A stretch of DNA of 64,000 nt from Bolinopsis microptera (taxonomy: Eukaryota > Ctenophora > Tentaculata > Lobata > Bolinopsidae), in contig NC_087081.1 in assembly GCF_026151205.1 (NCBI RefSeq), positions 1,113,386 to 1,177,385 on the forward strand. The letters are read 5' to 3'. The position numbers and the translations under genes are program-made. Shown here piece after piece: positions 1-64,000 of this stretch. A model generated the notes under the pieces. The model did not search any database. It saw nothing but the letters and a program-made list of their open reading frames with translations, and had not been told where the DNA came from. Numbering within the stretch: the first letter of the stretch is position 1; every line of letters begins with the position of its first letter.

Positions 1-2798
1 TTAGTCGCTGAGTTAGCAGTAAGATAAGTTGTTACGCGCGCGCGCGTTTAATCCCGTCGACAATCAATTTAAACTTATAAGTTCAACATTGCTAGCTATA
101 GCACGACAACAATAAGAGTCAAAAGACTGAGTTACAGCATCAATATTAGTGATTTCGGTAAATATTTCGCATGTATTCGTCTCAGGATCAATTTATATCC
201 GGATATGAAAATCGTTGGAACTTGGATGTCAAATTTGGTCAAGAAACGACATTATAATACAAACTTACAGCTAACGCGTTGAAACCTGGAACAGCTCAGT
301 AATAATAATACTTTCATAAGGCCACAAATAACACATTTTCAATAGCGCTCGATTTCAACATGTGAAAAAATTTCCGCGGCGCGCCTAAATTTTAATATTA
401 TCTTTTAATTTTTATTCAGAAATATATCTGATATCAATAAAATGAAACAACTTCAAACTAAATTGTGAATGTATGCTCAAAAAATTCATTTATTTTGATG
501 TCCCCAGTCACAAACAATTTAAATTTTACAAAAAATCATATATACAAGTTTCATATATATATATTTTGTTGCTTTATAGCGCTATGCACTACTGGGTCGC
601 GCGCGCATCAAATAATGCTTCTCGTATGCAGATCGGCAAGATGTGAAGGATTGACATCGTGAATCAATTCGTTGCTGTACTCCTACACATTCGGTGTTGA
701 TTAGATCTTCGAAATTCTTCGCATCATTTATTAAACATCGTTATCTCAAATTATTTGTTATATAGTAGTGTTGAAAGTATTAATATATATATATATATAT
801 ATAATATACGCCACATAACACATGGCTATGATAATTGACCATTGTTAATGATCTGGCCCGGCGCGCGCTACTTCGTAGCACTTGCCATCGGGCAATTTCG
901 AGAAGAAAGCGGCGCGCGCTACTTCGAAGAAATTTAGACGAGTAACATCTGTCAAATGTTTGATTCGCTTTGAAAATCTTCAGCTTCGCTCGTGCTACGA
1001 AATTGCAGTACGCCGTATATTCAGTATTTACCTAACCATGTGCTTTCGCGCCACTGCGGACGCTTTTGTTTCAATTTCACAAGTAAAGAAGGAGGCGCAA
1101 GGGCTCTGGATTTGTCATACGTTGTATGACCCGCCGAGCACGAGTGCGCGGCTCCCCCTGTATCGTAGAAACTGTACTTTATAGTGAAATGACGATGGGG
1201 GTCACGACGTGATACAACTCTGAATAGAGCAACGCCGTATATTGTATACTAGGAACGTTACGAGCTTGATATGAAAGGGTTGGCATTATATACGATCTAT
1301 AAAATACGAACATTAAGCATTTAATGGATGATGTTCACCAGTATGTTTTATAGTTTAATTCATAATTCACCCTGCGCAATAAAATGTTTTCATTGACCAA
1401 GCTCATAGTGAAGCCGAAAACTGTCGACGCGATTAGTTCAACTTAGCACGTGTTTCATATTATTATCAGGTTTTAAAATTATAATATTTAATTTTATTTT
1501 AGTCTTTATGCTTTAAGCTTGCAGGATAGTTATTGAATGCAAAATAAATACCATAATCTATTGAAGCATTATAAGATGGCTTATAAAAACTTAATGTTTC
1601 AGTTACGTGGCTTAGTGTACGTTTTTGCATATAACGGGTTTTTAAATATTTTACGTTGACTTGCCAAAAGCAAAAGCAATTTAATTGCTGTCCAGTAATT
1701 TCTAAATGTAAATTTTGAATTGCAAAATGTCCAATTTTAAAGTATTTATCGAGCAAAACAAATTTTGTTGTTTTACTGTATATTCATTACTTATTTCATA
1801 CATTTGCAATTTGCTTCACAAATTTTGCTTCGCAGCGAGCGCGACGCGCATCTATATTTTCAAGTGACACACAAACTTCTCATAAATCTATCAATTATTG
1901 GCGCTAGCGTGATTTCGGCACTGGATAAAATCCAAAGAGCGCGTAACATGAAATTCCTCACCTGAACTTCGGCGATCCAGCATTCTTGTGCCGTGGTGCA
2001 GTTGAGTAGTGCTTATGTTCAATTGATATACAAGTGATATACAATTCCATTGATTGTGTATGCTTACATTGTTACCAGGAAGTTACCCCATTTACTGTTC
2101 CTCCTGGGTTATTTTGCAAGTTTACTGATTAGAAGGTCCATCATGGATAAGGTACCTACTAATTGGCCAATCACTCTTCGTGAAATGGAAAATAAGACCA
2201 ATTAATTGCAGGGTATCTACCATTATCTGAATGCAGTTGCATCAATCTACAACCACATCCTCCGCATTTGGTGCTCTTGATTTTGGCATGGGTCGATTAT
2301 ACCAGTTCGTATGTTAAGATGCGTAGATACTTCTTTTGGGGCATAAAATGTTAGTGGTTAGTACTTATAATACTCTTTAGACATGACACATATATTTTTT
2401 GGTTTTATAGTTCGGCCTCAACAGCCAACTGTGATCATTCTGATTATCCATAATCGCATCTGCATCGGCCGATCTTAGAATGAATCCTGAAATAGCGCGT
2501 GGCGATCCGTGAACAGAAAATGGCGGCAAAATGGGCCACGCGAGTGTAATCCTGCACTAGCGTTACCTAAGGAATTTAATTCGAGGACCTCTGATCTTCA
2601 AGGAATATCACATGCTATGGATCTTTAAACTTCACGGGCTTTCCTTTTCTAGCCGGTCACACCTTTTCCCTTTGAATTTCGTTGTTGCATCTGTTTTGCA
2701 ATTGATTCATATTTAGTTGGTTTGTACTAACTACAATTTTGACTGTGAACTAGTCATGTGCTGATTGCCTAATCCTCTAATCAATTGATTTCATTCAG
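1..2798. other. Non-coding stretch, GCGCGC-rich at its start
   Basis: No convincing exon is visible. GCGCGC-type runs occur near 37-47, 376, 598-606, 860 and 913, and a 16-base block (GGCGCGCGCTACTTCG) occurs twice, near 858 and 911. The motif largely disappears after about 1.2 kb, while CACGTG, frequent later, is seen here only near 1447. Short reading frames here look like chance. Confidence 0.5.
781..803. repeat. (AT)n microsatellite
   Basis: A run of alternating A and T of about 20 bases. It follows a GTTGAAAGTATTAA block that also appears, diverged, near 6370 (inverted) and near 28930. Confidence 0.8.
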
Positions 2799-2857
2799 CA
2801 TGTTATAGCGAATCAAAGCGGAACTCAAGATGAGCAACGCTCGAAGTTCTACTTTCA
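2799..2857 (+). CDS. Candidate internal coding exon (weak)
   Basis: A segment between an acceptor-like TTTCATTCAG and a good donor (TTTCA then GTAAGT) is open in one frame only, reading HVIANQSGTQDEQRSKFYF (19 codons plus two bases). No homologue is recognised and no partner exon has been identified. It could be part of a large gene on + or a chance open segment. Confidence 0.2.
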
Positions 2858-5130
2858 GTAAGTCCACTTTCTTTTTAGGATTATTGTATTAAACAAACAA
2901 TACAAATTACAGATAGATGATATTTAATTAAGAGGGAGATAAAATGAATTAAATCATACCGTCGAGAAAGCCCCGAAACAATCATATTGCTCGGTGTGTC
3001 GCTATAGAAATGTTCAGAAATTCCAAAGATACCATCAAACATCATCTGATTAAGTAGGACGGATCCAATAAAAGGTTATCTCATGATGTTAAAGTATACC
3101 AAAACATTGTATTAATTACTCAAACCATAACACACTGTCTATAATTCCCTCATCAAATCCAGTCACTCCGCACAAGGACTTGATTTCTAACAAATTTAGC
3201 TAGATGACAAATTAAACCAGATTTGATAGTATTATTATATCATTAAGCCGTGTCTTAAACGTTACGATCTTCAGACTTTATCTCACTCACTTAAAACCTA
3301 CACCTAGTTGATTTAGTATACAGTAGTCTATTACAGAATCCAGTTACATCCACATCTAACAGCAAGCTGCAACGTCAGCTCTCCTGTAATTAACCGTGTC
3401 TCAATACGTGTACTATTACTCTCCTATAAAAGTGTTAATACATACAGGGAATACACTTTGTGCTTTATGGTTTGTCGATAAAGTATGGTTTTGTTGTAAG
3501 TTTTATAAGATAGTTGACAGTGTCGTGATATTCATGATTCCTTCCTCTTCACTCAACAGGCCTGCTGGTGAGTGGTGTCCCTTGTTAGATTTATAAATGT
3601 TACTTTTTAATTGGGCGGAATTTTAAAGTATAGTTTCATCAAGATTGAATCTAATGTATGTGGTCACTGATTTTGGGTGGATGCATATTCGAGCCCTTGC
3701 AAGTTCACTCACCACACTTTTAACTTCACTGTGGGAGAATATGACACTTCAAACCAAAGCAGTTAACCAGTTACTATGGGCGTTAACGGTGTACTGTACA
3801 GCTCCTACACTTCCCATTGGTGCAATGACATCACGTGACAAGTCGTCCCGGCGACTGATTGGTTGCTTGGTTACAAAAGCTTCCTGGAGATATTATCATG
3901 ATGGTATCCTGATCAGTGTTAATTATCGGTCCTAAAAGAAATGTCACGTGATGTCTACAATATTTGCTCCTTCATAAAACACATCATTGCTGGTTCTCTG
4001 AATTCCACTGGTAACATTTAACCTGTCTCTCGGAACGTTACTTGGTTCAAATAACAAACGGGTCTCAAACGATTCTCCTGAGTGTTTAAACGATTTTTGA
4101 TTGATAGGTTGAAACAAGAGAAAAATGCTATCAGCTTTATGAATTGCTAGTATTTATCTTTAATGTGGTTTGGCTTCCAATAATTAATCAAACCTTACAT
4201 ACCTTAAAGGTAATTAAAATCTAAAGAACAATTTTGTTCACAACCACAGTCCTCCCAACCGTTATAAATCTAGAAGAAACTAGCCTTTCACCATACCTCT
4301 AATAACACTAATCCTCACACATTGACCACCCAAAAACTCAATCACTCGCCCTAACATGCTTGCTCAATTAACCACATTTGTCGTTAAGTAAAGTCCCGGG
4401 ACCCTTAAGCTTCCTCCGCCGGCCCTCTGAAAACCGCTGTGTTGGAGCTCATTGTTAATAAGTCTGGAATACCCTTTTAAGGACACACTCGTTAAGTATA
4501 TTCATTGAAATTTAAGTAATTTCAAGTCTGGAGGTCAACATATTTATTACTGTACTGGTAGCCCCAACTGATTGTAATGTTATAAATACAAATTTAAGTC
4601 TGTAAAAACGATATTTTGATGATGCACGATGTCTCAACGTGCCCTATTCATCAAAAAATTCTCACGTGTCACACAAAAAACTCGCTCTCAAAAATAGAGT
4701 GTCTGCAAATGGAGCATGCTAGAGTTTTTGTATTAGAAGCATTGCTTGTACAACTCCCCTTCGCGGTCTCTCGCTCTCCTCCCATCAATAATACTTTATA
4801 GAATTACTTGACAGGCAGAATCTGCTTCTCATGTATATCCATTCACTGCACACAATTGCCAGTACACTTTCCGATGCTGCCGTCTGATTGGTTGGTTGCG
4901 GGTCACGTGGAGCTTTCCTGCTCTCTGATTGGCGGAGCTCTCAAAATGCTGTTTGAATAGCTCGGGAAACAAGCACAATGTACATTGTCACGAGATTCAG
5001 ATTAGAAGAGATTTATATCCGAAGAGGCCTCATTTTTTGTGTCGCAACTTTCTGACGTGTTGCTATTTATTGACGAGTTTTTGTGTCAAGTGTGGACGTT
5101 TTGTCGGAATCTGATTGGTTTGAGTCAGCT
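2858..5130. other. Non-coding stretch with E-box and CCAAT motifs
   Basis: No supported gene. CACGTG occurs near 3833, 3946, 4665 and 4905. CCAAT boxes in reverse (ATTGG) lie near 3858, 4887, 4928 and 5113. The cluster at 4880-5120 looks promoter-like and sits just upstream of a possible first coding exon at 5131. Confidence 0.4.
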
Positions 5131-5164
5131 ATGACCTCTACTACGGTTGCCACAACTAATTCAA
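5131..5164 (+). CDS. Candidate first coding exon (weak)
   Basis: An ATG followed by ten open codons (MTSTTVATTNS) ends at a good donor, TCAA then GTAAGA, in phase 1. It lies about 15 bp after a CCAAT box and downstream of several E-boxes, as a first exon might. No downstream exon was matched to it, so it may be chance. Confidence 0.2.
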
Positions 5165-5320
5165 GTAAGATATTATCATTACTCTGTGATAAAAGCAAAT
5201 TGTACCCTGTTAAAAGCGTTAATTAGATACAAATTTCGTTTGACGCAGAATTTTAGACTGATGCTCTTAGTAACAAAATAGCCTTCATAAAATTTGATCC
5301 GAAGAACTCAAGGCTTTTAG

Positions 5321-5471
5321 AGAGACTAAATCACCCTATTTCTTGTAATTACCACGTGTCATGACGTCACACACCACGTGTCATGACGTCACACACCACG
5401 TGTTATGACATTTGCTCAAGGCATTTAAAAGTCTATCAAAGAGACTAAATCACCCTATTTCTTGTAATTAC
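5321..5471. repeat. CACGTG/CRE minisatellite between direct flank copies
   Basis: A 32-base block beginning AGAGACTAAATC and ending TGTAATTAC occurs identically at 5321-5352 and 5440-5471. Between them are about 2.7 copies of a 22-bp unit containing CACGTG and TGACGTCA (5353-5410), then a spacer. Weaker similarity (CTCAAGGC...) extends the flank match upstream. The same A-array-A plan occurs at 16.1, 38.8 and 51.6 kb. Confidence 0.85.
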
Positions 5472-8400
5472 ACGGCCTAATTGGAGATATTAATGCAAGG
5501 GCGGCAATTAACACGAAAGATCATTCCACCCCTTCAAGAAACTTCACTCTCATTTCACCACCAAATAGTCCCTTCCACATTTATTTTCCTACGTTTGAAA
5601 CCCAATTTACGGTCCCAAAACCGGGTCCCCGTTTAGTCCACCAATTAGTCCCCGAAATCCCCCTTGTCGGCTCCGTGTTAAATAGAGGAGCCCACTGTTT
5701 TGTTCACCAAATACGGAATAAACACGAGCTACCCAGCTAACATCACACAACCCCTTATAAACCATCTCTTTGAGGACCCCAAGTGTGGTGCAGTCACGTG
5801 ACTGCCCACGTGACTGCCCACGTGGTGGTGGTCACGTGATCTCACCTGACACACGGCACTTATACCCAAACAAGAGTTCAGGCCCCCCGAGGGGGACGTG
5901 AACTGTACGTGGCGTATTAACTGAGCGCATTGTCGTTCTGTGGCACTGGGGTTCGTTTCAAGTGTAGTGTGGCTCTACAGTCTTCCTTTTTTCAAAAAGG
6001 TTTGTTAACTTCAAATATCTGGGATTCGAATTTTTAAATCTGTGGAGAAATTGGATTTTAATCTCGAACCCACACCCATAATTTTCACAAGATTTCTAGT
6101 TGATAGTGGATCAGTTCCGGCTGGTCAATTTCAACAGTTATCTCAAATAATTTGTATACTTTTCTGGCCTCGTTCAACTAAACCGGGTCCGTTGGACTCC
6201 ACATCACGTCATACCATACGTCATAGACACCCCGAACTTTATATCCAATCTTAAAGCAACGCGTCAGATTTAAACACTTCTCACGATATCACGTGATGCT
6301 AAATGTGGTTTCACTGATCATCAATCATCGTATAATACAGGGGTGTTTCATCATACATATATATGTTTAATACTTTCAACACTACTATGAGGTACTATAT
6401 AACTCATCATTTTGATGAATATGTAATGGAGCCGAATATGTTTTATGTTGCGTTAGGGTAGCAAGTACATCTGCATGGTACGGTGATTCTGGTTGATTCT
6501 TTGGTTGTTTCCTTGCCTATTTGATTTGCATTTTAGCTCAATCACAAACTACTTGAAATTGGTGCATCAAGTTAAGTACTGTGAGCTTGCTTGACATCGA
6601 TTGGTACCCACGAATACGGGGTTGTGATTGGACGTTCTGGTCACGTGTCGTAAATACGGTTGTCTGATTGAGTAATTTGTTGGGGTACCTGTGGGACAGA
6701 AAATATAATGAATATCAATTAGGTGTATTTTTCAATCACGTAACATGTAATTGACTTGGTGTGTAATCAGAGATTCCTTATTCGTTTCTTCCTGGTCTAC
6801 CTGATTTTCCCTGGAAATTGGTAATTAACTATTTCAGTTGTTGGTCGTGATCCGTCTTGTGTGTGTTACTCAATTAACTTTCATTTCTTTTGGTTTAAGT
6901 TGATTTCAAGTTTTACTTCAATCGAATGTTTCTTCGTATCAACAAAGTTGCAGTCTGCTGCACGAAAGTTGTCGTAATCTTCCCCTCTAGCAGCCCAGTT
7001 TGGTGAACCACAGTTAGTGAGCCAGAAGTGCATGTTCCCCGATCATTTAGCTACTTGTCAGCTGATCCCAAGACACGAGATCTCACGCTAGATCTCGTTG
7101 TGACTTCGTTACACATTCTGATCACATTCCACCTCAAGTGATCTCATTAGGATCACGTGATTGGGCCATTATCATGTGAGAAAACAAGTCAATTAACTTC
7201 TCTCCTACATTAAGAAAATATGTCAATTAGCTGATCACACTAGCTTGTTAATACGTAAACCTTTCTTTGTACAAAGGCCTGGCCCAACTCAACCCAGATC
7301 ACTTTTAAAAGTTTCCTTGATTGTTATCAGCCTTTTCTTCCATGGTTGATGATTTGCTGTCCCGGGCTGATGATTTGCCGATGAGTTGTAGTGTTGACAA
7401 GATCCGGTGATGTTTAATGTTATCAAGTTCACAAAGCTGATCACAAGTGCGAAAGCTAATCTGTCACTAGTCCCATAGTGTCGCAACTTTCCCAGAGTGG
7501 CTAGTTTTAATGTCAATGTGTCATGATAATAATATTGTTTTTAACGACAGATAGTTAGCATATTGAGGGTAAATTGAGGTATGTTACTGATAAAATATTG
7601 TTATAAAACTCGCTTGAACAAAACCTCGTAATCAGTTTCTAGTTTGATTCCTTCTGTTTGCATATAAACATTTCTCTTTTTTTTTTAAAGTACCATTTTC
7701 TTAATTAGATTCGTGACCTCATAGTTTGTACTTCTGGTTCCTATCAATCAAATCCCCATCTGATTCTAAATTTTAATTCGAGCCTTCGTCATATCTCTGA
7801 CTCAGAATTCCAGTGTCATGACCCCTCAAACCATTTAACTCGTCACTTAGAAGACTTAGTCTAGTTCCACTGCAGTGTTCACCCAGCCCCTCAATATTTG
7901 AAATTCCCGCCTAAACTACGTAACCAATCCCCGTTGTTTTCATAGCGGGTGGTCCTCCTCCAGCCCCCTAATGAATCTCACTACTCCAGATTAGATTACA
8001 GGACGTTCATTTTCAAAGTACACGAGAACTCCTGCCGTACATCCACTTAGCTCCCTCACTGCCACCTTGGATCAGGTCTGTACCTGCCGGTACCACCATC
8101 ACCTCCACACTCCAATTTAACCCTAATATCCTTTATTGGACCTATTGTTTTAAAGTTATCTCAAATGAGCCTGGTGGTTAGAAGTAGCCCTTTAGAGAAA
8201 GAAGTATTTCAGTATTTTGAGAGCGTGACCCGAGGACCCTGGAGCAGTTTGGAAAGAGACGTAAGGGACCATATTGGGGCTCAGTAATGCCATTTAAAAT
8301 AATATAATCAATAAAATCATGTGGGCTGGGTTGCATGTTAGCTGTTTATGTTTAGTCCAAGTTCTTTAAAATTGCTTTATAATTGATGGGTTTATATTTG

Positions 8401-10527
8401 AACTACTGATAGTATATACTATATAGTTTTAAGAGGAAGTTTATAGTCCAAGGTGTTGTTTTTACGTTGATAATATGTCAGAAAGTAGGATATCATTGCA
8501 GCTCTGCGCTCCTCCCAGCCCAGCTCGGATAGAATTCTATTTTTTGACATCTCTGACACGCTTTTTCCGGACAGATGTGTAGGAAACGTTTTGAGTATAA
8601 CCCAATCAGACACGTTGCTTGTACCACGTGCTTCTTTTCCACCGATCAGCGTTAAGCATATCAACTTCCAGCCAATCAGAAGCCGATCTGAGTCACGTGT
8701 CAGCCGGCACGAGCAGTTCCTTGTACTCAGAGTACTATGATCTCAAGTTTCGTATCACTCTATCTTTCACCTAATTCTAGCTGTCAACTTGGGGCTGGTG
8801 TTTGTTGTTTTTTTGGGATCCTCCTTCGTGATATTCTATGCTTTTGTTCACAAGGAACACGCTAGTTATTGATTGGTGTTCGTACGCCCTGTTTCTCTCG
8901 TAATTGGAGCTGTTTGTTAACGGATAATGTTTGTTAGTTTTTTGGGAAACTCCTCTAAGATATCATGATATTTAAAAGGAGCACGTTTCAAGGGTTATCA
9001 ATCAGTTTTTCATTTGTGATTTGTTAGATGCCCGATTTCTGTCGAAGATGGTCCTTGGTTCTTATTCAAGGCCTCATTATTGTCACTGATTTTATCCTGC
9101 TTCATGTTGACTTGATAGCAGTACGTTTCAATTTAACTTCTTGTCCCACTATTTGTCCCACAATTTGTCCCACTACTAATCCCAATACTTGTCCAACTAC
9201 TTTGTCCTACTTTGTCCCAAAGAGCAGTAGGTGACGTCGCAGTCCCCGGACTGTTGAGGGGATGTCACTTTACTAACCCTCAAGGTAATTGGTGTCACCG
9301 CCACAACCAACTCTCTTTCTGCCCTGAAAGCTTGCCTCAATTATACGCCAATTACTGTACATTTAGCTTGCCATCAGGGAGACTTCATGCCTATTAATGA
9401 GATCTATAACCATTGTAATGACCACCATTTACCCCCGCCATCCCCCGCTTACCTTCTCTCTTACACGCTGCTATTGTTTCTTTGATCGTTGTAAATTCTC
9501 TAAATTCCTTGTTCACCGCTCCACTTGCTTCCCTATTGTTAATCACTAATCAGCGATTGTTATCTCTAATTATTCCAAATAGGCTTGGTGCACCAACTGC
9601 TCGAGTACACTTGTTCGCTTGATACACTTGTATCAGTGCACTAATAGGGTCTGCTTGTTAGATGCACTTATGTGGATTGTGGAGGCTGATTATAAGACAC
9701 CACCCTGGCCATTGTCCTCGGACCCTTGTTTGTAACGAGTAAGTTACCCTAGTTATCTCAAATAGCTAAACTGTTGCTTTCTCTTGCAACTTTAGTTGCG
9801 AGTAGTTGGGCTTTTAAAAAGAAAAACGCTTTTGGCCTATTCTTTGTGACTCATCAGTGACTGATGAACATTTGGCAGTTAAATTGTACTCTCAAATTCC
9901 TCATGTCTAACAATGTAAACATGTTCTACCAGTAACCATTTCCGAGATTAGCTTTTATTTCTCACATACATTAGAAGTGATGTTATTTTAGCAGCTTGCC
10001 GCCACTATCAGACCCTCTACACATAGTACATTCCATATACATAGTACATTCCATATAGTACATTCCATATACTCTGATAACCACTTCCTCGAATACATAT
10101 TTAAAGAGGTCAGTGATAATCAGCATTTAGCATTGGTGATAACTCAATGAGTGTCGAACAAATATTTTTCGTGCTTTTCATAGTTATGATTGCTTGTTCA
10201 ATCAGGTTAAAAACCCATTTGGGTAACAGGTACTATGTAATTGGGTTTTGCAATTAGACCTTATTATTCGACACTTCCTCTTTTAATTCTAGTTATCATA
10301 ATGGGTTAAATTCCTAGATTGAATTGATTAGTTTATAATTTTGATAAAGTAGTTATCTGCTGGTATTTAAGATTGCTTTGTCCTAATCCAGGTCCCCTCA
10401 AAAACCATACAGAGTACCTAATCTTGTGTTGTTCTTGCTTACATTTCCACCAGTTTATCAGTTATAAATATCTTCGTTATCGATAATCAGAAATACTATC
10501 GTCTTTAAACCACAGTTCACTGCCACC
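5472..10527. other. Non-coding stretch with scattered E-boxes
   Basis: No credible gene. CACGTG occurs near 5794, 5808, 5819, 5833, 6293, 6643, 7156, 8627 and 8696; the pair at 8600-8700 is interleaved with CCAATCAG boxes. A short tandem repeat (TACATAGTACATTCCATA type, about three copies) lies at 10018-10072. The few short ATG-stop frames lack splice support or recognisable motifs. Confidence 0.4.
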
Positions 10528-10680
10528 ATGTTAAACAGAGTCAGTATTTATCGTTACAACCGCTGGTGCTCCAAATCAAGCAAGCTCTTCAGCCAGTTTC
10601 CCAACAGGTCTAAACATCCCGATCCTATCTTGCTTGATATTATCACCTCTCCGTTTATTAATCGTGTGCTGTTTGGATAA
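10528..10680 (+). CDS. Candidate small protein, 50 residues, unrecognised
   Basis: The ATG sits in GCCACCATG, an optimal animal initiation context, and opens a 50-codon frame ending in TAA. The N-terminus is basic with few acidic residues (MLNRVSIYRYNRWCSK), which would suit a mitochondrial presequence, and the tail is ITSPFINRVLFG. A weak internal donor (CCCAACAG then GTCTAA) could make the first part an initial exon. No family is recognised; the evidence is only context and composition. Confidence 0.25.
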   Translation: MLNRVSIYRYNRWCSKSSKLFSQFPNRSKHPDPILLDIITSPFINRVLFG

Positions 10681-12586
10681 TATCTCTCAGATATCCTTGT
10701 TACATCACGTGATCTCATCTGTCTAAAACTGTACGAGGTCTTATTTTCTAGTCCTGTGTTTTTGTGATAAGCTATTCAGTCAATTAGTAGGACAGTTTGT
10801 TTTGAAAGGTCATTGTCTAAAGTCTGTTGTCGTTAGTTCCGCCGGATATTCGAGATGCTGTTTAATGGGATTATTTTCAGTTCACAGATGATTATAAAGT
10901 TCCACTTCAAGTTTGACACGTTGTCTGTTGTCAGGTCGCTCTGAATTGTACTAGGTTCGGTTATTGACTTCTCTCTTTATGATCTTTGTCAAGTCACAAT
11001 TAGATCTTCTATTCTATGATGTCGTTAGGTTTGTAAACTTGAGCGTCTAGGACGAACAGTGGCCATGGATTGCATATTGGTTCGTTATGCAGCTGTTTTC
11101 TGCCGGGTTGTATAGATTGTTTAAGAAGCTAAGTTGCAGAATGGTTGAATGTGCAGTAAGGTTCAGGCTGGAGAATGTAGCCGTTCCTGACAGAGGTTGT
11201 GAAGCTATCACAACAGCGGGGCTACAGTATCTACGGTAGTCCAACCTGGTTGGTATTTTCTCGTGCACCCCCTCATTAATAAAATGATCCCCGGACGGCC
11301 CTACATGTTCTAGATCTCCTCTCCAGCCACCACCACAGGTCTCCAATCTAGCCAAGGGTCTGTTAATCATCCAACCAATCAAACACTAGATATCTACCAC
11401 ACGTGGTATTTGGTTAGCCTATCAGAAAGCAGGATTGGATCACGTGATGCTAGATCAGCCAATGAGGGTCCAGTATGACGTCACATGGTGTGAACATGAG
11501 AGATGTGACACTATGAGTGAGCACAATAACGTGCTCCACGACTGTTCATGAGTCCTCCACACATGTTAACCCAGTGCCCCGTATCTACTTGCCATGCAGT
11601 CGTTGTATCTCAAAGGGATCTCTATCTGTTAGGCGTATCCCCCATTCTTTTGAAGAGGTGAAATGACAGTTGACATGATCTAGAGCGCCTCCCCCAATCA
11701 GGATTGAAATCTGTTCCATTGTTCAAAACCACTGCTAATTCCTCACGTCTAATCAAAGGTTCTTATTATTTGCAACAATATCTGGGTGTGTATCAGGGTG
11801 TATGACAGATATGTGGTTAGCAGAGTGTATGTTTTCACCTATTATAATCCTGGAGTTCTGGACTGAACTTCACATTTCCACTTTAGTTGTCCTAGTTTTT
11901 AGCGCGTCGTGATAAGATAAGAGTTGATTGATGTTTACCTTTCTTCACTATACACTGATTCTCATAATCGTAGGTTATATTTCCCAAGTAATCCAATTAT
12001 TGACGAGCAAATCTAGCCTAGCTCACGATTTGCTGCCATCGAATAGGGATTCACTCTCAGATCTCATTGACTAATCGGGAACATCACAAGGTCCTACCGT
12101 CCAATCAGAGGCGAGGACCCTGACCACGTGAAGTAAATAATAGCGTGATGATAATACCTTCAACATTTGGCAAGTTGATCTTAGTATCTCCTGGGAATCC
12201 CCCATTTCTGAACTTTGAGACCAGTCATTTTCCTGGTTGTGATGTGAGAATTGAGTGACCCTGTTTACTTATTGAGCTTAGATTTCCTGAGATACATGCT
12301 TGTTGCTATCGGTCACAGGCTCCTTTGAATTGTTCTTATTGACCCTAGGTTTTATTCAGTTACATCCTGGTCTTATGAAAAAAGCCTCATTTCTTACTTA
12401 CAGAACCTATAGTTGATCCTTTAAATTTGCAGATCTATTGTTATTCTGAGTCTCTATTAACGTTCCCTCTAACATTGTTAGACATAACAAACACCATTCC
12501 GTTGTTCTGAGCCCCAAAACTCGCCTTAAAACCCAATATCGTTACACTTAGTTACTTTCCTCATATCAGTAACTTGTTCCCCTCCC
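10681..12586. other. Non-coding stretch with paired CCAAT and E-box motifs
   Basis: No supported gene. A dense motif group lies at 11370-11480 (CCAAT, CACGTGG, TCACGTGAT, CCAAT, TGACGTCA) and another at 12090-12130 (CCAATCAGAGG then CCACGTGA). Confidence 0.4.
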
Positions 12587-12587
12587 T

Positions 12588-12777
12588 TGCATCCAGCCCT
12601 TACTTGATACTAGTATAATGCTTGCATCCAGCCCTTACTTGATACTAGTATAATGCTTGCCTCGTATCCAGCCCTTACTTGATACTAGTATAATGCTTGC
12701 ATCCAGCCCTTACTTGATACTAGTATAATGCTTGCATCCAGCCCTTACTTGATACTAGTATAATGCTTGCCTCGTTT
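12588..12777. repeat. 37-43 bp tandem repeat, 5 copies
   Basis: Five copies of a unit beginning GCATCCAGCCCTTACTTGAT and ending TATAATGCTTGC. Copies 2 and 5 carry an extra CTCGT, giving a higher-order pattern. The copies are otherwise near-identical, implying recent expansion. Confidence 0.9.
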
Positions 12778-13415
12778 CCTCAGATACCGGATCCTCCCCT
12801 AGGGCTATGAGTCCTAACTCGCCTGTTTCTCCACCATCTGATCCTAGTTACCACCCCTATTGTCCGCCCCTGTATCCGATATCAGCCAATAGGATCACAG
12901 AACTGTAGTCACGTGACTAATCAGATAGCGAGGTTTGGTCACGTGATCACGAGATCTCGGATAGCCGGAGTTGGTGGTTTTGTGTTGAAATGAGCAGAGG
13001 GAGGGCCAGGGGAGTGTTGATCTTGTTATTGAGTGTATATATGTTAGGAGATCTCAGCGTTCATTACTATCAGTTCAACATTGCTTTATAGTATCTGTTT
13101 TTTACGACTGTATCTTTTATATAATATGAGCTTCTTGTATCAGTTTGTGCTTTGTTTTGATTAGTATACTAGTATAGTTGAGATACTAGTAAGATAATAG
13201 TATATTTCTAGAACATCATGTTGGGTTGTAAGATTGTTTATTGTTCATGACCTTCAGACAAACTGACTTGCTTAATTGTAACTCTGGTAAATTGTATTCC
13301 AAATCTAATCCCAATATCCGCCTAGCTTAAACCTATACCACAATCCTTATGACTCATTTCTCTTCCCAACCTCAGAAGCGTCGCTGTATCAGGACCAAAG
13401 GTAAATTCTAGTTTA

Positions 13416-13668
13416 GGACCTCGCAGTTAACCTCACAGTTAACCTCGCAGTTAACGTCACAGTTAACCTCACAGTTAACCTCACAGTTAACCTCGCAGTT
13501 AACCTCGCAGTTAACCTCGCAGTTAACCTCACAGTTAACCTCACAGTTAACCTCGCAGTTAACCTCACAGTTAACCTCGCAGTTAACCTCGCAGTTAACC
13601 TCGCAGTTAACCTCACAGTTAACCTCGCAGTTAAACTCGCAGTTAACCTCGCAGTTAACCTCACATTA
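13416..13668. repeat. 12-bp minisatellite, about 20 copies
   Basis: Tandem CAGTTAACCTCG/A units, each carrying the palindrome GTTAAC. The unit is a multiple of three and lacks stops in several frames, so it makes an artificial Arg-Leu-Thr-Ala frame on -. A single G/A position separates two interleaved unit classes. Confidence 0.95.
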
Positions 13669-14537
13669 TAAACTTCTCACGAAAACTTGCTGTTTCATCA
13701 CTTTGTTATCGGCGGCTTCGACTCCGGAAATTACATAATACAGGTCAAAAGTCAAACGGGAATCGAAGTCAACTAATAAATACATTTTATCACACTTCTA
13801 TTCTAACAGAGAAACCTGTATACACTAACTGTAGCTTAGTATATTCAATACATACTCTGTTAAATGTCTACACATTTACTACTGCCCACAATAATTCTAG
13901 AACTTTCCTCAACACTCGATACAAAACCATGTATGAATTGAGAAAATAGTTATAGATTGAGGGCGAAATGCCTCATTGAACAACTGTAAATACCCCACAC
14001 ATATCCCTACACCCACCATTAAAATTAATGTGGAGTTCTCATTAATTCCCCTCATATAACCAACAAGTCTGCGGGGTGGAGAGTCGCTGTAATTACATCC
14101 ACCAACCCTCATGCTCCCCGCACCATCAGACACCATCAGCACCACTCTAACTGCTTGTTTCAATTACCGTACGTCACGTGGCCCCCACTAATTGATCACC
14201 AACCAGCCCCCTAACAACCGACCAGCATGTTGGTTCAGTGTGTCACGTGATCTGAGTATGGCGAGCTGTGTCGATTTGGCGAGTCACGTGACACTGTTAG
14301 AGTGCGTAAATTGAGCTCAGGTGACCAGAGTGGTAGGTCGTTAGAAAGAAGGCTAGGGTACATAGGGGGGAGGGGCTCATAACCCAGCATCCTCATTTGA
14401 TTTCATCAGCACTTCATTGGTTTGACACCTACTTTTATCTGCTTGAAACCGCACTTTATTGGGTTTACCCTGCTTGCAAGTTCCGTTCTATATCCGTGAT
14501 CCCGAATACTGTTATCAGTTTCTACTTGAAAGTTGTC
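13669..14537. other. Non-coding stretch with E-boxes
   Basis: No supported exon. CACGTG lies near 14176, 14245 and 14285, close to a CCAAT-like element, upstream of a possible initial exon at 14538. Confidence 0.35.
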
Positions 14538-14556
14538 ATGGTTGCTCATAAGAAAA
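14538..14556 (+). CDS. Candidate short initial exon MVAHKK (weak)
   Basis: An ATG and five further codons (VAHKK) run into a strong donor, GAAAA then GTAAGTAT. Tiny basic first exons like this are typical of ribosomal-protein genes, and E-boxes lie 250-360 bp upstream. No downstream exon was identified, so this is only a lead. Confidence 0.15.
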
Positions 14557-14904
14557 GTAAGTATTTCGAACCAAAGTTTAGTGTCATTGAAGTAGGTTTT
14601 GAATAGTTTTGCGACATTTCCTTCCAACAAAACAACCAAAGTTAAGTCCCACCACATAATTTGTACATTACAAAACGTTTACTTTTTGTACTAGCTGGCC
14701 CACCCCCTATTGTTGTTATATAAGCCCTGTGTACGTGTGAATGTCATGCTCCCTCATGTTAAACACCCTCCCATTCTCACAATAATACTGACAGCTCACT
14801 TTAGAATTCACAGCGGGATCCTTACTTCCACACGATATCAAGCAACTCTTCCAACCCCTGAATAACATCCATACACTCGCCACATTCCCTCTCTAAAACA
14901 GCCT

Positions 14905-14953
14905 GTCACGTGACGTCACGACAATGTCACGTGACGTCACGACAATGTCACGT
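14905..14953. repeat. CACGTG/CRE repeat, 2-3 copies
   Basis: Copies of a 21-bp unit (TGTCACGTGACGTCACGACA) fuse the E-box CACGTG to the CRE TGACGTCA. The same fused motif forms the larger array 1.2 kb downstream, upstream of cyclin A. Confidence 0.85.
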
Positions 14954-15859
14954 GACTTCAGGTCCACTTCGTCACAAGCAACATCTCGTCGTGCAAGCAT
15001 TGCACAGTTGTTGTCTGTTGTTGAGAGGTGTGTTTGGAATCTATTGACAGTTGTCGTATGCAGACTGTTTTCTGTTCCTTGTTTTTCTGTTGTGTGTCAA
15101 ACACTGGAGTTGAGAGCTGACTAAAATCTTAAAATCTCCAATTTCGTAAGAACTTTATGAATTCTCGTTACTTAGCTATTGCAGTAGATAATTCACTTTT
15201 AAGTGAGTAGGATATCCGATTAAAAATGCTAACTATAACCCAAAAGATAAGATATCACTCCCATGCCAATACCTCTGATCATTTCTCCAGTTTCACCCTC
15301 AGATAACATGCCCACCCAAATCACACAAACTCGACCCCTCTTAACATCAACACTACCCTTGCTCTCCTGAAAACTTAGAAGTTTTTAGTGCTCCAGTCCT
15401 TTTCCCATGCGAGTCTAGACGTGAATATCGGGTGTATGTGTACAGTAACTAGTGTAATGTTGTCCAGTGATCATCACGTGACACTGCGTCGTCCAATCAG
15501 GATGCTTGGTTTAGTCTCGTGGGTTGGTATCTTCCAATCAGGACGCTCCCTAAAAAGTAGTGCATTTTTTCCAGGCTTGCGGAAGGAGTGTTAGTTTAGT
15601 AGATAGTATCTTGTAGCTGTATCCTGCTGTCTGTTCCTCTGACAAGAGCTCCTCTAAAAACTAACAGAAGTAGCCGCCGCAATGTTTACACTCTGTCTAT
15701 GTTTATTTGCACTAGATACACTGCTGCTACTTCTGCTCTTTTTCAAAACTCCCGCCGATCTGCTTACCCCGTCATTGGACTAAAATAAAGCAGTTTTATT
15801 GGCTGCACCATTCTGGGGCCGTGCTGTGAATGGCTGATACTTGTCACATGTATATCACT

Positions 15860-16380
15860 CTGTTTCCTCATTGGTAGATTATCGTGTCACGTGACTGGGA
15901 ATGTGCACCGCTCTCCAGGAAATGATATTTGTACTGGAGCGAGCACTTGTGTTCACTTTGTTGTTTAGTACTCCCTGTTTCGAGCCTGACTCAGATACTG
16001 TTTATCGTTGGTGTAACGCAACTGTAACGATCTTGTAACGCACTTTGTAACACGTATCTGTTGTGATACAGCTATAATGAAGCGAGCAAAGTCAGTGTAC
16101 TTCACAGCAGATTCCGGAGGCTGCTTTCCCTGGAGACGAAGTAATGTGACGTCACAATGTCACGTGACGTCACAATGTCACGTGACGTCACAATGTCACG
16201 TGACGTCACAATGTCACGTGACGTCACAATGTCACGTGACGTCACAATGTCACGTGACGTCACGACAATGGAGACGAAGTAATGACATTTTCAGTTCCTC
16301 ATTTCGTAGAATCACGTCAGTCTGCAGTATTAAACACCAGTCTGTTCATATCACGTGACTGAATAATGGTCACGTGGGGT
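15860..16380 (+). promoter_or_regulatory. Putative cyclin A upstream control region
   Basis: The region has a reverse CCAAT box (CATTGGT near 15870), an E-box (GTCACGTGAC near 15889), six or more CREs (TGACGTCA) in the array at 16146-16265, and more E-boxes at 16353 and 16371. Vertebrate cyclin A2 promoters are known to use NF-Y/CCAAT and CRE/ATF sites; applying that here is inference. The cyclin ATG exon starts right after a splice acceptor, so a 5' non-coding exon and the true start site probably lie in this interval. Confidence 0.4.
16131..16284. repeat. 18-bp CRE/E-box array between 16-bp direct repeats
   Basis: About six tandem copies of GTGACGTCACAATGTCAC are bounded on each side by an identical 16-base block, TGGAGACGAAGTAATG (16131-16146 and 16269-16284). 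Because 18 is a multiple of three the array makes an artificial frame reading HVTSQC repeats. It lies about 0.55 kb upstream of the cyclin A start codon. Confidence 0.95.
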
Positions 16381-16816
16381 CTTTGTAGACACAACATCCA
16401 TTGTATCACATATCACAGTAAATTGAATTTACGGATAGAATTATAATGTAGTTCCACACACACACACAAGTGACTCTATAACATTGTTTACAGAAGTTCC
16501 CTCTCTTTTTTGAATTTCTGAACATTAGCCCCAGAGCGACACACCATCTCGTGTGATGTAAACACAACGCGTGCTATTTTCTGAGCAGTGAAACTTACTA
16601 CCAAAGTCATGAGGAATAGTTTAAAATATTGAAAACTTCATCAAGCTGAATTCTTTCACTGTCAAGAAAAACCGCAAAATGAAAATCAAACCTTTTTGAA
16701 TGATGAAAAATTATAAAAACAATCAAAGTGTGACTGTCATGTATTAAAAACGAAACAATTTTCCCAACAAATATTTGTGTAAATTTTTATCTAACCGAAT
16801 ATTTGTTTCAGATAAC

Positions 16817-19800
16817 ATGCCCCTTGTGTACACGCAGAATAACGATGAGAATTATCCGCCGATAACCTCAATGCTGCGTAAGACGAAGCGTGATGAGCCT
16901 CGTTTGGCTGGAACCGCTAGCAAGAGACCCGCTCTGGCTTCAATCAACAATATTCAGAGTATTGGAACTGCTAACAGCGATCTTGGAAAGGTAAATTTCA
17001 TAGAATGATCTACTTGTAGAATATTAATCATCTGATCTAAGTTATTACATGATTTTCACTTTTTGAAATATTTACCCCCATTAAAAATAATTCTAATTCC
17101 ATTAATAACACTGGGTATCCTCAGCAAATCAAACAGCGCCAGACGAACCCATTCAGCGTTCGAGTGGACACCAAGAAACCCTCTCCAAAACAGAAACAGA
17201 TCGCCTCCCGCGCTCAGCGCACGTCCTGCACCAACAACTCCCGTCTCTCCTCAGTCGCTAACGTCATGAGACAATCCACTCTCTCCTCCTTCAGTACTAA
17301 CACCACCACTTCCTCCACCTTCTCAGTCTTCAAAGACAGGTCCTCCGTATCATCATCCGCTCCCGCTTTAAGTGCACTGAGAGACAGAACAAACATCCCT
17401 ACCACCACCACACCCGCCTCCAGTAAACCCTCAGAATGTCCCATGTCTGTGGAAGCTTCTCGCACTCCCAGAAGTACTCGAAGTCGTCATGCTTCTTGTG
17501 CTTCTCTGCGGAACATGGATATCGACGAGTCCTCAAACTTTTCTGATATGAGCATTGATCTGAAGGAAGAAGCTCCCCTGATCAAGAACATTGATGAAGG
17601 TGCTAGTCTGGAAGAAAGTCCAGAGTATGTTGAAGATATTGATAACCACCTGAGGAAAATGGAGGTAAGAATCTCCAAGAACATTGCCGATTTTCTTGTC
17701 TTAATTCATATTCGTGCAACGGTTCTAACTAAAGTCTTAGAATTAGTTATCATAATTCTTCTGTTTCATCTCTAACGTATTCTTATCTGCAGGAATTATA
17801 CAAACCTAAACCAGGCTACATGTCAAGACAACGGTACATCACCATCGCCAACCGTTCCACCGTCATAGACTGGATGTTTGAGGTACTGAACAAGTTTCAC
17901 ATGAAAGTTCGCAAGTTCGACAGATCGTCAACTCGATCAGTACGTTCATATGTGTCGATTGTCGAACCGTTTAAATTATTCAGCATGATATCCGTTTTTA
18001 TCTCATTTTATAGTACGTACAACAACATTCCCGCCATATTAGAAAGTTTTAATCGATGCTTATCTCAGTTATATAATGTTTACTTAAACACCGTTATCTC
18101 TCAACTAACCATCAAATCACCTCAGGTTTGCGACGAATTCCATCTGTCCCAGAAAACATTCCAATTAGCCGTGTCCTACGTTGACCGATTCCTCTCCAAA
18201 ATGAACATGCCCAGAAAGAACCTCCAACTTCTGGGAACCACTGCATTGTTCATTGCTTGCAAGGTGGAAGAGATCTATGTTCCTGTTGGGAGCGCTCTTG
18301 CTGCCAGATTTGTCTGGATTACTGATAACACGTACACAGTTCATCAGGTATGTGTTCTTCAATCTTCATTAGATTACAAGCAATAGCAATTTATAACTTT
18401 TCTAATGAGATTTTTGTAGTTGTCTTGGCAAATCTGCATCCACCGATCAGCATTTAAATATATTAACATTGTCATGTGATATTATCATATCAGATATCAA
18501 AATACTTTGTCAGATTAGTCTAACATACCTATTCTTTTCAGCTATTCAAGATGGAAGTAATGATCCTCAACAAGCTTGACTACGAGATCAACTCTCCTAC
18601 AACCCTTGATTTCCAAGATAGGTTCATCAAAGCTTCCGGTGGTGACTGCACCGAGCAGTACTTGACGGAGTACCTCTGTAATCGCTCCCTGATACACGGA
18701 GATAAATTCCTCAAGTACACTCCCTCCCTCCTCACAGCAGCAGCTATCGGCCTGTCACGTGCCACCCAGAAACCTACTGAGCCCGTTTGGGTATGTCTCA
18801 CTTTCTCTTAATATTATCGGCCTGTCACGTGCCACCCAGAAACCTACTGAGCCCGTTTGGGTATGTCTCACTTTCTCTTAATATCGGCCTGTCACGTGCC
18901 ACCCAGAAACCTACTGAGCCCGTTTGGGTATGTCTCACTTTCTCTTAATATCGGCCTGTCACGTGCCACCCAGAAACCTACTGAGCCCGTTTGGGTATGT
19001 CTCACTTTCTCTTAATATCGGCCTGTCACGTGCCACCCAGAAACCTACTGAGCCCGTTTGGGTATGTCTCACTTTCTCTTAATATCGGCCTGTCACGTGC
19101 CACCCAGAAACCTACTGAGCCCGTTTGGGTATGTCTCACTTTCTCTTAATATTAGCTGCTATCGGCCTGTCACGTGCCACCCAGAAACCTACTGAGCCCG
19201 TTTGGGTATGTCTCACTTTCTCTTAATATCGGCCTGTCACGTGCCACCCAGAAACCTACTGAGCCCGTTTGGGTATGTCTCACTTTCTCTTAATATCGGC
19301 CTGTCACGTGCCACCCAGAAACCTAATGAGCCCGTTTGGGTATGTCTCACTTTCTCTTAATATTAAAAAACAATGAGACGCGCCAGTAATCTGCAAATAT
19401 TTACCTGCACATAGTTCACTATCGGTGTGGGAGTTATTACGTAGGAGCCGTATTATTCCATATAAGGAAAGTGTGCTACACTGAGAGCCTCAATGTACAG
19501 TGTGTAGTGTAATTAGCACTACTACTCACTACCAAACAACACTATCCGACACCTCAAGAATTTAGCGCTTTGTTGGGAGTACATTCAATAAATTCCTAAA
19601 CAATTCCTAAACAATTTATTCTAACCGCCACATTTCTTCAGACTCCAACGCTAGCTCACTACACGAAGTATACGTATCCCGAGATTAAGGAATGTATGTC
19701 CGATCTCCTGCAACTCCAAAAGTTGGATGTTACCCCTGATTCCCGTCGTTATGCTGCTGTCTGGAATAAATACAATCTCGCAAGGTATGTTCACAATCTA

Positions 19801-20311
19801 AGTTATTTAAGCAATTCAAACATCTATTTTTTTGTATCGCTCTGTATAGGAGTGGGTCGACCACTAGGGCTTACAACTTATTCAATTGCTGTCTGGTGGT
19901 TACTTCAGCTTGCTAACAAGGTTTCTTGGAACGTGGAATTTTAAACATTTCTAGCCGACTTATCCTCTGAATGTACTCTGGAAGGAGTCTAGTTTTTAGG
20001 GATTCTTGATCTCCATCTCCATAATATCTTGAATTTTGCATATGTTTTGCACTTTTATAAAGAGTCAAGGACGAATGTTGCCCGACAGAAGTCATTTTTA
20101 AACCGCAGTCCTCGCCCGGTCGCCCAGCCTTGGCTAGAATCCTCAAAACTTGAATGATCGGTCAAAATTCAAATTTGGTATACATAGAAAATAGTCTTGT
20201 ACCAAAGTAATTTAATCCGATCGTTTTAAATAAATCTAACCGAATACATTTTTCAGATATATGTTTGTGTTACAGAAGCAACCTATCGAGTCCATACCCA
20301 CACACCAGTGA
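16817..20311 (+). CDS. Cyclin A, seven coding exons
   Basis: This is the mitotic/S-phase regulatory subunit that activates CDK1/CDK2 in the nucleus. Exons read by eye: 16817-16990, 17125-17664, 17793-17882, 18126-18347, 18542-18790, 19642-19784, 20257-20311; all introns are GT-AG, total 1473 nt (490 aa). The N-terminus has a perfect destruction box RPALASINN (37-45) and an ABBA-like FSVRVD (68-73), matching the cyclin A degron layout. KPGYMSRQ...DWMFEV (244-269) is the cyclin A-type start of the first cyclin box; Lys314 and Glu347 match the CDK-contact pair. Odd features: the usual MRAIL patch reads NRSTV (258-262), and a four-residue insertion follows EEIY. The third intron (243 nt) is stop-free and in frame. 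The ATG lies six bases into an exon after TTTCAG, so a 5' non-coding exon is expected. Class A is favoured over B by GYM..Q and the ABBA motif. Confidence 0.9.
18750..19364 (+). repeat. 67-bp tandem repeat carrying a cyclin exon end and splice donor
   Basis: Nine copies of a 67-bp unit starting TATCGGCCTGTCACGTGCC and ending TCTCACTTTCTCTTAA. The first copy is the real 3' end of cyclin exon 5 plus its donor (TTTGG then GTATGT); the other eight lie in the intron and each repeats the exon end and the intact donor. Copy 7 has extra bases, and copy 9 has AATGAG for ACTGAG. Each unit holds CACGTG. Confidence 0.95.
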
Positions 20312-22857
20312 AGTCCAGAATGGAACCTAATCAAACAAGTCCCCCCTTTGTTCCAGCTCCGGCTCACCGCCACCCCACATTTGGCTGCCAATTAGCTAAT
20401 TATTTAATTACCAGTTAATTGTTCAGTCAGATGGAATAAGATTCTAACAGAATCACCGATCCCAGGATCGAATCTTTATAAACTCTTGTGTAATTTTTCA
20501 GTCAAATGAACACTCAGCCTAATAGTTTTGTTTGTGAATTGCAGTGCTTAAGTTGAACGAATTAAATTATTTCGGTGTATTAACTTACATCAGCAATGAA
20601 TAATTAATTTCTCGAAGTTTATTTTTGTAGTGTTTTTTCGGGTACACCGGTCGAGGCGGCTGCCCTTCAAATATGTTCACAGACCAAGTTATTTATTACA
20701 ACCTTGCAGTAATTCAGTTGTTTGCGTGTTAACATTTCGTCGTTATTTTCACAGAATATTTGATTTGATTTTTCTTCGACTTCCTGGTACATGACCAGGA
20801 TTTATATGACAACTGACAAAACGGACGTGCATCGTTGATAAATAGGACCTAGTTCAAATTAGCTTTAAAATTAGTCTTGTACGATGATATTTTCTAGGAT
20901 CATGACAAAACCTTTCTGTACATATTTCATAAGATCTGTAAAATTTCGGAACCAAAGTGAAGGTCCAAAAAGCATGAATTCGTAACTCCAAACATTTCAT
21001 CCTAGAGCTATTATAGTAACCTTTTTGGACCCCATTTGATAGTCTTTTCTATTTAACCTTTTGAGTTTTTAACGGTTATACTACCCATTATATTAGTAGA
21101 ATAGTGTTCGCGTATGTTGTATTTGTATATAATGATAATTTTACAGCCCTTAAAGGTTAGCTTGGGCAAGTTGAAGTTTGAATGTGTGACGACTATTGTG
21201 GCGATCGTTGCTAATTAGTTGATTATTTAACTAATCGGGTAATTACTATTGCTGTCGTATTTCAACAGTTTCTAACCCCCTTATAATGGTGTCTCTTACT
21301 TATATTGTTTAGGGAGTTTTGTTTAAGCTTTAAAAACGGTAGTTAGAATTTAAAGTTGTACATGTCTGATGGAGAAATGTACAGCTGGTTACAATTTAGT
21401 GTATAAGGTACATGTTTGTAGAGCGGGAAATTAGTTGAGAGAATCCTTTTAGATGCGACCAGAATCAATAATTATACAAAATCAGAATTTGACCAGAATA
21501 AGACTAATTTACCAACAATTATTCCAAGGCTGAACCAGCTATTATTCGTCATCTGACAACAAACACATTAAGTTTCATAACACATACTGTCTTTGCAAAG
21601 AATCACAAATTTTGCGAGATATCCCGAACACCTGGCCGTATTACATATTACAGATCAATTAGTTAATTGATAAGTCGTATCGCATCGGATATGTCAACTT
21701 ATTGACCACTCTGGGAACTTTACATAGACCTATTTATTTTTCACCCCTGAATTGGGGCGAGTCCTCCGGTCTTGTTCACACATGATTCAGATCTTGACAC
21801 CTTACAGATGTTCACTAATTTACAGTGATTACTACCAGCAGTAGGCTAACTTACAGCCCATCTAATAATTTCATCATGTTTGAACAAGACCTGCAGAATT
21901 ATCGCACCCGTTTAATTTCACCCACATAACTTTAACACAGGGAAAAGGGATCCCAATTTCAAACATAAGAAGATATTTTCAATCTGGCTAAATTAAATAA
22001 CCATGGTACGTTTTGAGAATTTGATGTAATCTTGCGCAGGGGTCATCTAATCTACATTCTCGGTTCCATGGAAACCCGATGTTGAGCATCGGTATTTATA
22101 CTAGTCTCGGGGAGGCAGTATCGGTATTCAAACACAAGGAAACATTATTTAATGTTAAACGTTTGTTTATCTTTGTGTTAGGTGTATCGGTATGCTAATC
22201 TGCTAGGACCGGTTGTATTTGTTAACCAACTTAAAACCTGAATATTTCCCAATATATTTGAACTTTTGACACAATTAAGAATTGTTTGGATGTTTGTTTC
22301 AAACTTCACAGTGCTTTTGAAATTCTCATGATAATAATAATAATGCTCAATTTGTAGTAAAATCATTTAAAAATATGCGTGTTTTATTTCCCCTCGTAAG
22401 TAAACAAATTATAGGTTATTATCTATAGATAAGATTCTGTATAGATACTATGGAATTAAACAGAAATCAAACATTGATAAAAATTTAAGTAATCTCAGAA
22501 ACGGGTATCACATTCAGCTGAATTCCTCTGTACATGACTAGACCTGATGTATCCCACTTTACAACATGAGCACACCTGTTTAAGTACTGATTTCCCCAAT
22601 ACTCATTAGAAACATGTGTGTTTCACGCCAAATCTTAGCTTCATAACAGCTGTTTTTCCTTATCATGCTAAAACTTGAAACCATTTTATCTGCTACCTGC
22701 TTGAATTTCTAATTAGAAATACACTCTGTAATCTCCATCATGCTATAATTCTCACGTGAAACCACAGTGAACTTCAAAATATACCATGAATTTATGTATA
22801 AACCTTGCGAAGTAACTGATGACTTATTCATTTTCTAATCATCATATTTTTCGGTAG
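20312..22857. other. Cyclin 3' flank and AT-rich non-coding stretch
   Basis: An ATTAAA at 20571-20576 is the best visible candidate for the cyclin poly(A) signal. Beyond it no exon, tandem repeat or mobile element could be supported. Confidence 0.35.
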
Positions 22858-22901
22858 CATGAAAAAGGAGCGTGTTTCTAAAGCAGACAAAAAGCCTGCA
22901 C
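22858..22901 (+). CDS. Candidate lysine-rich short exon (weak)
   Basis: An acceptor-like TTTTTCGGTAG is followed by C ATG and open codons MKKERVSKADKKPA, then a donor (CTGCAC then GTAAGC). The composition is protein-like, but no neighbour exon or homologue is recognised. Confidence 0.2.
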
Positions 22902-24352
22902 GTAAGCATCTGATGAAATTAAACATTTAAAAATACTTCATCACGTGCCTGATATTGATAAAAAATCCAGAGAAATACTCAGATATTTTCCAAAGTAGAC
23001 TGAATTGTACATAGTAATTAAAATTTGAATTACGTAACTCTTGTTCATTTTAGCATTTCTGGTATGTAGAATCCAGTATGTATGGTATCCAGTTTCCAAC
23101 GGTATTCTAGCCTCTGGCCACCACGTGCCGCCCGAATCCAAAAATTAATCTTATTCAAATTCTTCAATATCCAATAATTCGATCTGATCCAGTTTTGTTA
23201 CAGATATTCGTATAATGACTTAACTAATCTAATCCATTTCAATAACCCTTGTGAACTTCAATTGTACCAAATGAAATCTCCACCTATTTAATTTTCAGCA
23301 AATCTCTGCAAACTGCGCTGTTATAATCGTATCTTCACAGACATAATAAGATCAAACAGGTAGCCTCAATTACCCCTTATATGGTCATTAATTAGTCTTT
23401 ATATGGGGTTATATACCCAGCTCTCCCAAATAAGGTATGATCGCTCGAATTAACACGATCTGTTGTTGCTGAGAAAGGCGGCATATTTGAATCTGAGAAG
23501 CTGTTCTATTTATAGAAGCATACCAGCTTAGATATTGGAATGAGAGTTTCACGGGAGGGATTCAAGTGTTTCAACCAATGGGATGCCAGTATTTGGGGGC
23601 TGGTATAAGGGTGGGAACCAGTTAGAACATTTGTTTTACACATGGTTTTCCCACATATCCATATCAGGAGCCGTGGTCATATTTGTGGAATGTTGGTACC
23701 AGGTGGGTACCAGGTGGAGATTGTTTAGTGAGCGTCTAGATGATCAGTAGTAAGAACTAAGACAGCAAGTTTTATGACGTTAATACGATTAAAACGTCTT
23801 GTGAACCAGATGCTCAAAGCTGTAAATAAGTCGCAGAGCGTGAGCAAGGAGTAGGTATCAGAGTTTACATTACAGAAAGTAGTCTATACTTTATAGTAGT
23901 CTATACTTTATAGTGCTATATTTATCTTGAAGTACCAGCCGGGATTCAGCAGTGTTTTTAAAATGCGCCCAAAAGTCGCTGGTAACTTGTATGTTTTCTT
24001 AATACTGTAAGTTTATACTGCACTGGTAACTGTAATTTTACCTGACCATAACATTCAACTGTCCATTCTACATAAGCACATTCTATATATATTGTTTTAA
24101 ATGTTCCTGTTAGCACATCTACATAGAAAATGACTTAATAAAAACACTATGTCTGTCAATAACATTATTTTGTTGGCGAGCTGCTGTAGTCCTCACATTA
24201 TTTGTAAACCATCATAATACTATTACTATGAAAGAAAAGTAATCATGTTTACCAAGTTATAATAATTTGTTTAATTCTGGTAAATTTTAAAATTGAATCT
24301 GGCATGTCAGTTACAGTCACATGGCCAGAAAGTTTTGGAGAAGTAGTGTTAC

Positions 24353-24700
24353 CGTACAATATTGCTATAGTTACCGTACAATATTGCTATAGTTACCGTA
24401 CAATATTGCTATAGTTACCGTACAATATTGCTATAGTTACCGTACAATATTGCTATAGTTACCGTACAATATTGCTATAGTGAATTGACAGAGTATTTTC
24501 ATCATTGTGCCAAGTCTTGCAAAATATCCCCAAAAAAGTTATTGCTATAGTTACCGTACAATATTGCTATAGTTACCGTACAATATTGCTATAGTTACCG
24601 TACAATATTGCTATAGTTACCGTACAATATTGCTATAGTGAATTGACAGAGTATTTTCATCATTGTGCCAAGTCTTGCAAAATATCCCCAAAAAAGTTAG
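24353..24700. repeat. Compound 22-bp minisatellite, duplicated with its flank
   Basis: Six copies of TACCGTACAATATTGCTATAGT are followed by a unique block of about 60 bp (GAATTGACAGAG ... CCCAAAAAAGTTA). Then come four more copies and the same block again. The pattern array-B-array-B shows that the array and its flank were duplicated together. Confidence 0.95.
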
Positions 24701-24784
24701 AAGTGAAAACCCATGCGGTGTCTTCATAACTCCGTGGTTTCCCCTCTGACGTGCAAAATAAGTATCTTAATTGTTCTTTTACCA

Positions 24785-25480
24785 CACAAAGTTAAAACTT
24801 TGATTTCTGAACAATTTTATGACAGCTGTATCACGATGTTAGTCACATATAACACGATACTTGTCGTCATAAAAATTTGAATTATTCGAATTCAAAACCC
24901 TGGACAAATTCCCTCCACTTAGCAGTAGAGTCCTGGGACGAATTTAATCGAATTGTATTAAAGACTACAATGACTGTTCCCTTACTGTGAGTTCATTATT
25001 TCCCCCCTCAGGGTCGTTCCTGCTGAGCTTGTTCTCCAAGCTAACAAACTTACATACTACATAGTTATATAACGTATTAATGACATGATGGGTGCTTTAT
25101 TTAGAATTAGTGGTACAATTATAGTGGTCTAACTCCAGTTAGCGTAGACCACTATAATTGTATTGTTTGTCAGCTTGGGAACAAGCTCTGCAGGAACGGC
25201 CCCCTAGGGGGAAGTAATGAACTCACAGTAAGGGAACAATCCTTGCAACAATAATCACAATTCAATTAAATTCGTCCCAGGAGTCCGTTGCTAAGTGGAG
25301 GGAATTTGTCCAGGGTGAAATTCGAGAAATTCAAAAAAATTTGTGACGACATGATATGAAAAATGATTTTGATAAGTTTATTAGATCAACCATCATGCTA
25401 TGTGCGACCAAAATCTTTATCTACCTGTCACAACATGATTTCATGACTCAGAAATCAGAGTTTTAGCTTCAATCTACTGT
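24785..25480. mobile_element. Foldback (long inverted repeat) element
   Basis: Two diverged arms face each other: the left arm (about 24795-25060) and the right arm (about 25150-25475) match in reverse complement, including GGACAAATTCCCTCCACTTAG, TTCCCTTACTGTGAGTTCATT and AGCTTG. The centre holds a second hairpin (AATTATAGTGGTCT ... AGACCACTATAATT). No coding frame lies inside and clear terminal duplications were not found. It is probably an old non-autonomous foldback transposon. Confidence 0.7.
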
Positions 25481-26100
25481 GTTGCACTGTGATAGTAATT
25501 AGTATGTGCTGTAATGCACTGTGTTGCACTGTTATATGTGCTGGTTGATGTATGTCTGAACTGGAATGGTGTACTGATACAAACTGTGGTATTATATCCA
25601 CCACTGATACACTGATACGACCTGTTATTCCTTTTAACAGAGTCTTATAATAAGCACATTAGAGGTTGCTAGGACGTTGCTAGGCAACAAGGATGCTACT
25701 TTTAGCTGTCTAATGAAATGAGTCCTGGTAATCGACCAGGGTCCAGGGGGCAGTACAGAGAATCCTATCACTAAGTACGTCACCACTAGTATAATATTCT
25801 GGTAGCATCATCGTCTAGTTTTAATGGTTTTCATTGAGGTGGTCTGTTTGTAATTATATATTAGGAGATGCTAATATAGGGAATAATCAGGGTAATAGAG
25901 GACATCAAGTATTGACATGTATTATTGAAAAGCACGAGCGAGTACTTAAAATTTGCATGTCATTACAATAACAAATGTAGCGTCTAGTCGTCTAGTACTT
26001 ACTTACATTCTCATTCAAATGAAGATAAAACTTGGACACTGTACCTCACTTAATAGAACATTTCGTTATTATCAATATAGCCGATTGTTAATATAATGGT

Positions 26101-26224
26101 GGAGCTTTGTCCGCCGCTAGCAATAGTTTCTGGAGCTTTGTCCGCCGCTAGCAATAGTTTCTGGAGCTTTGTCCGCCGCTAGCAATAGTTTCTGGAGCTT
26201 TGTCCGCCGCTAGCAATAGTTTCC
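26101..26224. repeat. 31-bp tandem repeat, 4 copies
   Basis: Four near-perfect copies of a unit beginning GGAGCTTTGTCCGCCGCTAG and ending AATAGTTTCT. Confidence 0.95.
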
Positions 26225-29200
26225 AGTAACTGGTAATGCACCCCTGGGGGAGGAAGAATGTTCCATTATAAAACCTCTGTCTAACAGACTGATCTGCAAA
26301 TTATTCTAATTATATATCTCAATAATTCAAACTGCAGCCTTGTTACAGGGATCTCAAGTGATTGCGAAACGCACGTGCTGTTTAATTGCTTGCACGTGCA
26401 GTTAGTTCAGGCTTTCTGTTTGTTGAAATGTGTCACGTGGTGTGGAGTATGTGTTGTGATTGGTTGAGATTTGCTGTTTTACCGTTTGGAACGCTGATGG
26501 GGACATGTAAGCAGCTGGTGGCTGGTCGTGTGACCAGTGATGTGATTGAGTAGCCTCCCCACAATAGGCTAAACACTTGTCCGGAGCTTGAAGTGGTAAA
26601 TGGGTTTACTGAGGTTCTGTATAGGTTTAATTGGGTTTTGTGTCACATTGGGATCTGTGACCCACATTGGGATTTACGTCTCCCTGAGTTTTGTGTCTCA
26701 TTTCTATGGACACATAGAGATGTAATGATTATTGTATTCTCCAGAAACGTTTATGCCCAAATTCTTTGAAAAAATAAATGGGCAAACGACTCAAGACGAT
26801 GAATTTGAGGGCAAATATAAATTCTAGTCCTAAGGTTTGGTTTCCCGCCATTTTACCGTCACATTTTCTAAACGTGAACAATTTTGTGAACTCAAAATAT
26901 ATGTATTGAAGGAGCATGATAATTCAGGAATGTTTCGAGGTGATGTTGGTTGCCAGCTTAGCAACGTTCCGTTCCGTTGCTACATAACATCAACTCTCTG
27001 CATCGTGCATCAGAATTGTACATTAGAGAATTGTTTGAAACGGATTCCAGAGATTGGACTTAAGTTAATTTGAACATGTAGTGTAGTATACCTAGATCAG
27101 CCGTAATATGATTAAATGCTCATCTTAAATCCTACCCATTTTAAGGTGATATCGGCTGCATATTTTCTAAGGCCACCTCAATTGTCTACAACCGTGTATT
27201 GAAATGTCATGCCTCAATTATCGAGGGTTCGCGCCCTCTTTATCACCTTATCTGGTAACCTTTCAACGATTAATTTGTACGTGCAACTTCAACAGGGACA
27301 AATCACCGTGCATTATAAGTGCTGAAAAGAGGAGGGAAGATGATAATTTAACTTACTAAATTATAGAATTACAAATTCTAGATTCTTTGTTCTAATTCAT
27401 GGATCAAGGTGTTTTTGATGAATTCCAAAGCTTTCATTACTAAAGCTCATCTCATTTGTCAGCAACTCTTCCATCAAATGAGTAATAAGGTGTACTAAAA
27501 AGCGAAGGTAGTAAGTAGAATTAATCTGCACCTTGCTTTTTGGTAATGAGTCTATGATATGTGCTATTTGTCATTGTGTCAAACATCTGTCCTAGAATTT
27601 CCAACTGAACAGTAAGATTACAATCAAGGATGAAATTTGTGTCATATTATTCCTTGATGAGTGGAGCTCATTTCACGGTATCTTGATGAATTATTAAAAC
27701 AAGTTTCTATCTAGTTAGCAGAATTACTGTGCACCTGGGTAATTATTCAATTTCAAATGTCATCTGTCAGTATGTCTCATAACTGTCTCTGTATTTCCAG
27801 CGGAACATTACTCCCAGATATACCTGCTTGAGATGAAGTTCGTGTCACATTAGTCATTGATTAGTGTCAAGTTTATGTCACAGTAGGTCCATATAGACCG
27901 GCAGAATTCTGTGTAGCCCATATAGACCGGCAGAATTCTGAATTCTCATAAAGTACAATTATCTACTCTAGCTGTTCATGTAATATTTATTGGTTTAAAA
28001 TTAATAAAAATCGTCAACCCCGTTATATATTAACACAGCTAAATTCTAATAAATCAGCACTGTGGCAACGGCTATATTTATTGGTTTAAATGTTAAAATA
28101 AATGTTGACAGCCTCTAAATTGTGAAATTAAAGTGATCAATAAATACTGCTTTGAGACTTCTCGCTGGTTTTTGACAGTCATGATCGATTTACATTATAA
28201 TCTTCTCCAATTATTTGTTGCCAATTTACAGTGTCAATTCGATAAAAGGTCCCAAACAAACCTCCCAAAAAGGTATAACACCCCAGAAAGCATCTCGCAC
28301 TTAGTCACTAAAAGCAGCAATCCAGCTCCCCCTCCTCCAACCAGGTCTCCCCACCACCTCCACGTGACCACCCCAACCAATCACCGTGGTGCTCCAATCA
28401 CGTGATGGCATTTGTCCAGGCACCTGTTACTATAGTGATTAGACCCTGAGGGCCAGTTTGACAGAGTTTTGCTTTATTAGCGCTGTTCATGCTATGTTGC
28501 ACGTGCGTTTCCATAGCTGTAGGGACTTGTTAGGCTGTAAAGGGGATAATAACAGTCTACTGTTATAGTGTAATATAGTGTATTATAGTGCACGTTTTAC
28601 GGAGATCTGTTCGTAAAATATATTGTTGCTTTTTCCTTCCAGAATATTGTAAATGATCTACAGAAAAATCAGTAAAATAATACATCTAAATCTAATGATA
28701 TATTGTGTCTAATGAAATGAACATAGTTGTGTCAGACGCTTGTAGTCATTAACGGCACCGCATCTATTGAAGTTGTAGAATTAAATAACCTGAACATTTT
28801 AAAATCCAAGATGGTTGATGAATATTGAGAGACACTCATAGTCATATCACCCCATACATTACACCCTCAGTAATCTACCATGTCACTAAAATTATTTGTT
28901 ACATAGTACTATAGTGTTGACTGTTGAAAGTATTAAAACATGTATATTTCATCGTAGACTAAAGTCTGAAACCTGGTTTTGAACTTTGAGTTTGTAGTAC
29001 CAACTACCGAATAACGCTCCTGAGTCGTGGATATTTATTTAATCATCGACTTGATCCCTTATTTAAACACCTCCCCACAACTGTCGACACAACTACATAA
29101 AGTTTAAATCTAGTTTAAAGTACGTCTGTTATGAGCTTATCCTCCAGTCAACTCCGCTGGATTTATACGTACTTATCCTACATTTTCTAAGACAATTCCT
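26225..29200. other. Non-coding stretch with E-boxes and diverged duplication
   Basis: CACGTG occurs near 26372, 26395, 26435, 28362, 28399 and 28501; the 26435 and 28399 sites neighbour CCAAT boxes. A diverged direct duplication lies at about 27590-27875, and two copies of a 28-bp unit (CATATAGACCGGCAGAATTC) at 27890-27945. No exon could be supported. Confidence 0.4.
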
Positions 29201-29202
29201 TC

Positions 29203-29373
29203 CATGTACACTGCTGACTGCAGTGTATACCGCATACTTTACTCAAGTCCCGGAATGCTAGCTACACTGCTGACTGCAGTGTATACCGCATACTTTACTC
29301 AAGTCCCGGAATGCTAGCTACACTGCTGACTGCAGTGTATACCGCATACTTTACTCAAGCCCCGGAATGCTAG
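29203..29373. repeat. About 57-bp tandem repeat, 3 copies
   Basis: Three copies of a unit beginning TACACTGCTGACTGCAGTGT (an inverted repeat) and ending CCCGGAATGCTAGC. Only one substitution (AAGTCCC versus AAGCCCC) was noticed. Confidence 0.95.
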
Positions 29374-30280
29374 CTCCCAGAAATATCTGAGAAGCCCTAC
29401 TCCGCAGAATCCCCCTCTTCTTCTGATTTTCAGTTTCTAACAGCTGTCATTATGATATTAGTCTAATTGGGGCATTAATCGGGATTTAAACACAGGTTGA
29501 AGTGATTAACGAAAGGTTAATTTCCCTCAGTCACACTATCAACTCATTGTGTAATGGCAGATGTTCATTTTGAGATAATATCAATTAATGGAGTGTAGTG
29601 TTGAAATGCCCTGTCACCAAGCTTGTTGGAGGTTGCCATGACAATTATATCTCCTGGCCAATCAAGATACGACTTTTCTCTCGTGACATGGAATGAACCA
29701 ATCATGTCTCAGCACTTGTTGGGCATAAGCCAATGCGATGTCAGGTTCATGAAGCAAGGAGTCAACTTGGTATTAAAGCCAACTTTAAAAGTTAGCCGTC
29801 CCGGATTCAGTACAACTAAATATCAAATGTACACGTTGCTTTAAAAGTAGGTGAAATGTACGAATATTTGGTATCTGACTGCAAGTGTAGTGTCAGTACC
29901 TGCCAACTCTCTTGCCAATCTGTACTCTCTAAAAGTATAATAATAATCAAACTTTCTTCCCTAAACTCCAATACAGAGCTAGGCTATTTATTGGAAATAG
30001 AACTGCAGTGTTGTAATTTTATGCACTAACTTTAGTATTCTCCTCTGTCAGTTTTTGCACAGTAACTGCACACATAACACACGTGTATATACGTAATAGA
30101 TAACTAATATTATGAAGGAGTAGATAACGATGGTATAAATGCATTAACACGATCATGTAATCGTGATAGTCGCGGCAGTTAACGATATTATGAAGGAGCA
30201 CGTGAACCAAAATGAAGCGCTAGTTGCAGCTGTCCTCCTTTACATAGATTGACACACGTCATTATCTTTTTTATCCCGAC

Positions 30281-30583
30281 AAAATACAGCATTGTCACTG
30301 AATACACTCCGTTAACACTGCAAGTCTGGTAAAATACAGCATTGTCACTGAATACACTTCGTTAACACTGCAAGTCTGGTAAAATACAGCATTGTCACTG
30401 AATACACTTCGTTAACACTGCAAGTCTGGTAAAATACAGCATTGTCACTGAATACACTACGTTAACACTGCAAGTCTGGTAAAATACAGCATTGTCACTG
30501 AATACACTACGTTAACACTGCAAGTCTGGTAAAATACAGCATTGTCACTGAATACACTTCGTTAACACTGCAAGTCTGGTAAA
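30281..30583. repeat. 50-bp tandem repeat, 6 copies
   Basis: Six copies of a unit beginning AAAATACAGCATTGTCACTG and ending CACTGCAAGTCTGGT. One position varies among C, T and A (CTCCG, CTTCG, CTACG), marking sub-families. Confidence 0.95.
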
Positions 30584-30805
30584 ACTGAGGGTGTCAAATA
30601 TATATAACCTACCCGCACGGTAGTTTATCCTTCTTAACAGTCTGGTGAGAATGTACTAGGTGGTTAGTAGTTTATAAGCTGACTTATTAAAGTCAGTGTA
30701 CGGTGTGAGCTAGCAAACTGCCAATTAGCAGGCCGGACTTGTAGTATCCTGAACTGTGTGTAACTGTTGGAATCCAGCTTTAACTGCTTTATATCCAATA
30801 TCCGC

Positions 30806-31111
30806 TCCAACACACACCTTGCTTTACGTATCATTACATTATTTAGAGTGGTGTGGGGTCGTGCTCCAACACACACACACACCTTGCTTTACGTATCATT
30901 ACATTATTTAGAGTGGTGTGGGGTCGTGCTCCAACACACACACACCTTGCTTTACGTATCATTATTTAGAGTGGTGTGGGGTCGTGCTCCAACACACACA
31001 CACACCTTGCTTTACGTATCATTACATTATTTAGAGTGGTGTGGGGTCGTGCTCCAACACACACACACCTTGCTTTACGTATCATTATTTAGAGTGGTGT
31101 GGGGTCGTGCT
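30806..31111. repeat. 55-68 bp tandem repeat, 5 copies in two length classes
   Basis: Units begin with a (CA)n run followed by CCTTGCTTTACGTATCATTA and end GGTGTGGGGTCGTG. Long units keep an extra ACATT that short units lack, and the order is long, long, short, long, short. A frame through the array (LLYVSLHYLEWCG) is a repeat artefact. Confidence 0.95.
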
Positions 31112-31829
31112 TGTAATTGGTTATCTGTGGGTCTTAAGAGGATCTTGATTCAATCAAATAACTAATTAAATATAGCCAATGAATTTGATTTAAGTTCTCG
31201 ATTTCTCGATTTCTCGATTTCACCAATTTCCGTGCCATCAAGCGGAATCCGTAACTATAGTGAAGATCCGTAACTATAGTGAAGATTTTTAAAAACTCTG
31301 AAAGCCTCTGAAATTGTTGTAGCATATGTAATTGCTTACTTCTTGTGGGGAGGAACCTAGAAATGAGAGTTAAATGTCCGTATTAAAACTTTAACCTCGT
31401 TAAACCACCAACATGTAACTAGACCATCCGGCCCTACAAAACAGCGCCAAAAACACACTTTGAGTAGGAAACTCCTGCCATCCACCAATAAATGAGTTGC
31501 ATTTAACTCACGTGATGCAAACCGGCCAATCAGCGAGCTGCGTTTGGGTCTTGTGAGGGCGGAGTGTAAGCCTGTGATAAATGTTGCAGCACATTTTGAG
31601 TAGGACATTTTTACAATTCCATGTTGTTATGAGTCGGGGGCTAAAGAGGGTGGTACACATACTTAGATACTACTCAAAGTTAAAAACGAAGCCCTCAATT
31701 ATTGTAATCTACATCTAGAAATAGTAAGATATCTCCCTCGTGTCCCCGACTGAGAGCTAACAACTAATATGTCTCTCCCTTTCTCTTATCAAGGGTTAAC
31801 AATAACCCCTCCCCTGCTCAGTAACAGGG

Positions 31830-32035
31830 CGCTAACAGGAGCCCACCATGCACCACAACTCAGAATCTTCCCAGGAGTTTCACAGTTTCAGACCCTGGAG
31901 CGGTTACCAGGTTACCAGGTTACCAGGTTACCAGGTTACCAGGTTACCATATAACAGGAGCCCACCATGCACCACAACTCAGAGCATTCCCAGGAGGTTC
32001 ACAGTTTCAGACCCTGGAGCGGTTACCATATAACA
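31830..32035. repeat. Direct duplication around an 8-bp repeat
   Basis: A block of roughly 70 bp (AGGAGCCCACCATGCACCAC ... GACCCTGGAGCGGTTACC) occurs at about 31837-31912 and 31956-32029. The first copy is followed by five ACCAGGTT-type 8-bp repeats. Confidence 0.9.
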
Positions 32036-33039
32036 GGGGGATCATGCACCTCTCCCTGGCTAACTGGCGGTGTGTGTGTGTATTTGGTGCTTGTTGCTGC
32101 CCTGGTGGAGTCAGGTTCACGGGTGGGAATTCCTCATGCAGTCTCATCAGTAATATAGTATGAGTAATGTGAGTGTAAGGACTGAGGGTTCGTAAGTTTT
32201 GGACTTTGGGAGAGCTCGGTTCGGACCTCAGATATAAGTCTGTGAGTAAATTTACAATAGTTATATTTGGATTATATGGTTTGGAAATCGCCCAACGGAC
32301 CTATTCATGGTGACCTAGTACTCCATTTTTAGATCTTTGATTACGATCAGGGTTATAAATATAGGTACGTGAAGAACCTCATGGTATGAAGAAACTTTGC
32401 TTGAATTTTTACGTGGTTGATTCTTCCAGGTGTTTAGCAAGCAGACTCTCTAGAATAACTGGTCCACAAATCTAAAATATGTTCTGAAACTGGGTCTAAT
32501 TGGGCAGGCCAGGCCCCTGGTACCTGACAGGTACCTTTCTGATTAACTTAGTTTAAAAGGTAACCACCGATGTGATCAGTGTAACCTACTTACTCAATAC
32601 TCATGAAGTACTGAGAACTACGTGATCCACGTGTGGTAGATTGAGATTAATATGAGGAGGTGGGGTCTCCAGTCTCCACAGACCCACTAGCTGATCACTC
32701 CGCAACCAATCCGATAGTATCAGCTGGCTTACAAGCAGCGTCTTGCCACGCCCGATCGGTTTCTACAAGCTGCTCGGAGAAAGATGTTGATTAAATGATT
32801 GGATACTATTAGATAATTGAAGTGACAAACTTGGCTAATTGAGCTCTATTGGTAGATGATGGATGAGATTAAAGCTAGTCCGCCTTACTGACTGTATCCT
32901 CGGTTTCTTGATATGTATTCTGAAAACTTTCTGCGGGTTTCTGTAACCAGTATGAAAGATATCGCGCCAACAGGACTATGGTAGCAGCTATGTTATTAAC
33001 TTGTTGCTTGTTTTCGCGGGAGATATGATTCTACCAATC

Positions 33040-33305
33040 CCAGATGGTTTTGAGACTCACGTGATGGTTGCCAGCCAATAGGATGGCTTCATGAGAGCTC
33101 TCCACCAATACAATTGTGCCATTCTGTGAGGTCGCTATAAATAGCTCTTAGCTTCCTGATAGTACCCCCACATCCTGCCAAGCCAACTGCGGGTAATTCA
33201 AACCAGCCAATCAGAGACAAGCATGCCGCTAGCCAGCCAATCAGTGCTCGAGAAAACAGGCAGGTCGACCAATAAGATGGTGCAATGAGTATCACGTGAG
33301 GGGTA
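33040..33305. promoter_or_regulatory. E-box / multiple CCAAT / E-box cluster
   Basis: CACGTG lies at both ends (near 33059 and 33294). Between them are five CCAAT boxes near 33074, 33103, 33208, 33238 and 33269, three in the form GCCAAT. This density is typical of NF-Y plus bHLH-zip control regions, but no gene start is recognised beside it. Confidence 0.4.
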
Positions 33306-33509
33306 GGTTATGAGTGGAAGTTAAGGAACCTAGGGTACCTGTTGTTAGCCTGCAATTTAGCAGGGATATGATGTCACAAGGAAATGTATGATCAGTTAGG
33401 GTCGGGGCGAGGTTTGCTGCATGTACACTCGGGCCCTAATAATGGGTCAAGATTTTGGTAGAAGGTAGAATAGACAGAATTATCAAACTTAATGTTTATA
33501 CCAGGGTCA

Positions 33510-33753
33510 GGGTCTCACCTTTTGTCTGCTGAGCCGCCAGACAAATCAGTTTTGGCAAAGTTTCCACGAAGGGTCTTACCTTTTGTCTGCTGAGCCGCCA
33601 GACAAATCAGTTTTGGTAAAGTTTCCACGAAGGGTCTTACCTTTTGTCTGCTGAGCCGCCAGACAAATCAGTTTTGGCAAAGTTTCCACGAAGGGTCTTA
33701 CCTTTTGTCTGCTGAGCCGCCAGACAAATCAGTTTTGGTAAAGTTTCCACGAA
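33510..33753. repeat. About 62-bp tandem repeat, 4 copies
   Basis: Four copies of a unit containing TTTGTCTGCTGAGCCGCCAG and GTTTCCACGAAGGGTC. Copies alternate between GGCAAAG and GGTAAAG, indicating two-unit duplication. Confidence 0.95.
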
Positions 33754-34685
33754 ATGATAAACGGGGATATAGCGCTCAATTTACACTTCAAATCAGTTTA
33801 TCCTAGTTTGTTTTGAGTGGACGCCGGTATATCTACTAGTACTAATATTTCAGCTTGAAATTTATCATTAGAGAGACTGCGGTCCTAAATGTTGGAAGTA
33901 AATTGTATCCACAGGATAAAAAAAAGGTAGATTTTTGGCACTCTGACTATATATCATATAATTACTTTAACTCTGTCTACCAATCAGTCCTTTAAGTTAT
34001 ACTCTCATTTTATTAATTAATGCTCCACTCAAAATCTACAAGAATGATTTCATTATGACTTCAAATATACCCGTTGAATTCCTGACCAATCCTGAAATCC
34101 GAGATTCAAGATTAATAAATTCTGATGACGAAAAATTAAGCAGATTTCTAGAGCCAAAATTATACCACATCTTTAAATAAAACCACGTCTTGAATCGGTC
34201 CATTATCTTAATACAATTACACCATATATTCTGCTATCATTAAACGTGTAAGAACATGTAACCTAAGACTGGTTAAACCCACTTTTGCTTGAATCTATGC
34301 TTTTTTCATGACCAGGAAATGATTCATGTGGCTTCACTGGTTTCAATTGATAAACAATGCCACAATCCACATGCTCAATCCACATGGACTAAAATGAAAA
34401 ATCAACCTTATTTACTGATATAATGAAGTAACTCGTCTAGAATCATTACAACTGAAAAAAGTGAATACTGCGTATTAACGTTTCATTCAAAATTATTGGC
34501 ATTTTTGATACCACCACCAGGTACCACTTTAGTATCAACACTGCAAATATATTACATTTATCGAAGGAAATACGTTTAAAATGTGAATATGAGGGTTATC
34601 TGTGTAAAACGCGTTGAAATATGCATATTACGTAACCAACCAACTGTGACAAATGTTCATAGTTATATTTTCTAAGAGATATTAA

Positions 34686-37344
34686 CCCATTAGGGACGAT
34701 AGGGTCGTTTACGACCCACCTTTTCTAGAGGCTATAGAGGACAAACCAAAATACTAAATGCCACGAATCTTTCGCACATATGCTCAAAATTTATTGGGCT
34801 ACATTATTGACTTTCCAGTCGAGACCCAATTAATCACTAACAACTAAATAATTAGGCTAATTAGTCGCCATAATTGGAAAATATTTCACTTAACTTCTTG
34901 CCTTGATTGGGACATTTAAACTTTATGTAGGCTTATTTTGTTGAGGACAAAATAGTTGCGGGCAACGATTCCCTTGAGACATATGAAAAGCCCGTGATAA
35001 TCAGATGTTCACAAACAGAGCTAGACGCTGTTTACTAACTGCGGTCGCATACGACCCACTCGTCCGGGTCGCAAACGACCCATCACGGTTTTTCGGCTTT
35101 AACTTCTGAAACAAAGACGTTAGGATAAAATAAAAACTGTAGCATAAGTTTAAAAAATATGGTCAATACTGTGTGACTCTAACTTTAAAAAATAACGAAT
35201 TTGGGTCATGAACGACCCACTCGGCTCACTTGCTTATTACTACATATGTCCATGTTACTTCTTGAATTCAGCTTAAAACATGACATCATAAGTGCAAAAT
35301 CGCCTCTCAGCAAGTGATAATCATCATAAACTACGAAAAATCGGTAAAATGGGTCATTAGCGACCCACTAGGACCACAAAATTTATTAATTAAATATAAT
35401 GTTGTCAAACTTTTACAAATATTAGTATAAAAACATGTTATATCTTGGTCATTACTCCTGTACGTTGATTTACCTTTTAAAATCGATCAACTGGGTCAAT
35501 AACGACCCACTTGGAAGTTGAACCACGTCATCAATTATCAGTATCATGCTGCTCCACCATCAAGAAAGACACACGTCGGTCTTAATTCCACGCAAACCAC
35601 GGTGGCTGACAACTAGCCCTTCTGATATCCAGGGCCAACTGAAGGGCCGTCATCACTCATCAAAGAGCTGCGAGAATAACACTACTGCATATGCCTGGAG
35701 TTGCGTCCTGACTATGGTGCGTGGAAATCTGTACCGAAAGGACCGTGGCCGTGCCGCAAAAGAAAAGGAAATCGGCCCTCGTTCCTAACTTGCTAGGTTA
35801 GCCATGCTGTTGTTGTTGCTTATTAGATTCTGTTACCTTTTTCGTCAATTTCGAATCTTGGTAAACGACCTGCTACAACCCACCGCTTGAGACCCAGGGT
35901 CCCACGGTGATCAGATCATGTCAATCCCCTGAACGAAGTATACGAGATATGCTGTAACCTTGGGTAAATACTGAAAGACGAGTGGTCAAATTGCATAATC
36001 TAATCCAACATGCCAAACTGTTTGAGGTTCCTAGAAAGTACGAGAATAACTAAACAACTGATGCATTCAGATTGCTACATCTACTCTGTGAAGGACAGGG
36101 AAAAAGCCCCCCCCCCCCCCCCCCATCTGGCTGGCGGTGCTGCAACCTGCAATCTCTCAGACCTCGTTGTGGGTAACAAACCCCGCAACAACGAAGCAGC
36201 TTTTAAAAAACGAAAAGAAGTATTACGTAATCGGCCGAGAGGGAAGGGGTCAAGGGGGGTTTCCATATGATTACGCTTGTGTCATTTTGACATAATAGCT
36301 ATGTGGTGGGGGGGGGGGGGGCGTAAAAATTGTCCAATAAGTGATTACGTAATATATGAACGGCCCCTAAGAAGTAAAGAAAGGAAGCTGCGAAGAGAGT
36401 AGATGCAGCCATCTGAAATCTGAATCCAGCAGTTGTATAGTTCTTCTTGGACGTTCTAGGAATCGGGAAAAGATAGGCATGTTGTTTGCTGTCTCGCGAC
36501 ATTACGGTCGTGTTCTAACAGCTAATTAACTCGCCTACCTATCAATCCAATTCTGCCCATTATTATATTTGTCAGTGATTGGGTGACGTGATCTGCAGAT
36601 CACCGTGAGACTCCAAATCTCAGGAGGGCTAGTGGTCAACCACCCGTGGTTTGCGTGGAATTAAGACCGACGAGTGTCTTTCTTGATGGTGGAATAGCAT
36701 GATACTAATAATTAATGACGTGGTTTAACTTCCGAGTGGGTCGTTATTGACCCAGTTGATCGATTTTAAAAGTTAAATCAACGTACGGGAGTAATGACCA
36801 AGATATAACATGTTTTAACATATAACATACTAATATTTGTAAAAGTTTGACAACATTATATTTAATTAATAAATTTTGTGGTCCTAGTGGGTCGCTAATG
36901 ACCCATTTTACCGATTTTTCGTAGTTTATGATGATTATCACTTGCTGAGAGGCGATTTTGCACTTATGATGTCATGTTTTAAGCTGAATTCAAGAAGTAA
37001 CATGGACATATGTAGTAATAAGCAAGTGAGCCGAGTGGGTCGTTAATGACCCAAATTCTTTATTTTTAAAAAGTTGGAGTCACACAGTATTGACCATATT
37101 TTTTAAACTTATGCTACAGTTTTTATTTTATCCTAACGTCTTTGTTTCAGAAGTTAAAGCCAAAAAACCGTGATGGGTCGTTTGCGACCCGGACGAGTGG
37201 GTCGTATGCGACCATAGCTGTATCTTTTAAAGTAAACGAGATACAGATTAGCTTTTTTTGATACCTCATTTTTGCTGTAATGTGACCTAGTGTGTTAAAC
37301 GGCATCAAAATCGGCAAACTTTAAAACTCGTCGTCCCTAATGGG
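34686..37344. mobile_element. PiggyBac-like non-autonomous element, 2.66 kb
   Basis: Both ends are flanked by TTAA (34682-34685 and 37345-37348), the target used by piggyBac transposons. The terminal inverted repeat CCCATTAGGGACGA is exact for 14 bases. Inside are long inverted arms of about 570-580 bp (35041-35611 and 36632-37215) around a 1-kb centre. The arms hold recurring palindromes of the form GGGTCGTTAACGACCC (variants near 34701, 35046, 35070, 35206, 35350, 35497 and mirror positions). No transposase frame is seen; short frames of 60-86 codons show no DDD core or Cys-rich tail. The centre has an 18-base C run (36107-36124) and a 14-base G run (36308-36321). Confidence 0.85.
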
Positions 37345-37379
37345 TTAATATCTAGCACCTGGACATATCACACTCAGAC

Positions 37380-38333
37380 CACCAGATGCCACACCACACC
37401 CCACACCCCCTCTTCACAAGCCACTCCCCATCTGTTGCACACCTCCCCTCCCTACACCACACACCACACCCCATCTTCACAAGCCACTCCCCATCTGTTG
37501 CACACCTCCCCTCCCTACACCACACACCACACCCCCTCTTCACAAGCCACTCCCCATCTGTTGCACTCCTCACACCACACACCACACACCACTCCCCACA
37601 CCCCCTCTTCACAAGCCACTCCCCATCTGTTGCACTCCTCTCCTCCCTACACCACACACCACACCCCCTCTTCACAAGCCACTCCCCATCTGTTGCACAC
37701 CTCCCCTCCCTACACCACACACCACACCCCCTCTTCACAAGCCACTCCCCATCTGTTGCACACCTCCCCTCCCTACACCACACACCACACCCCCTCTTCA
37801 CAAGCCACTCCCCATCTGTTGCACTCCTCACACCACACACCACACACCACACACCACACCCCTCTTCACAAGCCACTCCCCATCTGTTGCACTCCTCCCC
37901 TCCCTACACCACACACCACACCCCCTCTTCACAAGCCACTCCCCCTCTTCACAAGCCACACCCCATCTGTTGCACTCCTCACACCACACCCCACACCCCC
38001 TCTTCACAAGCCACACCCCATCTGTTGCACTCCTCACACCACACCCCACACCCCCTCTTCACAAGCCACACCCCATCTGTTGCACTCCTCACACCACACC
38101 CCCTCTTCACAAGCCACACCCCATCTGTTGCACTCCTCACACCACACACCACACACCACACCCCCTCTTCACAAGCCACACCCCATCTGTTGCACTCCTC
38201 CCCTCCACACACCACACCCCCTCTTCACAAGCCACTCCCCATCTGTTGCACTCCTCCCCTCCACACACCACACACCACACACCACACCCCCTCTTCACAA
38301 GCCACACCCCATCTGTTGCACTCCTCTCCTCCA
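37380..38333. repeat. C-rich satellite, about 20 irregular copies
   Basis: Variants of a 40-60 bp unit built from CCCCTCTTCACAAGCCACTC, CCCATCTGTTGCACTCCTC and (CACAC)n stretches. The + strand is almost free of G. Long overlapping frames run through in two + frames and on -, but all are His/Pro/Ser repeats lacking other features, so I do not call a gene. It begins about 30 bp after the piggyBac-like element. Confidence 0.9.
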
Positions 38334-38761
38334 GGATTTGAATTGGAATCTGTGGCCCACACTTTGCAAATCCCTTTTCCCTGGGGACTTCAAGATGCGT
38401 AATCTCTGATCATGGTACTCGCAATTCGATAATTCAGCGGAAATCATCGAAAATTTGGCGCTTTCATCGATGATCGGGCCGACATTTTTTATTGACGCGA
38501 ATCCCATATTCTCAATTAAACCCTTGTCTGATCGAAAAGTCCCGATTATTAAATGTTGATACGAAAATGATAATCCTAGAAGATCTCTGGAAGATGATCC
38601 GAATTCCAGAGATCATTTTCGAATTACACAACAATGGTCATCTCGCAGGAACGAGTTGATAACCTTCAGCCAATCATATCACCGGACTCCACTTGATTGA
38701 CCAACCAGGGCTCAATATCTCATAAACGGTGGCACTCCACTTTCGTAATTGAATCAGTGAG

Positions 38762-38976
38762 CTGTTGAGTGCGCCCTGACAAAACTCCGGAGACCTCGTA
38801 TCAGATCAGTTATCACAATTGAGGGAGTCACGTGTCATGACGTCACACACCACGTGTCATGACGTCACACACCACGTGTCATGACGTCACACACCACCGG
38901 ACACTGTTGAGTGCGCCCTGACAAAACTCTGGAGACCTCATATCAGATCAGTTATCACAATTCAGGGAGTCACGTG
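38762..38976. repeat. CACGTG/CRE minisatellite between 73-bp direct repeats
   Basis: A 73-base block beginning CTGTTGAGTGCGCCCTGACA and ending GGGAGTCACGTG occurs at 38762-38834 and 38904-38976 with three mismatches. Between them are three copies of a 22-bp unit, CACGTGTCATGACGTCACAC plus AC. The same 22-bp unit fills the cassette at 5.35 kb. Confidence 0.95.
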
Positions 38977-39891
38977 ACTGAATTTGAACCGTTATACAGT
39001 TGGTGGTGGGGTCAATAAGAGACGGTGTAAGGGTGTCTACTCCTCCCACACCCCACACACAAGATGACAGCAGTGGCGAGAATGGGAACAGGGGCGAGAA
39101 GGGTATTATATGGTGTTTTCCGAGATATCAATCTCATATCGGGTCGAAAATATAAATTCCCCCTCTGCCACCACATGCTGTTTCACATATTTTGAGTACC
39201 TGACAGCTGTTTCACATTGGTCATTTCACCCATTTTAAAACACTACTCAAAAGATCTGTGAGATTTACGGTTACGTAATAATACGTTATAATACGTAATA
39301 ATACCTATTGAAATCTGAGTACACCAGTCCCTCAACTTCAGGAACACAAATAATGCGCTCCTTTATAATTAAGGTATTCTCCGGCCCTTAATCATTCAAC
39401 TAACCTAATATTCCTGATGTATTGGTTACCAATATTTGAATTTAGCGCCCAAAATAACGCTATTAATAGTACGACATGACGCAAATCGTTCATCGTAAGA
39501 TTTACCGTGATGAGTTTCATGCTGAGATACTACAAATTTGTTCCCAGATCATTAATATATTCGTCATGTTTGGTCGACAAATTCATTCATGAATGTTAAC
39601 GGAGTCAAATTCATTTCATCAGGAATGTGTTGTTGTTTACTCTGGCATGCAGACCCTGGATTTATTAATAAAATTAATAATAGTGGTTTCTAGGTGGAGC
39701 CGTGTGGTTGGTAAATTATATATCTTTACTTTTATGTAACAGTGTGGTTGGTAAATGGGTGGAATTGTTGGACCGTCTGATCAGTGAAATGTTTACTTTG
39801 GGATCACTTTGTAGTACGAGATATTATCAAAGTTGTTCACTTCTTAGGTTTTAACACTAAATGTTTTGAGCTCATGGTCATTGGTAAAATT

Positions 39892-39925
39892 ATGTATATA
39901 TATATTATATATATATATATATTGT
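39892..39925. repeat. (TA)n microsatellite
   Basis: An imperfect run of TA dinucleotides directly upstream of a LINE tail. A second TA-rich run lies after that tail at 40206-40260. Confidence 0.85.
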
Positions 39926-39932
39926 ATTACAG

Positions 39933-40205
39933 CTTGCATTACACTTTGCAGTAGAGAGTCAGAGTACTAAAAAGGGTAGAGTAGGTAGACACCAGTCGAA
40001 CTTGCTTAAGACTATTAAATTTGATTTAGGTAGCAGGAACATTCCATTTGTAAATACAGACGATTTGTACAATTTAAGACTTTTAGCCTCTGATAGAGCG
40101 GGATGGAAGAAGTTGTTATAGCTTGTGTATCAGTTTTTCTTTTTTTCTGGCTACTTATCAGATCTTTAAGATGTTCATTTATGTTCTATTTTTGATTTGA
40201 ATAAA
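39933..40205 (+). pseudogene. 5'-truncated LINE, reverse-transcriptase C-terminal tail
   Basis: An open frame of 62 codons ends in TAG at 40119-40121 and has the pattern found at the C-terminus of many non-LTR retrotransposon polyproteins: KKGRVGRHQSNLLKTIKFDL, then later LASDRAGWKKLL (GR...L..IK.DL......L..DR..W). A short 3' region follows with AATAAA at 40200-40205 and then TA-rich DNA. Only the tail is present, as expected of 5'-truncated retroposition. The clade cannot be fixed from so little. Confidence 0.65.
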
Positions 40206-41283
40206 GTTATATAATAATATAATATTGTATATATGTATATTATATATATATTATATCGATAAAATTATACCACCAGGTCTTATGATTCTAAGATAAATCC
40301 TAAGTTTACTTGGCATCATACTTAACAGTACCTATACTATACTGTTGATATATCAACAGTGAAATTCTGTTGGGTGTAGTCTTCAACTGAAAAATTTAGT
40401 GAAGAAATTGTCGAATTAATGTAATTCTTTTCCACGTGCCAGATATAATCTCACGGCAACTATAAAATTACCTAGTATCCAGAGTTTCCACTAACCCCAT
40501 TACTGGTCATCAATTAAACTCTTTGGCAATATTTCCTCAGATTTCTGGCACGTCATTTGAAGCCCTTCTAATGCCAACTCAGATCTTTCTCAATTTCATT
40601 GGTTAAATCACCACAACTTTGTGAATTGTGATACGTGTACCACGTGATATGAAGTCTGTATCACGTGGTGCACCAAGGTACCTGCTTGTTCCCCTCTGGG
40701 CTTGTAAAGTGTATAAGGGCGGGTTACTAGTCACCACTAAGGGTAATCCTTCTCACTTCGATTACTAATTACGCGCCTCAACTGCTAATTGATTAGATAA
40801 TTATCACACGTGACCGAGCAGGATTGTTGTGGTTTGTTGGCAGTGTTCCAAGTTTGTCACGTGGTGGTTTCAGCTCGTGTCCGAGCACCCCAGGGGTGTC
40901 TGGTGCTGTATCACGTGCAGCTGACTCATGTTGGAGTGATTGAAGTGTGCTTACCAAAACCATACCATACGTCAAAATGTCAGTTCAATTAGGGGATGGA
41001 AAATAAACTGTCAGGTTTGAAAACAGTCAGGCTGGTGGTGGTTAAATATCATCAGAGTCAAGTTTGTAAAAAGGTACTTTGGAAACAATAGGTTCAGAAT
41101 AATAAACTGACACCTGAAATCCGACCCAATGACGCCAAAATACAAACGTGTGTTTCAGACCCATGAACCTTAGTTACAAGCCCTCTAGAAGAAGCGTATG
41201 AACTCTACAAGCTTACAACGCCAGATTTTTATAGCGGCCCTCTCCTCCCGCTGGTGGCTAATTGAAAGATCATCTAAATGATC
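40206..41283. other. Non-coding stretch with E-box cluster
   Basis: CACGTG occurs near 40434, 40641, 40661, 40807, 40859 and 40914, six in under 500 bp. No exon is supported. Confidence 0.4.
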
Positions 41284-41286
41284 AAC

Positions 41287-41493
41287 CCTACCTCACTACC
41301 TTCCATTTTACAATCACCACTGAGAGAACCCTACCTCACTACCTTCCATTTTACAATCACCACTGAGAGAACCCTACCTCACTACCTTCCATTTTACAAT
41401 CACCACTGAGAGAACCCTACCTCACTACCTTCCATTTTACAATCACCACTGAGAGAACCCTACCTCACTACCTTCCATTTTACAATCACCACT
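41287..41493. repeat. 43-bp tandem repeat, about 5 copies
   Basis: Near-identical copies of a unit beginning CCCTACCTCACTACCTTCCA and ending ACCACTGAGAGAA. Confidence 0.95.
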
Positions 41494-43916
41494 GGTCCCC
41501 CACAGCACCATGACCATTGTAATTATAAATTATGTCTTGTTAGTCCCCTTCCTCGCACTCAAGTCTGCTTTGTGATTCGTTAAAGAGGAGTCACGTGGGT
41601 GTTTTCCGGACTTGTGATCGGTCAACTGGTGACCTCGGGAGAACACCCCTAAGGGGTACAAGCATACGGAAAGTAGCTGTTTAATTTGCTGTTAGGGGTA
41701 GTGGTTTGCTCCGAGGGGCTAACATAGTGGCTCTGCTAGTAAATAATCAATGTATTAGGTATATATATAAAGTATTAGGTGTTTAGGGAAGAAAGGACGC
41801 CTGTCGTGATAATTTACTGAAGCCCAGCTGCGTCAAATAGTGCTGAACTGAACTGTTGTTAGATGATCGGAAAATGACCGAACCTTGGTAATTTTAAAAT
41901 TAGAGACTTCGAGAATACCACAATTTAGTTTTGGAGAATATATTATTGGTTGCTAAGCTCCCCAGTTTATGAAAACACTGAAATTATATGTTGAACCGAC
42001 CTCAACCAATTACCCGACATTTTATCCTCGTTTATTGAGTATTCGACTGATTTTTAATAATGTCTAATATAATCTTACTTCCCTGTCGAAACAACACGTA
42101 CAAGGTAAGCTGTACAGTGTCCATGAATAGACCGTAAATACGTACCATAGTGCCTAAGCACCTGTTTTAGGTAAAGTATTTGACTTCCAGTAATAGCTGT
42201 GAACTGTGAAGTGTTCAAACTTTTTTCCTATTCATTAGTCTGTGAGTGTTAGCACTGACTTTGGTGCAACATCTGTTTAGAGGCCCCTGAAACATGATGA
42301 TAGTTGAACAAGTTAACGATAGCTTTTTCTCAATAATCTTATATTTAGAGGAGAAAAAGCTAAATTTTCACTTATTATATTGTACGACTATATCAGAATT
42401 ATAGATCAGCAATCAGCAGGCATTACATCACAGAATGATTGTTCATCAGCTTTCGAGTTTCGCATTTTCTGATAGTTTAAGAATTTAGGGAATCTAGGGG
42501 TCTACTCCCGGATATCTCGAATTCGTCGAAAGAATGTTAATGAGATACATTCGGCTACAAGGTAATACTTTTTTGCATAATGACTTGACCAGATATTATG
42601 TCTATCAGTATCTCCTAATTAAACCCTTCTAACCGAGATATATTGACAATCCAGACACCTAGAGCCACTAACAGCTACTGACAGAGGTGAGAAGATTTTA
42701 CGTGACGACACACGAAAGAGCGGGAAGTGACGTCACGATATCACGTGACGACATCAGTATCACGTGATGACATCTCTTTCGAGTACTTTCGACAGGACTG
42801 GGACACAAAATTCGGGATAATTTGCACAATAATCAATGCTAATACAGTAACAATATATACTTGATGGACGTTCGTTATCAAAAAACATCCAATGGCTTCT
42901 GCAGATCATGTTTACCAGTGGCACTGGAATAAGGAAAAGATATCACCGTACATTTTACATAATATCACACATGCATAAAACAGCAAAACCCCCTGTCACC
43001 CTGCCACCTTCCCGGGAGACCAGCCGAAGAAACTGCTGTCGATAACAACAACGTATAATCAGTTGATAACGACAACTCACAACACCTCACTGTGCAGGGC
43101 CTCCCCACTGTGCAGGGCCTCCTCACTGTGCAGGGCCTCCCCACATGCAGTGTAACCTGACAGCCCTGCTTATCACACTGCATTAAGCCATTAAACACAC
43201 TGTGTCCACAGCGTACAACTTCTCGGTAGTGAAATGTGAAGTTGAGGTGCCGACCCTCTCGGTCTTATCTGGTTGGGCCCTCTGTAAGTCTTCACGTCGA
43301 TCACCTCCAAAGTTCTCATGGTGGTCTCCGATGGTATCTACTATCAGTCGCCTGCAGTAATTCATGTGTCACGGACTGTTGTTTTGTTTATGATATATCG
43401 GGTAGACGTTCGGACCCTTGTCTGGGTATATTTAGGTGGTGTTTTAAAACAATCAATGTCTTTAGTCGGGGACGAAGGGGAAGAAATTGAGGAGAAGGAA
43501 TGGAGAAGATCGATATCTTGAGAGAGTGAAAATTACAGGTCTGTTAAACTGAGAGGAAATTTTAGTGAAGCCCCTGAAGTCATGATAACAGTCATTTTAC
43601 GTTCTGTGGCAGGGTTTTCCCTGTAATAAAATCTTATCCGCAATAATCGATAATGGGAATGGTTCGTCCTAAAATACCTTTTCAAAAGTGGCTCCAGAAC
43701 ATTACTGCCAAATATCAACAAAGTTGTTGTACACATTGACGACCGTTTTGTCAATGATTTAGTAGATCCTGATGTCGAAACTGTTGATTGTGAGTGTCTT
43801 AGCAGTAAAACGAAACAGACAGCCTACAGCAGGGGGCGTTATCAAACTTTAACTACTAGTACTACATACTAGATTCACACTATTACTAATTATAGTAGGT
43901 CTATCTTTCTCTTTAG
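41494..43916. other. Non-coding stretch with CRE/E-box group
   Basis: At 42700-42775 there are TGACGTCA and two CACGTG sites in 70 bp. An 18-bp repeat (CACTGTGCAGGGCCTCCC, three copies) lies at 43089-43146. Frames around 43240-43520 and 43533-43754 have no recognised motif or splice support. Confidence 0.35.
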
Positions 43917-43980
43917 GTTCAATAGAAACCCTACTGAGTACCGAGCAGACCAACACCACTAACCGATGTAGTGATTGTTT
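43917..43980 (+). CDS. Candidate internal exon with a CxxC (weak ArfGAP-like start)
   Basis: A strong acceptor (CTATCTTTCTCTTTAG) and strong donor (GTAAGTTT) bound a 64-nt segment that is open in one frame only: SIETLLSTEQTNTTNRCSDC. The pattern LL....N..C.DC resembles the beginning of an ArfGAP zinc finger, but the expected following block (P.WAS....C..C) was not found. Treat it as a good splice-flanked exon candidate of unknown family. Confidence 0.3.
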
Positions 43981-44213
43981 GTAAGTTTATTTTGGGTTAG
44001 ATTTTAGGTTAACATTATGGAGCTCATTACAAATATTATTGGAACATGTTTAGGTCGACGTGATCAGATCTAGGGTTGCCCTGGGAGTCCCGGGAACACG
44101 TTTCACTCCCCTTCGAACCAAGACCTCATGCTTCACCCTATCCCTCCCTCTGGAGCCAGGACACACACCTGACTCCCTTCTCTCCCACACCTAATCCTTC
44201 ACCTTCTCTAACA

Positions 44214-44322
44214 CGAGCCAAGTCCCCATCACTCACCCTGTCTCCAACACGAGCCAGGACGCCATCCCTCACCCTGTCTCCAACACGAGCCAGGACGCCA
44301 TCCCTCACCCTCTCTCACGCGC
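44214..44322. repeat. 36-bp tandem repeat, about 2.7 copies
   Basis: Copies of a unit containing CTCCAACACGAGCCAGGACG. It lies in a proline/serine-rich open frame (44076-44375, SPTRARTPSLTL repeats) whose coding status is uncertain: no ATG opens the frame at its start, and the phase does not fit the exon candidate at 43917. Confidence 0.8.
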
Positions 44323-44399
44323 TCTCCGCTCCCACAGCCACTGTTTTAAAACCGAGCAAACTTCCAAAAGTTTGACACGTTCCTGGAGATACCCCGGAA

Positions 44400-47300
44400 C
44401 TGACTACTACCAGTCATCTCACGTTGTCAACAAGTAACGATGAAAATTTAGGGGCTCTTCTCAACTCCTCACCTCCGATACATCTAATTATATAAACAGG
44501 AGGAAGATCGGGTGAGAGGGACGACCACTTTTGGCGCGAACACCTCTCCCTATCCACACTGTTTCTGGGTTACACAAGACAGGACATTTTTGTGTATGGA
44601 TACAAATTAGTGGAAATGTGGTTCAGTTAGAATCATTGTTTGTGAGCAGCGAGAAAAGGAGATACCCGTGGAAGGGTCATATCCTGTAATTTTGGTAATG
44701 AGCTCCAATTAGACGATCGTTCATTTTAAGGGGTGAGTTTCGGGTTGGAACTTTGACGTTATTTCAGTTTATTTATTCAAACCTTGGAGAAAGTCCAATT
44801 AACTACGTTATAACCGTTGGAATCGTAAGAGCGGTTTTGAAAATTGTTTTTTAATTCAAACATCGTCGATGGTTGAGTAACGATAATTTGAACTATAATG
44901 AGACGCCACTCTTCACCTACAATCTTCATTAATTATAGGTACTGGTTTTGGGTGGTTATTTTACACCTGCCATACTTATCCTCCCCCTAAGTACGGGTAC
45001 ACGAGCAAACAACAACCTTCACAGAATTCCCGCTTTATTCGAAAAAATCAGCGTCCTATCCAAGAACGCTAACCTAACAACTTCGGGTCCAGAAATTTGC
45101 GGGTGTCAAGGTGGTGTTAGTTTAATGGTTAGAATAAGGGTAGGGTTGGAGAGTATTCAGTAGATTATTTAAGGGGGATGAAGCATCTAGAGTATTACAC
45201 ATCTAAATCACAGAGTTGCGTGATAGGTTATAATGAATCGTGCGGTATTTACTAAACGTAGGTGTTCGATGATCTTAAAGTGTATGGCACTGCTAACCAT
45301 TCAGAGTTCTCTAAATGATCACATGACCATATCTCAAACCATGAACCACGATCATCAACAGATATCCAAACCACCAATCAAACGACGGGTCGCTGATAAA
45401 ACCTCCAATCAAAACGGACCCAGTAAATATTTGCCTGTGGGTATCTTGATGTGGTGCATGTTACAAGCTTAACTCTACCACGGTACCGACTCCCTCTGTA
45501 CCCGTTCAGCAATTCTTTCAATTTGAACTATTTAGCCAACTTATAGCTTGTTTACCCCTCAAAACTCCATTGTTTGATGGCTAACCAGGGGATTATAAGT
45601 TTGTGCCACCGGGGAACCAGTTGGAAGGGTCTGATCGGGGAGAGGGTGATAAATTTGGACCCTAATTAGCACAGTGATTTAACCAAACAGTGACAAAGTA
45701 GTACGGAATGATCGCCTGATGTGTCTCTCTCTATTGGTAAATCATATTCGTCAGATTGGTGTTACCTCATACTTTCTATACATGATACTTCAAAATCGTA
45801 GGTGATGAGCAGACAGATGAGTTGATGAACATGGAAATGAAAGCCGACAAGATTTCGACTGAAATTGTCTCCTTCTTTCTTACGATTTGCGCGATTTCTC
45901 GAAGATTTTAACGAATAACCAACTGCCTACCTTTGGACTGGTGTTTTCATTTACAAATCAGTACTGTAGTCTCTATCCAAGCTGTAAAAACACCGGAAAT
46001 TCTTGCATGTAAATTAATTCCCACAACGCTGTTTTCTTAAAGCGGTGTATGAGTTGAACCAATGAAAAAGAAGTTTTGATAAGCACCTCTTAACTTCAAC
46101 TGCCCAACAAAAAGTTGTCTACGAGGTCACGTGACATTAGTTCACGACAAGCACCTGTGTAAATACCACCCCCTGGAGCAATTCAAATAACACGGCAGTG
46201 TATTTAGAACGTAGGCTAATCAGCTATTTAGGCTCAATCAGAAGGTTTATCTGAGATAAGATGTAAGTGCCTGTCTAATTCTGAGTGTGGATTATACCTT
46301 GCGTGCGAAACCTATTTTTGTTAACGATAGTCCAAAAAGGTACTGAATACCGATAAAGTGATATAAATAAAAATAATAGATATGGTCCATATTTTCCATT
46401 CTTGTTTATACTGGTTACTAATCATTTGACCAGAAATAATTTACTCAGAGTGAACCAAAATATGAAATATAATGTTATAGATCACACTGGTTCCCATGAA
46501 ATTTTCATCTAGCGAAGAGTGTTCCTAATGAATGAGCAATGACCATCAATAACCATCAGTTACTAATCACAATCAGTTAACAACTCTCAGAGTGTGAAAT
46601 GTTAATAAACTCTTCTAGCTACCTGTTAAGTACGAGCTCTTCTCTCAGCGTTTTAAATTAGATAGGTACAAGCAGTAGACTGCCCTCATTTTCAAAACAT
46701 ATCCCATGTTTAATATCAAGTCTGCCTGCTTAACAAACTTTAAAACTAGTGATTCTGAGTGTAATTATCCCGGAGAGAAAACGCATTATTAACGCAGCAG
46801 TAACATGACTCCTAGAATTCTGAGTTATCACATGTCCCCGTGTGACTTGCCCGAATGAGTACCTAGCACTGAGTGATTTTTTCTTGTCCATATTTACCTC
46901 CTGGATGATAGTTCATTCTAACCTGGAAAACGGAATTTGGAACAGCTATACACGAATATTCAATTTAGGATTGGAAGAAACGACTGGATGGTTTTGGCAT
47001 GGTTTGAACGCATATTTTATGATTTGTAGATCGGTCATTTTGACTCTTAAAGGATTTTAATTATCAAAAAACCTGTTCGATCCAGCCCAACACTCCAAAA
47101 AGGGATTGATGAGAGTGTTTTGTTCGGTTTACCGAATTGTCAGAGCTTTTTACTGAAAAAGGTCCAAGCTGGAGCCTATGAAGTACACGTGACAATATAG
47201 TCTGGAGTGTTCAAAGGGCTGGGCACGTGAGTTGGCCTCTATGTTCGGTATTTTATTTGTCACCCACGCGGAAACTCTTGTTAAAGAGGCAAGAGCGTGT

Positions 47301-48530
47301 ACAGAGAACTACTAGGCCATTATACTTTGGTGTTCAAGAGCACTTCTCATCTATAGTGTTCAGACAAATTTGGTGAGAACCTAAATACTCTGCTATTGGA
47401 GTGAAAGTATACAATATCTGCAAGAAACCCAGATCTTATCCTTGATTCAAGTTTCATGATAATCTCTCGAGGAACAACTATTTGATTTGAAAGTAAGCTT
47501 TATATATACTCGGGGTCAGAGGTATAATCTCCGAAACGGGATTCGGGAAACATGAAAATAGAAGTCGATTGGCTAAATTTTGGGCTTTTGAAGATCACAT
47601 CAGGTGAAAATATGACTGCATCAAGAAGTTAGTTTCTAACTAAAATATTCCAGGCAAAATCGTGGTTTTTGAAATTCCATTTTGATCGAAAAATGGACTG
47701 ATTCATCATAAAAGTGTTGCTTTTGGTGCAATTTGACTATATCGGTTAATAATTAATTTGAAATAACTACAATCAAGGAGATCGTTCGCACACCCTACGG
47801 CCTATACATTGCACATGCACCACTCACGAACTTTGACCAAGTTCAGAGTTGCCACCGGGAGATTAACTATTTTTGGACCAATGAATTATGTCTTATTGAG
47901 CAGGCGCGGTGACATTTTTGTGGACAAATGGGTCCTCATGGCGGTCTCTCGCGGCGCGTCACGTGACGTAACGCGATTCGATACCATATACATGCATGCA
48001 CATTGCACGGAGAATCTGCAGATTACGTAATTAAATGATACCACTTATTGAGTTGGTTGCTGGGCTTTCTGCTCACTGTCCACAGCGGAGCAACCTTTAA
48101 AAGATCTCGAAATTCAAATCCAACATCTGTTACAGATAAACAAGCGGACAGTTAAGGATTTTTAGTTTATGCGAAGGCAGTTCATACATAAGGCTCGAAG
48201 ACTTCAGGCTGTTTAATAGGACATACTTTCCATATCTTGCATAGCTGCATAATGGATCCACACTATGATGATTTTAACTTTTAAGATGCAGCTCTTGATC
48301 TTATCGAGTGACCATTGCAGTTGAGTGCCTACAGTTTACGAAATACATGAAACTAGAAAGTAAACAGGACATCGAGAACGATCCAAGAAAGTATGATACC
48401 CGTCTGCAGCATATCATTTTCTTACAAAAGTTTTGCCTCCAAATGTAAAGTCTCCATTTAGATTCCCTGCAACATTGAATTATCGGGTATGAGATATATT
48501 TTTGATTTTATTGCGGAATTCGACGAAACA
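44400..48530. other. Non-coding stretch
   Basis: No supported gene. E-boxes occur near 46129, 47187, 47225 and 47960 (TCACGTGACGTAACG). Frames of 70-79 codons at 44948, 45233, 46842 and 47809 lack recognisable domains and splice context. Confidence 0.4.
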
Positions 48531-48820
48531 CAGTGGCGTAACGAAAGGCCCTGCTGACCCCGCTGTGCAGGGGGGCGCCGTCTTAGGGGGGCGCCAAATC
48601 GTCGTTTGAATGTGGGACAATTTCGAAAACTTAACTAAAGTACTAGCAAAACTGCGCGTTTTGCTCTAGATACACACTTTTTTAGAGATTTTACCGGCGT
48701 ATTCTCTAAAATCACCTAATTTGTTCAATTTTAGGGAGGGGCACCAAAAGGGGAGGGGCCGCCAACAGGGGGGGCGCTTTTTTCGGCAGGGGGGCGCCAA
48801 CAGGCAACATTACGCCACTG
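48531..48820. mobile_element. hAT-type MITE, 290 bp
   Basis: Terminal inverted repeats CAGTGGCGTAA and TTACGCCACTG bound the element, and an identical 8-bp target duplication, ACGAAACA, flanks it (48523-48530 and 48821-48828). An 8-bp duplication with CAGTG ends is typical of hAT superfamily elements. The interior is rich in GGGGGCGCC blocks and has no coding capacity. Confidence 0.92.
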
Positions 48821-48902
48821 ACGAAACACTTAACATATTTCTTCCATATGATGAACCACAGTGAAATAAAAATCGACACAGCTAAATATATCATAATTTT
48901 TA

Positions 48903-49070
48903 TGAAGACGATATCAGATCAATCGATAAAGCTCATAAAAATGCTTTTCATCGCTGTATTTCTGGAAATTCCAACCATAAAGTATTTCATGGACTTATGA
49001 GACTTCATGAATCTTTTATCTTGTTCTTGTTGGCTGTTAGGAATGTTAACTTAAAACTTATCCGTCCTAG
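48903..49070 (+). pseudogene. Possible retroelement coding relic (weak)
   Basis: A frame reading EDDIRSIDKAHKNAFHRCIS and continuing to LKLIRPS before a stop has the look of eroded protein-coding DNA. The region around 49690-49850 reads similarly between stops. The family is not recognised; chance cannot be excluded. Confidence 0.15.
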
Positions 49071-50398
49071 TTAGTAGTTAGTAGTTAGAAGGTTCTTGTC
49101 ACTTGTAACTGAATGGTTTGAAAGGAGAAAAATATGGTTCAGCCTGAACAGATTCCAGTAATATGGCGTGCAATCACAGAGAAAAGAAACATGTCCTGAA
49201 ATTTCAGTGTACCAATCATCGGTTCCGATTTGAAGATAACGAATTCGAACCATGTTCTCACAGACATGAAAGGGCGGAGCCTGCCACACGGATCGCCCGC
49301 ATAAGCGGATTTTAGTTTTAGCGCTAATCTGCAAAATTGATTTGAAATGTCGCACTCAACGCTTACACCTACATAACGCATAAGAATAACGTCTTCGCGC
49401 GTTCCATTTCCATCAAATTGCCAGAGAAACTTTGCGTGCAATACTTGCAATTTCTATTCGATGGTGATAAGTGTATTGGTTAGGTTATTAAAACTTGCGA
49501 ATTGCTAAAGGCTTCACAAGCAAAATAAATGTTAAAGGAGACAACTGTGATAGGATTAACAAAGTTTGAGGACTTTAATTTCTTAAACTGTACTTTTAGT
49601 GAGAGACGTTCTTTAAATTATAGTTCTAGTTCACTGAATTGGAATTTATTGTTTTTTTCTGAATCTGGTGTAGTATCATTGCTTCATTGGCTTTATTGAA
49701 ATGATGAATGGCCCAAACACTCTAGTGCACTCAGATTTTATAAAGAATTGAGACACAAATTTGTGAAAAATTGTAACGTCTCGTATAAACATAGATATAC
49801 ATAACTCGTTAGTAAAACTGTACAAGAAGTATCGATTAGTAAGGAGAGGTTAAACAGAAATTGTATATAAAAATTAGTTAAAAGAATGCTTGTCAGAAAT
49901 ATTAGGATCATCAGTCAAACTGTAGGTCACAATTTCTCATAACGAAGGGGAACCGGAAACTACGACGGAGACTCTAAAGGAGGGTAAGGCGGAACTTTTA
50001 TAAAAGGGTGGACAGTATCATGGTGGAATCACATTGTCTCATTTTGTCTCATTCTACCGTAGAACGTAGCAGTGTTATCCCACCTACTGTTCTGTACCCG
50101 TAACTATGGGTGTTTTGGTGAACTATCGTCTAAGGTATGTAAAGGTTTAAAAAATATTAAAAATCGATTTAAGTTTTTCCGAGAGAAAAAAAAAGGACAC
50201 CTCTCATACGATTAATTCTAGACAATTTAAGATTGAAAGTACCTTCAGAAAGTAAAAAGTCGACACAAAACACAGTCATTATATTTTGAAATAATGGAGA
50301 ATTAAGAAACTTGTGGTTATCTGCATCTTATATTTTATACTCTGTAAACATACCAGATATTCTGTTAAAATAACACATGCTATCAACAAGTTATAAAG
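49071..50398. other. Stretch without a supported gene
   Basis: Two overlapping frames on - (49071-49355 and 49139-49450) have no recognised motif. At 50105-50134 an ATG and nine further codons (MGVLVNYRL) end at a strong donor, AAG then GTATGT, but no continuation was found. Confidence 0.3.
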
Positions 50399-52150
50399 TT
50401 AACAAATAACATGGCGATCAATAACCTTAGCTTGAAACTGTGTTTCATGATCCAACCACTTCAGTTCCTGTCTAACATTATGAAAACAACTTGACACCTC
50501 AAACCCTGGCGACATATCCACCTGTACCGCTATATTATTACCGTGTACCTCCACTTCCCCATTGTCACTTACAGGACTGTTTTTATACTCCTCAACAGGG
50601 AGGAACTTGACAAGTCTGAAGGGGAGAGCTAGGGTTTGGATTGGTTTGGAGGATATAACACGTGGTGTTATGACGTCATCAAATGCTATACCACGTGGTG
50701 TTATGACGTCATGAGCTAGGGTTTGGGTTGGTTTGGAGGATATGTCACATTCGACTCGACTTAGGGCGGCTTCAATGTCACATTGTAGCGCTGTGTTTAG
50801 GATCACTGTGTCGCAGCTACCGAAACTGGAGTCGATAACACTTTGTTGCAGATCACTTGAGGTTCCGTCGTCTTCAAATGCTATAACACGTGGTGTTATG
50901 ACGTCATCAAATGATATACCACGTGGTGTTATGACGTCATCAAATGCTATACCACGTGGTGTCATGACGTCATGACGTGTCATGACGTCATCATCAATGT
51001 CTGAAATGTCCTCCACGGTGGTATCTGGAATGTCAAAATATGAGGGTACGCTGGGCAGGGAAATATCATCACAGGAGTCGCTAATCTCAGGGGGTAGATA
51101 CACGTCTCCAGGTAAGATACTGTCTGTAAAGTAATCAGGAGGTGATTGCAGCAGGCCCTCCTGAAGGAGCAGTGAGTACTCGTCCATGATGGATGGGAGA
51201 GGGTTATTATTGGTCGGAGTGTGATCACGTGATCTTGTAATGTCACGTGGTGTGGAGTGCGGAGTATCGCTGTCAGAGTCTGATAAAGTTTTGTGAGCTG
51301 TGTTTTGAAGGTGTTCCGAATCTAGATCTTCTAGAAGCTTCCTCATCTTCTCTTTTTTATCTGAAATTATAACAGAAATGCTTTAGAAATTGATCGACAT
51401 GTCAGTACACATAAATCCTCATATTAATGTTGAACGAATAACCGATTTACTTATCAAAAAGTAAAACAGACAACATCTAAACACGATAAGATATTAACCT
51501 TCATCTTCATAGTTTAGAGTCTGAAGGAGGGCGTCCACCTCGGCTTCTTTGAATTGTGGTAAACTGTTACAAGTCAGTGCACAATCTGGATAAAGTCAAT
51601 ATTTAGGAGAAGGAACAAAGGTTAACGCCACGTGACGTCACACAACACCACGTGACGTCACACAACACCACGTGACGTCACACAACACCACGTGACGTCA
51701 CACAGAGTACTTTTTAAAGGTAAACTGTTACAAGTCAGTGCACAATCTGGAATAACTGGATAAAGTCAATATTTAGGAGATTTAGGAGAAGGAACAAAGG
51801 TTAACAAAAAGCAATGTAATAGGAAAAGGTACTTAACTTAATTTAGCTTTAAAATCTAGCAAATAGAAATAATGAACGGGCCATCCTGAACAAGCTAAAA
51901 GCAGTGTAACTGGTAAATTCCTAGAAACAATGCGATAAGTTAGAGAACATACCGTGGTTGTGTTGATGCGGAGGAGCAGGATGAGCTGTGCCATCTTGAG
52001 ACCAGAAGTTAACCATCACCTGAAATATAGAGATCGTAAGATTGTACAGCAGCAAAAAATTTTTCTTAATACACATTTTTTACACAGTGCAGTACTTCTT
52101 GATCTGAGCACTTAAACTGGTTTTACCTCCTCAGTATGACAGTATGACAT
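50399..52150 (-). CDS. Unknown acidic protein with TPRG repeats, four exons
   Basis: Read on -, exons 52150-52127, 52019-51953, 51585-51499 and 51360-50399 join in frame (1140 nt, 379 aa) with GT-AG introns. The start MSYCHTEE was chosen because it is the first ATG after an in-frame stop and keeps phase through every junction. The N-terminal part (FKEAEVDALLQTLNYEDEDK, then KMRKLLEDL) looks helical. The middle is acidic and Ser/Thr/Pro-rich, with about five DVITPRGIAF-like repeats of 33 bp built on CACGTGG and TGACGTCA. No family or transmembrane segment is recognised. Part of exon 3 with its acceptor is duplicated in the upstream intron (51719-51760). It is divergent from the zinc-finger gene, about 1.4 kb apart. 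Confidence 0.7.
51558..51805. repeat. CACGTG/CRE minisatellite between duplicated exon edges
   Basis: A 69-base block (51558-51626) starting GGTAAACTGTTACAAGTCAG recurs at 51719-51805 with two small insertions. Between them are four copies of the 20-bp unit CCACGTGACGTCACACAACA. The duplicated block includes the 5' edge and splice acceptor of exon 3 of the gene on -, so the intron carries a decoy acceptor. Confidence 0.95.
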
Positions 52151-52206
52151 ACACCTCCATAGATAATGTATTTATGGTCTCGAGTCGCATACAAATTCTT
52201 TGTTAC

Positions 52207-52466
52207 TTCTTGGTCACTTAATCCTTGGTCACTTAATCCTTGGTCACTTAATCCTTGGTCACTTAATCCTTGGTCACTTAATCCTTGGTCACTTAATCCT
52301 TGGTCACTTAATCCTTGGTCACTTAATCCTTGGTCACTTAATCCTTGGTCACTTAATCCTTGGTCACTTAATCCTTGGTCACTTAATCCTTGGTCACTTA
52401 ATCCTTGGTCACTTAATCCTTGGTCACTTAATCCTTGGTCACTTAATCCTTGGTCACTTAATCCTT
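52207..52466. repeat. 15-bp minisatellite, about 17 copies
   Basis: Perfect tandem copies of CACTTAATCCTTGGT. The unit is a multiple of three and stop-free in several frames, so it produces GLSDQ, LNPWS and GHLIL pseudo-proteins. It lies about 55 bp upstream of the start codon of the gene on -, in its presumed 5' region. Confidence 0.97.
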
Positions 52467-53039
52467 CATGAAACATAAGGTCACACTGGGCTACAAAGAT
52501 TGGGCAACTCTGTCCCAAGCCAAAATTGAGTTTTTCAGACAACAGTTATATATATATATAGACAACAGTTGTTTTCAGATACGGGTTTTAATAGGTGATT
52601 GTTGTCTGAGTGTTTTTCGGTCACTTGATTCGGAAAAGAGTAGCTGTAATACCGATTGTGACAGTTGAACAGGATACTTTAAATATTCACCCACATACAA
52701 AGTCAGGTATTGCACACCAGTCACCAGATTTAAATACTGTTTACATTATTTACTAATTCTAAAAGTTATGTATCATTAATTGTAGTAAGATGTATATTAT
52801 TGTATATTATGGGTGCTGTGTAGAGAGAATCAGGAAAACCTAAACTCCCCTAACTCCCGACTCCTAGACTTGCTATTGGTTAGCGGAGGACATACTCGAC
52901 CAATAGGCATAACATGTACAGGGGTAATCTGTATCAAGTGGTCTATAACGTTACAATTTATAGAACGCTTATCGAGACAAGCGCTCCGCTTATATCACAT
53001 GTTATATCACATGACTGAAATAAGTGGTTATATTTGACG

Positions 53040-53200
53040 TCCTGAGCTAAGTCTAACGCGAGCAGCCAAATCACGTGAGACAAGCAGCGCCCAATGAGAA
53101 GCACGAAACCCTGCCGCTAGCCAATCAGGGCCAAGCGCAGAGAGTGCTCCGTGATGGGTGCCCGGGAGCGTACTATAATAGTGCTAGAGAGAGTTGGCTA
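53040..53200. promoter_or_regulatory. Putative promoter between two divergent genes
   Basis: TCACGTGAG (53071), a CCAAT box near 53091 and a GCCAATCAG near 53120 lie together, 350-500 bp upstream of the zinc-finger start codon and about 0.9 kb upstream of the divergent gene on -. The motif mix matches the CCAAT/E-box groups elsewhere in the window. Assignment as a promoter is inference. Confidence 0.35.
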
Positions 53201-53544
53201 GGGTTCATTTGCTGTACAATTATTTTATCCGACTTTTTTAAATCGGTACGGGTAGTAACGTAGATTAATCAAGTTTTATAATTACTATTAATTTATCTCC
53301 GATAATTTCCGTTATTGTCGATAACTTCCAAAATCTTATCGGTTATCACCGAAACAGATTATTGCAAACTTAAGAGTGCAATCTATTAAGTTAATTGCTA
53401 AATAAAATGTGTGGCTTGATAATATTACATTTTATTTAGTATTTTGATGATTGAGTCGCTATTAATTGTATCTACAAATTCAATTATTTTTAATTACGCT
53501 TGCTTAAGACGTACAGAAAATTCATACACAAATTTCCATCAGGA

Positions 53545-56500
53545 ATGTCACTCAAAGAAACAGAAATGTTTGAGGGGGTAGATATCAAAGAGGAGATGAC
53601 GGACGCTCACCAAGTTAACACTACTTCAACATGGTCATCATCAGTATGCACTTGTAAATGTGAGAAAGACGACAAAAATAACAATCTGAAAGCTGAGGGC
53701 GTGCTGTATAATCAGTTTGGAGCTGGTTCAGAACACTTCAACCAAGTAGGTGAAGTTGTAAAGATAGAGGATGTGCCGGCTAATCAGTTTGAAGCTGGTT
53801 CAGAACACTTCAACCAAGTAGGTGAAGTTGTAAAGATGGAGGATGTGCCGGCTAATCAGTTTGAAGCTGGTTCAGAACATTTCAACCAAGTAGGTGAAGT
53901 TGTAAAGATGGAGGATGTGCCGGCTAATCAGTTTGAAGCTGGTTCAGAACACTTCAACCAAGTAGGTGAAGTTGTAAAGATAGAGGATGTGCCGGCTAAT
54001 CAGTTTGAAGCTGGTTCAGAACACTTCAACCAAGTAGGTGAAGTTGTAAAGATAGAGGATGTGCCGGCTAATCAGTTTGAAGCTGGTTCAGAACACTTCA
54101 ACCAAGTAGGTGAAGTTGTAAAGATGGAGGATGTGCCGGCTAATCAGTTTGAAGCTGGTTCAGAACACTTCAACCAAGTAGGTGAAGTTGTAAAGATGGA
54201 GGATGTGCCGGCTAATCAGTTTGAAGCTGGTTCAGAACACTTCAACCAAGTAGGTGAAGTTGTAAAGATGGAGGATGTGCCGGCTAATCAGTTTGAAGCT
54301 GGTTCAGAACACTTCAACCAAGTAGGTGAAGTTGTAAAGATGGAGGATGTGCCGGCTAATCAGTTTGAAGCTGGTTCAGAACACTTCAACCAAGTAGGTG
54401 AAGTTGTAAAGATGGAGGATGTGCCGGCTAATCAGTTTGAAGCTGGTTCAGAACACTTCAACCAAGTAGGTGAAGTTGTAAAGATGGAGGATGTGCCGGC
54501 TAATCAGTTTGAAGCTGGTTCAGAAGATTTCAACCAAGTAGGTGAAGTTGTAAAGATGGAGGATGTGCCGGCTAATCAGTTTGAAGCTGGTTCAGAACAC
54601 TTCAACCAAGTAGGTGAAGTTGTAAAGATGGAGGATGTGCCGGCTAATCAGTTTGAAGCTGGTTCAGAACACTTCAAGCAAGTAGGTGAAGTTATAAAGA
54701 TGGAGGATGTGCCGGCTAATCAGTTTGAAGCTGGTTCAGAAGATTTCAACCAAGTAGGTGAAGTTATAAAGATGGAGGATGTGCCGGCTAATCAGTTTGA
54801 AGCTGGTTCAGAACACTTCAACCAAGTAGGTGAAGTTATAAAGATGGAGGATGTGCCGGCTAATCAGTTTGAAGCTGGTTCAGAACACTTCAAGCAAGTA
54901 GGTGAAGTTATAAAGATGGAGGATGTGCCGGCTAATCAGTTTGAAGCTGGTTCAGAAGATTTCAACCAAGTAGGTGAAGTTATAAAGATGGAGGATGTGC
55001 CGGCTAATCAGTTTGAAGCTGGTTCAGAACACTTCAACCAAGTAGGTGAAGTTATAAAGATGGAGGATGTGCCGGCTAATCAGTTTGAAGCTGGTTCAGA
55101 ACACTTCAACCAAGTAGGTGAAGTTGTAAAGATGGAGGATGTGCCGGCTAATCAGTTTGGAGCTGGTTCAGAACAATTCAATCAAGTAGGTGAAGTTGTA
55201 AAGATGGAGGAAGTGCCGGCTAATCAGTTTGGAGCTGGTTCAGAACACTTCAACCAAGTAGGTGAAGTTGTAAAGATGGAGGAAGTTCCGGCTAATCAGT
55301 TTGGAGCTGGTTCAGAACACTTCAACCAAGTAGGTGAAGTTGTAAAGATGGAGGATGTGCCGGCTAATCAGTTTGAAGCTGGTTCAGAACACTTCAACCA
55401 AGTAGGTGAAGTTATAAAGATGGAGGATGTGCCGGCTAATCAGTTTGAAGCTGGTTCAGAACACTTCAACCAAGTAGGTGAAGTTGTAAAGATGGAGGAA
55501 GTGCCGGCTAATCAGTTTGGAGCTGGTTCAGAACACTTCAACCAAGTAGGTGAAGTTGTAAAGATGGAGGAAGTGCCGGCTAATCAGTTTGGAGCTGGTT
55601 CAGAACACTTCAACCAAGTAGGTGAAATGGTAAAGATGGAGGATGTGCCGGCTAATCAGTTTGAAGCTGGTTCAGAACATTTCAACCAAGTAGGTGAAGT
55701 TATAAAGAAAGAGGATGTGCCGGCTAATCAGTTTGAAGCTGGTTCAGAAGATTTCAACCAAGTAGGTGAAGTTATAAAGAAAGAGGATGTGCCGGCTAAT
55801 CAGTTTGAAGCTGGTTCAGAAGATTTCAATCAAGTAGGTGAAATGGTAAAGATGGAGGATGACAAGGTTTCCTGTGGTGTCCTGGCTAAAGCTGAACCTT
55901 TGGACTATAAAGAACTTCAGTGTGATAATTGTAATCTCCCATTGTCACCATCGAAGGTTAAGCCTGCGAAAGGAAAGTCCTCTTCTGTTCCTATACCTAC
56001 CGAGTCTGATTGTGGTAGTCAGGGTGAAACTCTATCTGGTGGAGAAACCACTCCGTCTGGGACTGGACACAAGTTAAAAAAACACTTACAGACACACACA
56101 GGAGAGAAACCTTATTCTTGCAGTTTATATGATTATAGATCGAATCACTCGAGCAATCTTGCTGCTCACAAACGAACACACACCGGAGAGAAACCTTATT
56201 CTTGCAGTTTGTGTGATTTTAAATCGAATCAATCGAGCATTTTTGCTAGACACAAACGAACACACACCGGAGAGAGACCTTATTCTTGCAGTTTGTGTGA
56301 TTATAAATCGAATCAATCGAGCAATCTTGCTCGACACAAACGAACACACACCGGAGAGAAACCTTATTCTTGCAGTTTGTGTGATTACAAATCGAACCAT
56401 TCGAGCCATCTAGCTATTCACAGAAGAACACACACCGGAGAGAAACCTTATTCTTGCAGTTTGTGTGATTTTAAATCGTATTACTCGAGCAGTCTTGATA

Positions 56501-57381
56501 ATCACAAACGAACACACACCGGAGAGAAACCTTATTCTTGCGGTTTGTGTGATTTTAAATCGAATCAATCGAGTAATCTTGCTCAACACAAACGAACACA
56601 CACCGGAGAGAAACCGTATTCTTGTAGTTTGTGTGATTTTAAATCGAATCACTCGAACCATCTTGCTACTCACAAACGAACACACACCGGAGAGAAACCG
56701 TATTCTTGTAGTTTCTGTGATTTTAAATCGAATCACTCGAGTAGTCTTGCTATTCACAAACGAACACACACCGGAGAGAAACCTTATTCTTGCAGTTTGT
56801 GTGATTATAAATCGAATCAATCGAGCGTTCTTGCTCAGCACAAACGGACACACACCGGAGAGAAACCTTATTCTTGCGGTTTGTGTGATTATAAATCGAG
56901 TCGATCGAGTGATCTTGCTATTCACAAACGAACACACACTGGAGAGAAACCTTATTCTTGTAGTTTGTGTGATTATAAATCGAATCGATCGAGCATTCTT
57001 GCTCAACACAAACAGACACATACCGGAGAGAAACCTTATTCTTGCGGTTTGTGTGATTATAAATCGAGTCGATCGAGTGATCTTACTATTCACAAACGGA
57101 AACATACAGGAGAGAAACGTTATTCTTGCAGTTTGTGTGATTTTAAATCGAATTACTCGGGCAATCTTACTATTCACAAACGAACACACACAGGAGAGAA
57201 ACTTTACCACTGTACTGTCTGTGACATTAAAGTGAAGACGGCTGGAACTTTGAAAAGGCATATGTTGATCCATACTAGACAGTTTGCCTGCGAATATTGT
57301 GACTGTAATCCTAAATCTAAGGACGCTTTGTTGAAACACATAAGATCTAGGCATGTGCAACCTCAGTTAAACAAAAGTTAA
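53545..57381 (+). CDS. C2H2 zinc-finger protein with 30 SUMO-site repeats
   Basis: A single-exon frame of 1278 residues from ATG 53545 (the frame opens upstream without an ATG). Residues 1-55 hold DIKEEM and LKAEG, both fitting the SUMO-acceptor consensus (hydrophobic-Lys-x-Glu). Residues 56-775 are exactly 30 repeats of 24 residues, of the type [20 protein letters not shown] plus DVPA; every unit has one VKME, IKME, VKIE or IKKE. After a linker come fingers from about residue 857 at 28-residue spacing with TGEKPYSC linkers: a half-finger (KKHLQTH), a first finger whose second Cys is Tyr (CSLYDY), then 14 complete fingers, mostly CSLCDYKS type with the aromatic two residues after the second Cys. 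Helix contacts vary ([21 protein letters not shown]). Known family behaviour suggests a nuclear DNA-binding repressor; SUMO function is inferred. ATTAAA at 57423 may be the poly(A) signal. Confidence 0.93.
53710..55869 (+). repeat. 72-bp coding tandem repeat, 30 copies
   Basis: Thirty in-frame 72-bp units lie inside the zinc-finger gene. Units 14-16 (HFK, DFN, HFN variants with IKME) recur as units 17-19, a 216-bp higher-order duplication. Units 21-23 and 26-27 share NQFGAG. Differences between units are few and keep the VKxE core. Confidence 0.98.
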
Positions 57382-57707
57382 ATCCAAGAAATGTCAGGAA
57401 GAAGGAATTTGTAAGTTAATATATTAAAACAGAGAGCATGTTTGGCAGATTTAAGGTTGAGTAGTTGAACCATCACTATACGAATACTATGTTAATGATT
57501 GGTCCTTGAGTAAATTTCTCATTTAAGAAATCAGCGGCCTTCGGATGACAGATAGAAATTCGTAACTGTTTTGCTGCTTAAATCGGGCTAATATATTTAA
57601 TGTCTAATATAAAATGTCTAATATATAATATATAATGTCTCTTTAATTGTCTCTCTTTCTCTCTCTATCAGATGTGTAGGATTTCAGATATTTAACAACT
57701 TATATAA

Positions 57708-58165
57708 CAGGGGTGTGCGCCGCCGCCGAACGCCGCCGCCGCCGAACGCCGCCGCCGCCGAGTTTTCAGCCCACGCCGCTGCGCCGAACAATTTATCGGC
57801 GGCGCAAACGGCGTGAACGTGGTATTTTTAAAAATTGAATTTTCAAAAAATTACTCAAAAAAATTTAATGAAAAAATTATAAAATCCCTCTAGCATGTCT
57901 GACGTCAAGTAGTTCGATGTATCATATGCAATGTTTCATAAAATTGTGAATTCCTGTCATACGATCAACGATGAATTGAAGTGAAATTTGCAACTGTCTA
58001 AACCTTATTAATACTAAGTCAATCCTTTAACTAAGTAATGAATTTCCACTTTCTCGAGTCACAACTGAAACTGCCAATTGTCCACAGGCCACGCCGCCGA
58101 ACGCCGCCGCTAATTTTGGCCACGCCGCCGCCCATTTTGGTAGAACACGGCGGCGCACACCACTG
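57708..58165. mobile_element. hAT-type MITE, 458 bp, with CCG-rich ends
   Basis: The ends are CAGGGGTGTGCGCCGCCG and the near-reverse complement CGGCGGCGCACACCACTG. An 8-bp target duplication TTATATAA flanks the element (57700-57707 and 58166-58173). GC-rich GCCGCC blocks cluster at both ends around an AT-rich centre without coding capacity. It sits between the converging 3' ends of the zinc-finger and transporter genes. Confidence 0.92.
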
Positions 58166-58420
58166 TTATATAACTATTGTAAATTAAATTTCTATTCCGT
58201 TAACATTTACTGGCACTTCATGGCCATTCCCAAACAAAAATGAAACCCTAGCCCTAATTCTGAATTATGAACAAGAACAAAAGAAAATTAAAATCGAAAT
58301 ATGAGAATCGTTCTGTGGCCGCCAACGATTTCGGATTTTTGATGTATCTACAACCGCGAGTCATGTTTTTCAGCACGCCGCCCTAGAGTCTCATGTCTTG
58401 GAGTCCAGACCCGAATAAAA

Positions 58421-59722
58421 TCATATTAAAACCCCACAAGAAACATTAAATAATTTACAAAGTGTTAAAATGAGAGTTCCAACAATTATTAGAGCAGTAC
58501 CTGCCAGAGAAAGAACTTCCACCCGTTCACTAAATACAGCAACTTGAACCAGGAACGCTAAAACAGTATCCAAATTTCTCATCAGGGACACGGTTGCAGA
58601 CTTCTCATAGGAGAGTCCCTTGTTAAGAGCTAGGAGCTCAGCTACAGATAAAGATCCTACTCCTAGCATCAACAAGCGAGGAGAGTAGCAGGCGGGGTAG
58701 ATGTAGGAATGCCTGGCTATTGTCTGGAACCCCAAACCTCCAAGACTACTCGCAAAGACCATGTAAACTGCAATTGTTACACAGTTGACACCTTTGCCAA
58801 TTCTTCTTTGAACTGTGTAAGTTGCACCCATGTTCACTGCCCCTATAATTGGAACCAAGTTGTAGTACCAAGGTGATACATTCTCTGTATCGTCAGGGAA
58901 TAGGAAGGTAGGTTTAGCGATCATAAATATTCCGATTATTCCAAACACCATTGATATTATTTGGGGAAGGGCCAATTTCTCCTTCAGGAATATTCGACCG
59001 AATATGCAAGCAAAAACTGGCGAGGCGAAAATGAGTGCTGTAGCATCTCCTAAAGGAAGATTTTGGTAACTCCATATTTCGGACAATCGCACCACCACAC
59101 TGAACATGACTCTTAAGAATACCAGTTTCTTTAGGGGGAACGTGAAGAGAGAAATTCCTTGAAAGGTCACGAGCGGGAAGAATATCAGCAGAGAATTTAT
59201 ACATGTTATTATGATTAATTCTCCGGTAGGAATGTCCTTTAGAAACTTCGTGAGGATACTCTGCGATACTGCACATAAAATAGCTATTATTATCAGTCCA
59301 ATTCCTTTGGCACGATTTATGATCGATGTTGTTTTCTCAAAAGGAGCCTCTTTTAGGATTATTTCCTGTCCGTCTAACTCAACTGCATCTGAAATCGTCG
59401 TGTCATCTTCAAACTTTAATAAGCTTAATGTTTCTGCTTGTTTTGATATCCCAGCATAGTCCTCCAAAAAATCTTCTGTATCATTTCTTTTGGTAACGTA
59501 TTCAACAACGACCTGGTTTACATTAATTCCTGTAGCTACTGTATTATTTCTTGTAACCCCGACTATTTCCGCAACAAATTCATCATCATGTCCCGCGGCT
59601 TGAGGAAGTCTTTCAATCAACCTGGTTTCATCACAGTTTAGTGGTGTGTCACGTGGTGTGCCACGTGGTGAAATCATGTCGTGATCGTGGTTTAACTGAG
59701 AGTTGGTTCGATGATAAAGCAT
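58421..59722 (-). CDS. SLC35G-like EamA/DMT membrane transporter
   Basis: A 433-residue protein on -. The ATG at 59722 lies one base after a strong acceptor (a C/T tract ending TTTCCTAG), so a 5' non-coding exon is likely and the longer frame upstream is not used. Residues 1 to about 140 are hydrophilic and include ISPRGTPRDTP, encoded by CACGTGG repeats. Ten hydrophobic segments follow, from GIGLIIIAILCAVSQSILTK to LSLAGTALIIVGTLILTL, arranged as two EamA halves; LGDATALIFASPVFACIF and the following LKEKL match the conserved end of the first half. The family moves small organic solutes across membranes; SLC35G substrates are poorly defined, so none is assigned. It converges on the zinc-finger gene. 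Confidence 0.85.
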   Translation of the reverse strand: MLYHRTNSQLNHDHDMISPRGTPRDTPLNCDETRLIERLPQAAGHDDEFVAEIVGVTRNNTVATGINVNQVVVEYVTKRNDTEDFLEDYAGISKQAETLSLLKFEDDTTISDAVELDGQEIILKEAPFEKTTSIINRAKGIGLIIIAILCAVSQSILTKFLKDIPTGELIIITCINSLLIFFPLVTFQGISLFTFPLKKLVFLRVMFSVVVRLSEIWSYQNLPLGDATALIFASPVFACIFGRIFLKEKLALPQIISMVFGIIGIFMIAKPTFLFPDDTENVSPWYYNLVPIIGAVNMGATYTVQRRIGKGVNCVTIAVYMVFASSLGGLGFQTIARHSYIYPACYSPRLLMLGVGSLSVAELLALNKGLSYEKSATVSLMRNLDTVLAFLVQVAVFSERVEVLSLAGTALIIVGTLILTLCKLFNVSCGVLI

Positions 59723-61780
59723 ACTAGGAAAGAAAAGAAAAGGAAACATGATATTTACTACCCCGCTCATTTGAAGGAACAAAACGGTGCTCATTTCAAA
59801 ACGGCTTTCCAAACATGATTACAAAACTACAAATCTATTACATTTATTAAGTACTAGGAAGCCCGTGGTAACAGGGATGAATCTAGTAGTTTTCTATTTC
59901 TTTGGCAGTCAGTTTTTATCGCGTCAAAAAATATCCGTCACAACCAAAGATACAGCCGAGTTAAATGTTGCTTGTACTAAACACAGCGTAATATCAACAA
60001 AACCGATCAAAATGACGTTAAAACAATCATTGCACGTGCACGTGCGTGTAACAATCCTCGTTACCATGGTCACTATGCAACTTCCTATTTCTCGTCTGAT
60101 TTGCACGTGGGCGGTCGTACAGACAGAAACAATTCTCTGAATTATAGTAGAGATAATGCATCGTGATGGAACCGTTTTATGCGGGTAAAGACCTATTTTA
60201 AAAAGAAGCTATAATAAGACCCAATATAATAATGGTCTTTATTCTTATAATTAAGCAGCACAACATTAACATTAAACAGATATAAGTTCGAATTTTTATA
60301 ACAATATGCTAATTGCTAAACCACTTTAAACTTGAGGTGTCATTACATCATGATTGGTGTGAATTAATCGGTACTATTTCAATGCATAACATGCTAGTGC
60401 GAAAGAATAACAATGATAATTATCATTCTTATTTTTATTGGGGCACTTTGTTGCGTTTTAAACTGCGAATTTTTTAGTCGTTCAAAATTGTTCAAATTTT
60501 AACACACTTTCGACCCGATAAAGGGATCCGAAAAAAGTACAATCTTTTGTGTGATCAACCGTTACACTACACTCTCAGAGATGTATACAGTACCACTTAC
60601 AGTACCACCTATCAGTAACTGACACCTACCCCACCACCAATGGAACACGTGTCACAGTCACGTGTGACGAAGACTACTCACTACACGGTGATCACATGTC
60701 AGAGACATATCAGCTACATTTAACATTAGCCGACCTCGCTGCTTGTCTCGTGAGGATTGAAGGGTATCTATCTATCTAAATAGATACACATTTTTGATAA
60801 AATTTGACTGGAATATGAGGGAACGAATGATCAAACCTGACTTTTTATTGATTGGGTAACCCACATTAAAACATTGCTGTTGGCTGTTGCCCAGGTTAAG
60901 TTATAATACAGTAAGTACAGTAGAATAATCCATTTTGAAGATCTCCAGTACTATCACTCTAACGCAACGTTACCATGGTAACAGTTAACATTTAGCATTA
61001 CTATGTTCCCAATAAAGCTTGTAATTTAATCTCACTTAAGATGGGGGTGATGAGGAAATTGCATGACTTTATAACTTGCAGGAGGGGTTGGGGGCGCCAC
61101 CACGTAGCCACTAGGGAGCCAAAATGTAGCCTTGTAAATATTGTGCACTTGTCTGCAGTCATTGGAGGGTGGCAAAGTTCTAACTATTTTGAGCACGGAC
61201 TACGCTCTTATTGTACACAAACGTATCAGTAAAAACTGTTCAACTTATTTCAAAATGGCATAAAGACTCATCTTATATTGGCATAACAATTACAATTCAT
61301 GCAATATAGTGGATTATACACACAGAATTACAACTATTGTGTACTCAATAGAGTAATTATCACTTTTGTATCCTTGTATCCTTGTGTTCACGCAGGCAGA
61401 ATAGTAAGATAATGAAAGGTTACAGTGAAATAAACGCAATTATATGGAGTAAGTAGTCAGAGGGAATACTGATGAAAGTAGTCACCTGAATGTTTGACCC
61501 GTCTGGCTGTGTAGTTCCATCGCACGGTATGTTAATTGTAGTGACACCCTCACTTTCTACTATCTGGGTCACGTGGTTGGGTCACGTGGTTGTTAGAATA
61601 TTTATAGTTTTTGTTAAACGGTGATATTTATAAGCATTCAATGTAGAAAATAAAGCAGAAATATAAGATCAAGATAGACAACTTGATCACATGATTTAAA
61701 ACGATTATACAATGAAAATCTGTGTACGATAAATGAAAATGCAGCAGATTTGAACGTAAGAGAAGGTATGCAGTAAGAGT
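59723..61780. other. Intergenic stretch with E-boxes
   Basis: GCACGTGCACGTGCG (60034-60048), GCACGTGG near 60105, a pair near 60646 and 60659, and another pair near 61571 and 61584 (GGTCACGTGGTTGGGTCACG). Some may serve the transporter promoter. No exon is supported. Confidence 0.4.
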
Positions 61781-63869
61781 TCAACAAGAAACACCAACCT
61801 CGGCCTCGGAGGAGAAAGATTTCTCAGTAGGAGTTTGCAGATAAGATCTGTGTGACACTGGTGTTTGTAGATAGGATCTCGCAGTGATTGGTGTTGAACA
61901 GTCCGTTCTTGTGAACTAGATTTTTGTTTTAATTTAAAGGAGAGTAGAAAACAGCAATAAAGTCTGACTTGGACAGTTGGACAACGGTTAAGAACCAAAT
62001 CTTAAAGATTTGCTGTGGTCACTAATGCAAATGCTCCGAACAAGCGCCTTAATATAAAGTTCTGAATTTCTTACCAAAAGATTTCCATCTGTCAAGTTTT
62101 TCAGGATCTTCTTTTTTGCAGACATATCACCCGAGCAGTCATCTAGTTCCTTTGTTTGTGTTACACCTCGCTCACATTCCTTGTCCACATTCTCTACCGG
62201 AGAGACGTACCGATCAACTGCATCAGGTTTTGTGTAATCAGTGTTAGTTACAAATATGTGATCAAACTCCTGTCTCCCATCCAATGTTTCCAAACCAGCC
62301 TGGGAGTAACAGTCGGGAACTATCCTAGTTATAGAAAGTTCCTCGTGCTTATTTGTGTCGGATAAATTCGATAAATCCAAGATTTTATCATCACTTTCAG
62401 TCAGCAAACTCTCTTCCTTGGCATCCGACAATAACTCTGTAGCTCCCCCTTCATTCCCAGTACTTTCCGTTTTCGGTCCTTCCTCTTGGAAACTGAACAT
62501 AATTTCAGTGTCCGAACACTGAACTGAGATCTCCTCACGAGATTTTATCTTTTGAAGCTCCAAATCCTCAGTGCTAGTGTCTCTAGACGAATAACTGGCA
62601 TTGTTATTCCTTTCCTCGAACACTATGCTAGTTTGACAGTCAGCATCGGTCAGCGACACAGCAGGGCTCGGGTCACAACAATTTGAAGTTTCCTGAACTG
62701 AAAGCTCCATCCCATCCAAATCATCTGAACTGTACTGACAAGAAGATTCCCTCATTACTGGAGATTCAGGGACCCTCAAGATAACTGGGCTTACTCCCTG
62801 TAGGATGTCACGTGGTATGTCACGTGGTATGTCACGTGGTATGTCACGTGGTATGTCACGTGGTATGTCACGTGGTATGTCACGTGGTATGTCACGTGGT
62901 ATGTCACGTGGTATGTCACGTGGTATGTCACGTGGTATGTCACGTGGTATGTCACGTGGTATGTCACGTGGTATGTTAGTTGGGGTGGTGGCACGTGGAG
63001 TGAGACACTCTGGAGTACCCACTGGGGTAACTTCTTCAGTGTGGAACATCGGGTCAGGGATAACTTCTTTCATGAATTTAGACAGCTGAAATTGTAGTGT
63101 CATTCATAGTCAGAATTAATGTGGGGACAACTTTAAATGGATCAACTCTCATTAATCTATCAATCTAAATCAGTTAAACGTAAGTTTACTGTTCAATTCT
63201 TCAGTTCAGTGAAGAACATTGATATTTTTATAACGAAAATAGAGTCAACCAGGGATATTAAAACTATTATTGGTCTTAATCGTATCATTGAATTTACCTC
63301 GGTGGCAAACAGAATAAGTTTGTCCTCAGTAAGAACTTGCGGTTCTTCATCTTTATCTTGTAGGATGTTGCTCTGTAAAAATTAAACTTATTACAATAAC
63401 ACCTACATTTGCACAAACGTTAAACCAAAAATAATCCACCATGGCATGAAAATTTCTATGTTTATAAAATTAAAAGTAGCTTACATGACACTGTAGAAAG
63501 TTCCCCAGAGCATCCTCTGTTCTATCAGGGACAAAGGTCCGGTACTCCGAGATATTTGAGAAGAGACTTTGTGTACTACCAACACTCGGTAAGCTGAGAT
63601 TACAGCTGTTTTTCAAAAAGAAAACTATGAGTAAAAAATTACAAGAGATGAATACGAGCAAGGCTTGAGTAGGTTTTGCACAAATGCGAAAGAATCTCAA
63701 AATAGCATTATACAGTTATACAGCCTATCTGTAGATAGAATGATTAAATTTGCACCTGCTAATTATTTGAAGCTACATACCTGAAATAATCGTCCTCCAT
63801 GAACCGTCCCTGGCTAAGTGTTTCTTCGTAAACACTGCTAGCTTGCTCCAAACCAAGACCGAATCTGTT
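61781..63869 (-). CDS. Unknown acidic protein with IPRD repeats, 3' five exons
   Basis: Read on -, exons 63869-63781, 63605-63485, 63372-63298, 63085-62075 and 61915-61781 join in frame with GT-AG introns and give at least 476 residues ending in EVGVSC. The gene continues off the right edge. The first visible part reads FGLGLEQASSVYEETLSQGR; then comes LSKFMKEVIPDPMFHTEEVT followed by PVGTPECLTPRATTPT, rich in Ser/Thr-Pro. Fourteen IPRD units (12 bp each, 62807-62974) follow, then a long acidic Ser-rich tail; the last exon has a YLQTP repeat. No membrane segment or known domain is recognised; it is likely disordered and proline-directed-kinase accessible. The strong donor GTAAGAAATT at 62074 is why the frame to 61988 was not used. 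Confidence 0.7.
62807..62974 (-). repeat. 12-bp coding minisatellite, 14 copies (IPRD)
   Basis: Fourteen perfect copies of ATGTCACGTGGT on +, read on - as (Ile-Pro-Arg-Asp)n inside the unknown gene. Each unit holds one CACGTG. A related GGCACGTGG follows at 62990. Confidence 0.97.
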
Positions 63870-64000
63870 CTGAAAACATTATAAAATAAATTTCCATAAT
63901 TCATCACCCAAAAACCCTCACCTCTTTATGTCATATTCTCAAAAGTCAAATCATTATTGATATCAGACATGATGTGATATAATTATATACATATGTATGA

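Follow-up and report, generated by a model that had tools for sequence, protein, structure and literature searches.

At the locus studied here, a predicted C2H2 zinc-finger protein of the ctenophore Bolinopsis microptera carries 30 tandem copies of a SUMO-acceptor motif, and the question is whether these copies serve SUMO attachment or are the by-product of a coding minisatellite. We analyzed a stretch of 64,000 nucleotides (the window), to which all coordinates refer unless a contig or a locus is named. The coding sequence lies on the + strand in a single exon (53545..57381, 1278 residues plus the stop) and comprises a head, the 30-unit array, a linker and the zinc fingers. Its ATG at 53545 agrees with the RefSeq starts of the paralogues P0001 and P0004. 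Directly 5' of GA-ATG we found a putative 3' splice site, TTTCCATCAG (53533..53542, + strand). Of the 38 frames listed (the window counted in and one gene counted twice), 34 have CAGGAATG at the start codon, putatively a 3' splice site common to the zinc-finger family; a coding exon starting there would imply a non-coding exon upstream.

The 55-residue head holds two acceptor sites, as the sequence-only reading had claimed: M1, IKEE inside VDIKEEM (53584..53595), and M2, LKAE (53686..53697), both on the + strand. They are followed by the array (53710..55869, + strand), 30 units of 72 bp or 24 residues with one site M3, [V/I]-K-x-E-[D/E], per unit, and by a linker holding a 19-residue family-conserved stretch (55870..56118, + strand). 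The finger region (56119..57354, + strand) shows the tandem C-x2-C-x12-H-x3-H pattern and TGEKP linkers of the C2H2 class, with 15 C2H2-like fingers by pattern. In the first, the second Cys is replaced by Tyr, hence 14 are intact, the number previously given. Pfam lists 14 families for the window protein at E<=1, and KRAB, SCAN, ZAD and BTB are not among them. Matches to Nup35_RRM_2, DUF4926 and PsaE inside the array were taken as repeat artefacts, no stretch passing; an NCBIfam match of the same protein was irrelevant, and a sigma-70 promoter scan was set aside as inapplicable to animal DNA. Neither the window protein nor the 13-unit paralogue described below had a match among predicted proteins, a search in which the repeats may have spoiled the window query. 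Regarding the surrounding DNA, a perfect 15-bp minisatellite of 17 copies (52209-52466) precedes the gene by about 1.1 kb, and a recurring kind of minisatellite, short 12-22 bp arrays whose cores are CACGTG and/or TGACGTCA-like, is scattered through the window (5351, 14904, 16146, 38829, 51624 and 62805).

The claim of 30 tandem SUMO-acceptor motifs held in full: all 30 units are in frame, at a spacing of exactly 24 codons. The core and its next residue read VKMED in 14 units, IKMED in 7, VKMEE in 4, VKIED in 3 and IKKED in 2. The SUMO-substrate consensus psi-K-x-E is present at 32 sites of the protein, 30 of them inside the array, where 35 lysines face 30 motifs and the net charge is -115. 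TRF describes a 72-bp repeat of 29.9 copies with 97% matches, one of 61 tandem-repeat rows in the window, and the mean identity among the first 29 units is 0.965. The 30 motifs are copies of a single one and not independent of each other. Its open frame brings no separate evidence, because the 72-bp unit is stop-free. Conservation of the Lys and Glu within it also weighs little, since 14 of the 24 codons show no change at all, synonymous ones included, and the chance that both residues fall among these is 0.33. The sequence-only reading had seen selection in the unbroken cores and proposed comparing synonymous with nonsynonymous differences among the units. Minimal changes listed by hand amount to 9-11 nonsynonymous and 3 synonymous, matching the neutral expectation (P=0.57-0.68), and purifying selection was not seen in this comparison. 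The four hand-listed core changes all preserve psi-K-x-E, with a chance of 0.13, or 0.05 if an acidic residue at +3 is required. As the copies are recent and this ratio is that expected without selection, selection is not deducible from the array alone, and we discarded that argument.

Judged by the shared tail, LKAE and CDNCNL, the window gene belongs to a zinc-finger family of B. microptera, whose members were found only in this genome and a few further records. In the family, a tail of about 100-160 residues precedes the fingers and bears three SUMO-acceptor consensus sites, M1 (IKEE), M2 (LKAE) and M3 (VKME); a composed 104-residue family-like tail has three psi-K-x-E, against a shuffle mean of 0.28 (P=0.001). 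Searching the genome (264.65 Mb) with the array unit gave arrays at two other places, C10:7752295 (L009, 13 units) and C10:7856759 (L010, 5 units), besides many places with a single unit (all of these being lower bounds, as only the best candidates were scored). The search with the single-copy tail gave 97 matches. Excluding array units, the places number about 50; this includes the three array genes as well as fragments and weak matches, and several of the places contain stops. Seven family genes cluster within 16 kb on C3 and another seven within 12 kb on C6. Two similar family genes, L056 (C5:10842967, + strand) and L057 (C5:10708216, - strand), are oppositely oriented and some 135 kb from each other. 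Among 212 fingers, entropy was highest at three positions (2.87, 2.83 and 2.40, with 2.21 at a neighbouring position), which we take to be helix positions 3, 6 and -1. The variability of these presumed contact residues, together with the clustering, would fit a transposon-chasing family. Another zinc-finger frame (L017:3-746, - strand) has an N-terminus rich in psi-K-x-E (HIKTEVKTEEED...LKSEVKTE).

For the comparison of paralogues we used 39 open frames, two of them added by hand to those that a text pattern had picked out. Frames with start or frame faults were excluded (for example L016:4215-5258, L056:2842-3177, L057:1462-1821 and a DUF3504-joined tail in L059), and L061-L064 are also outside the set. 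The M3 segment is present once in 36 of the 39, and some members have an insertion after the M2 Glu. The codon analysis covered the 34 members that lack a multi-copy array, including some fragments. Parsimony over 103 codons gave 145 synonymous and 348 nonsynonymous changes (dN/dS about 0.58 in a first, uncorrected alignment of the family tails). The acceptor Lys underwent no nonsynonymous change in M1 (kept in 33/33) or M2 (34/34) and one in M3 (33/34); the corresponding numbers for the Glu are 2, 4 and 0. These six codons thus total 7 nonsynonymous changes, where the general mean is 3.4 per codon. In permutation tests, which assume an independence of the counts that gene conversion between paralogues lessens, the six codons gave P=0.0028 against any six codons and 0.013 against the 22 codons with a Lys or Glu majority. 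The three Lys alone gave 0.0016 against any codon and 0.07 against Lys-majority codons, and the three Glu alone were not special in these 34 members (0.16 among Glu codons, 0.18 against any codon). Taken together, the acceptor Lys and Glu appear to be under moderate constraint in the single-copy paralogues, and it is on these genes that the earlier claim of selection finds moderate support.

The full psi-K-x-E is kept in 31/33 members at M1 (one frame lacks the start), 29/34 at M2 and 25/34 at M3, the least conserved of the three, and all three sites are complete in 19 of the 33 full frames. The M3 losses consist of psi to Ala in seven related members, psi to Glu in one and Lys to Gln in one. 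In L060, outside the codon count, the M3 Lys is Thr and M2 reads LKAD. Besides, in six proteins from other records (P0002, P0003, P0005-P0007 and P0010) M1 and M2 are intact in all six and M3 in three, with the M3 Lys replaced by Glu in P0010.

Units of the window and of L009 are 0.970 identical to each other, compared with 0.965 within the window, while the 165-nt heads of these two genes, which are separated by 6.6 Mb, are only 0.861 identical. In the head tree, L009 and L010 group with the single-copy L020 (support 0.94), apart from the window gene. Since the units are alike but the heads have diverged and group elsewhere, the array must have been passed or homogenised between paralogues. 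L009 and L010 have identical 165-nt coding starts with 13 and 5 units, respectively, so copy number changes quickly. The motif is kept in 46 of the 48 units of the three arrays (12/13 in L009 and 4/5 in L010), as in each of these two the last unit is merged with the linker and has lost its motif.

Other segments of the tail have been multiplied as well. In L054 (744-1982) it is M1 that was amplified, as VDIKEE in 15 copies whose three kinds of difference are all synonymous (chance 0.01); no other place in the genome resembles this array at above 53% identity. L060 (987-1898) has a 12-residue M1 unit in three copies, with M2 and M3 no longer matching the consensus, which could be a case of compensation. 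The window gene, L054 and L060 fall in separate parts of the tree. L015 and L016 have in common an 11-residue duplication that creates an extra LKCE, and the two-copy duplications of L014 and L059 are free of the motif. A 14-residue motif-free unit, PPPIRETVPSEP-type, is present four times in the tail at C1:15151036. This tail, which also holds IKEE and VKTE ahead of that unit, is joined to a DUF3504 domain (Pfam E=1.3e-13) in a 673-residue frame without zinc fingers (L059:6163-8181, C1:15149662-15151680), and the fusion could represent the tail on another protein or read-through of a splice site. The list of duplications takes the best one per member and covers 10 of the 39 members, which come to seven by shared origin and to six after dropping L058, a 7-residue, motif-free, apparently frameshifted stretch. 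Three of the four segments with at least three copies hold psi-K-x-E (P=0.03 for random placement, in a post hoc test). For all duplications the count is 4/6 (P=0.047), or P=0.06 with L058 added. According to these results, which are post hoc and concern few events, a recurrent amplification of psi-K-x-E segments is suggested.

The explanation that we favor, tentatively and at somewhat below an even chance, is a SUMO-acceptor-rich recruiter tail whose number of sites varies in the manner of a minisatellite, in a fast-evolving and possibly transposon-targeting zinc-finger family. Its main rival, which we hold to be possible, is that a stop-free 72-bp unit simply grew by unequal crossing-over in a tolerant tail; the motif would have been inherited from the founding segment and its number would be functionless. 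Much of what the array displays is as a neutral coding minisatellite would have it, in a window rich in tandem repeats: units 97% alike with a neutral ratio of changes, and a count that drifts fast, from 13 to 5 behind identical 165-nt starts. A random 24-residue segment of the tail would hold a motif with a chance of 0.44, and motif-free segments have been duplicated too (L014 and L059 twofold, C1:15151036 fourfold). What speaks for the recruiter tail against it is that a different motif, VDIKEE, was amplified separately with synonymous differences only, and that the motif is present in three of the four segments that reached three copies or more.

One could also propose, though we regard it as unlikely, that the tail acts without SUMO attachment: its repeats might bind SUMO (SIM-like, E-V-V-K-[I/M]-E-D), adopt an ordered structure or serve as an acidic activation domain. 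A self-composed SIM-like pattern matches the array at 26 places, the strongly negative charge would suit an activation domain, and AlphaFold2 run on the single sequence drew long strands through the units with a pLDDT of 71-86. We do not trust this model, the best of five (mean pLDDT 33-68), made without an alignment on near-exact repeats. Besides, the M3 Lys, needless for a SIM, is retained in all but one of the 34 single-copy paralogues, M1 and M2 are not SIM-like, and the aromatic residues vary in the family (F in 20/34 at column 58 and in 17/34 at column 65). A model of the single-copy P0004 showed the tail as coil, with block pLDDT values of about 25-34, and gives no verdict on disorder, because its fingers also failed to fold. 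SUMO-targeted ubiquitin ligases recognise SUMO in clusters, and through them the array might act as a degradation signal that keeps the protein scarce or transient. This is very improbable in our judgement: it draws on general knowledge of these ligases and on nothing specific to the array, and offers no obvious reason for amplification in a DNA-binding family.

Under the recruiter explanation, M1-M3 would be working parts of the tail, and the M3-bearing 24-residue segment, a coding minisatellite of 72 bp, would have reached 30 copies through unequal exchange, yielding a long acidic tail with 32 potential acceptor lysines. The fingers would bind particular DNA, perhaps transposons, and Ubc9/PIAS would attach SUMO to several of the lysines. 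The clustered SUMO would then recruit SIM-bearing co-repressors of the SETDB1/ATF7IP or NuRD type and the locus would be silenced, with higher avidity at larger numbers of sites. The array itself, the family, the sharing of units between paralogues, the separate amplification of M1 and the moderate Lys-plus-Glu constraint are established here; SUMOylation, multivalency, silencing and targets are what these sequences lead us to infer. The genome has one match to the UAE_UbL domain (E=3.1e-25), which we take to be the mark of UBA2, the SUMO E1 subunit (SUMO-activating enzyme). The Rad60-SLD model (PF11976) has 20 matches in the genome, and we rejected it as proof of SUMO, since they are mostly tandem ubiquitin-like repeats and probably polyubiquitin; one such tandem, likely polyubiquitin, lies at G000:C1:3812238-3816261.

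KRAB zinc-finger proteins form large clustered families in tetrapods. In the KRAB-ZNF/TRIM28 system, C2H2 proteins target particular DNA for silencing by SETDB1, which depends on SUMO (PMC7915335). The B. microptera family is alike in its C2H2 proteins and in the proposed SUMO/SETDB1 silencing, but Pfam shows no KRAB domain in the Bolinopsis protein, and the SUMO-type sites are in the zinc-finger protein, not in a co-repressor. FiNZ proteins may contain I-K-E-E-type motifs, and we know of no array in them. These cyprinid fish proteins have a short Glu-rich N-terminal segment of 28 residues before the fingers, have undergone a lineage-specific expansion and repress young transposons (PMC10547256). 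The word SUMO is absent from the main text of that paper, and no paper treating FiNZ and SUMO together was found in the literature searched. The likeness to our family lies in the Glu-rich segment ahead of the fingers and in the lineage-specific expansion, and the difference in the length of the segment. SUMO motifs of transcription factors, also known as synergy-control motifs, combine an N-terminal SUMO site with SUMO-dependent repression. Bonus, a TIF1 protein of Drosophila, has a single N-terminal SUMO site, represses in a SUMO-dependent manner and binds SetDB1 (PMC10672805), whereas the Bolinopsis protein has 32 potential sites, 30 in tandem. No report of such SUMO-site arrays was found in the literature searched, which covered few subscription papers and bioRxiv preprints.

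A broader reading, which we consider doubtful, is that this ctenophore zinc-finger family may have its own silencing module, with the SUMO sites in the DNA-binding protein and no KRAB-like adaptor, and that the number set by minisatellites (1-30 for M3, 15 for M1) may act as a dial by which SUMO valency, and with it the strength of silencing, can evolve. The finding bears on how animals without KRAB/TRIM28 couple sequence-specific zinc fingers to silencing. The natural range of 1-30 copies of a SUMO-type site would make SUMO multivalency testable as a quantity, and the near-identical backbones of L009 and L010, with 12 and 4 motifs in their 13 and 5 units, offer a natural comparison of valency. 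Finally, that two different SUMO-type sites have been multiplied separately hints at a new route to gene silencers.
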